Below, one piece after another: positions 1 through 64,000 of a stretch of DNA of 64,000 bases; the stretch's first letter is position 1; each line of letters opens with the position of its first letter. The translations under genes were made by a program, and so were the position numbers. Below the pieces are notes generated by a model. It made no database searches. It saw only the letters and a list, made by a program, of their open reading frames with translations, and was not told the DNA's origin. This stretch comes from Tetmemena sp. SeJ-2015 (taxonomy: Eukaryota > Ciliophora > Spirotrichea > Sporadotrichida > Oxytrichidae), in NCBI GenBank assembly GCA_027382625.1, contig JAJKFJ010023088.1, positions 1 to 64,000 on the forward strand, given 5' to 3'.

Positions 1-1000
1 AGGGTATATAACCTTTGGTTACCATAGCTTTTTTTTATAGCTTCTTTTTAACCAATGTAAAGCAGCCAGAAATTAAAGGGCCTGTGATGCTATGATATAG
101 CCAAGGTAGCTATAGATATCCCTATAGGTGGGAAACCCATTTAGCATAATGCTGTAAAAGGTTGAAACCCCATCTGGCCAATTTTTTCCCATCGTACTCG
201 CGAACAAGATGGGGCTGCTTGGCCAAAGTAGCATAGCAATAGCATTATTATTACAAAGCCCCAGCTTACGCGTATGTTGTTTTTGCCGCATGCCCAAGGT
301 CCGAGTATAAAGCCTCGCCCTGTTAGTACATAGAAACACCGCACCTAGTAGCAAAACCACCAGGGTTTTGGGGTAAGAAGTTTAACTGCATACATGGGGT
401 TAAGTGCATGTATTACGTCGGGTATTGCATTATTTGTTGATGCCCAGAAACACCTATCATGGTAAACCATATCAGCATTACAGGGCCAAAAATACCACCT
501 ACTACCCTTGTACCGAACTGTTGGAAAATGAAAAGCCCGGCAAGGATAACGATCACCACTATCTGTACTCGTGGGCATCTATCTTGGGGTTTATAAGGCG
601 TAAGCCTTCTACCGCCGATGAAATTGATATAGGTGGAGTAATAAAACCGTCTGCACTAGCGATGCACAACCTATAATGGCAGGAAAACGGTCCAAGTTAC
701 CTTATAACGGCGAACTAAGGCATACAGAGCAAAAATCCCACCCTCACCTTTGTTATCTGCATTAAGTGCTAGGTACACATACTTAAAGGTGGTAATTATC
801 ATTAGTGTCCAAAACACGCATGACAAGCCCCCATAAACTAGGTCTTTAGATATATCGTGCCGCTCATAATGGCTTTTCATTACGTATATCGGCGAAGTAC
901 CTAAAATCGCCAAAAATGATACCTAGTGTAATTAGTAGCCAGCTGCCGAAAGCGGCACGCCATGTTGCCCACGGGGATTATTGCCATTGATAATAATAGT
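1..1000 (-). CDS. kup: Kup-family potassium uptake transporter (partial, frameshifted)
   Basis: Inner-membrane K+/H+ symporter of the KUP/HAK/KT family. On the minus strand the N-terminal signature LLITLGIIFGD is followed, after frame changes, by GTSPIYVMK, then NADNKGEGGIFALYALVRR, INPMYAVKLLT and NIRVSWGFV with LLCYFGQAA. The order and spacing match the family. The pieces lie in three frames, so several one-base errors are present. The C-terminal half lies beyond the window. The start is uncertain, near position 985-1000. It is divergent from the aquaporin gene, so the 190-bp gap probably holds both promoters. Confidence 0.85.
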
Positions 1001-1194
1001 TTGCGTTGCAGGTTTTTTACATGCTACCAGCACATGCCTGCGTCATCATCGGTTGGTAGTATTTTTAAAACAATTCATTTGTCGGTTTCCGAAGAAATTG
1101 TGCAAAGGTATAGTTAAAAAGGCGTTAAAACCCATAGTACATCCTTATTAAATTTTTGCACGATGTTTAAAACCCTTTTGTACATTTAGCCAAT

Positions 1195-1840
1195 ATGAAG
1201 CGATACTTAAGCGAATTCCTTGCCACGTTTATTTTGGGCTTTTTACAGGTACGGGCAGTGTTATTGTACATCAAACTATGGGCGGGGCATTGGGCCTCCC
1301 CCGGTATAGCCGCCGTGTGGGGCTTGGTTATTATTGCCTTATTTATGCCTTTGGCGATATAAGCGGCGCACACCTTAATCCCGCAGTTACAGTGGCCTTC
1401 GCGGTAGATAAGCGTTTCGAGTGGAAGGAAGTGCCCTTCTTCATAATGGCACAATTTGCAGGGGCGGTAGGGGCAAGTCTTACTTTGCATTTCCTATTCC
1501 CCGCTAGCGATCCCCTTGGTTTTAACCAAACCTGCAGGCGGCGATATGCAGTCCTTATACTTGAAGTAATCATGACATTTATAACTATTGATGATTATCC
1601 TGCGTGTATCGGTAGGGGTTTAAGGAAAAAGGCATAACAGCAGGTATAGCCATAGGTGCTCCGTATGGCTGCTAGTGCTATTCGGCGGACCTGTAAGCGG
1701 CTGCAGCCTAACCCTACCCGTAGCTTGGGCCTGCATTGGTAACTGGGCCCCTTCGAGGGCTTATGGATTTACCTTACAGCTCCATTATAGGTATGATAAG
1801 CGCGGTATTTGCCCATAGGGTATTGCATAGGAGGCGATGT
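1195..1840 (+). CDS. MIP-family aquaporin / glycerol facilitator
   Basis: Membrane channel for water or glycerol. It starts MKRYLSEFLATFILGF, then GTGSVIVHQTMGG, and contains the first half-helix signature SGAHLNPAVT. The second signature is seen as VSGCSLNPTRSLGPA across a frameshift near 1700. Length (about 215 residues) is typical for an AqpZ-like protein. The stop is uncertain because of frameshifts; the end is set just before the convergent ketosynthase gene. AqpZ and GlpF types cannot be separated here. Confidence 0.8.
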
Positions 1841-1845
1841 AGGGT

Positions 1846-2883
1846 TTACACTCCCTGCAACAGTATAAAACTATGCTCCCTGCCTTTGTAATTGTTGTAT
1901 AGCACTACATTCTTCAAGGCAGTGTTTTTACCTTGCTGCTTTATAAAGTGTTGTGGTACGTGCTGAGCTTTCAGCATTTGGCATATTAGCCATGTAGCTA
2001 TAGCTGTAGATTTTTTGAAACTCGCCTATAGCGTGTTTGTAATGCGCCGTACTTTGTGTTGCTATCTTTAAATTTTTGCCCCTACAGCGTTGTAGTATTT
2101 ATTCAACCTGTTGTCGCCATTTTTCCCGATACATATAAGTCTATATCCGCTACGCTTAGGGTTTTTATCAGTAAAAACTTTGAGAATTGTGTTGCTACCA
2201 ATGCTTCGCTTTCGGTATTCAACATACGTAGCGCGCTTAGCTTGGCTACTGCGCCCTCGGCGGTGTTGTTTACCAAAAACATAGCTACGCCCTCTCCCGG
2301 GAAAGTGCCAGGCGTTATTGCTTGTATACAGGTCTTTGCTTTCTATTGCCGATGTTTTATACCCGCCATCCATGCCCTCCATGCGGTGGTTGCGTTCCGT
2401 ATTTCATCTACGCCGCCTACTAAGTAAGTATTAGCAGGGTTCTCGCGCAGCATTAATGCCGCATCTAGTATGCACCTTCAAAGGGATGGCCGCGCTGCAC
2501 GTGCGTACTGTTGTAGCCCGTGTTTTTGGGTTATCATACCTAGCTGCCAGCTATGGCGTTATAAACTTTGTACAAAGTGGGTAGGGTAAGCGTACCTTCT
2601 TCATACTCCATTATCTGGCTTAGAAATTTTAAGCTATCTTCTATACCACCATTGGCGGTACCTATAATATGCCATCTACTTTATTGTCTTTCAGCAATGG
2701 CAATGCCGAACCCACACCCATGCGCACAGCCTTGCCCATGCGGCGTATCAAACCCGGCGATATTCCTTGGGATGCAGGCTCGATAGCAACTAGCCTATTA
2801 TCTGCGAGGATTTAGTTTTTCTAAATCTATATCGGCATAGGTTTTTCTGCGCTGAATGCAAGTGCTTTGGTGGATGTAAACAT
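1846..2883 (-). CDS. Ketosynthase-like chain-length factor of a flexirubin/aryl-polyene cluster
   Basis: Thiolase-fold ketosynthase homologue, probably the non-catalytic chain-length partner of the ketosynthase upstream. It starts MFTSTKALAFSAEKPM; then IEPASQGISPGLIRRMGKAVRMGVG, IIIGTANGGIEDSLKFLSQIMEYEEG, the GVDE segment, GEGVAMFLVN, and the ending KNVVLYNNYKGREHSF. About 345 residues, normal for the family, broken by several one-base frameshifts. No catalytic Cys-His-His set is obvious, as expected for a chain-length factor, but frame errors limit this. It lies 68 bp downstream of the ketosynthase, after a hairpin, and is probably co-transcribed. Confidence 0.75.
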
Positions 2884-2914
2884 GTGCCGCAAAAAAGAAA
2901 TTTTATACAGACTT

Positions 2915-2935
2915 CCGAAGTTTTGAAAACTTCGG
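2915..2935. terminator. Intergenic inverted repeat between KAS and chain-length factor
   Basis: Ten bases CCGAAGTTTT are followed after one base by their inverse complement AAAACTTCGG. It sits in the 68-bp gap between two co-directional pigment genes. It could be an attenuating hairpin or a small intergenic palindrome; no long T-run follows on the minus strand. Confidence 0.4.
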
Positions 2936-2950
2936 GAAATCTTAAAGATT

Positions 2951-4099
2951 TTAAACCCTCGAGAATATAAGCGAGCTCCCAAATTTCCACCGAAGCCGAA
3001 GGAGTTGCTCATAACGTGTTCCAGTTCCTTATGTGTATACTCTTTTTCAGGGTTTCCCAAACCAGTACTTTGGTATAGCATTTTTAAAGCGAGTTAGGGT
3101 ACACTTCTTGGGTTTAATAAGTTTAATATGCAGAATACGGCCTCAATGCTGCCCGCAGCTGCTAATGTATGGCCTGTATTGGCTTTGGTACTAGCAAACG
3201 CGGGTGGTGTGCCGAATACGCGCTGCATGGCTTTGCCTTCTATTCATCATTGTTTCGGGAGCAGTGCCGTGGGTATTGATGAAGCCAATCTGTTCTGGGT
3301 TAAATGTTTCCATTTCCAGCGCTTTGCTCATAGCCAAATATGGTCCTTCCCCATTATCAGTAAAAAAGAAGGGTAAACGCATCTTTGGTTTGGGTAGCCA
3401 TTTCCTCGGCGTATTGGGTTTTACCTTGCGCGTTGCTTCGCCTTCCCGCAAAAAAAGGCTGCACCTTCCCCAAGTTTCAAGCCTTTGCGTTAGCATAAAG
3501 GGGTTTTTAACTCTGATATAATATATTAAGATTGAACCCGTTGATGGTAAATTTGGGCCAACTATCTACCCCCCCTACTATTACGCGTTTTGGATAACCT
3601 ATTTTAAAAAGGCGTGCACTAGCATAATGGCGTTGGCCGACGATGAAAAGCGGGATTGTAATGGGAAAGTACCCCATGCCCAAGTGTTTTGTAGGTATTG
3701 GTTTACGTGCCAAAATCATGCTTGATAGATATTCTGAACCTATCTCACTTACATTGGTCGGAAAAAAGTTTTCGGGATGGACATGCCCCCCTACGGTGGT
3801 TGCACCCATCATGCTGTGTCGAAAAGATGATAAATCCTCTTGGAAGCGCTATCTTTTATGGTTTGGTTTGGCATCAAGGCAAGCAAAGTAGTGGGGCGTA
3901 AAGCCTTTACACTTTAACCCCAATGTTGCTTTTTAACTCCTCGTTGTTATTTTTATCTCGCCCAAAAGGGTAAGCCGGCGTACTTGGATCGATAGGTCAA
4001 GGTGCGAAAAGGCGATTTACCAGCAGCTAAAGCAGCACGGTTTTTGGGGGACGCTATGGCAAGGGGGTTTAACCCCCTGGGTTACATAACCCTTCTCAT
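2951..4099 (-). CDS. Beta-ketoacyl-ACP synthase (flexirubin/aryl-polyene type)
   Basis: Condensing enzyme that extends an acyl chain on an acyl carrier protein. Readable parts in order: MRRVMVT start at 4099, KNRAALAAGKSPF, IGATTVGG, the segment GYAKRVIVGGVDSWPKFTINGFN, PEQIGFINTHGT (first active-site His), GHTLAAAG-like coding after a frame change, and the C-terminus LEHVMSNSFGFGGN, which carries the last conserved motif. About 380 residues, normal for KAS I/II. Many frameshifts. It is downstream of an acyl carrier protein gene whose stop nearly touches this start, and upstream of the chain-length factor, so it forms an ACP-KAS-CLF operon. Confidence 0.8.
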
Positions 4100-4107
4100 G
4101 GCGTACC

Positions 4108-4370
4108 TTATTCGTCCCGTTTTTTTTTATAAAAATCAACCCTGTGTTTACTTCACCCATATTTTTTGCGGCCCTCTTTAGGTCGGGTTTTTTTTATGCC
4201 CTCTCGCGCTCAGTAGTCTACTAGTCTATGGTGATTGAATCCATCCAAGCCTTCGCCCAACAAAAGGGGCATATCCCGAATCTCTCAGGTTCATGCCCGT
4301 AAAGTTCAAGTATTTAAAAAATATTGCCCTTTAATTATTTAAGGTTTTCTGTTACTGTTCCTCTCTTATA
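4108..4370 (-). CDS. Acyl carrier protein
   Basis: Small carrier protein bearing the phosphopantetheine arm. On the minus strand, across frameshifts, I read LNFTGMNLRD, GEGL, then DSIT, where the Ser is the expected attachment site (DS[LI] motif), then DLKRAAKNMGEVNT near the C-terminus. Composition and spacing fit an ACP of about 85 residues. Its stop lies just before the ketosynthase start. The start codon cannot be fixed. This stretch is of low sequence quality, so the family call rests on short motifs only. Confidence 0.55.
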
Positions 4371-5025
4371 TTAAAAGTTGCCTTTTCAAACCAATAAAAG
4401 CTATTTTTTGGATGGCGAATGTAATACCCAATAGCGGTAAAAAGCTATATTAAAACATTTTTATCCCCCACTTTCAGAAATAGCTCTAATAAACCTTTCC
4501 ATGCCCAGTGCATGGCGATATTTGCATGAAAAATTTTACGAAACGGGGATGGGGAGCGGGAAAAAATGATCCCCCAAAGGCCGCCATATTCTACCCATAC
4601 CGCCCAAAACCTATGGCCTGCTCAAAAGGTTTTGGGATATAGCCCCAAAGCTACCCATACTTTCGCGCACCCTCCCAATTTAGCGATACCAAAAAAAACG
4701 AACATCTCATGGGCAATTCTAATTAGGTAAACAAAACAGGAAAAAGGGGAATATCCCAATGAGAATAACCACCCCTGTAGTAGTGTAAAACTATGTAGGT
4801 TTAAATTTTTTTAGCGCCAAGCATAATAAAAAGGGGTAGGTATTTTTTCACCCTTAAAAAGTGCCGCTTAGTTTTTCCTTCCCCACGCTTTATAAGCGAA
4901 CTACGATGAAGAAAATAGCAAAGAAGTCCAACGGGTACGTTGTGCTGTGTAGCATTGGGTATGCTGCGGCTCGTCTTTACGGGCAGGATTTCTGCTATGC
5001 TGATTGGTTTTTCATATCTGCTTCT
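4371..5025 (-). other. Low-quality stretch, probably minus-strand coding but not resolvable
   Basis: About 650 bases rich in runs of A, T, C and G. Short minus-strand reading frames occur but none extends far, and I recognise no motif. Position inside the minus-strand pigment cluster suggests one further gene (such clusters often hold an acyltransferase or dehydratase), but the sequence does not show which. Confidence 0.3.
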
Positions 5026-5680
5026 CTAGGTTTCGGCAGCTTTTTGTTTTAAAGGTTGTATAGCGTTTGAAGTTCTCCTTGTTTCTAAAAACTGCTGTGC
5101 ACGGGCCAGGGCGCTCTCCCCAAAAAAGGGGAACGACTCTGTAGCAAGGTTGAAATACATATTACAGGTGCTCTGCAGTATCGGCAGGGTTGAAGGGTTT
5201 GGCGTCGTCTTCATCTTTGGGTTTTCCATGCCTAGTTCGCTTAGGGCCCTTATTAGCAAATTATTTGCTTTTGGTTTTATGGCAAAGAAAACCCTTGGGA
5301 AAACGGTTACACCTATATGGTTCTTCTCGGCCTCTGCTTTTTCAGTTGTTCATGTTTAGGCTGCTATCGGCCTTTTTAATCAACCCCCAATCGCTGGGCA
5401 TTAGCCCCTGCACGCTGTTTCGCCCCCACGGGGTTTGCTTCCCAGTATCAATTTTGTTTTCGTTTACCGTTAAAGGTGCGTTTGTTGCGGTTTTAAAATC
5501 CACAGCAGTATAGGCATGGAAACTTTCACTGAAAAAACCCGCTTTATGGGAATGGTATAGTGAAGTTTTTTTAAGTATGGTCCCCAAGCTTGAAATGCTT
5601 TAATAGTTTTTGATTTGCCGGGCTAATGTAATCAAGGGGCATTATTTCATTTTGGGCGTTGTGGGCTACATATGCAGTAC
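5026..5680 (-). CDS. Unrecognised protein at the head of the pigment-type operon
   Basis: Minus-strand coding with frameshifts. The readable order is AYVAHNAQNEIMPLDYIS, NQKLLKHFKLGDHT, HKAGFFSESFHAYTAVDFK, TGKQTPWGRNSVQGLMPSDW, NHIGVTVFPRVFFAIKPK, LIRALSELGMENPK and a tail of about 50 residues that may belong to the same protein. I do not recognise the family. Codon use and frame continuity support a real gene. It is the first minus-strand gene downstream of a divergent promoter region near 5.7 kb. Confidence 0.45.
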
Positions 5681-5749
5681 ATTTTTTAAAAAGTAGTATA
5701 AATTTAGAAGATTATAAATTTCTATTATAAAAAATATTTCCCCAAATTA

Positions 5750-5778
5750 TTTGGAGAATTGATATTCGGTCTATATTT
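5750..5778 (+). promoter_or_regulatory. Bacteroidota-type promoter ahead of the RNA-repair island
   Basis: TTG, 18 bases, then TATATTTG. This matches the -33/-7 pattern (TTG and TAnnTTTG) of primary sigma-factor promoters in this phylum. An ATG at 5809 begins a short open frame. It would drive the unresolved gene at 5809-6420. Confidence 0.5.
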
Positions 5779-5808
5779 GCATCGTCAAAAAAAAAAAAGA
5801 AGAAAAAA

Positions 5809-6420
5809 ATGTCGCAAAACACATATCAAAATATCGGTGGGTTCGACGCAATCGAGCGATAAAGGGTTTTGCGGGTTTTTCGAATTAAACGTAGTTATAT
5901 AATTAGTGTATGCACGTTCCATAACCGAAACCCGGGCAAAAATGACCAGGCTTTTTTATTGTCGAAAATTTTTACTGTAATAAAAATTTTGTTTTTTCAA
6001 AAAATTAAAAGTAATGACACGGGGAAAATTTTGGGTTTTTGGCCAAAGGGCCCTAAGTTTTGGGGGAGCCGATAGGTCAGAAAGACCCCCAATTGGGGGT
6101 TCGAAAAAGACCTGCTAGGCCAAATTTATGAAAAAAAAGGGCGGTAAGCACATAGGGCCATTAATGCCGCTGAATCGGGAAATTGCCCAAAACGGCTTTA
6201 AAGAATAGTAAATCAGGTTGCCCCTGTTATATAGAGGGAAATTGTTTTAAAAATCTTTAAAGCTATAAGACGGCATGATTCGATTGAGGAAAAATAGCAA
6301 AAAATGGGCCCCAAAGGGGGGGGAACACGTATCAAATACATAAAGACGCAGGATAACTATCCCCTAAAAATGGGTAAGGTTTTGTTTTTACCTGAATTTG
6401 AGTTATCAAGTAATAGTTTA
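5809..6420 (+). CDS. Unresolved gene upstream of the Ro60 gene
   Basis: The frame opens MSQNTYQNIGGFDAIER at 5809, then breaks. The block is homopolymer-rich and later pieces (for example DNYPLKMGKVLFLPEFELSS near 6380) are in other frames. A terminator-like hairpin follows at 6421. The promoter in front and terminator behind argue for one transcription unit of about 600 bp, but I cannot name the product. Confidence 0.3.
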
Positions 6421-6450
6421 ACCCGGGTCCGTGAAACGTCCCGGGTTTTT
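6421..6450 (+). terminator. Rho-independent terminator-like hairpin
   Basis: ACCCGGG and CCCGGGT are inverse complements separated by 12 bases, and the second arm runs into TTTTT. It separates the unresolved gene at 5809 from the TROVE gene. Confidence 0.6.
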
Positions 6451-6744
6451 GTTGCCCATCCCCGGAAAGTTTGCCGCAAAACGGGGAGCACAAAAAAAAA
6501 ATAAAACAAAAGCTATGATAACAACAGTTAAAGCAAAAGAAGGCAAGCATGGCAATGGAAAAGTATGCTGGGGAAAGGGTTATAAAAAAAAATGAGGGCC
6601 CTAGCCCGCAGCCCTTTTCGTGCCGATGTTTTTGCATAGAAAAACGAAAACAAGCGAACTGCACGAGGCAGGCTTTACGATGGGAAACCAAAAAGGGGAA
6701 AGAAACAAAAGCTGATAAAAAAAAACAACAAAAAGGGGGTTTCC

Positions 6745-8257
6745 ATGAAAATTTAACAAAAATTTTCAACGCAAAAAGGCGGGGAAATGTAAAAATAACT
6801 ACCCAAAGGGGAAACGTTATAAACTAAAACCCCATGGGAAATTACGCGGAGTACTTAATCGCTTGCGAACCTTTTTTAGAAGGGGAAAGCGTGTTGAGCG
6901 TTTTTCGTGCTTGATGCTGCAAACGATGTGCTTATGTAGGTAAGCTAGCTGTATATGCCCGCGAAAAAAAGACCTACGTTCAGTGCATTGGGGGTTTCTG
7001 TAGAGCTAGAAAAGGGTACCAAAATGCTACTGTAAGCAAAACAGTAAACCCTTGGTGCGCCTGCCCATGAAAAACCACTATTGGTACTACCCAATTTGCG
7101 AATGGTGTACTAAAGTGAAGAAAACTGAAAAGTAAGCAAAAGGGGCAAAAAGGGTTTCGCAGGCTTCAATAAATTCGATGAATACCGTTTTAAATATAAC
7201 CGCGCGGGAGAAATAAAAAATGGCGATGCATTGTTTTTAGTTCACCCCAAAAATAAAAATGAGGCCCAAAAAGCCTTTTTCAATAAAATAGCTAAAGATG
7301 AGCTAAGCACTGCTTACACTTGGGAAACCCAGCTTAGCCAAGCAGGCCAGGCAACTTACGAAACTGCCGAAGCGCGCGATGCGGCTTTTGCAGGTAAGTG
7401 GGAGGAAATGATAATGAGCGGTAAACTAGGCTACAATGGCTACGCTACGTAACCTACGAAACATATATGCAGGCCAAAGTATCGGCAGCAGCAATAGAAA
7501 GGGTATGTGCTTATATAGCCGATGCAAATGCAGTGGCTAAAAGCAAGCAGTTCCCTTTCCGTTTTGTAAGCGCATACGCGAGTTGAAATACGAAAGCAAT
7601 GGCTATACCGCGCAAGTGCTAGATGCATTGGAAGATGCAGCGCGTGCAAGTGCGGCCAACATAGCAGGCTACTATAGCAACACCCGTGTAAAAGTGGCGG
7701 TTGACTTTTCAGGCTCAATGCAAACAGCAGTGAGCGGTAAAAGCACTGTAATGATGTACGAGGTAGGTTTAATACTTGCCATGTTGCTAAAAAGCCGTTG
7801 CGCAAACGTAACCACCGGCATATTCGGCGATACTTATAAAGAGGTACAAGTACCTTCTAAAAGTATACTGGCCAATGTGGAAACCTTCCGCAGCCGCTTG
7901 GGCGAAGTGGGACACAGTACTAACGGTTACCTGGTTATCAAAAACTTGATAGACCGTAAAGAGGTAGTGGACAAAGTGATGGTGTTTACCGATATGCAGA
8001 TGTGGAATAGTAACGGAAGCTACGGTTCAACCATAGCAAGCGAGTGGAAGAAATACAAGCAGATAGCGCCAAAGGCAAAAATCTATTTGTTCGACCTAGC
8101 AGGTTATGGTAACACACCGATACAAGTGGAAGCTAACGACGCCTACCTAATAGCAGGTTGGAGCGATAAAGTTTTCGATGTGCTGGCAGCTATCGAGAAT
8201 GGAAGCGATGCGGTAGCGGAAATTGAAAAGATAGAATTGAAAGCAATGATTGAATAA
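6745..8257 (+). CDS. rsr: TROVE-domain protein, bacterial Ro60 orthologue (Rsr)
   Basis: Ring-shaped RNA-binding protein that binds Y RNAs and misfolded or damaged RNAs and helps exonucleases and RNA repair. The N-terminal TROVE (HEAT-repeat) half is broken by frameshifts but readable: MKF start at 6745, YKLKPH, VERF, VGKLAVYAREK, FNKFDEYRFKYNRAG, DALFLVHPKNKNEAQKAFFNK, KWEEMIMSGKLGY. The C-terminal half is an intact vWA domain with the metal-site motif DFSGSMQ at about 7710 and FTDMQMW at about 7990. About 500 residues, normal length. It is followed directly by the Y RNA array and then rtcB. Confidence 0.92.
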
Positions 8258-8293
8258 CTACGGGCGGCTTGCCGCACATACAAAAAAAGTTTT

Positions 8294-8317
8294 GCGCAGG
8301 GTGTTGTTGCCCTGCGC
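8294..8317 (+). terminator. Perfect 8-bp hairpin after the Ro60 gene
   Basis: GCGCAGGG and CCCTGCGC flank an 8-base loop, 36 bases after the rsr stop. No strong T-run follows, so it may protect or process the mRNA end rather than terminate it. Confidence 0.5.
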
Positions 8318-8327
8318 GTGCTGACCC

Positions 8328-8355
8328 ACCCCTTCCCTGCGCTACTGCAGGGAGG
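8328..8355 (+). other. Second hairpin ahead of the Y RNA array
   Basis: CCTTCCCTGC, six bases, then GCAGGGAGG form a stem of nine or ten pairs including one G-T. With the hairpin at 8294 it makes a tandem structured leader to the RNA array. The downstream sequence TTCTTTGAAAG near 8371 recalls leader boxes of rRNA operons in this phylum, but I cannot show a promoter. Confidence 0.4.
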
Positions 8356-8398
8356 GCTTATGGAAGTCGTTCTTTGAAAGATTATTTATTAAACAGAC

Positions 8399-8544
8399 AT
8401 TCAGAGATGTCGTAGAAGCAATGTACTTCGCTAAAATAGGGGAGGAATCATGCGGTACTTGCAACATAGTACGAGATGTTTCGGGTTCTCCCGATAGCTA
8501 TCGGGACGGCATCGGTGCCCCGTCAATCTATTTACTCTCTGAAT
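8399..8544 (+). ncRNA. Y RNA-like unit 1
   Basis: Terminal helix: 8399-8407 (ATTCAGAGA) pairs perfectly with 8536-8544 (TCTCTGAAT). Then a bulged T (8408), GT pairing with AC (8534-8535), the box CGTAG (8411-8415) and the TACTTC box shared by all six units. The body has an anticodon-arm-like hairpin GTACT...AGTAC, a T-arm-like GGGTTC broken by an 18-bp palindrome (8489-8506), and an acceptor-like hairpin GGCA-TCGG-TGCC. The inner helix seen in other units is unclear here. This is the permuted layout of bacterial Y RNAs. Confidence 0.75.
8489..8506. repeat. 18-bp palindrome inserted in a T-loop
   Basis: TCCCGATAGCTATCGGGA is a perfect palindrome placed just after the GGTTC of the T-arm of Y unit 1. 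Near-identical copies occur at the same structural place at 9198-9214 and, as a variant, at 9633-9648. Confidence 0.85.
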
Positions 8545-8553
8545 TATATTTTC

Positions 8554-8660
8554 TACAGCGGTGCCGTATATGCATGTTACTTCGCCTGTCACGCGTTTAC
8601 ACGAGGGAATGCGCGGCCTTAAAACCGTCTCCCGTACATACACAATTATAGCCCGCTGTA
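8554..8660 (+). ncRNA. Y RNA-like unit 2
   Basis: Terminal helix 8554-8561 (TACAGCGG) with 8653-8660 (CCGCTGTA), eight pairs, then bulged T (8562), GC/GC pair, CGTAT in place of CGTAG, and TACTTC at 8578-8583. An inner helix ATGT(T)AC with GTACAT can form. The body (8584-8633) has hairpins around CGGCCTTAAAACCG but no canonical TTCGA T-loop, so the tRNA-like part is diverged or badly read. It touches unit 3 with a single base between. Confidence 0.7.
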
Positions 8661-8661
8661 T

Positions 8662-8759
8662 TAAAGGATGCCGTAAATATGAGTTACTTCTGGCTAATCG
8701 GTTCGAATCCGACTTTACATCTATTGTAATTAAAACTCATGTTGCTTGTTGCTCCTTTA
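8662..8759 (+). ncRNA. Y RNA-like unit 3
   Basis: Terminal helix 8662-8668 (TAAAGGA) with 8753-8759 (TCCTTTA), then bulged T (8669), GC/GC, CG, TAA. The inner helix 8679-8685 (ATGAGTT) with 8734-8740 (AACTCAT) is perfect and differs in sequence from the other units. Inside: a T-arm TCGG-TTCGAAT-CCGA, then an acceptor-like hairpin TTACA-TCTAT-TGTAA. The D-arm is reduced or missing. Length is 98 nt. Confidence 0.8.
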
Positions 8760-8771
8760 TTTAAATGTTAC

Positions 8772-8911
8772 AATAACAGTGTCGTAGAAAAAGCATACTT
8801 CGGTAGAACGAAACACTCATATGTTTAGGTCATAGGTTCAACTCCTGTCTTCATATCAGCAATGGTATGATGTAGTTCAGTTAAACGCGTTTTCGCTTAT
8901 TACCTGTTATT
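8772..8911 (+). ncRNA. Y RNA-like unit 4, holding a complete permuted cloverleaf
   Basis: Terminal helix 8772-8779 (AATAACAG) with 8904-8911 (CTGTTATT), bulged T (8780), GT/AC, CGTAG. Inner helix uses AAAA with TTTT (8890-8893). The body is a whole tRNA split in the D-loop: first GGTAGAAC, an anticodon arm AAACA-CTCATA-TGTTT (CAT triplet), T-arm ATAGG-TTCAACT-CCTGT, acceptor strand CTTCATATCA, tetraloop GCAA, then TGGTATGATG and TAGTTCAGTT. Joining AGTT to GGTA would restore a standard D-loop. The acceptor helix is extended and capped by a GNRA loop. Confidence 0.85.
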
Positions 8912-8917
8912 ATTTAT

Positions 8918-8989
8918 GTCGCGTTCGTCTAACGGTTCAGGACACCATCTTTTCAAGCTGGTTATAGCAGTTCGATTCTGCTACGCGAT
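8918..8989 (+). tRNA. tRNA-Glu(TTC) or tRNA-Glu-like gene
   Basis: Colinear cloverleaf of 72 nt: acceptor GTCGCGT with ACGCGAT (one G-T), D-arm GTC...GAC containing GG, anticodon arm CCATC-TTTTCAA-GCTGG with one mismatch and anticodon TTC, T-arm AGCAG-TTCGATT-CTGCT. No CCA is encoded. It lies between two Y RNA-like units, which is unusual for a housekeeping tRNA. Confidence 0.85.
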
Positions 8990-8992
8990 GCT

Positions 8993-9133
8993 ACAGGTGC
9001 CGTAGATAAGAAATACTTCGCCTCATTAGCGGTTTGTCGCAGGTTCGATCCCTGCCGGGTCCACCATTGTTCTTTTAAGGACCCGTAGCTCAGTTGGTAG
9101 AGCAACTATTATTCTTATCGGCTATTGCCCTGT
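8993..9133 (+). ncRNA. Y RNA-like unit 5, best-formed permuted tRNA body
   Basis: Terminal helix ACAGG (8993-8997) with CCTGT (9129-9133), bulged T, GC/GC, then GCCG-TAG-ATAAGAA (8999-9012) pairs with TTCTTATCGGC (9112-9122), leaving TAG bulged. Inside, in order: anticodon-arm-like TCGC-CTCATTA-GCGG, T-arm GCAGG-TTCGATC-CCTGC, acceptor CGGGTCC, a 16-nt loop, acceptor GGACCCG, then a full D-arm GCTCAGTTGGTAGAGC. Thus the 3' half precedes the 5' half and the two acceptor strands match each other exactly. Confidence 0.88.
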
Positions 9134-9140
9134 TTAATTT

Positions 9141-9222
9141 ATGGAAGTAGATCAGTTGGTAGATTACTTGGTTTTGGGGCCAAGAGGCCGCAGGTTCTCC
9201 CGATAGCTATCGGACTGCCATC
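9141..9222 (+). tRNA. tRNA-Pro(TGG)-like gene with T-loop palindrome
   Basis: Acceptor ATGGAAG at 9141, D-arm GATC AGTTGGTA GATT, anticodon stem CTTGG/CCAAG with an eight-base loop TTTTGGGG (a seven-base loop with anticodon TGG if one T is a basecalling error). The T-arm GCAG...CTGC is interrupted after GGTTC by CCGATAGCTATCGG (9200-9213). The 3' acceptor strand fits poorly, so the end is approximate and the gene may be decayed. Confidence 0.6.
9200..9213. repeat. Palindrome inserted in the tRNA-Pro-like T-loop
   Basis: CCGATAGCTATCGG, the same core as at 8491-8504, again immediately after the GGTTC of a T-arm. Confidence 0.85.
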
Positions 9223-9235
9223 TGTTATATCACCA

Positions 9236-9312
9236 CATTATAAGTGCCGTAGGTTACAGTTACTTCAATATAGGATTGACACCGTACTGTTGCCGCTTAT
9301 TGCCTTGTAATG
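9236..9312 (+). ncRNA. Y RNA-like unit 6, minimal (77 nt)
   Basis: Terminal helix CATTATAAG (9236-9244) with CTTGTAATG (9304-9312), nine pairs with one G-T, bulged T, GC/GC, CGTAG. Inner helix GGTTACAGT (9252-9260) with ACTGTTGCC (9286-9294), eight of nine paired. TACTTC box at 9261-9266. Only about 20 nt lie inside the inner helix, so there is no tRNA-like body: a Ro-binding stem with a small loop. Confidence 0.8.
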
Positions 9313-9394
9313 CTTTATTAAATTTTAAAAATTGATGGAGATGAGAAACTATTTATGCCCGTATCAACGTGCAGGCTTCGGTAAAGCAAACATT
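9313..9394 (+). other. Spacer in the RNA array, nothing resolved
   Basis: About 80 A/T-rich then mixed bases between Y unit 6 and the tRNA-Gln gene. GCAGGCTTCGGTAAAGC near 9372 could belong to a decayed T- or D-arm, but no cloverleaf forms. Confidence 0.3.
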
Positions 9395-9466
9395 TGCCGG
9401 ATCGCCTAATTGGTAGGGCATCAGAATTTGACTCTGATCGGTGCGGGTTCGAATCCTGCTCCGGCA
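9395..9466 (+). tRNA. tRNA-Gln(TTG)
   Basis: Complete 72-nt cloverleaf: acceptor TGCCGGA/TCCGGCA perfect, D-arm GCCTAATTGGTAGGGC, anticodon arm TCAGA-ATTTGAC-TCTGA (anticodon TTG), T-arm GCGGG-TTCGAAT-CCTGC. No encoded CCA. This is the most canonical tRNA in the array and could be functional. Confidence 0.92.
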
Positions 9467-9472
9467 ACATGT

Positions 9473-9487
9473 GGTGATAAAGTCACC
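9473..9487 (+). other. Small hairpin between tRNA genes
   Basis: GGTGA-TAAAG-TCACC, five perfect pairs, in the short spacer between tRNA-Gln and the next tRNA. It could be a processing signal. Confidence 0.35.
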
Positions 9488-9495
9488 GTTTTCAT

Positions 9496-9567
9496 TGGCT
9501 GGTATCCCAACGGAAGAGGAAGCAGGCTTAGAACCTGTACAGTGAGAGTTCGAATCTCTCCCGGTCA
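9496..9567 (+). tRNA. tRNA with anticodon TAG (Leu codon) on a class I body
   Basis: Acceptor TGGCTGG with CCGGTCA (two G-T pairs), D-arm TCC CAACGGAAGA GGA, anticodon arm GCAGG-CTTAGAA-CCTGT (one G-T), five-base variable loop, T-arm GAGAG-TTCGAAT-CTCTC. A TAG anticodon reads the Leu codon CUA, but genuine bacterial tRNA-Leu has a long variable arm (class II), and this one does not. It is therefore an odd tRNA or a tRNA mimic. Confidence 0.8.
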
Positions 9568-9573
9568 ACACAT

Positions 9574-9659
9574 TGTTTCGTAGCTCAGATGGAGGTAGCA
9601 TCCCACTTTTAATGGGAGGGTCGCAGGTTCGATCCCGAAGCTTCGGGACTGCCGGAACA
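9574..9659 (+). tRNA. tRNA-Lys(TTT)-like gene with T-loop palindrome
   Basis: Acceptor TGTTTCG/CGGAACA, D-arm starting GCTC AGATGGAGGTA GC, anticodon arm TCCCA-CTTTTAA-TGGGA (anticodon TTT), T-arm GCAG...CTGC interrupted by TCCCGAAGCTTCGGGA (9633-9648). Without the insert it would be a normal tRNA of about 72 nt. Confidence 0.82.
9633..9648. repeat. 16-bp palindrome in the tRNA-Lys T-loop
   Basis: TCCCGAAGCTTCGGGA, a perfect palindrome with the same TCCCGA...TCGGGA flanks as the copy at 8489 but the centre AGCT in place of TAGCTA. Confidence 0.85.
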
Positions 9660-9667
9660 ACAAACAT

Positions 9668-9737
9668 TGATTCATAGTTCAACGGAAGAACAGGGCTCTA
9701 CGAAAGCTCAGATAAGAGTTCGAGTCTCTTTGAATCA
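9668..9737 (+). tRNA. tRNA-Arg(ACG)
   Basis: Colinear 70-nt cloverleaf: acceptor TGATTCA/TGAATCA perfect, D-arm GTTC AACGGAA GAAC, anticodon arm GGGCT-CTACGAA-AGCTC (anticodon ACG, one G-T), T-arm AGAG-TTCGAGT-CTCT. No insert, no encoded CCA. Confidence 0.88.
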
Positions 9738-9742
9738 ACTAA

Positions 9743-9836
9743 TGGAGAGCAGGTAGATATTGAAATGGATTGTGTGCCGCGAGGCTATGCTCGCGGTGGC
9801 GAGTTTTACCTCGCTATTCAATTCCCTCCGCTCCGC
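9743..9836 (+). pseudogene. Decayed tRNA-like unit carrying the 40-nt double hairpin
   Basis: The 3' part TTCAATT-CCCTC-CGCTCC looks like a T-loop and acceptor strand and the 5' part GGAGAGC could pair in five of seven places. In between, only 33 nt precede the inserted repeat, too short for D- and anticodon arms. Either truncated or misread. Confidence 0.4.
9777..9816 (+). repeat. 40-nt double-hairpin repeat, copy 1
   Basis: Hairpin CCGCGAG-gctatg-CTCGCGG followed by hairpin GCGAG-ttttac-CTCGC. It is placed directly before the T-loop sequence TTCAATT, as in the two other copies. Confidence 0.85.
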
Positions 9837-9842
9837 TGTATT

Positions 9843-9955
9843 GAACAAGTAGCTCCAATGGTAGAGCAGCGGTTTGAAGCACCGCCACGATTATGGCCGC
9901 GAGGCTATGCTCGCGGTGGCGGGTTTAACCCCGCTATTCGATTCCATTCTTGTTC
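9843..9955 (+). tRNA. tRNA-Phe(GAA)-like gene with 40-nt insert in the T-arm
   Basis: Acceptor GAACAAG/CTTGTTC perfect, D-arm GCTCCAATGGTAGAGC, anticodon arm GCGGT-TTGAAGC-ACCGC perfect (anticodon GAA), T-stem ATGG/CCAT with loop TTCGATT. Between the 5' T-stem strand (ends 9896) and the T-loop (starts 9937) lie exactly 40 nt of the double-hairpin repeat. Removing it leaves a 73-nt standard tRNA. Confidence 0.85.
9897..9936 (+). repeat. 40-nt double-hairpin repeat, copy 2
   Basis: Same as copy 1 except that the second hairpin has GCGGG paired with CCCGC instead of GCGAG with CTCGC: a compensatory double change that keeps the stem. Confidence 0.88.
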
Positions 9956-9964
9956 ACATATAAT

Positions 9965-10044
9965 GGTGAAGCTGGTGTAATTGAGCCGCGAGGCTATGCT
10001 CGCGGTAGCGAGTTTTACCTCGCAATTCAATTCTCCTCTTCACT
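9965..10044 (+). pseudogene. tRNA-like unit lacking the anticodon arm, with 40-nt insert
   Basis: Acceptor GGTGAAG with CTTCACT (one G-T) is complete. Then CTGGTGTAATTGAG leads straight to the repeat (9986-10025) and the T-loop TTCAATT followed by CTC. The D-arm is a remnant and the anticodon arm is absent, so it cannot decode. It could be a deletion derivative or a mini-tRNA mimic. Confidence 0.55.
9986..10025 (+). repeat. 40-nt double-hairpin repeat, copy 3
   Basis: Differs from copy 1 at two positions (one in the linker between hairpins, one at the last bases), both outside the paired arms. Inserted before TTCAATT. Confidence 0.85.
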
Positions 10045-10064
10045 CGCAACTGGATTTAAAACTT

Positions 10065-10148
10065 GGGAATGCACCGGAGATAGCGAACCGGGATGGTCTG
10101 TAAAACCATTGCCTTCGGGCTTAGTAAGTGCAAGTCTTACCATTCTCA
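10065..10148 (+). tRNA. tRNA-Tyr(GTA), class II
   Basis: Acceptor GGGAATG/CATTCTC (one G-T), D-arm CCGG...CCGG, anticodon arm ATGGT-CTGTAAA-ACCAT (anticodon GTA), long variable arm with GCC-TTCG-GGC, T-arm GTAAG-TGCAAGT-CTTAC. The long variable arm fits bacterial tRNA-Tyr. The T-loop TGCAAGT departs from TTCRANY. Last RNA gene before rtcB. Confidence 0.82.
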
Positions 10149-10321
10149 CTAAAAACAATATTTGATAACCATTTTAAAAAACAAAACACATGTAATGAGG
10201 ATAATGAAAAGCTAAGCCAACGGTACATAGGTAATACGTTGGCAAAATGAACTGACATATTACTAAACCGAAAAGCAGAATTGGCCATACGTGGCTGTAC
10301 CGGCTTTCAAAATACTATTAT
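10149..10321 (+). other. Leader between tRNA array and first rtcB
   Basis: 173 bases, A-rich, with CAACGGTACATAGGTAATACGTTG near 10219 forming an imperfect hairpin (CAACG/CGTTG). No clear promoter. rtcB may be transcribed with the array or from a weak site here. Confidence 0.3.
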
Positions 10322-11772
10322 ATGGAAACTGAAAGAATAACCGATGCCGATATACAGGCATTGGGTATTGCTGACGAGGAAATGGTAAGGGTATTCGGCA
10401 GGTTGGCAAATGCAATTGTTCGAAACACAGAAATGGATAAAGCTACGGCACTGCAACACATGGCCGATGTTATGCGCACTCCGTTTTTGTACATGCAGCA
10501 GTGGAACAAATTCCGCAGCATGGCTGTAATGGTAAGCGAGTACCGCGCTGCGGGCAAGCTGCCAGCTGTACTTAACAGTACCATGCATAGCGAGCCATTG
10601 CCGTATGCTGTATTCGGGCGAAAGCATATAGACAAAGGAGCATTTGAGCAAATGGAAATAGCCATGCGCTTGCCTATAACGGTAAGCGGTGCTTTAATGC
10701 CCGATGCACACACAGGTTATGGTTTGCCCATAGGTGGGGTGCTAGCTACCGAAGCCGATAAAATAATACCCTTTGCCGTGGGTGTGGACATTGCCTGCCG
10801 AATGTGTATGAGCGTGTTCGATATACCATCGAATATATTGGATACACAAGGCGAGTTGCTGAAAAGTTTGCTGGTGAAGCATACCGTTTTCGGCACAGGT
10901 GGCAAAACCAAAACCAAGTACGACAGTAGTATTATAGATAAACCGAATGGGAGGAAACTGAAAAACTACGTTCATTGAAAGATAAGGCATACGAGCAGCT
11001 AGGCACCTCGGGCACAGGCAACCACTTTGTAGAGTGGGGCGAAGTAGAAGTAGCTGCGCCTAACGAAGCAGTGCCTTTGCCAGCGGGTAAATACCTGGCC
11101 TTGTTATCGCACTCAGGTTCGCGCGGGTGGGTGGCAGCATTGCCAACTACTATTCGCGCATAGCCGAACGCAAAACCAACTTGCCGCAGCACGCTAGGCA
11201 CTTTGCTTGGCTTGGCCTGAACAGCGAGGAAGGTTTGAGTATTGGATAAGTATGAACCTAGCGGGCGAATATGCGGCGGCTTGCCATCATGAAATACATA
11301 ACAAGATGGCGAAGGGGTCTTGGTGTACACCCAGTAAGCAGGGTAGAAAACCACCACAACTTTGCATGGCAGGAGCAGCTAGCCGATGGCACTACCGTAA
11401 TGGTGCACCGCAAGGGCGCTACGCCGGCAGGCACGCAGCACTTGGGGTATAATACCTGGCAGCATGGCTGCACCGGGGGTTTACATAGTTAAGGGAAAAG
11501 GCTTTGCGGCAGCTATCAATTTCTGCAGCCATGGTGCAGGCAGGGCTATGAGCCGCGCCGAGGCTATGCGTAGCATTGAGAAAAGTGATATGCAGTATGA
11601 ATTAAAGCGCATAAAATTGAATTGATAGGTGGTGACATAAAATTGAGTCGCCAAGGGCCTACAAGGATATAAATACCGTAATGGCAGCAAGACCGATATG
11701 GTAGAAGTGCGGCGAAATTTAAAACCGCGCATTGTACGTATGGCTTATAGAAAGAGCGTAGGCGAAGACTAA
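10322..11772 (+). CDS. rtcB: RtcB family RNA ligase, copy 1
   Basis: GTP- and Mn-dependent ligase that joins 2',3'-cyclic phosphate (or 3'-phosphate) ends to 5'-OH ends, as produced by anticodon nucleases. Motifs in order: [23 protein letters not shown] (metal Cys), GTSGTGNHFVEWG, LSHSGSRG, RVENHHNFAW, and SHGAGRAMSR with the His that takes GMP. About 480 residues. Two or three frameshifts (near 10960, 11140, 11230, 11450) split it; all motifs are present, so I take them as errors. The Ala in VDIACRM replaces the usual Gly. It follows the tRNA array. Confidence 0.93.
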
Positions 11773-11829
11773 AAAACATACTTTAGGCAGGCCGTAACCT
11801 GCTTAGTGTTTTTATTAAAAAATACACCT

Positions 11830-12334
11830 ATGAGAACGACAATTGATGATATAATACTACCGTTTGAAACTAGTTTGCGAACAAACTTCAGTAGAAACGT
11901 ATGTGGGGTTTTGGTAAGGATGATAATCTGTTATTCTATAAGCCAGCAATGGAACAGGGAGCATAGCAGAAATACTGGAGCATGTATCGCTTACCAATCA
12001 TTTTTTGCTATTGATAATAAACAAAACAACAGCGAAGGCTATTAAACGTTCTTTAAAATGCCGATGCTTGTAACAGTGCCTGATAACTACATGGAATGTT
12101 GCGGCGCGTAGATGAGGTAGGTAAGCACAAAAGCTTTACTTGGATACGCCCCGAACACATGGAACCTATAGGCAAAAACTTGGGGCGATGTAAGGTTGTT
12201 TTTGGGATGCGCAGCTAGAGCGATGTATAGCTAATTTACATAGCCTTGGCAAAGGCAAAGGCTTGCTGGTACACACCACCATGACGGTAAATGATTTAGG
12301 AAAGATAGATGTGTATCAGTATCTCTATTTCTAG
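11830..12334 (+). CDS. Unknown small protein between two RtcB ligases
   Basis: Starts MRTTIDDIILPFETSL and, across four frameshifts, continues FGKDDNLLFYKPAMEQG, IAEILEHVSLTNHFLLLINK, PMLVTVPDNYM, LRRVDEVGKHKSFTWIRPEH, MEPIGKNLGRCKVVFGM, NLHSLGKGKGLLVHTTMTV, NDLGKIDVYQYLYF. About 165 residues, no signal peptide or membrane segment. I recognise no family; it is not the release factor PrfH that often neighbours rtcB. Its position suggests a part in RNA repair. Confidence 0.55.
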
Positions 12335-12464
12335 CTAAGCATATTGATAGGCATAAACGCAAATGCAAGTAATAGAAACAGAAATTTGAAAACAAAAAAC
12401 ATAACAATACAGTATTGAGCATTAAAGCTAGAACACTTAGTACTGTATACTTAATACCAATAAA

Positions 12465-13881
12465 ATGGCAAAGTTAAAACTAAGAGGAAAAGACCTGCGT
12501 GCTATAGGCTACCCAGAGGGGCCTGTAATAAGCGTAGCCATGAATTTTAAAGGAGAAAACTACAAGCATCTACCCCGCAAGAGGCTTTGGATATATTGAA
12601 AAACATATTGGATAGCCCCGCCCAGTATATGGAAGATGCAGTGCTGAAACCGATAACCGTTTTTTGATAGAAAAGCCAAAGGTGGGAGGCCCATATGTAT
12701 GAACTGAACGCTGAAAAGGTATAAACTAAGCACGTTCGGGGCGGAACATATAGAAGAAGGCGCTATAAAACAGATGCAGGTAGCAAGCCGTTTGCCTGTA
12801 TCGGTGGCGGGTGCTTTAATGCCCGATGCAACACCAAGGCTATGGTTTGCCTATAGGTGGTGTGCTAGCTACCCATAATGCCATAATACCTTACGCGGTA
12901 GGTGTGGATATAGGTTGCCGTATGTGTTTTAGCGTGTTCAACGTTTCCCGCGGGCGAAAATACGTGCGAGAGATAAATTTTCGAGCGCGAGTTGAAAGCC
13001 TACACGCTGTTTGGTGCAGGCCGCGAGTTTAAAGAAACTACCGAGCACGATGTGCTTGACCGTAAGGAATTCGATGAGGTTTCTTTTTCTTGAAAGGCTT
13101 GCAGATGAAAGCAGCAAGGCAGATAGGTTCACGGGTAGCGGGAACCACTTTTGTAGAGTGGGGTATAGTAGATATACCAAGTTCAGATAATGCATTGAAG
13201 GTGCCGCCGGGTAAAATACGTGGCATTGCTATCGCACTCGGTTCGCGTGGGTTTTGGTGCCAGCATAGCAGGCCACTACACCAAAATAGCGGGTGGAGAA
13301 AAAACCCAAACTCCCGCAAGAGGCAAGGCATCTTGCATGGCTTGACCTGAAACACGCAGGAAGGTATGGAATACTGGGGAATAGCCATGAACCTAGCGGG
13401 CGACTAGCTAGCGCGGTGCCACCATATAATACACCGCAAGTTGGCAAAGGCAATAGGAGAGAAGCCCATAGCTATGGTGGGAACCACCACAACTTTGCAT
13501 GGAAGGAAACATGGGAAGGCCCCGAGGTGATAGTTTTCATTCGTAAAGGTGCTACGCCTGCAGGTAAAGATGTACTAGGTATAATACCTGGTAGCATGAC
13601 GGCCCCAGGCTACCCTAGTGAAAGGTAAAAGGGGAGTTGGCATCCGTTAACTCGGCTAGCCACGGGGCAGGCGTAAAATGAGCGTAGCCAAGGCGCTGCA
13701 AAACATAACGCACTCGGCTATGAAAGATGAGCTGAAGGCGCACGGGGTAACATTGATAGGTGGGGGACTGGACGAAGCGCCATTTGCCTACAAGGATATA
13801 CATACCGTAATGGCAGCGCAAAAGCAACTGGTAGAAGTAGAAGGCCTGTTCTACCCACGCATAGTAAAAAGGGATGGATAA
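12465..13881 (+). CDS. rtcB: RtcB family RNA ligase, copy 2
   Basis: Starts [20 protein letters not shown], a different N-terminus from copy 1. Motifs: [44 protein letters not shown]-like [23 protein letters not shown], and SHGAG before KMSV (guanylylated His). About 470 residues with at least six frameshifts. Copies 1 and 2 are clearly diverged paralogues rather than a recent duplication. It shares the operon direction with the Ro60 gene and the AAA gene. Confidence 0.92.
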
Positions 13882-13934
13882 TGTAATAGTAAGTAGAGCA
13901 TAAACTCTGCTTGCTATTCTTAAAATAAGAAACA

Positions 13935-14996
13935 ATGAGCATTAAATACAGGGAGATATTTGGTAAAAGAGATTTTACCGATACCATAGAAGAGTATAAG
14001 TGGAACGTAACTAAGTTCTACTATAAGCTGTACCATAACATGCTGCCGAAACCTGGTGCCAAGGTTTACAGAAGCAGAAGCTATTTGAATATCTGAAGGA
14101 GAAGTATGCTGCAGGTATAGAGAAGGTGTATAACGATAGCGTTTACGATGCCGACAAGAAAAAGTACCTGTGCCAAAACGCTACTATACTTATGGCCAAC
14201 GAGCGTATGATACACTTACGCTATGATAGCTGTGGCGTATTAACGCAGGATGGCGACATTGAGTTTATAGCCGAGATGGAAGCCTTGCTGCCAAAGTTTA
14301 TAAAACGTGAGCGGACCAAGCCCAACGAGATAAACTTGATAGTAATGGGTCAGTCTAGTTGGAAACTGAAGGAGCTTGAGAAAAAAGAAAACAAAGTTGA
14401 ACATAGGTATGAACTATGAAGATGATTTTGTGGAAGTAGACAAGTTGATAGCCAAGCGACTAAACACTAAAAACGATAAAGGTATAGTGCTGCTGCACGG
14501 TATGCCCGGTACTGGCAAAACAACTTACTTGCGCCACTTGATAGCGAAATTGAAAAAGCGTGTAATGTTTGTGCCGAACAATGTAGCTGTCAATCTCACC
14601 GACCCTCAGTTTATCAGTCTGTTGATTGAGAACCCGAACTCGGTGTTAGTAATAGAAGATGCCGAGCAGGTACTGAAGGATAGGAGCGAAGGTGGCAACT
14701 CGGCAGTATCGAACTTGCTGAACATAAGCGATGGCTTACTGGCCGATTGTTTGAACATACAGATTATATGTTCGTTCAATACACAACTAAGCAATATAGA
14801 TAGTGCATTGATGCGCAAAGGTAGGCTGATAGCGCGCTATGAATTTGGCAAGCTAAGCATAGCCAAGGCACAAAAGCTATCGGATAGCTTGGGCTTTAAA
14901 ACTGTGATAGCACAGCCAATGTCGGTAAGCGAGATATACAACCAAAACGAAATGACTTTTGAAAAACAAAAGCAAAAATCGGTTTCGGCATGGTAG
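13935..14996 (+). CDS. AAA+ ATPase with unknown N-terminal domain
   Basis: N-terminal part MSIKYREIFGKRDFTDTIEE through FIKRERTKPNEINLIVMGQ (about 150 residues, not recognised) leads, over a frameshift near 14390, into an AAA module: Walker A GMPGTGKTT (about 14502), Walker B SVLVIEDAEQVL (about 14640), sensor-like IICSFNTQL, and SALMRKGRLIARYEF with the arginine finger region. About 350 residues. It starts 53 bp after rtcB copy 2, so it is probably part of the same operon, as a remodeller of RNA or of RNA-protein complexes (inference). Confidence 0.8.
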
Positions 14997-15035
14997 CATA
15001 GTACAACCTTATGCTACTGCCCAAGCCGTAGCATA

Positions 15036-15047
15036 AAGGAGGTAACG
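15036..15047 (+). promoter_or_regulatory. Strong Shine-Dalgarno site
   Basis: AAGGAGG lies seven bases before the ATG at 15048. Strong sites of this kind are rare in Bacteroidota, where most genes lack them, so it supports the small ORF. Confidence 0.5.
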
Positions 15048-15215
15048 ATGAATACAACAGCTATACTAGTAGGCTTGGGCATAGCATTAATGCGTATAGG
15101 TAAATGGCTTGAAGCAAGAGAAAAGCCTATGCCTACACCGCTAGGCGAACCAAGGCCAACAGCTACACCGCCACCATGGGGTAGGTGCATAAAACACTTT
15201 ATTAATTTGGGATAG
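15048..15215 (+). CDS. Small 55-residue protein, unknown
   Basis: MNTTAILVGLGIALMRIGKW, then EAREKPMPTPLGEPRPTA and TPPPWGRCIKHFINLG. A short hydrophobic N-terminus is followed by a proline-rich stretch. 51 bp after the AAA gene on the same strand. No family recognised; the ribosome binding site is the main evidence. Confidence 0.45.
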   Translation: MNTTAILVGLGIALMRIGKWLEAREKPMPTPLGEPRPTATPPPWGRCIKHFINLG

Positions 15216-15448
15216 CGATGCGTAGCAGGTAGCAATACAGGCTGCGCATTTTGTTTATACTCAATGCAGTTGCTACAACATATAATTTGCCACATACTAA
15301 AAAACGAAGGGCTGCGTTCTTAATTTAAATACCCCTTCATGGATACGATGTTTAACTGCATTTATTTTCTCAATATTTAGGTACATTCACACCGGAAACG
15401 GTTCTATCATATATCGTAACCCAATTAATAACCAAAAACACCAACAGT

Positions 15449-16410
15449 ATGAAATTTGTAAAAAGCATGGCCCCGGCTTTTTTAATTCTTACCCTTTTGC
15501 TTTCTAGTTGCATTAAGCCAAAGGATGATTATCAAGAAAAAGATGATGTGCAGCAACATAACGAAGACGTAAATAATACCAAGAGTGAATCGGATAATCT
15601 GAATACAGACATCAATAATGTATTGAGGAATGCGAATGGTTTTCAGAAGAAGGAAGGCGTAGCTGCTTATGATATATGCGGTGCTACGGTAGATGACTCT
15701 CACCAATATGATGCTATACCTACTTTGTATATAAACTTTAACGGTGCTAGCTGTGGCAACCCTGCACGCAAAAGGAGCGGACAGGTGAAAGTAGAGTTGA
15801 TAGCGGGTAATAGATGGGGTGATGCAAATTCGCAGCTACGTGTTACGCATACTAACTACAAAGTTGTATTCGAGAATTTGAACAACCACTACTTAGTGTT
15901 TAACGGTACTAAGTACCTAACCAACCTAGTAGCAGTTGACTGGGTGAATGTGTACTTAACAGGTACGCTAAATACACAGGTGCGCGAGCGCAGCTATGAC
16001 ATGACCGTGCAGTTTGAAAATGGCGAAACAGAATCATGGAACTGTGCTAGGTTGACCGATGTAAACCTTAGCTATCAAAGCGCTACTAATTACAACTATA
16101 GCGTAACGGTTAATGCTGATACTATTATCAATGGTAAGAACTAGACTCATGGGGTACTACCCGTTATGGTACTAACTTCTTAACCGAAATGATTGTGCCT
16201 TGGAAATCGGGCACAACTTGTGGTTGGCTAAGGCCTACACAGGGTAAGTACAGAAGCACTACCGATAACTTTACCATTACAGCAACAGCCAGTGTAGACC
16301 AGAACGGTAATGTGGTAAGCGGCTGTGGCGCTTATGGCTACTTTTTAGAGTGGCAGTACACCAATGGTAGCAACACCGCCAGCGGCGACTTAGTGATAAA
16401 CTACTTCTAG
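15449..16410 (+). CDS. Secreted lipoprotein, unknown family
   Basis: Starts MKFVKSMAPAFLILTLLLSS followed by Cys, a signal peptide with lipobox LSSC, so it is exported and lipid-anchored. Acidic linker (DDYQEKDDVQQHNED), then a beta-rich body: DICGATVDDSHQYDAIPTL, YINFNGASCGNPARKRSGQV. One frameshift near 16140 joins the second part WGTTRYGTNFLTEM to CGWLRPTQGKY and ends DLVINYF. About 320 residues. No family recognised. Monocistronic, with a terminator behind. Confidence 0.8.
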
Positions 16411-16438
16411 CAAAATAATAACTGAAGATACGACAGAA

Positions 16439-16465
16439 GGTTAGTGCGCAAGTGCTAACCTTTTT
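16439..16465 (+). terminator. Rho-independent terminator
   Basis: GGTTAG and CTAACC flank a 10-base loop and are followed by TTTTT, 30 bases after the lipoprotein stop. Confidence 0.7.
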
Positions 16466-16570
16466 GTCTTTAATAGGGTAGGGCTAAAGCCCAATTTGTA
16501 TTGGTGCTATGTGCCCGTCAGCTAAAGCAGACGGCAATGAATCGTAGTCATTTTTAGAGAGCAAAGTGCC

Positions 16571-16598
16571 GAGATGTTATCGTTTACGATGACATCTC
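16571..16598. repeat. REP-like hairpin, copy 1
   Basis: GAGATGTTATCG pairs with CGATGACATCTC with one T-G and a short loop. Shares its arms with the hairpin at 16674. Confidence 0.6.
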
Positions 16599-16673
16599 AG
16601 ATAGACTAAAATAATGTGCTAGGCAATCTGTGAAAATTATCTCCTTAATAGCCTTTCTAATTACGTCACTCAA

Positions 16674-16700
16674 AGATGTCATCTCTGCGAGATAACATCT
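16674..16700. repeat. REP-like hairpin, copy 2 (inside-out of copy 1)
   Basis: AGATGTCATCTC, TGC, GAGATAACATCT: twelve-base arms with one mismatch. The arms are those of the hairpin at 16571 in swapped order, so the two elements can also pair with each other. Confidence 0.6.
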
Positions 16701-16846
16701 TGCCCCAGCTCGATATATTCTCTTGCTCTTTTTTACCTTTTGTATTCTCTATGCACTCGGTTTTACTCCGTGTTTAAAATTGTATTGTTTTTGTTAACTA
16801 GACTGTTATGTCCGTGACGCAATGAATCGCAGTCGTACCAGTGTTA

Positions 16847-17590
16847 CTAATCCCTATAAGCTTTACCCGTAAGGTTTAGGAACAAGCCTTCCAAGCCGTC
16901 TTGCTTGTGTTCTTGCAATAAGGTCTGCAAATCGTTCTGCGCTATTATTTCGCCGCTATCTATTAAGGCTACTTTGTTGCACAGGCTCTCGGCTTCGCCT
17001 AGTTGGTGGGAGGTGTAAACAAGCGTAGTGCCTTCAGCGTTCAGCTGTTTTAGGTAATCTATAATAGCATGGCGGGTTTGTACATCTACGCCTGTAGTAG
17101 GTTCATCTAGAAACAAAATCTTCGGCTTGTGAATGACGCCTATGGCCAGGTTAACGCGGTTCTTCATACCACCGCTAAACTTGGCTACTGGCTTATCGCG
17201 CACATTGGTAAGGCCCCATTACTTCCAGCAGTTCATCGGTGCGCTGTTTTATCTCTTTTCTGTTCAAGCCCGACCATGCACCGAAGAAGGAGAGGTTCTC
17301 AACAGGGCTTAACTCCTGATAGAATGAATGGTGCTGCGGCACAAAACCGAACAGCTTATTTACGTCCGTCTTATCAATATTTATCTCGTTGCCCAATAGC
17401 TGTATGCTGCCTTCTTATGTTCCAGCACGCCAGTCATCAGGTTCATCAGCGTAGTTTTGCCCGCACCATTAGGACCGAACAAACCAAAGCGCTCGCCCTG
17501 CTCTACCTTTAGGTTAAAGCCCTTGAACATCACACCCGAATTTTCGGCGTAGTGAAAGCCCATATTTTGTATGCTGATAGCTGGCTGCAT
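16847..17590 (-). CDS. ABC transporter ATP-binding protein (exporter type)
   Basis: Energises an export or lipid/pigment transport step. MQPAISIQNMGFHYAENSG start, Walker A LFGPNGAGKTTLMNLMTG, Q-loop FGFVPQHHSFYQELSP, signature FSGGMKNRVNLAIG, Walker B ILFLDEPTTGVD, and switch His TSHQ. About 245 residues, normal for the DrrA/CcmA group, with two frameshifts (near 17210 and 17400). Next to the BtrH-like gene in the same direction. Confidence 0.88.
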
Positions 17591-17637
17591 GATGAAGGCG
17601 AAAATACTTTTTTATCCAATACGGAATTACCAGCGGC

Positions 17638-18647
17638 TTACCACTTCATTTTGTACAACAACCTAAACGCTTGCTTCTCTTTCTCGGCTATCTCCAATAG
17701 GTAGTCCGACATTTGGTTGAAGTCCTTCTGCTCGGTTAAGCGGCCTTTGTATATGCCCGATGCCTGTACGGCTGCCGTGCGCCATTGGTCGCCTATGGCG
17801 GTAAATTTCTCCGATGCTTCTAACAGCGTATCGTTAGGAATATAAGCATGTGCCTGTTGTAGAAATGCAGCATACACAAAGCGGAAGCCGCCGCCGCCCG
17901 TGCCTATCTCTTCCTGCATACGCACTAACTGCGCCAAGTAGCTGCCTGCCACTTTCGGGCCAAGGCTATCGCGCCAAGTGCGGATGCGATTAGCTGTAAA
18001 GCGTATGCCCGCCACGCCCAATATCGGCACAGGGTTTCTGTCATAAACCACGATGCATGGCTAATGCCTTTCTTGATAGCCTTTTGCATACGCTCCTTGG
18101 TAACGGGCTTGCCCGGCTTAGGGTAGTATATCTGTCCGTTGAGGGCAAGGGCACCTTTAGCAAAACGTACACGCTCCAATTCGTAACTGCTTAGGTGCGT
18201 AACAGTTTCCATTACAGGGTCGCTAACCAAGTAATTGTCGCCTTCTTTGCCATACACCACTATGTTGTGTGCATTGAAGTGGAAGCGGAACTCTTTAGGG
18301 AAATAAGTCAAGAAATAAACACCCACTTGGCAGCCTGCAGGCTGACCTTTAGCCAAACAATCATCTAGGAACTGCTGTGCCTTTTCTTTGCTGCTAAACT
18401 TCTTGCGCTCTATAGGAATATCCAATGCGCCGCAGGTGCGGTTAAATATCCAACCCGGCATGGTGCGGAATGATATTGCAGGGCCGTTGCTTATTTTCAA
18501 AAACGGTATGTGTATGTAGAATATACCCGCGCCGATACCGAATGCCAATGGCTCGGTAATTTCTTCTACGCCTATATGCTTTAGTAAGTTGGTGGTAACA
18601 CCGTTTTCGCAGTGCGCTGCCTGTAAGTGCTGAAAGTTAAGCTCCAT
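17638..18647 (-). CDS. BtrH N-terminal-like protein
   Basis: MELNFQHLQAAHCENGVTTN start, where the early Cys and His resemble the papain-like cysteine acyltransferase site of BtrH (butirosin acyl transfer). Then FGIGAGIFYIHIPFLK, RTCGALDIPIERKKF, VYGKEGDNYLVSDP, and a DUF4872-like C-terminus IGTGGGGFRFVYAAFLQQA. About 335 residues, one frameshift near 18050. In this phylum such genes accompany pigment and dialkylresorcinol clusters; a role in transferring an acyl group from a carrier protein is inference. Confidence 0.75.
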
Positions 18648-19039
18648 GTATCAATCTCCCCGCTTTTAAGTCATCTACGCTTACGCTGAATACATCAGCG
18701 TATTTTGTAGCTTTTTATCGCTCAATCCCTTAAATACATCGCCTTTAGGTGGCGCTTGATGGTCCACTGCCAAAAGCCTGTGTAGGCGGCTATGGTTGGC
18801 ATATCCATTAGGTTCAGTTCTATGTAAAAAGGATAGGGCTTGCCTCGCCTTTCTGTATTTTCTCTACCGCATCGTTTATGCGCTGCTGTGCTTCTTCCCA
18901 AGTTATACCCAGGGCGTCGCCTTCACCTCCCAACCACGACTAAGGCCCGTAACATACTTGCCATCTTCGCTACGGCATAGCATACCTCGGGTAAACTTAT
19001 CCAGCGCGCTTGGGTCCTGTGGTATGTCTTGCTTTTCAT
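18637..19039 (-). CDS. Small conserved protein of the pigment cluster
   Basis: Minus-strand coding across several frameshifts: QDPSALDKFTRGMLCRSEDG, KYVTGLSRGWEVKA, LGITWEEAQQRINDAVEKIQ, KGEASPILYFIELNLMDMPT, IAAYTGFWQWTIKRHLK, SDKKLQKYADVFSVSVDDLK. About 130 residues, no known domain. The stop overlaps the BtrH-like start, indicating translational coupling. Confidence 0.7.
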
Positions 19040-19161
19040 ATGTATCAATTAGCTTGCTCGCTACCCTCTAACTCCCTAAAGGGAGAACCGCTCGCAAGCC
19101 ATATCTCAAATATAGCCTTTATGAAATTACTTTGTGTCTTCGTGCCTTTGTGGCTAGAAGT

Positions 19162-20302
19162 CTAGCACACCGTCAACAAGGCGTAAACATACGAGAACCT
19201 TGAGCTTTCGGGTACCATCAATAGTATCTTCTGGCCTTTCTGTATTTTACCGCTGTGTAATAGGCCATCTACCATTAGGTAAACCGAGCCTGCACCTATG
19301 TTGCCTACCTCACTTAGGTTGGTGTACCATTTTTCGGCAGGTATGCCTATACCGCCAGCCTCAAGGGTAGTAGCTATTTTTTTGCGAACAGCTCGCTTGA
19401 AAGGTGCGGAAGGAAGTAGTCTACTTCGTTTATGTTGAACTTCTTCTTCGCTAATATATCGCGCAGGTTTTCGTAGCCTAGTTGTACAATGTGCTTGTCC
19501 AACAGTTTTACGTCCTGCTTCATGCTCATTACGCTCTTGCCCACTATCTCGTCAGGTTTAGGTCCATATAGCTGCGCAGGGTGCCGTCGGCTTCTTTATC
19601 GTTGCCTTGGTACATGCAGGTTTCTACCTGGTGTGCGTAGCTGGCAGCTTCTATCCACTCTATGCGCAGGCTAGTGCCTTCTGCCGCAGGTTGTTGCTTA
19701 GTAAGAAAGCACCAGCACCATCCGATAGCATCCAACGTAAAAAGTCTTTTTCGAAACCGATGTATGGGTTTTCTTCAAGGGCTGAAAGCTTCTGGGCTTC
19801 ATCCTCAAAAGTATCTGAAGTTAATAGGCGGCTGGTGCGCTCCGAGCCTGCTGTAACAGCAGTACTTACACCACCTGCTTTTATTGATAGGAAAGCATAC
19901 TTTAAGGCATGCATACCGGCGCAACAGTTACCAGCAGGACTTATAACCTCTATGGGGCCTGTTTCCGGCAAATGGCGTGTACCATTATACTGTGCGATGG
20001 CATTATTTGGTCGGGCGATGAAGTACCGCAACTTAATAGCTCAACGCTCTTTATTTCAGCAGGGTTCTTTTCAAACAAGTTTTTGATAGCCTTTGCCGTT
20101 AACTCTGCATTGGTATGGTGGGGGCTCCGCCTTTCTTTAAGGCATAAACCTGCGCTTAATACCGTTTGCGTAACACAATAGCCTTTGAGCGTGAAGGTTT
20201 ACCGTTTATTTTGCCCAAATACTCCTCCATCTCCTCATTCGATATTGGATCGTTTGGGAAATAGCTGGCAGTGCGGGTTATATATACTTCGTTAAATGAC
20301 AT
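19162..20302 (-). CDS. 3-oxoacyl-ACP synthase III (DarB-like)
   Basis: KAS III-type condensing enzyme. MSFNEVYITRTASYFPNDPI start, PAGNCCAGMHALKYAFLSIK with the active-site Cys, then DGAGAFLLS, YMDLKPDEIVGKSVMSMKQ, NEVDYFLPHLSS (the His) and NLSEVGNIGAGSIYLMVDG (the Asn region). About 380 residues with many frameshifts. It groups with enzymes that make dialkylresorcinol or flexirubin tails; the usual DarA partner was not seen in this window. Confidence 0.82.
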
Positions 20303-20449
20303 TTTTCTTTCCTCGGCCTAAACTTCTTTTATGCTTAGCTTATAAAGGCGGCAAATATAATTTAACCGCCGAAAATCAGTTTATAAAATTTCACGTTTCA
20401 TTCACCATTCCCTCATATTTGGGCTTCCAATTGCTCGTTATGGTGTTTT

Positions 20450-21272
20450 CTATCTCAATATCCACTTATCATAAGCGCTTTCTGCTGTGTTATTGCCTGG
20501 TTTATACTTTGCAACAATTTGGTTTACAGATTGTTCATGCCAGCTCTCAATTACACATTCCGTATCGGCAGTTACATTGCCAGCCGTATTGCGGCTTACG
20601 GCTGCCATAGCGGCACCTGTTAATAGCTGTGGCTTGTTCTTACCTGCTTTGGTAAGAATATCAGCTAACACGGCCTTATCGCTACAGCCAACATAGGTTA
20701 CGGCTATGCCAAACCGCGCCATAGGTCCTCGTGGTGCTCGCTATCTAGCTTTGTAGCATGCTAAGGGTAGCATCTACATTGCCATTGCTTAGATACCACA
20801 TACACCTGCCTAGGCCTTGATAGTAGGCATTTAAAGCGTGCCGCTTAAGTGCTCGGTGCTTGCTTACCTACTATGCTTTTACGGCGGCGGAACATGGCTT
20901 CGTAGTAGCCATAACATCAAGAACGCGGTAACGCATAATAGGGTTAAGATGTGGTAGGTAAAGCGTAGCATCTACTTGCTGCTGCGCCAGTGCCCAACTA
21001 AGCCTATGTGTATTTGGGTAAGATGCGCGAACACCTTCGTACTGGTAGCCAAGTGTTCCCACAATAGCAACTCGCTGCCATTAGCTAAGTCTGCCAATGC
21101 AGTATTCATAGCAGCGGCTTCGTAGGCTACCGAGCGAAAACAGGGTCGGTAGCGTTCAGTTGTTCGAACACTACCGGCCAGTTATCGTTGTTTATCTCTA
21201 TACCTGTACCTGCTGAAAAATGGATTTGATGGTATCCATCCTTCCCTGTATGGAGCTTTGTTCTATGCTCAC
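20450..21272 (-). CDS. DUF1702 family protein
   Basis: The GTG start overlaps the stop of the FAD gene. Readable: SAGTGIEINNDNWPVVFEQL, SVAYEAAAMNTALADLANGS, IGLGWALAQQQVDATLYLP, LNPIMRYRVLDGYGYYEAMF, YQGLGRCMWYLSNGN, EDLWRGLGIAVTYVG, KPQLLTGAAMAAVSRNTAGN. These match the AYEGAAM, HVGxGWA, DGYGFHE and GLGRS signatures of DUF1702, known from enediyne clusters (UnbL). About 270 residues. Function unknown. Motifs are spread over three frames. Confidence 0.75.
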
Positions 21273-22964
21273 GCTACAGGTTCTTTTTCGGCGTAAAACC
21301 ACATGGTGGCCACATCGTTTATAATGCGCTCATCGCGTGGTACAGCTTTATCGTCGCTTACCTCTGGCAAGTTCAGTTTGTTTTCGGCATCTAGCACCAT
21401 GGTATAAGGGTCTACCTTCATATCCATAGGTGTGCCTTTTACTTCGTGACTTACGCGGCGGAATATTTCGGCAGCTATCTTCTCCAACATCTCCATGTTT
21501 GAGATATACGCTCAACCAATTTATCACCGTGTTGGTTAGGTATCCACCTTGAAACTCCAACATATAGCTTAAGTCAACAGGGTCGATATACCTGCGCTCG
21601 AATACTTGGTTATCGTGCGGACCCCAATCTAGGAACAACTGCTGTACTTGCTCGTGCAGCTTGCCAAAGCGGCGGCCTAGGCTATCAGGCGCAGCAAATA
21701 GCTGCTTCAATAGGCGTAGGTCGGTAAATGCTTTGTTAGTGAATAGCAACGAAGGTACCGCCCAGTAGATAGCCCAATCCCAAAGTATTTTGGCTCCCAT
21801 TATCTGCGTGTTGCCATTAGGGTGTATTTGTCTTTGTAGATAGGAATCCAGCTATTTTACCAATGCCAAGTGCGTTTGCTCGTATATCTCGGGCGGAAGG
21901 CCACATCTTCGCCATCCAGTTCGCGTAGTATTAAATCGCTTAGCCAAGTATTGTTCATTGAAATAAAGTCGGTGCCCGGCGAGTAGAATGGATCCAAGAA
22001 TGCACCCGCTTCGCCTGTTACACCCCAGCGGTCTTTGCCATCGTATAAGCGGCCTGTTGTGGTGTGCGTAGTGCTTTAATATTTTGAAGTCCATTTTTGT
22101 TCTTCGTTTCAGGCTCCAGCATTTTGTAGCACAAAGGCTCGTTCACCTTCAGCCATTCTATCGATTTCTCGTAAGTATCGAATGTGTCGAATGGATGCAC
22201 TGCCGGGTCGGCCACTATACCCAAAGCCTGGTGTTTTTTGAACCTAGAGGAATAACCCATACCCAATAGCCCTTATCCCTAAAGTGTACGGTGCTTAGGT
22301 AGCGCAAACCTGTTACAGGTATGTTCTTCCAAGTTTGATCTTCGCTCCAGTGGTCTATATCTATTACACCTTTTAGCCTCCACCATACGGCGTTGGTGTG
22401 GTGCTCCATAGGTTTTTGAAAACCTAGTTTGCGTTTCAATAAACTACCCCGGCCGCTGGCGTCGGCTACCCAACGTGCAGTTGCGGTTTTTTTCTTCGCC
22501 GCCTTGGGTGTAGGTTACGGTGTGGTACTCCTCGCCAAACTCAACATCTTTTGCAGCTGCATTCAATAGCACTGTAGTGCCCCTTGCAATGGTGTTCTCT
22601 GCCCAAATGGTTTTCCAAGGTGCCCTATCCAACTGGTGGCTTGGGGTGTATAGCCACTTGCGCGGGCCTAGCTCTACACGGCTAGTTATGTTTCTTTGGT
22701 GTTAGATTTAAAGAAGAAACGAAGGCCGTACTTAGGCAGCTCATGTGCTTCCAAATAATCTTTCAATCTAATGTTTCGCGCAGGTAGTGGCTACCTAGCT
22801 CAACTGTACTTTCGCCTACCTTGTGCGCCGATGTAGGAGCTACATCTTTTCTGCGCTCAAGCACCAATATTTTAATATCCGGCTTGTTCAATTTCAAATT
22901 GTATGCTAAGGGTTAGGCCTGCTAATCCTCCGCCTGTGATAATCACATCATACTCTGGCTTCAT
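21269..22964 (-). CDS. FAD-dependent oxidoreductase / halogenase-like
   Basis: [20 protein letters not shown] gives the Rossmann GxGxxG for FAD. Later [20 protein letters not shown] (the halogenase-type GxxxGDAxxxxxPxxxxG), [36 protein letters not shown], and the tail [20 protein letters not shown]. About 560 residues with frameshifts. Homologues sit in flexirubin clusters and may chlorinate or oxidise the ring. I did not see a clear tryptophan-halogenase WxWxIP motif. Confidence 0.78.
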
Positions 22965-22974
22965 CTTACTTTAT

Positions 22975-24149
22975 TGTGTTTTGGGTTAGTATCTACTTTA
23001 GGGTAACGCCTGCGTAATATAGCTTCTGTCGGGGATTTCTACCCATAAAAAACCATTGAAAAACTAAAAAGTTAAAAAGGGGCACAATGGGGCTACTAAA
23101 AAAAAAGGACCACAGGTAGTTTTTTGAAAATTTTAACAACTTAAACGCCCTCCCGGCTTGCCTATATGGCTTTTGGCCCATAGGTCAAACAACCTGCCCG
23201 CGCGCTCTTCAAGAACATATTTTCATCCTTTACCCTCCAATCCGCCCGCGGGCAAACCATTTTTTCCTGTTTTCCCTTCCACCCCGGGGGCCTGAAAAAT
23301 AAGGAAAGCAAAAAATTTTTTAAACCCCAAAATTCTGGGGGCGTTTTTGTATGTCCTCATCGCTTCCCCTCCCTTTGGGGTTCCCTGATACTTTTTCCTT
23401 TCTTACCCCCCCAAAATGCCCAGTGCATAATATAAAAACGCTAACCGGGTTAGGGTTCCCTTTTCTCCAAATGAAACCATTCCCTTTCCCAAGTTTTTTT
23501 TTTGGGCATCTCCCAACAGGCCCTTCATTTTTTTCCTGAGAGGGGAACCACAATTCGCCCTGCCGAGGGGGTATAAACAGGCGTTTTTCGGCATTACCCT
23601 GCTTTATTTTTTTCTTTAGCAAAATTGGGGGCGGGAACAGGCGAAGAAACCAGGGCTGATAACGAAGATGATCAAGCCCGTATTTCTCCTCTTTAAAACT
23701 AAAAGGTTTTAAACCCAACGGGTAAAACCTTTCCCCTTTTTCGGGGGCAGGGCATCAAGAATACTTCCGTTTTCCCAAAAAAAAAGGGAAAGTGGGTTTC
23801 ATTTTTTAATTTTCAGTTTTTAAACCCGCTGGAAACCCCGCCGCTATTAGGGGTGCTTTAAATTGATCTACTAAAATCTGCCAACTGCCCTGTTTGGGGG
23901 GTAGAAAACCCGCAAAAACCTTTTTTGCCAAAAAGTGGGCGAATTTATAAATACTAAAGGCTTTTTAAAGCTGCAATTTTTTTTAAGAATAGAAAGTACA
24001 ACAGCAAGGGGGCCCCCTGGGGAACCAAATCTTAGGAAAAATGCCTAAAAGTTTCCGGGCCAAAAAAAGTTTTTTCCCCTTTCAAAAACGGGTTTTAGTG
24101 TCATCCGTATTCTTTTGGGGCCGAAAACCCGCATTTTCATTTAATTTCT
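22975..24149 (-). other. Low-quality block, probably one minus-strand gene, unresolved
   Basis: Homopolymer-rich sequence with minus-strand fragments such as KFSKNYLWSFFFSSPIVPLF and NFLVFQWFF (a membrane-like stretch near 23080), RQKLYYAGVTLK just upstream of the FAD gene, and RQGELWFPSQEKN near 23540. The strand matches the pigment cluster. No family can be assigned. Confidence 0.35.
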
Positions 24150-25520
24150 ATCTTGCTATTAATTTTCTAACCCCTTTAAAAAGCACATTGGGGGCTTTCC
24201 GCTGGCGTATATGCGCGGGGCTGTTTTTTGGGGCCCCTTTCCGTTAACTTTCACGATAGAAACGTAAATTTTCGTTTACTAAAGATAATTTTAAAGGGGT
24301 TCCGAAAGGAGATGCTGGGGTTTCCTGCTACTGCTGTATTGACCGATGCCGACACAGGCCGCTTTAAGGAGCTGATGGGCTATGTAGATGCAGCCTTTAA
24401 AAATTTGCTTATGCGTTGGGCTTTCTATTGGCGGGTTATTAGTTGATAGATTGGGTACGAAGAAGGGTTTTGCCATATCATTAACGGTGTGGAGTATATA
24501 GGCAGGGGTGCTAAACGGTTTTGTAGGCAGAAATACGCGGCTTGAGCATTTACGCGTTTTATTTTGGGGTATAGGAGAGTCGGGTAATTTCCCAGTGCTG
24601 TAAAGCGGTGGCAGAGTGGTTCCGAAGAAGGAGCGCTCTTGGCTGCAGGGCTGTTTTAATGCAGGTGCGAATATATAGGTTTGTGATAGCTACTGCTATA
24701 GCAGTACCATATTTAACTATCAACTACGGTTGGCGCATGGCGTTTATAGCCAGGGGTATGTTAGGTTTTTGTGTTGCTGCTTTGGTGGTTTTAACTACGA
24801 AAAACCAGAAGAACATAAACAAGTAAGTGCTGAAGGATTAGCTTATATACACAGCGATGCGCCAGAGGTAAAATTTTCCCCAAAAATACCTTGGACCAAA
24901 CTATTGACCCATTTGCCAAACATGGGCCTTTTTCCATGGGTAAGTTTCTGGCAGACCCTATATGGTATTTGTACCTTACCTGGCTACCCGATTTCTTTAA
25001 CAGCAGTGAGGCTCTCGACCAAAAACTTGACTTGAAAAACATAGGCATCCCGTTCATCATTATCTACTTGGTGAGCGATGCAGGTAGCGTATTCTTCGGA
25101 TGGTTATCATCGCGCCTTATACAAAGCGGGTGGAGCGTAAACAAGGCGCGTAAAGTATCGTTATTGATATGCGCGATGTGTGTAGTGCCAATAGTGTTTG
25201 CCTCTACCACGCACAGCATATATGTGGCTGTGGCCTTGATAGCCTTAGCCGCTGCGGCCCACCAAGGTTTGGGTCGGCCAATATGTACACGCTTACCAGC
25301 GATATGTTCCCTAAGCAATCGGTAGCATCGTAGTGGGTATAGGCAGTATGTTTGGTGCTACGGGTGGTGCTATATTGGCAGCCTCTACAGGTATTATCAG
25401 GGTGAAGTTTGGCTATACGCCATTATTTCATTCTGGCAGGTAGTGCTTATTTAGGGGCCCTTGTTATTGGTGCTTTTATTGGCCCCGAAATTGGAGCCAG
25501 TGAAGGTGGACGAGAACTAG
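24150..25520 (+). CDS. MFS transporter, hexuronate (ExuT-like) type
   Basis: Proton symporter for hexuronates or similar organic anions (anion:cation symporter family). N-terminus poorly read (GFRWRICA, NFHDRNV), then GGLLVDRLGTKKGFAISLTV, ESGNFP, PKKERS, FNAGANIG, INYGWRMAFIA, TKLLTH, FLADPIWYLYLTWLPDFF, SDAGSVFFGWLSSRLIQSGW, SDMFPKQSVASVVGIG. About 450 residues, 12 helices expected. It converges with galU, overlapping by three bases at the stops. The start is uncertain. Confidence 0.8.
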
Positions 25521-26381
25521 ATTATCGTCTTAATCCACTCTCTTAAACTATCGCCAATCTCTTCGTTGTTCAAACCCATTAATAGGTTTGTTTTTATAAA
25601 GTCGAGCTTGTTGCCTACGTCGTGTCTGCGCCCATCGAATACGTGTCCGTATAAGGCGGTTTCATCCATTTGCAGGCGCATGGCATCGGTCAATTGTATC
25701 TCGTTCCCTACGCCTGGTGGCGTGTTCTTTAAGTGCTTGAATATATCGGCGGCCAATACGTAACGACCGCTGAAGACTAAGTTGAAGGTATATTGTCCTT
25801 CGGGGGTTTTTCTACCAACTGCTTACCCTTGTAAAGCTCTTCGCCAAGGCTATCCCCTACAAACACGCCATACCTATGGCTATGCTTAGTGGTACCCGCT
25901 GTAGCGATACCGCCGATGCCCCATACTGCTCGTACACCTTACATTTGTTTTGTATGTCAATGGCTGTTTCGATTCTATGATAGTATCACCCAGCAATACG
26001 GCGAATGGTTCATCGCCGATGTATTCTTCTGCACATAGTATGGGATGGCCGAGGCCCTTTTGCTCGTGCTGATAGATGTAGGTGATATTGGCTAAGTGGT
26101 TCAAATGATTTGATGGCTTCCAACTCGGCGCTTTTGCCACGCTGCTCCAACACTTGCTCCAACTCCTCGTTAGGGTTAAAGTGCTCGCGCAGTACTTCCT
26201 TACCATCAGATATAATGATGACGATATCGGTAATGCCGCTCTGCACGCTTCTTCTACTACGTATTGTATAACGGGTTTATCTATTATCACCAGCATTTCC
26301 TTAGGCTGTGCCTTGGTGGCAGGTAGCAAGCGGGTGCCGAAACCAGCGGCAGGTATACCGCTTTGTTACTGCTTTTTGCAT
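25517..26381 (-). CDS. galU: UTP-glucose-1-phosphate uridylyltransferase
   Basis: Makes UDP-sugars from sugar-1-phosphates and UTP. MQKAVTKAVIPAAGFGTRLL start with the nucleotide-binding loop, then PATKAQPKEMLVIIDKPVIQ, ITDIVIIISDGKEVL, HFNPNEELEQ, KGLGHPILCAEEYIGDEPFA and VLLGDTII. About 288 residues, normal. Four frameshifts. Beside a glucuronokinase-like gene, so the substrate could be glucuronate-1-phosphate as well as glucose-1-phosphate (inference). Confidence 0.9.
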
Positions 26382-26393
26382 GGTTAAGCTATA

Positions 26394-27375
26394 TCAGGTT
26401 TTTATTACTTCAGCGCCTATGCTGTGCATGGCAGTGCTAAGCTGCTGAAACATATCTTCATTAGTATAGGTGCCAATAATAGCGCCACCGCTGCCCGTAA
26501 ACTTGGCGCTGGCACCTACGGCGCGGGCGGTTTCTACCAGTTGCTTGTTACCCTTGCTTATGTTTATGGTATTATTGCGTATGTCGAAGTTCTGGTTTAT
26601 GAGCGCAGCAATATCTTTATCGCCGTGCTTTAGTTTATGCCATAGGGCATCGGTTAATTGTCGCCATTGTTCAATAGCGCGTAGCACATCTGCATCGCCT
26701 TTTTTATAGCGGGCGGCAAGGTCGTTATGCGTTACTTCCGAGCCTTCAGATAAATTGGTTCTGTATGCCAAATATAATTAGGTAGCAGCGATTTATCGAA
26801 GGGGATATAGTCACCATAGCCTTGCTTATCCATCAGTTCCTTATCGAATTCATATACACAGGTGTGGCATATACTTGCGCCACCCTATCCTGCAATCCCG
26901 CACCTATGTGTAGTTCATCTTTCTCTGCGAGAGGATGATGTTGGCTAGAACAGGGTTAGGTATTTCAATATCGTAAAACTGCATTAATGCATTGATAGCA
27001 GCAGTAATGATAGCGCTTGAACCTGCCAAGCCTAAGCGGCCAGGTATGTTACTATCATAGCTTAAAGTAAAGTTCTTGATAGGTATTTCTATGTTGTGCT
27101 GCTTGCAATATTGGTGTAGCACTTTAATGGTAGCCTTTATTAAGCGGGTGCCACCGTAGTAGCCGTTGCTGCTTATTTCATCGGCCAAATCATCTATGTC
27201 GTAAAATAGCAAACGCTCCCCTTCCGCAAGGTACTATCTGTAGCTTATCGCTTGGAGTTAATTCTACCTCGGCGCGAAAGTTTTTTGAATACAAAGGCTA
27301 TGGTTTTGCCATAATACCCGTCTGACGGGTTGCCTATCAAGGCCGCGCGGGATATGCCTGTGTTTTAATAACCAT
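26394..27375 (-). CDS. GHMP kinase, glucuronokinase-like
   Basis: Phosphorylates a sugar at C1. MVIKTQAYPARP start, IGNPSDGYYGKTIAFVF, the ATP loop GRLGLAGSSAIITAAINA (PxxxGLGSSAA-type), and the C-terminal AKFTGSGGAIIGTY motif. The GNPSD segment and length (about 325 residues) match glucuronokinases first known from plants. It is 12 bp upstream of galU in the same direction. With the transporter opposite this makes a route glucuronate to glucuronate-1-P to UDP-glucuronate. Three frameshifts. Confidence 0.78.
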
Positions 27376-27376
27376 A

Positions 27377-28086
27377 CTACAATGTTGGCAGGCTGGCTAC
27401 CTCGTATAGTGCCATTACCTTATCGCTAAAGTCGTTATCGTTACTAATCTTTGTATCGGCAATAGTAACAATAGGTTTAGGGAAATTGTAAGGCGCTATC
27501 TGCAAATTAATAGCACGCCAGTCGCCAGTTATAATATCCTTGTTAGCAGTGCGGGTAGTGAAGGTAGTAGTCATAAAATACTTGCTACCGCTGCGCTTAA
27601 TGTTGTTGATGGCTGCAAATACTTTATCCTCGCTAAGGTGTACCAGACAGTCGCGCGTAAACACTAAATCTACCTTTGGCAAATCGCTTTTGGTAAGGTC
27701 GAGATGCTTAAAAGTTACGCCCTGCTTCTCAAATTTCCTGTTGTTGCTTTCTACAAGGTCGGCCACTATATCGCCGCCTGTATAGGCTACGCCATCCTTA
27801 GTTACATGCTGCATCCAGTAGTAATCGCCGCAAGGTATTCTAGCATACTTTGTATGCCGTACTCCTTAAATACGTGCGGTAGGTGGTTGGCTATATTCTG
27901 TGTTTCTTCTTTAGTAGAGCCATCGCCGCTTACCGATTCCTTATTGCCCCAGTATTGTTTTTGGTAGATGGTAGTAAATACATCTTCCGTTTCCTTGCCC
28001 TTAAACTGGCCCAACTTCGATTTGAAGTATTTCCAGTGCAAAGCCAATATAAACTTGGGTACAAATTTCCTGATGGTCTCTTTCAT
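27377..28086 (-). CDS. Class I SAM-dependent methyltransferase
   Basis: MKETIRKFVPKFILALHWKY start, YWGNKESVSGDGSTKEETQN, then after a frameshift near 27815 GVAYTGGDIVADLVE (acidic residue for SAM ribose), LDLTKSDLPKVDLVFTRDCL (motif IV) and HLSEDKVFAAINNIKRSGSK. About 236 residues. Overlaps the end of the glycosyltransferase gene by four bases, so probably co-translated and acting on a glycan or lipid; the substrate is unknown. Confidence 0.8.
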
Positions 28087-29255
28087 TGCTGTAATAGTGC
28101 TTTATGCACCGCTAATGTGATATAAATTTTCAATTGCTCTACGATGCGCTCCTTGCTGTACCTTTCGCCTATGGCCTTGCCCATTTCAGCGCGGTTATAA
28201 GTAGCGTAGTTAGCTATCATTTTATCAATAGCTTGGGCTATGCCCTCGGCCGTTTTTTCCTCTATCCAAATACCATTGCTGGCATCAATAAATTCTTCGG
28301 GGCCGCCGCAGCGGGTGCTTACTATAGGCAAACCATTAATGATAGCCTCAGCCGCTGCTATGCTAAAGGTTTCGAAATTGCTGGTAAGCATATAAAAGTG
28401 GTGTTGCTTGTATAGCGCAGGTATTTCCGTATTTGCTATATAACCCGTAAAGCGGATATGCTTATCGAGTAGGCCTTGCTGCTCGGCTACTTGCTTGTAG
28501 CGCGGCAAATCGTTACCCCCACCTACAAATGTTATTTCGAATTGCGGGTGCTGCTGAACAACAATAGCCGTGGCTTCTATCAATAAACTTACATTCTTTT
28601 CGTGGTCGTTTAGGTTGCCCACAAACAAGGCGCGTATACTATCTGTTGGCGTTGGAGATAACTGCACCTTGCTAGGTATATCCAATATATTGTTAGTTAT
28701 AACCACTTTGCCAGCATTATGTGGCGACTTTGCTGCTATGGCCTTTTGTAGATATGCCGATACCGCTGATATGCCCTTGGCGCGGTTGAACAATTTTTGC
28801 GTTACAGTTTTCATAAAAGCTAGGTAGCTTCTCGTATCGCCCATCCTCATTGGTATAGCCGCTCCAGTGTTCGGTTATTATTACAGGTACATCTAGTAAG
28901 AATAGTAGCAGATATACAAACAGCCAGCAGGAAATACTACGTGTAAGTGTATTATGCTTGGCTTGCCATGCTGCGCAACTGTATGGTTGTAAGCTTTGCG
29001 AAGTGCAAGTAAGTAGCGTACTTGGTTTATTTGCTTATTGCCACTAGCCACATACTTAGCTGTAGTAAGCGAAAGGGTTTCATTTTGCTGCTCTTCCTCC
29101 ATGCTGTTGCCCTCTGCTTGTGAAGCATATATGGCACGCACTGGCATAAACGTACTGATGGCCTCCGCATGTTTTTTAATGAAAATTCCATTAATTGGAG
29201 TTTCTTTGGTGGGATACCACGAGGTAACAATAAGCGAGTAATTGGGCTTTGCCAT
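28083..29255 (-). CDS. Glycosyltransferase family 4
   Basis: MAKPNYSLIVTSWYPTKETP start with the GIFIKKHAEA segment, IIHLHVVFPAG, then after a frameshift AKGISAVSAYLQKAI, IRALFVGNLNDHEKNVSLLI, FVGGGNDLPRYK, IRFTGYIANTEIPALY, and the catalytic EX7E region ETFSIAAAEAIINGLPIV. GT-B fold, retaining. About 390 residues. Frameshift near 28890. Confidence 0.88.
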
Positions 29256-29299
29256 AGCAGCCCTAAATATACCGTATTGGGCATAATAAGTATAAACGT

Positions 29300-30290
29300 A
29301 TGGAAGATTACATTTTTAAGCGCGTAACCGAAGAAAGCTACCCCGACCTATTGGCCCTGCACCAGGCGGCGTTCGGAGTGCGCGAGCGCGATACTTATTA
29401 CCGCAATAAACTGGCTACAGACTACTTAGGTGTAAGCCACTTGGGCTTATGTAGCATATACTAAAACTGGTGAACCCGCAGCATTCTACGGTGTATATGC
29501 TTATCAAATTGAGTATAAAGGTGAATTGTATTTAGCTTGCCAAAGTGGTGATACTATGACACACCCTAAGCACACAGGCAAGGGCTTATTTACTGCCCTG
29601 GCTAAGCTTACGTATGTGTTGGCTCAGGAACAAGGAGTGAAGTTTGTATTCGGTTTCCCTAACGATAATTCGTACCACGGCTTTACAAAAAAGCTGGAAT
29701 GGATACACAGGGAGAATATGCAGAACTACACCTTGCGCGTATCTACCTTACATTGGCAGCCGCAGCCAAGAAATTGCCTGCCCTGGCTCCTTTATACAGT
29801 TTGTATAGCTCATTTGTATTAGGCTTGCAAAAAAAGCAAAAAGCAAGTGCCCGCCTAATTCGGTTTTAAAGGGTTACAAATGGGGGCGGCATACACCGAA
29901 GAAAAACGACTTATAAATAAAAAAAAAACTTTCAACCATAAAATTAAAAATTGTGGTTTTTGGGGTAAAAAACAAGCAAAAGGGTTAAAAAGGGTGGAGC
30001 AAATTTTTAGTGGGTGATATAAAGCAACCAAAAAAAGAAAGAAAGTGGCCCGACGTGTTTTAATAGGCTGAAAAAGTTTTGGGATTTTGGGGTTTGGGGC
30101 AATAAAGGTGCTATTCGCCGTGGCAAAAAAAACAGCTTGGGCCTGAACTTAAAAAGGGGGAAATGGAAATTTTAAACAGGGTTAATTTTAACCGGTTTTT
30201 GGGTACCGCGATTTCAGTTGGGGGTTTTCCGCTTGAAAAACACAAGTTTAAAGAAAGGCCGGAAATATGATACGTTTTTTTAAAAAGCCG
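29300..30290 (+). CDS. GNAT-family acetyltransferase
   Basis: MEDYIFKRVTEESYPDLLAL start, KTGEPAAFYGVYAYQIEYKG, SGDTMTHPKHTGKGLFTALA (acetyl-CoA loop), KFVFGFPNDNSYHGF. Reads cleanly to about 29860 after one frameshift at 29458, then enters a low-quality block; fragments LVGDIKQP and ISVGGFPLEKHKF suggest it runs to about 30290. The end is approximate. Divergent from the glycosyltransferase gene by 44 bp. Confidence 0.7.
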
Positions 30291-33200
30291 TAGGTTTTAA
30301 AAAAACAGCATTTACCGCTATTAGTTTGAATTTATAAGTAAATAGTGGGTGCTTTTACCCAATTTTCTAGGGAGAAAAATTTTTTTCCCCCAGGGATCGC
30401 TAAGCAGCGATAAAACAACAGCCAACAAGTTAGTAAAACCACACAGCGACGCTTTTCCCCTTTACTGCATTTGGGATAACTACCATCTGGGTATGCTTTT
30501 TAGCTGGTACAAAGGGATCCTATGGCGGCTTTTCCCAAAAAACTGCTTGCTTTTTTTTTAAAATTTTCGGTTTCAGCTTCTAAAGGTATTTCGCCTAGGG
30601 GTTTGGGTGAAATGTACAGGTGGGGTGCTATTTCTATTAAACCGCCTTGTGGGCCAAAATTCCTTGTTTTCCCGCCCCAAATCATTTAAACTTTTCCCAA
30701 AATCGCGAGGGTATTGGGTTTTATGACAAACGCTAAAACTTTATTTGTTTTTTTCCCAAATTTTTTGTAAAGTAAATGCGCGCTTTTTTTAAATCTATAC
30801 GTTGTATTAAAGGGGGCACCAATTATTAACGAAAGTACCTTTGGGTCGCCCCACACTGGTATTAAATTTTCTGAAGTTAAGGGGGTTTGTATAAAAAAAA
30901 AGATGAAACATACCAAAAAATAGCTTCCCCTGTTCCTCAAGCCCATTGGCTATTAAAATATGGGGGGCTGGGAAGTTGTATTTTTTTTAAACAATGGAAA
31001 ATGCACGTTTGGTTTAATTGTTCCCCAAAAGGCCCCTCCAATTTGAAAGTAATGGGTAAAGGTTTTGCGCTTAGGGTTTATTTCCTTTGCGGTACAAATC
31101 GAAAAACAAATACTAAAAAACGATACCCAAAGGGCCCAAATTCTTTCTGAAAAAGGCCCAAGTGCCCGTTTTAACTGCTTTGGCATTTAATGGGGCCTGC
31201 GCTAATGCTTTTGGGCGGGCTTTTCAAAAACCCCGCCATGGTAAAAACCCGTATCAATATTTTTTTTGCGGGGCAGCCCCAGCCCAAAAGTTTTTTTCCT
31301 CCTGTAGCCACTTTCCCAAACGGGGAAAAACAATTTTGGGGCGCTATTGTTTTTAAATTTTCTCCCCGTAACAAAAAAAAAAATTGAAACGGGAAAAAAT
31401 AACAAACATTAAAGCATGGGCTTAAAGCGGGGCCAAATTTTTTAATTTTTGAAAAATTTTTAAAAAAATAATTTCCCAATTTTGGGGAAATTTTACAGAG
31501 GCAGGGTTTTTTAAAAAAAGGCCCTAAATTTCATTTTTGGGAAAAACTGGTGGGCTTTTATAAACCTGCTTTTACATAAAAGGCCCCAAAATTTTTTAAA
31601 CCCCCAAGAAAAATTGGGGTTTAAAGCGGGGGGTTGTTCGCATATCATCGCTCATTTGGGGTTTTTCTACCTTGGGTTTTGGCACTATTAACCCGTTAAT
31701 ACTTTTCCCCAAAGTTTTGCGATAAAGAAGGGGGGCAAAAACGGGTTTTTTTGGGGGTTTGTGTTTGCCTTTTATGTTTACGGCGCGGTGGGGTTAAAAA
31801 TTGGGTTTACTTAAATTTTTGGGCCCAAAACCATTTTTTAAAAAAGTGCTTATCCCAATAAAAATCACGGCTGTTTTCAAAAGTACTATAGCCTGGATTT
31901 CCCTTTAGTTTAAACAAGGGTTTTCCAAAGCCGTGCTTTCGCTTTTTTGCAACTCAATTTTTCAAAAGACATTCCCTGCATTGGTTAACCCGGGGGGCTG
32001 TTGCCCCGTAGTATCTATCAAAACTGTTTTTAAATGTATACTTTTGTAAGCTTATACCACGTCTGGGGAAATTTTTTTATCTTTTTTGTGGGTATTATTT
32101 TTGCGCAGGGGGCAAGCCCATTTTCTGTATTTTGGTATTTACCGATAAGATAAACCCTGAGTAAACCCAATTTTAAAAACTTGTTTAAAAGGGAAAAAGG
32201 CCCTTTAAAAGCAGGGGTATAATGGAAAATTGGATGAAACTTTGTATTTGGTTTGTTCTTTTGGGGATTAACATGATTTGATTAAATGCGGGTAAGTACA
32301 GCTTATTTCTTTGTTAAAGGTTAAATTAAACAAACCCTAGCAGCTTTTATAACAAATGTAATTTAGGCACCGCTATTGGGCTTTTAGCGTATAGCAGGGT
32401 AAAGCCCCACGCCAATTAAATTTTATGGAGATTTGAAAAAAAGGGGAAAAAAGATATACCCACCAACTGCAAGGTTTTTGCTAATCCTAGGGGGGTTGAT
32501 TTTGGAGGGATTGTGGTAAAAATTTTAGTTTTGTTTCTTTCAAACTTTTGCCACCTGAATATTGGCGGCTTGAGGTGGTTTTTTTTAAACATTAGTCCCG
32601 GGCCGCTGTTTACAATTTTTAATTGGTGGGAATAAACACAAGATAACTTCAGTTCAGAGAATTATTTGAAAGGTGGTATTTTCCCACTAAAAGCAAATGG
32701 CCATTGCAGCATTTGTCCCCGAACCTGGGTACTAATACCAAAAATAAAGGGAAAGAACGGTTTCGGCTAGCGCTAAAGGCCCATTTTTACCTTGGGTATA
32801 TAGCGTATCTAAAATTTGTAATTTTTTCTATAGGGAGTTCAAAATTGCAGCCATATACCTAAACATACTTTAATTATAAATGGTGCTTATTTCGGGTTTG
32901 TACGGCGTTGGGATTAATAATGCCCGTAAGGGCAATCCCTTTATAGATATAGCACTTTGTTCAACGTTTTGGGTTTCGGCTGTATATGGGTTATTCCCTT
33001 TTAATGTTAAAAAAAAAGCACCTGAGGTAAAAAGAAATGTTGGGTTTAAAAAAAAATGCAATTTCCTGGGGTTTTTTAAATAGGGGTATATATTGGGGGC
33101 TATGAAACACACCCCCTTTTTTAAATTGCTTTCGGGAAAAGTTTTTATCGTCGGCCCCCATAACTAAACCTATTTAAACCAAAAAGGGGTATAAAAAAAT

Positions 33201-33990
33201 GGTATTTCCCCGGGACTAAAGGGGGGCATCGACTTTAAAATTTAGGTTTTCCTGTTCCCCTTCTTTTGCGCCCTTTGGAATGGAGATTTAAACCCTGGCT
33301 GTATCTCCGATTTATTGGGGGAAAAATATTTTTTTATTGCAACGGGACAAACGGGATGGAATAAACAACCATACTGTAATTTCCCAAAAAGGTTTGGGCC
33401 TAATTTGGTTCTACATCAGGCGGGCCCCCAAATCCCAACCCTAGTTAGGAAAAAACCCGGCAGCTTTAATTTGTATTACATTTTTTTCAATGGAAAGCAT
33501 TTTTCGGGGTCGAACCGGGTTGAGATATTCTTTTAGTAGATATGACACTTGATAATGGGTTGGGTGGGAGTAGTTTTTGGCCCGAAAGAACATAGTGGTT
33601 TTTGAACCCCGCCGCCAAAAAGCAGGTAAAAAACCGGGGAAATTTCCAAAAAGCCCCTGGGTGAGGGGTAAATGGAAAGTAGCGCACCAATGGGGGGAAA
33701 TAAAACAAAATTTAATGTAAAATCTACTTAAATGCCAAACGGCTTAAGCACTACGCCCGTGGGAAAACGCGGTAGGTTTAGTGCGCTCGGGGAAATTTCG
33801 TCGAAAGCCATGGGGAATAAGTGTAAACAAGGCCAATTTAAAACCGGAGCTACCAAAAATAAACAATCAAAGCCAAGCATGGGGGGCTATAAAAACACTT
33901 CCAAAAAGGGTAAAAGGGGACAATTTTTGCATCCTTTTTTTTTCAGGCATCCGGAATAATACCAAAAGTGTTAGGTTTTAGAATTTTCGC
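30291..33990. other. 3.7-kb low-quality, homopolymer-inflated block
   Basis: Runs of four or more identical bases are far denser than elsewhere and no frame stays open. Near 30430 the plus-strand fragment NKLVKPHSDAFPLYCIWDN resembles part of a polysaccharide deacetylase-like protein, but this is a weak match. Probably three or four genes are hidden here, the last being the start of the T9SS protein below. Confidence 0.5.
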
Positions 33991-35684
33991 CCTGATGGCA
34001 AGAAGGTATTTTAAAAACCGAAATGGGAGAATAAGCAAATTTACCAGTTTGTTATTTAAATTTAAACCAAAAACTCAGTACCCTTTAAAAGCCCTCTCGA
34101 GTGGATTTGGGTACTGTGCAGGGCCCCCACTCTGCTTGGGATGCAACCTATATGCAAGTAGCGCCTGATAATAAATATATATTGGAGTATATAATGATAT
34201 CGTATGCTGCAGTTATAAATAACCCTAATGCAGCGGGCGCAGCATGTAATTTGGTTGATGATGGTTTCTACCTAGGTGGTAGAAACTAACCTTGCGGGTT
34301 TACCTAACAAAATACTATTGACGCGCGAGTGCGTTGTAGATTCTGTGTATCTAGGTAGCGATACTATACTTTGTAATGACAATCTATTACGCTTACTGCT
34401 CCGGCAGGTGCATCGTATAGGTGGAGCAATGACAGCACCACCGCAAGTATAAGTATAGGTAGTGCTGGCAGCTACAGTGTAACCGTAACAGAGTTCGGAG
34501 GTTGTACCATTACGGGAGGCTTGAATGTGACCATAGGAACTTCTAATGGTTTCTCTCTCGGCCCCGATACTTCGTTCTGTAGCAACAGCCCGTATATATT
34601 GAATGCTACGCAGCCAGGTAGCACTTACCAATGGAGCAATGGTGCCACTACACCGTTTATAGCTACCACCACCTCGGGTATGTATAGCGTAACGGTAACG
34701 GGTGCCAATGGCTGTCTGTGGCCGATATATTTATTTGGCTATAGCGCCGCCGCTTACGGCTACCTTTCAAGTTACACAGCCTAGCTGTGGCAACAATAAT
34801 TGGTGTGTTGACTTGCTTGGGCATAAACGGTTTTGCGCCTATCAACGTGCAGTGGAACACGGGCGGCAATACATAGGCAGTACTTACCAAGTATCGAACC
34901 TTGGCGCGGGCACTTATTACTTCAATGCTATAGATGCCATTGGCTGTACTATCGATACTAGTTTCGCATTGGTAAACACCACTGGTGCAGGTGCAGTAGC
35001 TGTGTCGTCAAGCGCAGATACTATATGTGGAGGCAGTACGGCTACTATCTGTGCGCCATCTGGTTTCGTTTCTTACCAATGGAATAATGGGGAAACTACC
35101 CAATGTATTACCACGCGTATAGCAGGCAACTATTACGTAACTGTAACCGATGCAGGTAACTGCAACGCCTCATCGCAAATACAAGCTATATACGCTCATC
35201 CATTGCCGCCAGTGTCGGTTACAATTAATGGCGATACTATGACTGCCTTGAACGGCGTAACATATCAAATGGTATTTTAATGGCGATGTGATACCGGTGC
35301 TCAAGTAGCCAAATATGTAGCTACGCAGAATGGTAACTATGCAGTAGTTATAACTGACGATAAGGTTGCGGTGCATCGTCGAATACTAAAAAACATAAAC
35401 GAGGACTGATATAGGTATAACTATAAAAGCGCGAATGTAGTAGTATCCCCTAACCCTAATGCGAATGGTACTTGGTTTATACAGCAAAGTAACGAAATCT
35501 TCGGCGCGAAGGCCGAGGTGAAACGATACAGCGGTAAACTAGTGTACGATCGGTGCTGATGGATAACACAAATACAATCAACTTTGATGCAGCAAGCGGT
35601 GTATATGTATTGAAGGTGAAGACTGGTAGCAACACTATTAACCAAGAAGTTGATAAAAGCTGTAAGCAGCTATATCTAACATAA
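33991..35684 (+). CDS. Secreted repeat protein with T9SS sorting domain (5' end unresolved)
   Basis: Extracellular adhesin-like protein. From about 34080 on: NKYILEYIMISYAAVINNP, then repeated beta-sandwich units with the signature YRWSND / YQWSNGATTP and GSYSVTV / GMYSVTVTGANGC, DTSFCSNSPYILNA, ADTICGGSTATICAPSG, ending in a type IX secretion C-terminal domain INFDAASGVYVLKVKTGS. PKD/SprB-like repeats of about 80 residues. The true start lies in the low-quality block. Frameshifts at least at 34290, 34720, 34840, 35270 and 35400. Confidence 0.75.
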
Positions 35685-35685
35685 A

Positions 35686-35720
35686 AAAGCCGCCGCGAGA
35701 TTGAATTTGCGGCGGCTTTT
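35686..35720. terminator. Bidirectional terminator
   Basis: AAAAGCCGCCGC and GCGGCGGCTTTT flank an 11-base loop, between the convergent T9SS and ALDH7 genes. T-runs on both strands. Confidence 0.8.
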
Positions 35721-35739
35721 GTTTTATGTGTATCCGATA

Positions 35740-37263
35740 CTATAAAATCGACCTGATGCCTTGTGCTAGCGGTGGGGTGCTGCCGTAGTTGATGGTGTTG
35801 GTTTGCCTGCGCATGTACGCTTTCCAAGCATCGCTGCCCGACTCGCGGCCACCGCCAGTTTCCTTCTCGCCACCAAAGGCGCCGCCTATCTCGCACCGCT
35901 GGTACCTATGTTTACATTGGCTATACCGCAGTCGCTGCCGTTAGCACTTAGGAAGCGCTCAGCCTCGCGCATGTTGGTTGTCATTATAGATGACGACAAA
36001 CCTTGCACCAAATCCGTTCTGCATGGCTATAGCTTCTTCAATCGTTCTGTATTTCATAATGTATAGAATAGGCGCGAAGGTTTCGTGCTGCACTATTGGC
36101 ATATCGTTTTTTTGCTTCTATTATACATGGTTTAACAATAGCAGCCGCTCTCATAGCCCTTTGCCGCTTAGCACGCCGCCTTCTACCACTACCTTGCCGC
36201 CTTGCTTTTTAGGGTGCCTCTATGGCTTGCTGATAAGCCCCTACGGCTGCGGTATCTATCAGAGGTCCACGTGGTTTTTTTGGTCCAATGGGTTTCCTAT
36301 TTTCAAAATGACCATAAGCTTTCTTCAACTTGTTCTTTACGTCGTTGTATTTGCTCTCGTGTATTATCAACCTACGGGTAGATGCAACGTTGGCCTGCCG
36401 ACCTATCGCGCCCAAAAACAGTGCCTATCAAGGTCATTTCCATATCTGCATGCTCCGAACTATAATGGCGTTGTACCAACCAAGTTCCAGTAGGCTTTTA
36501 CTAAACGGCCCGCTACTGCCTGTGCTACTTTTTTACCCCTGCGAGTAGAACCAGTAGCCGATACAAGAGGGATAGCTGTATCGTTACTCCATCAACTCGC
36601 CAATAGTATAGTCGCCCGTTACTAGGCCCGATATACCCTCTGGTAAGCCGTTGCGCTTAAATACCTTGGCTACTATGTTCTGGCAAGCAACGCCGCATAG
36701 CGGTGTTTTTTCGCTCGTTTTCCATATACATACATCGCCGCACACCCAAGCTAGCATACTGTTCCAGCTCCATACTGCTACAGGAAAGTTGAAGGCCGAT
36801 ATAATGCCTACGATGCCTATAGGGTGCCATTGCTCGTACATGCGGTGGTTAGGGCGCTCGCTGGGGCATGGTAAGGCCGTATAGCGGGCGCGATAGACCC
36901 ACTGCAAAGTCGCAGATGTCAATCATCTCCTGCACCTCGCCAAGGCCTTCTTGTAGGCTCTTGCCATTTCGTATGATACCAAGCGACCTAGTGCATCTTT
37001 ATGCAAGCGTAGTTCATCGCCTATTTGCCTTACTATTTCGCCGCGCTTAGGCGCAGGCACGTTGGCCATGTAAGAAAAGCCTGCTGCGCAGCGGCTATTA
37101 CGGTTTCATATTCCTTAGGCGTGGTAGCAGTTACCGATGCATCAGCTTGCATCTACCGGCGAGTAACTCTTGATAGTTTCGCCTTGCCTTTAATCCATTT
37201 TTTACCTGTAGAGGTACCTACATTGGTGGCATTAATGCCCAATTGTTTCAATACACTTTTCAT
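35740..37263 (-). CDS. ALDH7-family aldehyde dehydrogenase (antiquitin-like)
   Basis: NAD-dependent oxidation of an aldehyde, probably alpha-aminoadipate semialdehyde in lysine breakdown. [20 protein letters not shown] start, [78 protein letters not shown], and near the C-terminus the [20 protein letters not shown] segment typical of the ALDH7 group. About 508 residues, normal. At least six frameshifts; the catalytic Cys region near 36400 is not cleanly read. Confidence 0.88.
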
Positions 37264-37358
37264 ATCGCTAGCGTTTTTGCTGGTACAATGTTAGTCGTTT
37301 TTATTTATATCGAACATTGGTAGGTAACTATGAAGGTTTAAAAAATGCAAACCTCTCC

Positions 37359-37598
37359 TTACATGTTATTCAGCACCATCTGCTTAACTAAGGCACCCGG
37401 CCTTTGCATAGGTAGCTTAAGCGTAAACGTGAAGCGCTGAATACCACTTCGTAATGCCAATACCTTTTGATTCTCTACAATGTTTTTGGTGGTAACAAGC
37501 GGTAGGTGTATCTCTATCATATCTGGTATGGCAACTAGGCTTAGGCCAAGCTCTGCGGCTAAGTCCAGTTTATTCATATCATTTAATATCATACCCAT
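37359..37598 (-). CDS. Hypothetical 79-residue protein
   Basis: MGMILNDMNKLDLAAELGLS, LVAIPDMIEIHLPLVTTKNI, VENQKVLALRSGIQRF. Intact frame with credible codon use, between the ALDH7 and M1 peptidase genes. No family recognised; it could be the tail of a longer frameshifted gene. Confidence 0.4.
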   Translation of the reverse strand: MGMILNDMNKLDLAAELGLSLVAIPDMIEIHLPLVTTKNIVENQKVLALRSGIQRFTFTLKLPMQRPGALVKQMVLNNM

Positions 37599-37667
37599 GC
37601 TTCAAAATGGACGTATAGGCACAAACCTATATAGGGTGGAAGAAAATTGGTAGCTGCTAGAAACTTT

Positions 37668-40371
37668 TTAGTTGCGCCAAAAGGTAGTCATGCTGCGGAA
37701 TGCGCCACCGCTTAGCGCTACTTGCCTGCCTAGGTATTTGTCGCGAAACCGTTGCGGTCGATGAAGTTTTCATCGAAGGTGTAATCTTTCTGCAGCCAAT
37801 AAGCGAAAGTGTTATTGGTGACTGTGCTTAGGTATATGCGCGGTAGGGGAGAAGTAATATCGTTGCTAGCCTTGGAGTATAGAGGGAAACCGCCCGCGAA
37901 CACCCGTATGGCAAAGCCTTGGTTCTTCTGCCTGTAGCTTATTTAAAGTTTGGGCCTCAGCCCACAGACCTGCAAAGTTTTTACCGTGTTGGAAGGTAGC
38001 CGTAAAGTTTAACGGGTGCAAGGTAGTGTTGTGCTCCAAGCGGGAGCGTATTTCGTTTACAAGTAGTATTGCAGTTTCTTTTTGTCGCCTTGCATAAGTT
38101 CTAGCCATACGTTTACACTGCGTATGTGTAGGTTGTGTTGCAGTGGGCTACGTGCATTCTTCTTCTTGAAATCTATACTGATGTATGGCTCCAACTTATC
38201 GTAGGTTAAGTTGCGCGGAAATAGGAGGTAAGAGAAGCGCTTGTTCAGCACACCTACTGTTACGCGCTGTACCTTCTCTGGAAAAATATTGTAAGCCAAG
38301 CGCGCAAACCCCAATAGGTTTTTACTACCTGTACCGAATATAGGCACAACGAATATTGGAATTTGCGCGTAGGCATAAACGGACTATATATGGCGATACC
38401 TATCTGCGTTTTATCGTAGTTGTTCCAACCTATATGCGGTGCAAAAAATACCTGCGAGCGGTTCTGGTTTTCTATAGTGCGAATAGCTGAAAGCGCATTT
38501 CTCAAATTTGTGCGCCAGCTTGCTCATGATGTAAGTATTGTTGCGGCGGTTCACTTCTGGTATTATCAATTGTGGGTCTATTTGCACCCTATCGCCGCCT
38601 GTTACATCTAGCAAAATATTGGTTTTGCCCTTAAAGCCCTCTACCCACAGCGTGCGTATCACCGAGTCTTTCTTCAGTACAGAAATAGTAAGTGGCGAAG
38701 CTATATCGCCCACGTTTTTTACCGCAAAGGCTTGCTTGTTTTCGCTCTCTATAGCTTGCCCTTCGGCTATGCCCTTGCCTTGTATTTTGTAGTCAACCTT
38801 CTTGGTAGTCTGTATCAAGTCATCGAAGAACCAATTCAGGTCCTTACCTGTTTCTTGCTTGAACAATGCGCGCAAATCTTCAGGCTGCGGGTGCTTGTAC
38901 TTCCATGTATCGAAGTATTGCTGCATCACCTTATCGAAGGTAGGCTTGCCAAGGTATGACTCAAGGTAGTTAAATATCAATGAACTTTTGCCATAGACGA
39001 TAGCGCCATAGTTATAGCTGGTATATTTTCTACTTGTCAGTTCAATGGGCTGATCAAGTTTTCGCGCGCATTTACTTGGTAGCCTATGTCCATTAAGTAG
39101 CGGTACTTGTATTGCGCTATATCAAGGAACTTACTAAAGGGCCCCTGCGCCTAGTTTCAAGCAAGCCACGATCTGGGTATTTGGTGTCAATAAAATCGCT
39201 GCTCGTAGTATGAATTGATGCCCTCATCCATCCACGGATGTTTGCGCTCGTTAGTGCCCAGTATGCATAGAACCAGTTATGCCCACCTCGTGTTTATCAC
39301 CACATAAAGGCTAAAGTCGCTGTTCACCGCGCCTAATCACAGTTACGTTCGGGTATTCCATACCTCCACCAGCACTCAGCGCGCCATCTACGGCTGTTAC
39401 CTGCGCATACGGGTACTCACTATCCAATCGCTATAGTAGTATATAGCATCGTGTAGGTAGGTGCTGCTCTTCTTCCAGTACTTCGCATACTCATTGGTAA
39501 ACATAGCCCAAGTGATAACCTTGCGCTTGCTTTGCGGCAGTTCCACTTCACCCTTTAGTACGTGGTATCGCTTATCGGCAAACATCCAAAATCATGTATA
39601 TTCTTCTGCTTATAGCGTAGTGTTTTGTAGGTAGAATCAAGGGCGGAAACTTCATATCGCGCTCATCAAAATTCTCTATGGCTTTTGTCTTTTCAGCTAG
39701 TTCATTCAACCATTGCAGTTCCTCTTTGTTCTGCAGGTCGCCCGTAGCACCTACCACATAGTTCTTGGGTAATGTTATGCTTACATCATATGTTCCATAC
39801 TCGCTGTAGAACTCGCCTTGGTCTAGGTAAGGGAAAGCATGCCAACCATCTTTATCGTACACTGCAGGCTTAGGGTACCACTGTGTTATTTGGTAGCTCT
39901 GCCCCACATGCCCCATGCGCGAATAGCTATCGGGTAACTTAACACGGAATGGCGTTGCTATGGTTACGCTCTCGCCGCTTGCCAATGGCTCGTTCAGTTC
40001 TAGCTTTGCTATCTCTATCGAGTTGCTATCGTACTTCCAAACGCAGGCTTCGGCGTTCAGCTTAAAGCTTAGCTTATCTATAAAACCCCTTTGGCTTAGC
40101 TTACTAAAGCGGAAGCTAGGGTCGCCGTTCTCTGGCAGTTGGTCAGCCAATGCAGATTCGTGGTTGCGATAGGCATTCGGCCAAAGATGGATGTAGATAT
40201 GGTTAAGCGTATTGGGTGAATTGTTCTTGTACTGCATGGTTATAAAACCCTCCAGCACATGGTCTTCATCGTTCAGTTCTACTCAATTTTATAGTCGACT
40301 TGCTGCTGCCAATAGCCCTGCTGCGCAAGCATGGTAAATGGCAAAAAAAGGAGTGCTAAAATGTATTTCAT
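37668..40371 (-). CDS. M1-family metallopeptidase
   Basis: Zinc aminopeptidase-like enzyme with signal peptide (MKYILALLFLPFTMLAQQ). LEGFITMQYKNNSPNTLNHI, YIHLWPNAYRNHESAL, QITQWYPKPAVYDKDGWHAF, VDGALSAGGGMEYPNVTVI (the GAMEN-like substrate site), HEVGHNWFY-like zinc site read across a frameshift near 39290, DEGINSYYEQR, then a long C-terminal region with KPLPMRYDKLEPYISIDFKK-type beta strands. About 900 residues. Many frameshifts. Exported, probably digests peptides in the periplasm or outside. Confidence 0.85.
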
Positions 40372-40585
40372 GCACGGGTTATAATGAACAACTAAGTTAA
40401 AGTTTTGGTACTAATGGCACGCTATTATTATGTGTACAACAAGCAGGCTGTTTGTTGAAAAGACTGGCGCAACATATTATTCTGTAAGTTATATTCGGAA
40501 TACCGTTAAACGTGCGTTTAAAACCGTTCTTTATATAGCATTGGCGGCGTTGTTAATCTCATTCGTTTACATTAAATTCATACCT

Positions 40586-42001
40586 ATGGAAGAAGACGAA
40601 TTTATGGAGCCTTCATTCGGCGAAATGATGGACTTGATTAAGCAGTACGAGGATGCCGAGAAAGAGAATAGAAAGGTCTTTTTTGACGAGGAGAATTATG
40701 ACCACATCGTTCAGTTTTTATCAGGATAACCGAGAATACAACAAAGCTTTGCGCGTAGCCAACACGGCTATGGAGCAATACCCTTTTTCATCTGTGTTTT
40801 ATACTAAGAAGGCCGAGATATTGGCCAACCAAAAGCGTTTCGACGAGGCACTGCCATTGTTGGAAGAGGCTGAGCGCTTAGACCCGAACGATATTAATAT
40901 CTTCTTGATCCGTGCCGATGTGCACCTATGGGAGGGCCGCCATGCAGAGGCTATGGAAGTGATAGAAAGTGCGATAGCCATAGCTACGAGAAGGAAGATA
41001 TGTGCGAACTGCTGCTTGAAATGGCGGATATATGGGAAGACCAAGAGAAGTATGTAGAGGTGGTAACCTGCTTGAAGAATGCGCTGCGCCACGACCCTAT
41101 GTGCGAAGAGGCACTGAACAGGTTATGGTTCTGCACCGAGCTGATGGGCACGCATGATGAGAGCATTATGTTCTATGAGAATTTACTGGAAGAAAAGCCC
41201 TTATTCTCATTGGGCATGGTACAACTAGGCCATGCGTATTCAGGTATTGGTTTATACGATAAAGCTATTGATGCACTTGGCTACGCCATAGCCATAGATG
41301 ATAACTTTGAGCCTGCCATAGTAAGCAGCGGCGACGTAATGTTTATAACGGGCAATACCGATAAAGCACTTGAGTTTTATCAAGAGGCCATCAAGATATC
41401 GAGGCCAGATAAAGAGCTATACTTGAAGACTGCCGCCTGCTACGAGAAGTTGGGAGAGTTGGGCAAGTCGCGCTCGTACCTGCGCAAGGCCATAGCGGTT
41501 GATCCTTACTACGAGGAGGCGTTCTTTCCGCATAGGCGAAACCTACCGCATGGAAGATAACTTGGATAAGGCTATCGCTTCTTTTGAACGTGCGGTAAAG
41601 CTGAGTAAGGATAATGTAGATTACCTAATAGCATTGGCGATGCCTACCTTGTGGTTGGCGAAAACGACAAGGCATTAGAGATATTCGAGCGTATATTTCA
41701 GCAAGACCCAGATAGCAAACAGAATTGGGTGAACCTAGCATCGGCATATTTCAACGTAGAGAACTACAGGAAGGCGTTTCAAGTGCTAAGCGAGGCAGAA
41801 CATAAGTTCGACGGCAGCGCGGATATTTACTACGTTAAAACCGTTTTCTACTACCAAGCAGGCAACAGGCACGAGGCATTAATAAACCTAGAGAAAGGCC
41901 TGTTAGCCAACTTCGATGAACATACCATGATATTCGAAATGGATGAATCATTGTTAGATGTGGATGCTGTGCTGCAGGTGATAGAACAATATAGGCCGTA
42001 G
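40586..42001 (+). CDS. Tetratricopeptide-repeat protein
   Basis: MEEDEFMEPSFGEMMDLIKQ start; the same frame is open upstream to 40430, but this ATG fits best. About 11 TPR units follow, for example EYNKALRVANTAMEQYPFSS, KRFDEALPLLEEAERLDPND, DKALEFYQEAIKISRPDKE and DKALEIFERIFQQDPDSKQN. About 470 residues, no signal peptide, acidic. Three frameshifts. Scaffold for protein contacts; partner unknown. Confidence 0.85.
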
Positions 42002-42121
42002 GTAATAACTCTACAATAGCATAAAACAGAAAGCCACTCCTAAAGAGTGGCTTATGCTTTTTTATAACATCGGTCCTCGGTCTCCCGTCCTCCGTCAATT
42101 ACTTATTATTCTTCGCGTCTT

Positions 42122-43128
42122 CTACGCTCCCTTTCTCCAGTACTTTTCGCCCTTAGCTTTTTTGCCTAGTTGGAAAGTACGCGATATGGTAAAGCCCAGG
42201 CGAAACTCGCCCTGTGCCCAGTTGGCAGTGTTGTAGGCAAGAAAATCCTGCTCCAACATACCACGGGTGTTAGTTACGTTAATGTGGAAGATGTGTCCAC
42301 CCGTTCAAACTCGAAGCCTACGTTCAACGCTGGGTAATACATGGCATTTTTCATGCCGCGCACCATAGGGAAGTACTCCCTGCCGCCTACGCCCGGCTTG
42401 GTAAGTGGTAGAAAGTATTCGAATATAAAGCCTGCCCTTTTGGGGTAAACTTAGCGCGGGCAGAAAAGCCCATTAGGAACAGGTAGTTGTTATCGTTATA
42501 ACTACATTGTTATGCCATACAAAGGTAGGGGTAAACTGCACCGATAGCCACTTGGTAGCCTTTATACCAAACAGACCCTGTACGGTGTATCCCAAATACG
42601 ATTGGCAAAGTTGGCATAGCCGCCACCTTTCGGGAAATAGCTTAGTGATGTAGGATCGCCGCTATTGCGCATACTGCTTATACTGGCATTGGCGAATAGG
42701 GTAATGGTAAAGAGATTTTTTAAAGTCGCGCGTTTTGCTTTAGCACGCGGTACTTTATGTTGGCATTCCATAGCTCGCGTAGGGGCCTGCACCCTTTGCA
42801 CGGCCTATACCTAGTGTCAAGTCGTCGGTTACGCCGTATTCAAAGGCAAACAATATATCTGCTGCTTGGTCGAAAACCGAACATAGAGTGTATGTGGTCG
42901 TTACGCTACTGGCTATATCGCCAAAGCGGTGGCTGATGCGGAAATCAAGTGCACCTTTCTTTACCACCTCTACCGAGTTTTGCACTTATAACGCGCGTGG
43001 TTTTAAAGGTGTACGATACATACTCCTTCTGCGGCTTTTGTTTTAGCCTCCAGTTTTTTCATTATATCGTCCTGCGCAAAGGTATCATTAGGCACAAGGG
43101 AAAGGCAAGGGTAAACAGGTGTTTTCAT
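42122..43128 (-). CDS. DUF5777 family beta-barrel protein
   Basis: Signal peptide with FTLAFPLCLMIPFAQ, then DDIMKKLEAKTKAAEG, SVEVVKKGALDFRISHRFGD, GFDQAADILFAFEYGVTDDL, TLGIGRAKG and the ending VKYW-like KGEKYWRKGA. Matches the conserved front of DUF5777, predicted outer-membrane barrels of Bacteroidota. About 335 residues, heavily frameshifted. Lies with YceI and a cytochrome-like lipoprotein, as is common for this family. Confidence 0.75.
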
Positions 43129-43241
43129 CTGCTGTTATGGTTTATCTGTTTCAAATGTATATTCCAATCGTTACAAGTAAAAACAAAAGGGGCGGTTTGT
43201 TCAACCTCCCTTCAGTATAAGTATGTTTAAACCCGCATCTG

Positions 43242-43806
43242 TTACTTCGCGTATTTTACAAAGTTGAAGTCAACATCTACGGTTATTACCTCGGCTATGT
43301 TCATTATTACCGCCTTTGGTATTTTTATTTGTGGTCTTCTAGCTTACGTCGAACTTAGCTTTGGCATTGGTAGGCGCGCGCCACCTTTTATGGTTACGGT
43401 ACCTTTATGTCACGGTTCTGTTTTACGCCATGCACCTCGAAAGAACCACGAACAGTTACGTTATAAGTACCATCCTTCGTCCAGTCAAGCTTTTCTACTA
43501 TAGTCCCTTCAAGCACGCCATAAGGGTATTTTCGCTCTCATATTTTCGTTGAAGGGGCTCTTCCATCAGCTTCTTTTCCAAAAGCAAAGCTCTCCATCTT
43601 AAACCTTGGCGGGTTTAATCTTTTGGGTTATCGGTGTATAGGCACCGAAAATGCCGCGTTCAAATTGTAGCTTCTATATCCTCAACAGGCGTATCGGAAA
43701 AGAAGTGGATTTTGCCCGTTTTGCATATGTATGCATTAGGGTTAGCCGTTTGCAATGGTAACGAGCTAAGTATTACCAACAGTATAGCAGTTATCGCCGT
43801 TTTCAT
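43242..43806 (-). CDS. YceI family periplasmic protein
   Basis: MKTAITAILLVILSSLPLQT signal peptide, then AYICKTGKIHFFSDTPVEDI, EATI, AAFSVPI, PYGVLEGTIVEKLDWTKDGT and YNVTVRGSFEVHGVKQNRDI, the lipocalin-like barrel of YceI that binds isoprenoid-type lipids. About 188 residues. Several frameshifts. Confidence 0.78.
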
Positions 43807-43829
43807 AAACCTGGTTTTTGTTTGAACAA

Positions 43830-44205
43830 TTAATTTTTGTAGCCTTTTTCAGCCCAACATTGAATAATAGCTATCAAACTGTCTGCCAATTTTGGTTGGT
43901 TATCTGGTATTGGTAGCATTCGGTTACCGTGTTGTATGGTGCAAAGCGCGTCTTTGTTCTGAAAAGCAGCTACTGCTGGCGTGTAAGCTTCTAGGTTATA
44001 TTGCTTTCTGCCACTGCCTGCACTATGGCAGGCAAAGGTGGCGCATTTTGGCATCCAAAATAGCTTAACAGCAAGCGTATAGGTATTTGAATCTACGTTT
44101 ACACCCTCACAATTCACATCGGTAGTATATCAGCTTTGTTAGCTGCGCAAGCCCCTATACTACTATGGCTAGGAATAAAGCAGTGCCTAAAACAAATTTC
44201 TTCAA
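43830..44205 (-). CDS. Cytochrome c-like lipoprotein
   Basis: TTG start likely (LKKFVLGTALFLAIVV), lipobox SIGAC across a frameshift, ADILPMNCEGVNVDSNTYTL, then CATFACHSAGSG, a haem attachment-like CX4CH, and NRMLPIPDNQPKLADSLIAI with a Met ligand candidate. About 125 residues. It probably carries electrons or serves as a haem sensor in the YceI/DUF5777 operon. The CX4CH spacing instead of CX2CH may be real or a basecalling error. Confidence 0.6.
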
Positions 44206-44218
44206 GCTTACAGTTTCA

Positions 44219-45089
44219 CTATTTTTTGCGAAGTTTAAAATACCCGCCTACATCAATTTTAAGGTATAAACACCCTTCAGCAAAGGGTTTTTTATTTCGA
44301 AGTTGCGGTGGTAGTTACCAGCGTTCATTTGCTCGTTGTTTATCAAAGTGTCATTAGTTCGCCGGTTAGGCTGTAAACCTGTGCTTCTAAAATCATCGCT
44401 GTTCTTAAGGTTGAACGATAAGCCGAAATCTTTGCTAACTGGGTTAAGGGAATATACTTAGGTCGCTAAGTTTGGTACTTATATCCTTTATGCCAGTACT
44501 TGTTTTTAGCTGATATGGTAACTGATCCATTGTAGATTACATCGCCATTGATTCATCATTGTTGTCGGCATTATTTTTAAGAATAAAAACGTTACATCGC
44601 CACTAGCTGGGGCAGTCATTGGAACTCCCAGTTTTTGAAAAGTATTGGCGTTTTTTATGGCCCATGTAAATTGTCTGCCCGAAGCAAATTTTTTAAAACA
44701 CAGTATGGGTAAGCAATCGGTTACAGTAAATGAACTGGCCCGTGTAGTGCTGTACCTGCAAACGATGAAATTTGAAAAACCATAGCGGCCAGTGGTTGAA
44801 AGCCAACTGGAAATTCATGTTATAGGTTGCAACCTGGTTCGTATTCAAAGCTTGAAGTTTAAACAATGTATCCAATGATACCTTCGGTAATGAACAAAAA
44901 GATGCTAGTGTTGGTGTTTGAAGGGGTAGGGTGGCAGCCGCTTTGTGCGCAAGTTTTATTTGCGTTGAAAGGTCGCTCCGAGCTACCTACCGGTGGCGAA
45001 GGAATTTCAGAAGTTTGCCTGCCTAAAAGTGGTGGTAGCCAATTTCTGCTACTAAAAACAATGCTAACAGAGCGTAATTTTTTTTTCAT
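44219..45089 (-). CDS. Secreted protein with haem-like CXXXCH segment and T9SS domain
   Basis: MKKKLRSVSIVFSSRN start, PVGSSERPFNANKTCAQSGC followed by HPTPSNTNTSIF, a choice-of-anchor V/Reelin-like front, FPVGFQPLAAMVFQISS, and a C-terminal sorting domain (LRTAMILEAQVYSLTGELM, then KIDVGGYFKLRKK). About 290 residues. Heavily frameshifted after 44860. Confidence 0.6.
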
Positions 45090-45183
45090 TTAGCGTGTGT
45101 TGTTTGTGTGATTTGGTATGTATCAAAGAAAATAAAAAAAGCGTTACAAGAGCGTAATTTTTAATTTGTCTGGGTCAATTATT

Positions 45184-45480
45184 TCAATACTTGCTCGGTA
45201 GCCTTTTTCGAAAGCAAGCGTTTAACAATTTTTTTATCTTGCCTTTCTCGTCAATTAAAAAGTATGGGGTGTAGGCCCATCGAAAATCCCTGCCGTAAAG
45301 CATTTTGGGGTCCCCAAAAACGCCGTAGTCTTTATCACTTTCATGTTTCATCGCTATAAGGGTAAATAGGTCAAACTTCTTAAAAATTCTGGTGGCTTTC
45401 GCTCTGTTTGGGCTTTCGCCCATTTGCTCGTAGCCGCGCTTCTTTAAGTCGTCGTATTACGCAAAGTTAGGGTTTTACAG
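45184..45480 (-). CDS. Thioredoxin-fold protein (TlpA/peroxiredoxin-like, fragment)
   Basis: MGESPNRAKATRIFKKFDLF, TLIAMKHESDKDYGVFGDPK, FRWAYTPYFLIDEKGKIKKL. The TPYFLIDEKGKI segment is the cis-Pro strand and following strand of thioredoxin folds. The N-terminal part with the CXXC is not seen; it may lie in the poorly read sequence at 45430-45640. Confidence 0.5.
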
Positions 45481-45639
45481 TGCATACATGTTCTCTTCGG
45501 GTAGAAAAACAGATAACCTTTTTGCTAGAAACTGTTTTAGGGTTATTGGTTCCCTCTTGGTCTTTGGGTTTTATGGGGCGCTTTGTCCCCTCTTTTAAAT
45601 AACATTTGGTGTGGTTTTTTTATTTACCCCAAAAAACTT

Positions 45640-47392
45640 AAACCCAGTATTCCGATTTTTTTGGGCGTTCATCTTCCCCCATAGTTTAAAAGGCTGCCGG
45701 CGCTAAACCTGTTAATGGAAAGGTAAACAAGCATTTTTAGCATCGTAAGTAGTTACCACCCCCTTGCCGTCAAGGTATGTATCAAAGTCTATTATGCCCG
45801 ATACGGCATCGTCATCTTCAATTGTATTTTGCCATACTTGCGCATATTGCGGCCGGGCGCAATATTTACTGGCGTTATGCGCGGGCCCGTGGTATCTACG
45901 GCTATATAATACTGCCCAAACTCACGGCCTTTGCCCACTATAAAGCCGTTCTCGTATTTACCGCCACGGCATGCCTTGGCACCCGTTTTATCTTTATACA
46001 TTATCACGGCCTTGTCCTTTATGTTATCAGGTAGACCTTCGGCCTTTACAGCTACGCTAAACCAATCATAAGCCAGTATATCGCTATTGCCAAACTGATG
46101 CACCTTAGAGTATATGCCTGGCTCGGTGGCTAGGATGGGGGTATAGCGCGCAAACACATTATCGAACAGCAAACCCTTTGGTATATCTACCCTAAAGTCG
46201 GAATTGTTGAAGCTATTGGGTTTATCGTACTGAAAGTTGATGTCGTAGTCGGTTGACTTAGGCTTGAATAGGGTAGCAGCAGTAGCGTACTTCAGCTTAA
46301 AATCTACCTGCGATACATTGCCCGAAAAATCGCTAATCTCTATATGGATGTTATGCGGTTTGCCGTCTTCCAAATTCACAACGCCGCCATCTACAAGGTT
46401 AGCATACACTTGGCAAGTGTTGCCAGGCTCTACATAGCACTTATGCAATGAGCGGCGCGACTCTGCCAGAAATACAGGGTAATCGACATGGCTAACCACA
46501 CTGCGCTTTTCGGGAACGAAATCTTGTCTATCTGATATTGATAAACCATTTTATCGTTATCGAAAACGGTCATGTTATATATGCCGATGTAGTTCTCCGT
46601 TCCTTCTAATTTATCGAAGGTATGTACCGAAAAACCTATCTTCTTCGTGTTTACTTCTAGCGTAGAAACAGGCAAGTTGTATATGCCGTTAACCAAGGCC
46701 ACCTTGCTGCGGTAACCTTCGGTGCTATACTTCAGGTCATCATCCATAGCATAGAACTTCATACCGCTTACGGTAGGCTTTATGTTGTCCTTCAGCTTAT
46801 AGCCGAACAGCATAGGGTTATATACATTGTCAAGTGTATCGCGAATTTCGAATGCAAGTGCGGGCCACCACTGCCGCCTGTGTTTCCACTTAGCGCTACT
46901 ACATCGCCTTGCTTTACGGGTATCTCGTTCTTCGATAGCTTGAAATCGACTGCAAAAGATTCTTTACCGTTTTGCTCCTTGCGCAGGCGTTGCATTATCT
47001 GTTCATTGAACTTTTGCAAGTGGCCATATACCGTTACCCAACCATTAGTATGTGTAATGTATAGCGCATTGCCATAGCCTGCACCTTCCACCTTTATGCG
47101 CGATACATAGCCATCGGCAGGGGCATACACCTTCAAGCCTCCATTTGGTTGGTGCGGAAGTCTAATCCTGTATGAAAGTGCAGTTTGCGCGGCTCGCCGA
47201 AGTTGCCGGCTAATGTAAGCGGTATATATCAAGCGGAGACTTGAAATAGTTCTGCGGATAAACAATGCTATCGTTTAATGGCTGTAAGTTGCCGCTGCCC
47301 TGTGGGTATGGCACAAGTATATCCTTGTTGAACGATACGCTCAACAACATCAATACGTGCAATCCTATTATGCCCAAAAGTTTCTTCAACAT
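45640..47392 (-). CDS. M23 family metallopeptidase
   Basis: Cell-wall endopeptidase. Signal peptide MLKKLLGIIGLHVLMLLSVS, LVPYPQGSGNLQPLNDSIVY, HTGLDFRT (zinc ligands H and D), VYAPADGYVSRIKVEGAGYG, GNALYITHTNGWVTVYGHLQ, GNTGGSGGPHLHFEIRDTLD (HxH ligand), then a long beta-rich C-terminus ending KDERPKKSEY. About 580 residues. Frameshifts near 47170, 46840, 46500, 45800. The end is approximate. Confidence 0.88.
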
Positions 47393-47443
47393 ACTCCTCT
47401 TCACTTATTCTCAACTAACGCTTTACGCTACACCAACATTGCA

Positions 47444-48140
47444 TTACAAACGCAAAATTTGGTGTTTTAAGTGCCTTCTTCTTATAGAATTTGTTGATCA
47501 CCTTCACTACCTGCTCAGGGTCGTCCGGTGATCTCGAATAGGTCAAGATTTTCCGGCTTATGTTGCTTCTTCCTAGCATGGTGCTCTTTATCCATTCAAG
47601 CAGGCCATTTCCAATAGTCTTTACCGAAGAACACGATTGGCACGGGTCTATTTTACCTGTTTGTATCAAAGTAATTACTTCGAAAACTTCATCCAAAAGT
47701 TACCAAAGCCGCCGGCATAAATACGAATGCCTGCGCATAGCGTATAAACATAACCTTACGCCAAAAAAGTATTTGAACACAATAGCTTGTCGGTATCTAC
47801 CCTACTTGTTTCCAACCCCCTTCGTGTTCTAGTTCTATTTTGTAGGCCCACGCTCTTGCCTTTGCCTTTTTGTGCGCCCTTTTTTGGGCCCGCCTCCATT
47901 ATGCCGGGCCGCCACCAGTTATTATACCGTAGCCTTCTTTAGTTAGGCGCTCGCTTACTTGTTCTGCTACTTATAGTATTTCTGTGTAGGCTTTGTACGC
48001 GCCGAACCAAATATAGAAACGCAAGGTCCAAAATGCTTCCATCTTCTCGAAGCCATCTACAAACTCGCTCATTATTTTAAACACCCTCCAACTGCTATCT
48101 GCCCTTAGGCTTGCCAGTCTTTCTCTTTCTTCTTCACCAT
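47444..48140 (-). CDS. LOG family protein (TIGR00730)
   Basis: Cytokinin riboside monophosphate phosphoribohydrolase fold, a nucleotide hydrolase. MVKKKERLASLRADSSWRVF start, FIWFGAYKAYTE-like, EGYGIITGGGPA (the GGG motif), then GTMDEVFEVITLIQTGKIDP (the PGGxGTxxE region with the first Gly residues lost in a frameshift), NGLLEWIKSTMLG, DDPEQVVKVINKFYKKK. About 232 residues. Confidence 0.8.
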
Positions 48141-48190
48141 ATTTATTGTATTTGGTAATTAGTATACGTTGTTTAGACTAAGCGCTAGGT

Positions 48191-49655
48191 ACAACGTCTT
48201 GTTTTTTATAACTTATTAATAATAAACCTAGGAAGGTTATAAGCCCGTTTACAAGCAGTACCTCGAATCCATTTGGTAACCCCAGAATATATCAATAGAG
48301 TATTTTATCAAGTATAAAAGTTAGTATAGGCGATAGCACACATACTAGTGGCACTAGCTTATTTTTACGCCTTGCTTGGTAAGCATACCAAAGGCAAATA
48401 GACCAAGCAACGGACCATAAGTATAACCTGCTATTTTAAGTATGGCGGTTATTACCGAGCCTTCGTTTATATAGCGGAATATAACAATGGCTATAAGAAA
48501 ATACAGCTACCCTAAGTGTACACGGGTGCGCACTTTTACTTTCTCGTCTTCGTTCAAGTCGCTGCGCTCTTTCAAGCAAGTATATCTATGCAGAAAGATG
48601 AGGTAAGCGCTGTAATGGCACCATCTGCGCTAGGGGGAACAGGGCCATATTAAACCTACTACAAATACTACTGCTGCAAATGGAGGTAGATACTGCAATG
48701 CTATAGTTGGGAAAACATCATCGGGTGTGCGGGTGTAGCTATGCCTTTAGCTGCCATTGTATTGTAAAGTATGCCACCAAAGGAACAGGAACAGCAGGTT
48801 TACAAATACTACTATTACACTAAATACAACCATGTTTTTCTGCGATTCGCGAGTGTGCGTACGCTTATGTTTTTCTGCATCATCTCTTGTCGAGCCCCGT
48901 CATGGTTATGGTAATAAACATACCTGCCAGTATCTGTTTTACGAAAAAGCCTTTCGACTTCCAATCGGTATCGAATATTTGTAATTTAGCCTTTTGCTTG
49001 CAAGCCTGTATACAAATCCCCAAGGCTAGTGTTCAACTCTGCTTTAATTTGATGAATACAGTTATGATAACGCCAGTATCATGAACTGGTCTGTAGCGTA
49101 TCCGTCCATAAAAATGGTTTTAACGCCGCCCTTAAATGTGTTATAGCAATATCATAAGCAGAATAGCGAATTACGGTAACTGCAAAAGGTATGCCCCAGC
49201 CATCAAGCATGAACACTTGCAGCACATTAAGCACTAGGAATATGCGTATAGAAGCACCCTAGTGTTCTTGATAAAAGGGAAAAAACAAATGCACCCGTTT
49301 TATAAGCATATTGCCAAAGCGCGATTGTAAATAGGTATATTTTGGAAGTAAGGTTGAGGCGATAGTATAAAGGGAGCAACACGTAGGCTTAATTTAGGTA
49401 ACCAAGCAGATAGCCCAATACGATTTGCATATAGGTAAAGTCCCCTTTATCTACCCCCCCGGGGTACGCTCATAAAGGGTTTAACGCCTGATAGCGAGTC
49501 CCTATCATGCCAAAAGCCACCAGCCACCAGTTTGAGCTTTTTTTTGCCATAAAAAAAGACTCGTTAGTAGCACCGCGTGCTGTATAAAACGCAATGGCTA
49601 GCAGCAAAAAAAAATGGCTAGTACAAGGGTTTAAGGATGATAGCTGATGAAAATT
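48191..49655 (-). CDS. Sodium:solute symporter (SSS family)
   Basis: Na+-coupled uptake of a sugar or similar solute. Fragments in order: FFMAKKSSNWWLVAFGMIG (first helices), LSLLPIC, LPPFAAVVFVVGLI, SPSADGAITALTSSFCIDIL, KVKVRTRVHLG, VITAILKIAGYTYGPLLGLF and AFGMLTK. About 485 residues, strongly frameshifted. The substrate cannot be told. Confidence 0.7.
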
Positions 49656-49756
49656 TTACTTTATGTTTCCCAAACAAAGTAAGGTTTTTTTAAAAGGCTT
49701 AGCCTAGGCACTTATACCATGCCTAGTGTGCAGTGGCAGGTTTTGAGGACAGGGCA

Positions 49757-50786
49757 TTACTGATTAGCCAACACCTTCCCATGCCCGGGGCGGTGCGCAT
49801 CATGGTATCAGGTCGCGCTTTATGTGCCAGCCTAGTTGGGTTTACGGCTTTGTTGTTATTGGCATATATGGCTATTACATCGCCATCGCGGCGCTCGCCC
49901 AGCGCGTAGTTTAGCTTTCGCCACTAGTACGCTCGAAAGATTCTATAGCCTCAAGAATAGAAAACACCATTGCCTGTGCCAAAGGGTTATATACATCGCA
50001 GGCTTGCTGCTGCTTGCCTGCCAGCAAGTACTCAATAGCGTTGGTATGCGCATGGGCTATATCCATTACATTATATAGTCGCGTACGCAGGTACCCTCGC
50101 GGGTTTGGGTAGTCCCTTTCCAAACACAGTAAACATTTATCTTGCCTATAGCTGTACCTTAATGCGCGGCACCAGTGCCGTTATTACAAACGGTAGTGTC
50201 TTCGCCTAGCTTGCCGCTTTCGTGCGCGCCTACTGGGTTAAATAGCGTAGCAATACATACTTGCCATCGCTCACTTTACTATATCGGCAATTATGTTTTC
50301 GCCCATCTTTCTTGGTACGTGCATAGGGGCTTTCTGCCTCGCCAAATGGCGTATCTTCAGTTTCAGTAGTTGTTTGGGATTGCCCTACACCGAGCATGAT
50401 GATGAAAATACGAAATTCTTTATCTTTTAAGCTCGTTGGCTAGTTTTCCAATAGGTTAACTAGCGAGTTGATGTTGTTGCGGTAGTATAGCGCAGGTTTT
50501 GTAAACCCATTCAGGTACCGATTTTAAAGCAGCAAAGTGGGTGATGCCGTCTATCTTACCCTTTAGCAAGCAGGGGTTGTTTGGTAGCTTCTTTTTCGCA
50601 AAAGGTCAATGGCGTAGTTCTTTACTTCCTTACCCGTTATGTTTTTAAAAACATCGTAGTTAAAAGCCTTGCTGCGTATGTTTCTATCTATGCTTACTAC
50701 ATCATAGCCATTATCAAGTAAGTCAACTACGGTGTGCGAGCCTATGTAGCCGCAGCCACCCGTTACCATATTTTCCCTTTGCTCAT
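49757..50786 (-). CDS. galE: UDP-glucose 4-epimerase
   Basis: Interconverts UDP-glucose and UDP-galactose (or the N-acetyl forms). MSKGKIMVTGGCGYIGSHTV with the NAD loop, VVDLLDNGYDVVSIDRN, GKIDGITHFAALKSVPEWV, ESPYARTKK (the YxxxK pair), YVLLRYFNPVGAHESGKLGE, YNVMDIAHAHTNAIEYLLAG, YALGERRDGDVIAIYANN. About 340 residues with frameshifts. Confidence 0.85.
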
Positions 50787-50805
50787 TTTTTACTACTAAA
50801 CCAAT

Positions 50806-51755
50806 TTAAACCCCTTACTTTGTAGTTGTATTGGCCGCTTTCTATAGTTAGTTTAATACCTTTTTCAATGGTGGTCATAGGCCTGCCTAGCAGGTGGGGC
50901 ATTTTTCCAATACTGGCTTACGGGGCGTCATATCTCCTTCTTTCAAGGGCAGGCAAGTGTACCAATTTCGATTTTGAACCAGTTATATCTATTATCATTT
51001 GCGCAAGCTGAAGTTTCACTTACTTCAAAGTCGCTACCTATGTTCACTGTATCGTTTAGGTGTAGGTTATCGTATAGGGTCGGGGGCAAGCATCTACGTT
51101 TTTCGTTTCGGTAGCAGAAGGTACGTGTTTGGCTACCATCGCCAAATATGGTTATGTCATTACCGCTAAGTGCTGCCTTTATAAAGCGGGTCATTACAAA
51201 GTCGCTGCTCTGCTTAGGGCCATAAGTATTGAAAAAAAGGAAGATGGTATAATCAAATCGAACTCCTGCTTATAGCTGCGCAAAATGCCTCGCCTACGTT
51301 CTTTACCACTGCATAAGGCAAGCGCGAGTTAAGCGGTGTTGTCATTTCGTTCTGCGGATGCTCGAACGGCTCGCCGTACACCTCGCTGCTCGATGAGAAG
51401 AACACGCGCTTTACGCCTGTGTTTTTGCTAAGGTCGAGCAAATATTTTATACCCTGTATATCGCTAAGCACTGCCACTGGTTTTCAAGCGTACGCTTTAC
51501 GCCCACTACTGCTGCATAGTGAAATACGTAGTCGAATTTGTACGAAGAACTTACAGGGGCAAGGTCGCGGTACTCATTGCAGTTACACTTTATAAACTTC
51601 CAATTTGTGCCTTGGGGATTAGGTAGTCTTTCTATGTTGCCAGTGCTTAGGTTGTCAACTATTACTACATAGTTGTCAGGGTCCTCAATTAGTTTGTCAA
51701 CCATGCAACTTCCCACAAATCCTGCGCCACCTGTTACTAGTATAGTTCTTTTCAT
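50806..51755 (-). CDS. NAD-dependent nucleotide-sugar epimerase/dehydratase
   Basis: MKRTILVTGGAGFVGSCMVD, FDYVFHYAAVVGVKRTLEN, GVKRVFFSSSSEVYGEPF, LPYAVVKNVGEAF (YxxxK with the Lys), FNTYGPKQSSDFVMTRFIKA, ALSGNDITIFGDGSQTRTFC. Short-chain fold close to UDP-glucuronate decarboxylase and related enzymes. About 315 residues. Runs with galE and rmlA, so it makes a precursor for a surface glycan. The product is not certain. Confidence 0.8.
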
Positions 51756-51834
51756 GCTTTGTTTTATTGTGTGCTGTATGGGCTGAAAGATATAAAACCT
51801 ATACGCTTTGCACTTATGATTTTTAGGGGAATAA

Positions 51835-52687
51835 TTAGCTAATCAGTTCCATTAGGTATTTGCCATAGCCGCTTTTCATCAATGGTTCGGCTAGGCCGCG
51901 TAGTTTCTCGGTAGAAATAAAACCCTGCCTCCAAGCTTCCTCCTCTATACAGCTACCTTCAAACCTTGGCGCTGCTCTATTACCTGCACAAACTGCGATG
52001 CCTGCATTAGCGAGTCGAAAGTGCCAGTGTCTAACCAAGCAGTACCTCGGTCAAGTATGCCAACCTGTAGTTTACCTTGCTGTAGATATACTTTGTTTAC
52101 GTCTGTTATTTCGTATTCGCCGCGCGGACTAGGTTTAAGGTTTTTTGCTATTTCTACCACATGGTTATCGTAGAAGTACAAACCCGGTACTGCAAATTCG
52201 ATTTAGGCTTGGTAGGCTTTTCTTCAATTGAGATAGCCGTTCCTTCCTTATCGAATTCTACTACGCCATAGCGCTCAGGGTCGCTTACGTGGTAGGCAAA
52301 CACTACGCCGCCATCGGGGTTTACCTTGCTTTGCAGCAATTGGTCAAGCCCGCTACCGTAGAATATGTTATCGCAAGAAATAAGGGCGGCAGTATCGTTA
52401 CCTATAAACAGTCGCCTAGTACAAATGCCTGCGCAAGGCCGTTAGGCACTTCCTGCACTTGGTACTGAAAGTTGCAGCCAAACTGTTTTGCCATCGCCCA
52501 ATAGGCGCTGAAAGTTTGGCAAATCGGTAGGGTAGAAATAATCAATATCTCGTTTATACCTGCCTTCATAAGCACCGATAGCGGATAATAATCATCGGCT
52601 TATCGTAAATAGATTATTTGTTTGCTTATGCATAGGTAATTGGGTATAACTTGTACCCGAACCACCTGCTAGAATTATTCCTTTCAT
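51835..52687 (-). CDS. rmlA: Sugar-1-phosphate nucleotidylyltransferase (RmlA-like)
   Basis: Makes dTDP-glucose. [19 protein letters not shown] start (the GGxGTR loop misread), [114 protein letters not shown]. About 285 residues. This looks like RmlA, though other RmlB-D genes are absent here. Confidence 0.85.
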
Positions 52688-52758
52688 AGGGGCGTATTAA
52701 TAGCTACAAAGAAAATAAAAGAAATGTATTGCTATAACCCTGAGCCGTATAGTGTAAA

Positions 52759-52795
52759 ATAGAAATGCCACTTTCAACATAAGTGGCATTTCTAT
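52759..52795. terminator. 15-bp perfect hairpin
   Basis: ATAGAAATGCCACTT and its inverse complement flank a seven-base loop. Placed after the coiled-coil gene (minus strand) and before rmlA. A-run and T-run are short. Confidence 0.65.
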
Positions 52796-52818
52796 AAAGT
52801 TTGTAATAGGTATATGGC

Positions 52819-53755
52819 TTACTTAATAGCTGCCAGTTTCTCTTCTACAGCCTTTAATCACTAGTTTTTTGTTTTTCTATGCTGTCGTTTTTCAAGCGCT
52901 GGTTCTGTTTGCTTTTTTCTATGTTACGACCTTCTTCGCGAATGTCTGCTTCCCACTTGTCTATTTCTTTGCTTAGTTTTTCGTGGTTTTTTTCAAGTTG
53001 CTTCAATTCTTTCTCATAGCCCTTTTGTACTTTGGCTGCATCTTTAGCAGCATCTTCCGATATTGCTTTTTGCTGTTCAACCACTTTCTTTTGTGCGCCT
53101 ATTTGGTCGGCTTTGTTTTTCTGGTCGTTTAGGCTGGCTGTTATAGCGTTTTTCTGCCTATCAATCGAACGCTCGTTTTCTTTTATTTTTTGGTTCGATT
53201 TTTCCTCTTCTTTTAATAAACTCCTTCAAGTTATCTTCCAGTGCCTTTAGTCCATCTTGCTGTTGCTTTAGTTCCCTACTTACGGCATCTTTATATTCCT
53301 GTACGGCAAAGTCGTGCAAGTATTTTTGTGCAGCTAGGTCGCGGTCGGTGTTTACAGCTTTTGATATGTAACCGAATCGGGCCCAACTAGCCAAGCTGTA
53401 AGCCTTACCATCGGTAGTTTCTACCAATGTACTGTATATATCAAAGGTGCTACCCGATACGTTTTTGTTTACAGCACCTAGCATACTGGTTTCACCATTG
53501 GCTTCTACAGGCTTGTTTTTTCGAACCGCTTTTAATATACTTCTGCCAGTCTTTGCTTACATCTTTCAGGTAAGCTTGCGGTATGGTAAATTGATACGAT
53601 GCAAAAGTGCCTTTGCTAAACGCTCGTTCACCATCGGCTATTTCAATGTTTTGTACAGGTTTAATAGCTACTGCAGTTGTTTCGGTAGCTTGCCTATTTT
53701 GCGCATTTAAAAGTGCTGGTAGCGCAAGGCTTAATAGTAAAACAAGTTTTTTCAT
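52819..53755 (-). CDS. Exported coiled-coil protein, unknown
   Basis: MKKLVLLLSLALPALLNAQN signal peptide, a globular part DGERAFSKGTFASYQFTIPQ and NVSGSTFDIYSTLVETTDGK, then about 130 residues of charged heptads: DGLKALEDNLKEF, KVVEQQKAISEDAAKDAAKV, KEIDKWEADIREEGRNIEKS. Ends EEKLAAIK. About 310 residues. Periplasmic; no family recognised. Confidence 0.78.
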
Positions 53756-53810
53756 AATTTAATAGGGTTATGTCTGTTGTGTGTTGTTTTTGTATAGTAT
53801 ATATCAAGTA

Positions 53811-55126
53811 TCATGCCTTACTAAAAATCCACCTTGCTATTTCTTTCATTTTTACTTTTTTACCATACATAAGTATGCCGGTACGGTAAATACGAGCTGC
53901 TATAAAAGTGGTAAACACAAAGCCGCCCAATAACAATATCAACGATAGCGCTATTTGCCACCAAGGCGGACCGAATGGCAGTAGCGCGCTCATTACCACT
54001 GGCGATGTAAACGGAATTAATGAACCCCACATACCCAATGCACTGTCAGGGTTATTGATAACATTGATAGCTATGAATATAGAAATGATGATAGGTACCG
54101 TTACTGGTATCATCAGCGACTGTTGGTCGCCATCTTCGCCAATGGCTGCACCTATAGCCGCAAACAATGAACCATAGATAAGAAAACCGCCTAAAAAGTA
54201 GAAAGGGAAGAATACCAGTATTTGTATAAGTGGTAAGCTACGGAAGGTTTGCGCCAATGCTTGTACGGAATCTTGGTCTATGGCTTCAACCGGTGGTTGG
54301 GTGGGCATGGTTTGCATAGATGACATAGGTATGCCAAGTAAGGCGACTATAAAAACGGTACCAATCATAAGTATGCCCAAAGTATGAACTGGGTTACACC
54401 ACTGCACCTACTCCTATTATTTTTACCCATTAGCAACTGAAAGGGCTTAACCGAAGAAGCCAGTACTTCTACTATACGGTTTGTCTTTTCTTCCATTACG
54501 CCCTTCATAATCATAGTACCATAAAAGAAGATAGAGATATAAATAGCAAAGCCCATCATCATGCCTACGCACCTGCTATAGCAGTATAGCTTTGGTTCTC
54601 GTGTTCATTATCTAACGATTCAAAGTTTAATGATAGTTTTTCCTGCATTTCATCGCGTTGCTGTTGGCTTATATTCAAGGCTTTTAAGCGCACTTCCTGG
54701 TAGGCACTGTTTATGCTTTGGCTAATAAACTGCTGCTTGGCTATGCCGGGTCTTTTGGTATAGCGTACTGCTATGTTAGTCCTTCTGGGGTTATCTATGT
54801 CAAAGTCTTTCGGTATAAAAACTATAGCCTCGTACTTCGGTTTTTTGGTGCCTTGTATCTCTTTCGATACTTTGTTATAGTCTTCGGTAATAGTATGGAA
54901 GTATACGCTACCGTCTTCGGCATCTGCAATGGGTAACATCTTTAAATAGACTTGTTTCATCTATTATGGCTACATCCATTTTGCCTTGCGAGTAGGTGCT
55001 TATCAATACTGATGATGACATTAGCAACAAAAAGCCTAGCGGTGCCAGCAGCGTGGTTACTAGAAAGCTTTTTCGCTTTACGCGCGTTATGTATTCGCGC
55101 TGTACTATTATCCAAATCTTTCCCAT
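53811..55126 (-). CDS. ABC-2 type permease (NatB-like)
   Basis: MGKIWIIVQREYITRVKRKS start, FLVTTLLAPLGFLLLMSSSV (first helix), a large extracytoplasmic loop (VSKEIQGTKKPKYEAIVFIP), GFAIYISIFFYGTMIMKGVM, EEKTNRIVEVLASSVKPFQL, IQILVFFPFYFLGGFLIYGS and IARWIFSKA. About 440 residues. Two frameshifts. Forms a transporter with the ATPase upstream. Confidence 0.88.
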
Positions 55127-55139
55127 GCTTAGTTCGCTT

Positions 55140-56039
55140 CTACCTGCCTAATAAATATTCGTTAATGGTAGGTAGCACCTCATTAAAAGAGGTAACTTCT
55201 ACCTTATTTTCTACAAATAGCCTTAGCACTCGTTGCCTTTGTGTTCGGCCCAAACTGTACGGTTAGTTCGCCTTCCGCTTTGTTTACTACTTGTAGGTTG
55301 CTTACTATGCTTTCGTTCAGCTGGCCTGTGTACGATATGCGAAATTTGTTTTCCTTAAAGCGTTGTTTCAAATCACCTACGCTACCCTCCAAAATTTTGC
55401 TGCCTTTGTTTATCAGCACTATGTCGCTAAAATATCTCCTCTACTTGCTCCATACGTGGGTTGAAAAAATAATGGTTTTTCCCTGTAGGCTCAGTTGCCT
55501 TTTTTTCTTCTTCAATCAGTTTAGAATTGATAGGACTAAGCCGCTGAAAGGTTCATCTAAAATTAATAGGTCCGGGTTATGAATAACAGTGCAATAAATT
55601 GTATTTTCTGCTCATAACCCTTGCTTAGCTCATCTATGCTTTTGTTGTACCAGCTGGTTATGTTGAATTTCTCCAGCCAGCCATTTACTGCTTGCTTGGC
55701 TTGGCTATTGCTTAGGCCTTTAAGGCGCGCTAGGTATATAAGCTGCTCGCCTACCTTCATTTTTTGTACAAGCCGCGCTCTTCGGGCATATAGCCTGTTT
55801 GCTCGGTATGGCGCTCGGCCAAGGGCTCGCCATTAAACAGTATATTGCCGCTATCTGGGTACAGTATGCGGGTTATCATACGTATAAGCGTGGTTTTGCC
55901 GGCACCCAAATTTGGGCCTAGCATGCCAAATATCTTGCCTTTGGGTATATCGAAGCTGATATCGTTTGAGGCTTGGTAGTTGCCGTAACGCTTTTGAATA
56001 TGTGTAAGGATAGTAATGCCACGGGGGAAAGGTAAACAT
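55140..56039 (-). CDS. ABC transporter ATP-binding protein (NatA-like)
   Basis: Partner of the permease. LTHIQKRYGNYQASNDISFD, Walker A read as GPNLGAGKTTLIRMITRILY with an extra Leu codon compared with GPNGAGKT, GYMPEERGLYKKMKVGEQLI, DELSKGYEQKIQF (signature region), DEPFSGL-like coding across a frame change near 55560, and a C-terminal extension KILEGSVGDLKQRFKENKFR. About 300 residues. The extra codon (AAATTTGGG run) is probably a consensus error. Confidence 0.85.
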
Positions 56040-56192
56040 TTGATTAAGTATGCCTTGCAGATCTTATTCAATCTATTTTAAGCATCCTTTAAAAAAATGA
56101 CAATATTTTTTGGGAGTATCGGTACATTATGGTTAATTTTATAATGAACCCTAAGCCAAAGCTAATTGGCTTCACCAACTAAACGTGCGTGT

Positions 56193-57608
56193 ATGAAAAC
56201 ATCATTACTCAAGTCTTTAATTTCGGCAATATTGCCATTATCGGCCAGCCCCTTGTTTGCCGCTTCGGTTAACGAAGTACTAGTTACCACTATGGAGTCG
56301 GGTGGACAGAATGGGGTAGGGGTTATTTACTCTATCAATCCGATGGTAGCCAAGGCTCAATTGCTATTACCTTTAATGGCGCTAATGGTGCTAACCCTTC
56401 GGGCAATTTGATAAATGCACCCGATAATAGGGTATATGGCACTACTTTGGTGGCGGTACTACCGATAACGGTGTTTTGTTTAGCCTCAACCTACCAATAA
56501 TCAATACTCTGTAGTACATCATTTTAACGGTACCGATGGCTCGGGCCCGCGCAATTTGTTTTTGCACGATAATACCCTATATGGTACAACAGCCGCTGGC
56601 GGTACGCACTTTGGTTCCGAATCGCCTAACGGTATGGGGGTACTATATAGTTACAACATACAAACATCTGAGTTTTATAAGTTGATAGACTTTGATGGTA
56701 TGAATGGAGAAAACCCGCAAAGTGTGATACGTGGGGTAGAAGGTAGCTTGTACGGACTTACGCGCCAAGGTGGTGAAAATGGCTTTGGGGGGCTTTATCG
56801 CTACAACCCTACTACCCACATGTACAAAAAGCTGCACGATTTTGATGATTCTACTGGCAGCTTACCTACTAGTACTACCCTGTACCAGGCAAGCAACTAT
56901 ATACTATACGGTACTACTACTTGGGTGGGCTATACGGCAAAGGAGTGCTTTTTAGTTTCAACATGGCGCACGACCAATACACAGTATTGCACAATTTTAA
57001 TGGCGCTGAAGTGCTTTTCCTATTGGCACGCTTACCGAGGCAAATGGTGTGCTATATGGTGTAACAGAATATGGTGGCAACGATGGAAATGGAACTGTGT
57101 ACAGCTATAATATTAATACAGGCGAGTACATAGTGGTACATGCATTTAATGTGTACGATGGCAAGCGCCCAACTGCAGCCTAACAGTAGGTGCTGATGGT
57201 AACTTATACGGCCTTACCAATGGTGGCGGTAACAATGGCAAAGGGGGAGTATACAGCATAGACCCTGAAACGAATACTTACACCATATTAACCCATAACA
57301 GTTCGGCTACGGGTGTTAACCCTCTTACACCTTTTCTGGAGCTGGCTGGCGAAACTGCTACAGGTATTAGGGAGGTTAAAGGCAGCATGAATGTATACCC
57401 TATACCTAGTGCTAATACTATCAACTTTAATATAGCCAATTACGATGCCATCAGTATAGCCATAAGCGATATAAATGGTGCCAAGGTATATGAAGGTGCA
57501 TTTACCAACCAAGTAGATATAAGCAACTTAGCAGCTGGTAGCTACATGGTACAAATAAACAGTGCCAATGGCGTACAGGCCTTACGCACGCGCATAGTAA
57601 AACAATAG
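56193..57608 (+). CDS. GloVer-repeat secreted protein with T9SS domain
   Basis: MKTSLLKSLISAILPLSASP signal peptide, then tandem repeats with the YGTT and GxVYSYN signatures (TLYGTTAAGGTHFGSESPNG, SLYGLTRQGGENGFGGLYRY, YGVTEYGGNDGNGTVYSYNI, LYGLTNGGGNNGKGGVYSID), the choice-of-anchor tandem repeat family, and the type IX sorting domain NVYPIPSANTINFNIANYDA...GSYMVQINSANGVQALRT. About 470 residues. Four frameshifts. Confidence 0.88.
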
Positions 57609-57634
57609 GTACATCAACATATTCTTTCGAACTG

Positions 57635-57660
57635 CCGCTATCGTATAGCGGGCTTTTTTA
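57635..57660 (+). terminator. Rho-independent terminator
   Basis: CCGCTAT, three bases, ATAGCGG, then GCTTTTTT. 27 bases after the T9SS protein stop. Confidence 0.8.
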
Positions 57661-57833
57661 TGCGCTTAGTTCGTGAAGCTTCTTTTGTGTTTAGAATGTC
57701 TACCGGAAGAGCGCACGAGGTGCGCAGCAGTAGGAGAGTAGCACTACAGCACCGCGCCCGAAAAACTGCATTGAGAGCGCGATGGAAAAATATTCTAGCC
57801 ACAGATGCCGATTTTCTTATTTTCACAGCCGCT

Positions 57834-58545
<712 letters not shown>

Positions 58546-58573
58546 TTAGTACAAGTATTTAATAATAACAGAC

Positions 58574-59137
58574 ATGACAGAAGCAGACGTAAAAAAAGTA
58601 TTGGACGACACCCGCGCAGCTATGACCAAGGCGCTGGAGCACTTTGAATACGAACTTTCGAAAATACGTGCGGCAAGGCACACGCAGGTATGCTAGATGT
58701 ATAGATGTAGATGCATACGGCTCTAAATCTCCATTGAACTCGGTAGGTAACATATCTACGCCCGATGCACGTACTATAAGCATACAGCCTTGGGACCCAT
58801 CTATGATTCAACCCATAGAAAAGGCTATACTACAAGCCAACATAGGCCTAACGCCACAGAACGATGGTAAGCTGATACGCTTGAACATACCACCACTTAC
58901 TACCGAGCGCCGCAAGACCTAGTTAAGCAAACCAAGGTAGAAGCCGAGAACTGCCGTATATCTTTACGTACCTTGCGTAAGGACGGTATAGATAAAGTGA
59001 AGAAGCTACAGAAAGACGGCCTAGCCGAAGACCTAGCTAAAGGCGCTGAAACTACTATACAGAAGATAATAGATGACTTTAGTGCAAAAGTAGATAAGCA
59101 CCTTGAAGTAAAAGAAAAAGAAATTATGACGGTGTAA
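58574..59137 (+). CDS. frr: Ribosome recycling factor
   Basis: Splits ribosomes after termination. [40 protein letters not shown] (across a frameshift), [91 protein letters not shown]. About 187 residues, normal. 28 bp after pyrH. Confidence 0.95.
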
Positions 59138-59173
59138 TAGCCGCTAACATACAAGCCCCAGCAATGGGCTTTT

Positions 59174-60189
59174 TTATGCCCACACCTTAGTGCCTTCGCT
59201 ACAGTTGGTGCATATATCTATTTCCTTACGGCTTTTTAATACCCTACTACGGAACGAGCGGTACAAATCGCTGCGCCATATAGTGCTGAAGCTTTTGCTA
59301 TTTAAGTCGCCCAGTTGGTGCTGTGCATCTTTATCGAAACAGCAAGGCACTATCTTACCATCCAGGTTATAACGCAGCTATGCCATAGTTTTCAGCAGTG
59401 GTTCAGCATTTCGTTTTTTATGCTGTAGCTGCCACTGCCCTGCTTCTTGTAGCGGCTAAATTTATCTATGCTCGGCATTAGGTCGCTGCCGTTTTGTAGT
59501 CGTATATCTGTGCCGTTTTCAGTTTCACTTCATCTACGCCTAGGTCTTTACCTAGTTGTTGCACATCGGCTATTTGGTGCTCGTTAGGCTTTACTACCAA
59601 AAACTGTATAGGGTATATGAGGCGTGCTTGAACCTAAGTCTTGCTTCGCCTTCACCAGATTCTTTATGCCTTCTATCACCTTGTTCAAGTTGCCGCCCTT
59701 GCGGTATTGTTCGTACACTTCCTGCGTTGTGCCATCTACCGAAATCAATATTCTATCAAGGCCGCTCTGCACGGTTTCGCGCGCCTTACGCTCGGTAAGG
59801 TAGTGGGCATTGGTGCTGGTAACGGTATATATTTTCTTTGCGCAGCATACTTTATCAACTCGTTGAACTTAGGGTGCATATACGGCTCGCCTTGAAAATA
59901 GAAGTAGAGATATATCAAATCATCGCCTACTTCAAACTATGGTCTTTTTGTAGAACTCATACTCCAAGTTACCCGTAGGGCGGGTGAATGATTTCAGTCC
60001 GCTTGGGCACTCGGGCAGCCAAGGTTGCAGTTGGTAGTAGGCTCAATAGATATATTGAAAGGCACGCCCCACTGTATGGGCTTGCCGCTCCATCGTGCTA
60101 GGTAGAACGAGCTAAGCACCGCAGCGGCATTGTAAGCCTTGCGCGCATTTAGCTTGCCTATAAAGTTAAAGCGAATCCCGTAGCGACAT
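59174..60189 (-). CDS. Radical SAM/SPASM domain protein
   Basis: TTNCNLGCPECPSG-like cluster site (CxxxCxxC, with a frameshift), SFTRPTGNLEYEFYKKTI, DDLIYLYFYFQGEPYMHPKF, NELIKYAAQRK, TSTNAHYLTERKARETVQSG, LDRILISVDGTTQEVYEQYR, and a C-terminal SPASM-like Cys pair DICTNCSEGTKVW. About 338 residues. Substrate unknown. Confidence 0.8.
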
Positions 60190-60213
60190 GGTTTGTGAAG
60201 GTAAAATATAAAT

Positions 60214-60329
60214 GACTACGCAGAGATAGCAGAGAAATACAACACAGAGTTAACAGAGAAATGCAAATGCATGAAGCATTATATTTTATCTGTGTACCTC
60301 TGCGAATCCTCTGTTTCCTCTGCGTAGTA
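60214..60329. repeat. Intergenic inverted repeat (CTACGCAGAG type)
   Basis: CTACGCAGAG at the left end and CTCTGCGTAG at the right end, with further matching GCAGAG/CTCTG inside. Repeats of this wording are widespread between genes in Bacteroidota genomes. Confidence 0.6.
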
Positions 60330-60338
60330 AAAGAAAAT

Positions 60339-61140
60339 CTACCTCGTCAACAACCCCGCATCTAGCACAAACTCCGAGCCTGTTACAAGCGTGCTGCATC
60401 GCTGCAAAGGAACAGCACTGCTGCTGCTACATCGCTGCTTTCTACCCAAGGCACATCTATTAGGTTGCCTGCGCTGCGCTCGGCTACCTCGCGCGGGGTA
60501 AGTCCTTCCATAGCTGCTAAGCCATCGTTCATAGGGTATTTACGCCGTAGGGTGCAAGCTAATGCGCGAAATGTTGTACGGTCCCAGTTCTATAGCTAGC
60601 GACTTGGTAAGGCCCGTTAGCCCCACTTACTAGCCACGTAGTGGCTTAGCCTATTGCCACCGCGCAGGCCCATTTCGCTCGAGTTGTTGATGATAACGCC
60701 ATTCTGCTGCTTTATCATTACGGGATAATACGTCGGCCACCATCCAGGCACCTTTCAGGTTTATATTTCCATCATATTGTCCCACTCGTCCTCGCTTAGC
60801 TCATGTGCTGCGCCGTAGGCACATATACCTGCGTTATTGAAGAGAATATCTATGCGCAACAGTTCATTTCCGTTTGCTCAAAAGCCCTGCTTATATCAGC
60901 ATCGCTGCGCACATTTGCCTTGATGCAGTAGGCAGGTTACGCCATAGCTTTCGCACTCTTTTTCAGCGTAGCCATCTCGCTATCCGAGCCGAAAAGCGTA
61001 CTTCGGGTACTCCAGTTGTTTAGCTATATCGAAGGCTGCAATATGCACTCCCTGCTTTGCCAATGCTATAGCCGTAGCGCGCCTTGGCCATGCGCTGCGC
61101 CTGTTATAAATGCTACTTTACCTTTTAAGTTATAGTCCAT
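60339..61140 (-). CDS. SDR family oxidoreductase
   Basis: MDYNLKGKVAFITGAAHGQG (NAD loop TGxxxGxG), QGVHIAAFDIAKQLEYPKYA, CIKANVRSDADISRAFEQTE, DILFNNAGICAYGAAHELSE, GPYQ-like active site, and SSDVAAAVLFLCSDAARLVT with GSEFVLDAGLLTR. About 267 residues. Frameshifts. The AHGQG loop resembles mycofactocin-linked SDRs, but no mycofactocin genes are here. Confidence 0.82.
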
Positions 61141-61142
61141 GT

Positions 61143-61679
61143 TTATGCTTTATTGGTCATAGGTGTGTAGTTGGCCAAGTAGCCATCTATCTGCACCTCG
61201 AAAACGTTATTGAAAATATTGGTGGCTACCATTTGCCCAGCAAGCCCACTAGCACCACTAGCTGTGTTTCGCTATATACCTGTGCCATTTGCGCATACAA
61301 GCCATCGGATACTTCACCTTTGTTATTGGCTATGGCACTGCCGAAATCAAGCAAAGCTTGGTCGGTATCTGATAGTACTAAATCCTTCGGGTCTTCCCCA
61401 TTGTCAACTATCACCTTGCGGAAGTACGTAGTACACAGCGGGCAGTTGCTGCCCTCGCTTATGGCGTGCGCAAACAGGTACGCCGCACGGCTGCCGCAAT
61501 TGTCTTTACCTGCTCGTACAGGTCGTACCATTGCATGTATATATTAAACACCAGCACCGAAGGCCCATGGTGCTTTTCATATTCGTAATGCGGCTATTAT
61601 GGTTAGTAACGTGCGCCGCAAAAGCCGCCTTGGTATCGGCGCTCTGCTCAGCTTCAGCTAATGGTAGTATGCGTGGCAT
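61143..61679 (-). CDS. Carboxymuconolactone decarboxylase-like (AhpD fold) protein
   Basis: MPRILPLAEAEQSADTKAAF, AAHVTNHNSRITNMKSTM, VKTIAGSRAAYLFAHAIS, EGSNCPLCTTYFRKVIVDNG (CxxC of the AhpD fold), SDTDQALLDFGSAIANNKGE. About 178 residues. Peroxidase-like or unknown. 3 bp from the SDR start, same operon. Confidence 0.82.
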
Positions 61680-61849
61680 GGTTTAAGGTTATAGTTTTAA
61701 AAATTTAACCAATGTTGGGCATCTATGTAGGTAGAAAATGTTTTGGGGCCTTACTTTGCGCCATGGGCTTACGTACGCGCGCCACGCGCCTTCGTGCTGT
61801 GGACCCTAGCACTGAAAGAAAATAAAAACCAGATAAAACTGATGACACG

Positions 61850-61910
61850 GATTGCACAGATATTATCCTTTTAGTCTGTGTCATCTGCGTCATCCGTGTT
61901 CAAATGTTTT
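61850..61910. repeat. Intergenic inverted repeat (CATCCGTGTT type)
   Basis: GATGACACGGATTGCACAGAT and the inverse-related TCTGTGTCATCTGCGTCATC lie around a short A/T core. A second member of the same general class of intergenic repeats as 60214-60329. Confidence 0.5.
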
Positions 61911-61928
61911 CACTAACTTCAATAAGCA

Positions 61929-62650
61929 ATGAAATACCTACGTATCCTCCCCCTCTTACACTCACCCTTGCCATTGCTGCCTTTGTGGTAAAAGGAGAAA
62001 GGGCGATAGGTTTATAAGTACACCGCCGACCCCAAGCAAGAAACCATAGGGATGTATTGGAAGGATGATAGAGGTAAACCTTATGGTAGCATAGCAAACT
62101 TACCTTAACAGGGCTAAGTAAGCAAAAGAAAAATGTGGTGTTTGCCATGAACGGCGGCATGATTTTGCAGGACCAAAAAACCCTTAGGGCTGTACATTGA
62201 GCGCGGAAAAACCTTGCAATTATTAAACACCAAAAACGCTAATGGCAACTTCTAAACCTAAAGCCGAATGGCGTGTTCTACCTAACCGATAGCAACACGG
62301 CGGTGGTATGCAAAACGGAAGACTTTTAAACCCAACAAGCATATACGCTATGCTACCCAAAGCGGACCGATGTTAGTTTATAGATGGTGCATACACCCTG
62401 CCTTTAAGCAAGGCTCAACCAATGTAAATGTTTCGCAATGGGGTAAAGGGGTGCTGCCCGATGGCAAAGTGGTATTTGCCATGAGCAAAAACTGCAGTTA
62501 ACTTCTATGACTTTGCCCTGTACTTTAAAACCCTCGGCTGCAAAAATGCCTTATACCCTTGATGGCTTTGTATCGCGTATGTATCTACCCGAAAAGAACT
62601 GGGTAGAGAAAGACGGCAACTTTGGGGTAAAGATAGCTTTTACACGTTAA
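61929..62650 (+). CDS. Phosphodiester glycosidase (NAGPA-like, DUF2233)
   Basis: MKYLRILPLLHSPLPLL start, YKYTADPKQETIGMYWKDDR, KNVVFAMNGGMI (the FAxNGGF-type motif), PLGLYIERGKTLQLLN, ANGNF, AVVCKTEDF, ATQSGPMLV, GCKNALYLDGFVSRMYL. About 240 residues. Family members cleave GlcNAc phosphodiesters or related bonds. Many frameshifts. Confidence 0.78.
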
Positions 62651-64000
62651 GCTCTTTTTTTTTGGTCGGGCTCATCGCTCACTTGTACTTCTACCTCGTC
62701 TTCAGCATCGGGTAAAGATTGCTGCCTACAAACAATCCCAATAAGAAGCCGCTAAGCAAGCCTCCTATTTTGCCCCGCGTTGTCAAACCCCCCGGGATTA
62801 AAAAGCCCATTACTAAATTGAACAAAGCATAAGCGCCGCCTATTGCAAAAATAAGTTTGCGTTCGCTAGGGTTAACTTTTGGTGTAATAGCTATGGCGAA
62901 TATAGCGCCCATTAGGCCGAACATAGCCCTGAGGCCTATACTAGTTCTTTAGGATGCCACCAGTACGAAACCAAACTCTGCCCTATACCCGTAAGTAAAA
63001 AAAACAAAAGTATTTTAATGAACCTATACGTTCTTAAAATACAGCCCAAATTATTAAATAGGCCCACCAAATATTATTGGCTAAGTGCATTAAGCCACCA
63101 TGTAGAAAGGCAGATTTAGCAGCCGCCAATATTGATTATCGTTTGAAATGTAAGGGCCATAATTTCCGCCCCCAAATTTCGTAAAGCCTATGTATCGAAA
63201 GATATAATACCCGCACCGCTTATCATCATACCAATGTATAGCAATAACATATGGCTTACAACAATAGGGTAACCATAAAACCCTCGTTTGGGAATCATAA
63301 GTCATATTCACCTGCTTAGGTCTGCGTTGCCATCTAACTTTGCCATTTACTTCATAATCTTTAGTTCCAATTTCGGTTTTGGTATCAACCCCTTTATAGA
63401 GATAGGAGAATCCTCCACCTATCCACCATATAACCAATTGATGCTGCTTTCTGTACGTAGCGCTAGGGCTTCTTTTTTGGCTATAAGTAGAATGTTGTGG
63501 CTGTCATCGTACACCCCTGCTTTGTTTAGCTGCATCAGTATACCCGTCCAAGTCATCGCTTGGCAATACACGCTCCAGGTTTTAAAAATTTGCTTAGTTC
63601 TGTTGCATCGATTCTTTCGAACCCCCTTTCTGCAAATGCGTTGAATTCCTTTCTTTTCTCAGCTTGACTTAAACTATTGCTAATGGTTTTTCGTATTTAC
63701 TACATATCCAAGCTTTAGCCTTGCCTATAGTATCATTAGCATTGTTGTATATAGGTGATACTAGGTACAAATCATGTCGAAATGCTGTTGTGCTTTCCGC
63801 TTACATCAAAGTGGGCCGATGCACCGCTTAGATTTTTATCGATGTAACATGTGCTAAGTGTATAGTAGCGTGCATCGCTATGTTTATCTATTTCGTTTAT
63901 GCCATGCAGTACTGCTGTGCCGCTGGTATATTTTATCTTAGCAGGGTATAAGCTGTAGATGCGCACCTTTTAGAACAACGTTCCCTATCATGTATAAACA
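62647..64000 (-). CDS. Rhomboid family intramembrane serine protease (5' end beyond window)
   Basis: SAFLHGGLMHLANNIWWAYL (HxxxN-type loop), GIGQSLVSYWW, then RAMFGLMGAIFAIAIT where the catalytic G-A-S-G-A is read as GLRA across a frameshift, FAIGGAYALFNLVMGFLIPG (His replaced or misread), and tail SNLYPML. A large N-terminal domain (RIYSLYPAKIKYTSGTAVLH, ELSKFLKPGAYCQAMTWTGI) precedes it. Frame stays open to the window end. Cleaves membrane proteins; target unknown. Confidence 0.7.

Follow-up and report, generated by a model that had tools for sequence, protein, structure and literature searches.

An array of putative bacterial Y RNAs and tRNA genes between Ro60 and RtcB, with similar arrays in Bacteroidota

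Organization of the locus

The window (the whole stretch of 64,000 nucleotides that was analysed) carries, between a Ro60 gene and RtcB, an array of six putative Y RNA units together with tRNA genes, and the units are read in the same direction as Ro60. The features are given below in window coordinates (R1 is a covariance model built from 11 short units).

7583..8257, + strand, Ro60 (Rsr), C-terminal half with vWA domain (ORF; PF25045 vWA_Ro60, 35.4 bits)
8399..8544, + strand, putative Y RNA unit 1, 146 nt (motif and closing helix of 9 bp)
8554..8660, + strand, putative Y RNA unit 2, 107 nt (motif and closing helix; R1, 33.1 bits)
8662..8759, + strand, putative Y RNA unit 3, 98 nt, T-arm only (motif and helix; R1, 54.3 bits)
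8772..8911, + strand, putative Y RNA unit 4, 140 nt, permuted tRNA half (motif and helix; module scan)
8918..8991, + strand, tRNA-Glu (TTC), between units 4 and 5 (ARAGORN; Rfam tRNA, 49.7 bits)
8993..9133, + strand, putative Y RNA unit 5, 141 nt, permuted tRNA half (motif and helix; R1, 42.9 bits)
9141..9211, + strand, tRNA-Pro-like gene, palindromic insert in T-arm (Rfam tRNA, 16.7 bits, below gathering)
9236..9312, + strand, putative Y RNA unit 6, 77 nt, short type (motif and helix; R1, 68.8 bits, the copy of this unit in contig L001 having been among the model sequences)
9395..9468, + strand, tRNA-Gln (TTG) (ARAGORN)
9496..9569, + strand, tRNA-Leu (TAG), short variable loop (ARAGORN)
9574..9643, + strand, tRNA-Lys-like gene, palindromic insert (Rfam tRNA, 26.2 bits, below gathering; anticodon TTT by eye)
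9668..9739, + strand, tRNA-Arg (ACG) (ARAGORN)
9843..9956, + strand, tRNA-Phe gene with an insert absent from L001 (Rfam tRNA, 29.8 bits; alignment with L001)
10322..10978, + strand, RtcB RNA ligase, first open piece, the rest in broken frames (PF01139, 59 bits)
13293..13628, + strand, piece of a second RtcB (PF01139, 25.7 bits, just under the cut-off of 27)

The N-terminal half of Ro60 lies upstream of 7583..8257 in broken frames. Within the array, unit 1 has a palindromic insert inside a T-arm-like stretch, unit 3 has a T-arm, and unit 6 has no tRNA-like part; in unit 2 a tRNA-like module was not detected. The module of unit 4 consists of a T-arm, acceptor strands that pair at 6 of 7 positions and a D-arm, and the acceptor strands of unit 5 pair at 7 of 7.

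The assembly to which the window belongs amounts to 146 Mb in 5213 contigs. The contig is error-rich, and the frames of Ro60 and RtcB are broken in it; a TROVE search of this assembly gave no match, which we take to be due to the broken frames. A second assembly, of a near relative (MAG contig L001, Bacteroidetes bacterium SZAS-55), has the same six units, with identities to the window of 143/146, 103/108, 98/98, 140/140, 139/141 and 77/77 for units 1 to 6. Here Ro60 (512 aa; L001:3054-4592, TROVE and vWA) and RtcB (482 aa) are both open, and the array is therefore not an assembly artefact. L001 also has a second RtcB (44% identity to the first), its place matching 9141..9211 is called as tRNA-Pro (TGG) by ARAGORN, and its counterpart of 9843..9956 is tRNA-Phe (GAA). 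The position of the units beside a Ro60 gene, asserted by the sequence-only reading that had first singled out the array, is borne out by the vWA_Ro60 domain in the window and by both domains of the intact L001 protein.

Motif and pairing of the units

The units share one layout: a helix strand, a bulged T, GY, CGTA, nine bases, TACTTC and, towards the 3' end, RC followed by the other helix strand. A script that searched for the motif and the closing helix returned exactly the ends of the six units as they had been read from the sequence, and the shared elements (CGTA-N9-TACTTC, bulged T, GY/RC pair, closing helix) were found in all six; the six-unit observation is thus confirmed. The gapped pattern CGTA..TACTTC has 8 matches in the 64 kb against 1.55 expected, and in six of these exactly 9 nt separate the boxes, all six lying within a stretch of about 860 nt on the + strand. 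When the motif-plus-helix scan was extended to 24 sources (387,518 bases), 85 units were found in 23 of them, while the same scan of the reversed sequence gave no unit despite 42 motif matches (118 in forward direction).

The terminal helices had been described as covarying, and pairing of each unit with its own flank indeed goes beyond chance, with covariation in both the closing and an inner helix. For 64 of the 73 exact motif matches in the 24 sources, the match and its own flank on the 5' side form a good closing helix; exchange of flanks among the matches left a mean of 6.5 and a maximum of 14 closing helices (200 shuffles). In the window, where the helix sequences differ between the six units and the closing helix is kept in all, no unit pairs better with the downstream region of another unit than with its own; unit 3 ties with the region of unit 2 (19.5), a search stretch that extends into unit 3 itself, and there are near ties of unit 3 with the region of unit 5 (19) and of unit 5 with that of unit 6 (16.5 vs 16). 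The inner helix was neither part of the sequence-only reading nor used for selection. It was analysed in 77 of the 85 units (the window and units with other spacing being left out), in which eight positions pair in 75-88% compared to 42-70% at the same positions with shuffled partners (total 542 vs a maximum of 403 in 2000 shuffles), and a ninth position shows no pairing above chance (45% vs 44% shuffled). The bulged base is T in 77 of 77 units; the scan favoured a one-base bulge, the identity of the base playing no part. For the 11 short units, the covariation score was 0.774, compared to 0.204 when shuffled and at most 0.203 when slid, and in helix 1 one of the three innermost pairs is invariant, whereas the other two fail in 3 and 4 of the 11 units. 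Folding energies of single units were only moderately better than those of shuffles (z -0.95 to -2.87), which is weak evidence and was not leaned on.

Identity of the units

At the curated Rfam cut-offs, no Y RNA was found in the window or in L001-L010, and the model R1 was therefore built. The Rfam YrlA model (RF02553) aligns over unit 5 of the window end to end (41 bits, E 4.2e-7) and does not reach its gathering score of 69 bits there. None of 22 Ro60-positive genomes has a YrlA match above the cut-off; weak matches occur in all 22 and also in 7 of 14 control genomes, so that weak matches alone mean little. It follows from these scores that routine annotation misses the units.

The permuted tRNA-like module known from YrlA is present in units 4 and 5 of the window, and the module scan did not find it in units 1, 2, 3 and 6. 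Across the 85 units, a permuted tRNA half (in the order T-arm, seven acceptor bases, loop, seven largely complementary bases, start of the D-arm) was found in 30, against 0.65 per pass in shuffled middles, and a T-arm in 56, against 5.55. The stem with a bulged U, the GY/RC pair and a second covarying helix followed by UACUUC match the layout of a Ro60-binding domain. From these features we regard it as very probable that the six units are bacterial Y RNAs forming an array of diverged paralogues, an identity that is strongly supported, and we read the RNAs of the Bacteroidia as a putative diverged branch of the same class.

Distribution across Ro60 loci

With the Ro60 piece of the window as query, 10 loci were returned, each with at least one exact motif. 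TROVE is present in 14 of 295 Bacteroidia genomes, and the search of genomes with a covariance model, by which the proposed array was to be checked near TROVE genes, came out in its favour: R1 matches 12 of the 14 TROVE-positive genomes and none of the 281 TROVE-negative ones (12 of 295 genomes, all TROVE-positive, the genomes of the two scans agreeing as far as they are listed; Fisher 1e-19). In each genome 16 first-look candidates were scored, so that the absence is not exhaustive. Seven of the 14 had provided training units; among the other seven, R1 matches five (Fisher 1e-9). In the two genomes that R1 missed (G067, G239), the motif scan does find units (L068, L071). Ro60 is at most 3 kb away from 25 of the 29 R1 matches; the remaining four belong to a single genome (G087), where they lie 26 kb from it on the same contig, and no unit turned up within 16 kb when this locus (L067) was scanned for the motif. 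Within the Ro60 loci, R1 gave 65 matches.

Altogether, the Bacteroidota Ro60 loci, the window included, hold 98 units in 23 sources, 2-7 in each (85 from the motif scan and 13 from R1 only; the window and L001 are one array counted twice). The sequence-only reading had held that Rsr genomes usually carry one or two Y RNAs. This is not the case in the Bacteroidota loci examined, where several Y RNAs per locus are the rule and six are not exceptional, whereas it is compatible with ten phage and plasmid Ro60 loci (L134-L143), of which five have 1-3 YrlA matches and five none, with a single YrlA match above the cut-off. R1 gave one clear match in these ten loci (Xanthomonas phage, 36.6 bits), one moderate (23.3 bits) and four near noise. 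Likely Y RNAs near Ro60 have reportedly been found in more than 250 bacterial and phage species (Chen et al. 2014, in the journal RNA), and at least one Y RNA per species is said there to be tRNA-like. A phage origin of the island was also considered: Ro60 relatives occur in 93 phage and 68 plasmid records, all with less than 60% identity.

Among the protein neighbours, gene families were counted in 22 loci (without the window and the 3.7-kb L010), and the counts are lower bounds because some contigs end near Ro60. In an all-against-all comparison, RtcB relatives were found in 12 of the 22 loci, in addition to the window and L001; a WYL-type family (WYL-WCX in three members checked) in 14, each time upstream of Ro60 on the opposite strand; and an RlaP family (RlaP in two members checked) in 4. 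PADLOC, run on five proteins, matched only the WYL protein (two WYL models and one Cas3c model) and neither Ro60 nor RtcB.

tRNA genes beside Ro60

The more unexpected feature of the locus is an array in which an extra set of tRNA genes is interleaved. In 13 further Ro60 loci, ARAGORN called 66 tRNA genes, distributed over eight of them (23 in L073, 14 in L071, 12 in L062, 7 in L072, 4 in L069, 3 in L064, 2 in L063 and 1 in L067); no tRNA gene was called in the other five, so the tRNAs are not an obligate part. One call (L063, 6372) overlaps a Y RNA unit, and a Val tRNA of L069 lies 6 kb from Ro60.

It could be argued that these genes are unrelated to Ro60 and represent an ordinary tRNA array or mobile cargo, some loci simply holding housekeeping genes. 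Arrays of tRNA genes are known in phages, plasmids and chromosomes; five loci lack tRNA genes, and the usual anticodon loop is found in the majority of the array tRNAs from L009, L064 and L069. Some tRNAs of these three loci and of L063 and L072 may indeed be housekeeping genes (the comparison covered the tRNAs of other genomes). Against this explanation, which we consider rather unlikely, stands first the number of genes, 66 calls in about 205 kb (13 loci) compared to about 2 expected at the density of genome G001 (33 Rfam tRNA matches in 3.6 Mb, a lower bound). Furthermore, all 66 are on the strand of Ro60, and in L001, L062, L069, L071 and L073 the tRNA genes are interleaved with the Y RNAs. 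In four genomes the genes are also extra copies: 46 of 55 array tRNAs have a partner with the same anticodon elsewhere in the genome, at 53-79% identity (the sets compared, of 28, 30, 32 and 15 tRNAs, are not complete).

The array Leu(TAG) is 74-75 nt long compared to 83 nt for the other copy (two genomes compared; the L001 copy has 74 nt). Compared with the pooled loops of the four genomes above, and with a numbering that assumes a seven-base loop, 24 of 76 array tRNAs (nine loci) differ at position 37 of the anticodon loop, 19 at position 32 and 18 at position 38. G37 is replaced by A in 3 of 3 Leu(TAG), 5 of 6 Arg(ACG) and 4 of 5 Gln(TTG) array tRNAs, and A37 by G in 4 of 9 Phe array tRNAs. 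Position 33 is unchanged in all 76. In the window, several tRNA-like genes have T-arm inserts, which argues against their use in translation.

Array order and unit classes

In L062, L063 and L069 the order after Ro60 is alike: it starts with a unit bearing a GTGCAAATC T-arm, followed by one of about 100 nt that is T-arm-only and then by full permuted units, whereas the places of the short units and of the tRNA genes vary. This order is partly common to L072, L070 and the window; L061, L064, L071 and L073 depart from it. When the Ro-binding core alone was compared in 53 units (units without a class being left out), the nearest relative from another locus belonged to the same class in 68%, compared to 38% (maximum 58%) with shuffled labels. 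The result is carried by the full permuted (24 of 26) and T-arm-only (6 of 9) classes, and the test did not support the GTGC (2 of 7) and short (4 of 11) classes. Orthology of each array member was considered and is not retained: by core, the test holds for two classes and fails for two.

The gap between consecutive units is 20 nt or less in 34 of 59 cases (16 loci). Since many of the gaps leave no room for a promoter of their own, the units are probably released from a single transcript. A search of the 16 loci with a promoter pattern of Bacteroidota type gave one promoter-like site within the Ro60 gene of L061, one ahead of Ro60 in L071 and none inside the arrays, a result of little weight, and the evidence for one promoter per array is weak.

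Alternatively, the Y RNAs may be genuine but no more than one or two in each array functional, and the others, like the extra tRNAs, would be decaying copies left by duplication and insertion. That R1 recovers four of the six window units and not units 1 and 4, that unit 1 and several tRNA-like genes contain palindromic inserts, and that two of the four unit classes lack support in the nearest-relative test would fit such decay. Nevertheless, it appears unlikely, as the closing helix is kept in all six units despite their differing helix sequences, units 3, 4 and 6 are identical in the window and L001, several members are kept in each of the 23 sources with units, and position 33 is invariant in the array tRNAs. 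That the units are tRNA-derived or other structured repeats and not Ro60 ligands, as their tRNA-like middle parts and a Ro60 binding predicted from sequence might allow, is highly improbable, because the part common to them is the stem with the bulged U rather than the tRNA part, and units and Ro60 co-occur.

A possible role of the island

In the reading that we prefer, with a probability of roughly 0.65, the six units form a bacterial Y RNA array within a Ro60/Y RNA/tRNA/RtcB island that would serve RNA quality control and backup translation, and the similar arrays in relatives suggest a genomic kit for coping with damaged RNA. A full mechanism of the island, combining RNA quality control with backup translation, is a tentative proposal to which we give somewhat less than even odds. 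The array would be made as one precursor and then cut into units, and Ro60 would bind each Y RNA by its stem. The tRNA-like Y RNAs might tether a partner such as PNPase, as in RYPER (the known particle of Rsr, Y RNA and PNPase), the short ones might act as gates or decoys, and the different middles could thus recruit or decoy different partners. The extra tRNAs would replace those lost to cleavage and so back up translation, RtcB would reseal broken tRNAs, and the WYL regulator upstream of Ro60 in many relatives may switch the locus on after damage.

A stronger version, which we regard as possible though rather doubtful, would make the Bacteroidia Ro60 loci damage-response islands that hold a parallel RNA kit (a Y RNA family, a second tRNA set and RtcB), with which the products of tRNA nucleases would be decoyed or cleared, translation would continue with spare tRNAs, and the rest would be repaired. 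Part of that version are Y RNAs with distinct jobs, whose permuted modules might mimic different tRNAs, and a second tRNA set that is sometimes near-complete, with altered anticodon loops.

The arrays are naturally diverged sets in which the shared, predicted Ro60-binding stem is separable from the variable tRNA mimicry, and as Ro60 and Y RNAs are found together with an additional, divergent set of tRNAs, a connection of Ro60 with tRNA cleavage and with the backup of translation can be tested directly. The core model R1 finds many of these RNAs that routine annotation misses.

Comparison with known systems

No description of Y RNA arrays with tRNA genes in Bacteroidota was found in a search that covered mostly titles and the openings of abstracts, which is not proof of novelty.

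Rsr binds the stem of Y RNA (PMC4726728), and the tRNA-like part of YrlA binds PNPase and is modified by tRNA enzymes (PMC8394870). The loci described here resemble YrlA/RYPER in that the units lie beside Ro60, have a stem made from both ends and, in 30 of 85 units, a permuted T-arm/acceptor/D-arm arrangement. They differ in that 2-7 diverged members per source occur, with several types per array and many without a tRNA-like part, and in that the units score below the YrlA (RF02553) cut-off in 22 of 22 genomes.

In Salmonella, Ro60, Y RNAs and RtcB likewise occur together, in the rsr-yrlBA-rtcBA RNA repair operon, which is switched on by damaged tRNAs and whose authors suggest that YrlA might inhibit an anticodon nuclease (PMC7790460). 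In contrast to that operon, the loci studied here have interleaved tRNA genes and, in 14 of 22 cases, a WYL-type regulator upstream; the one RtcR encountered is in the record of a Rhizobium plasmid.

The trn operon of Anabaena, with 26 tRNA genes, is also an extra tRNA set beside the housekeeping one; it aids under translation stress or antibiotics, and one repressor, TrcR, controls both trn and rtcB (PMC10272220). There, rtcB is located elsewhere, on the chromosome, and terms for Ro60 or Y RNA do not occur in the available part of the text (PMC10272220).

Phage tRNAs with altered anticodon loops have been proposed to resist anticodon nucleases (PMC10264068). The array tRNAs are likewise extra tRNAs, of which a part shows loop changes relative to the host set; they differ in lying in bacterial loci beside Ro60. 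Finally, a survey of jumbo phages mentions, as a platform for RNA repair, TROVE proteins that have a tRNA-like partner (PMC7824862).

Organization of the array between Ro60 and RtcB

The spacer that separates Ro60 from the array of Y RNA units and tRNA genes is ~690 nt shorter in the window (8258-8398) than in L001, a contig of the Bacteroidetes MAG SZAS-55 (L001:4593-5424). The L001 spacer includes an ORF of 243 aa whose sole Pfam match falls below threshold. Y RNA unit 1 and several tRNA-like genes carry palindromic hairpin inserts in the region of the T-arm.

Palindromic hairpin inserts in T-arm regions (window)
8489-8506
9198-9215
9633-9648
9777-9796
9897-9916
9986-10005

The element CCGCGAGGCTATGCTCGCGG had two matches in the whole SZAS-55 MAG (≤2 mismatches allowed), both within the array. 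In the alignment, tRNA-Phe carries a hairpin insert in the window (9843-9956) and lacks it in L001 (L001:6868-6940), a polymorphism between close relatives that arose by insertion or loss. Elsewhere in the window, a BtrH_N domain protein (PF14399, 158.6 bits) lies close to an ABC transporter fragment (17925-18647 and 16847-17203 (- strand)).

Other Ro60 loci

At least 14 of the 22 loci (some contigs end near Ro60) have, upstream of Ro60 and encoded on the other strand, a member of a regulator family named WYL-WCX from three members checked; it is possibly a damage sensor.

WYL-WCX regulators (opposite strand, upstream of Ro60)
L062:8801-9820
L007:140-1171
L061:9648-10508

In Vibrio phage Va1, the 2.8 kb downstream of Ro60 (L136:6512-9350) has no annotated genes; one tRNA was detected there, and neither the YrlA model nor R1, built from 11 short Y RNA units, matched this stretch.

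Anticodon loops of array tRNAs

Compared with pooled loops of four genomes, assuming a seven-base loop, none of 76 array tRNAs from nine loci (L001, L009, L062, L063, L064, L069, L071, L072 and L073) differed at position 33, and 24 departed from the usual loop at position 37, for example with G37 replaced by A in Leu(TAG) (3/3) and Arg(ACG) (5/6).
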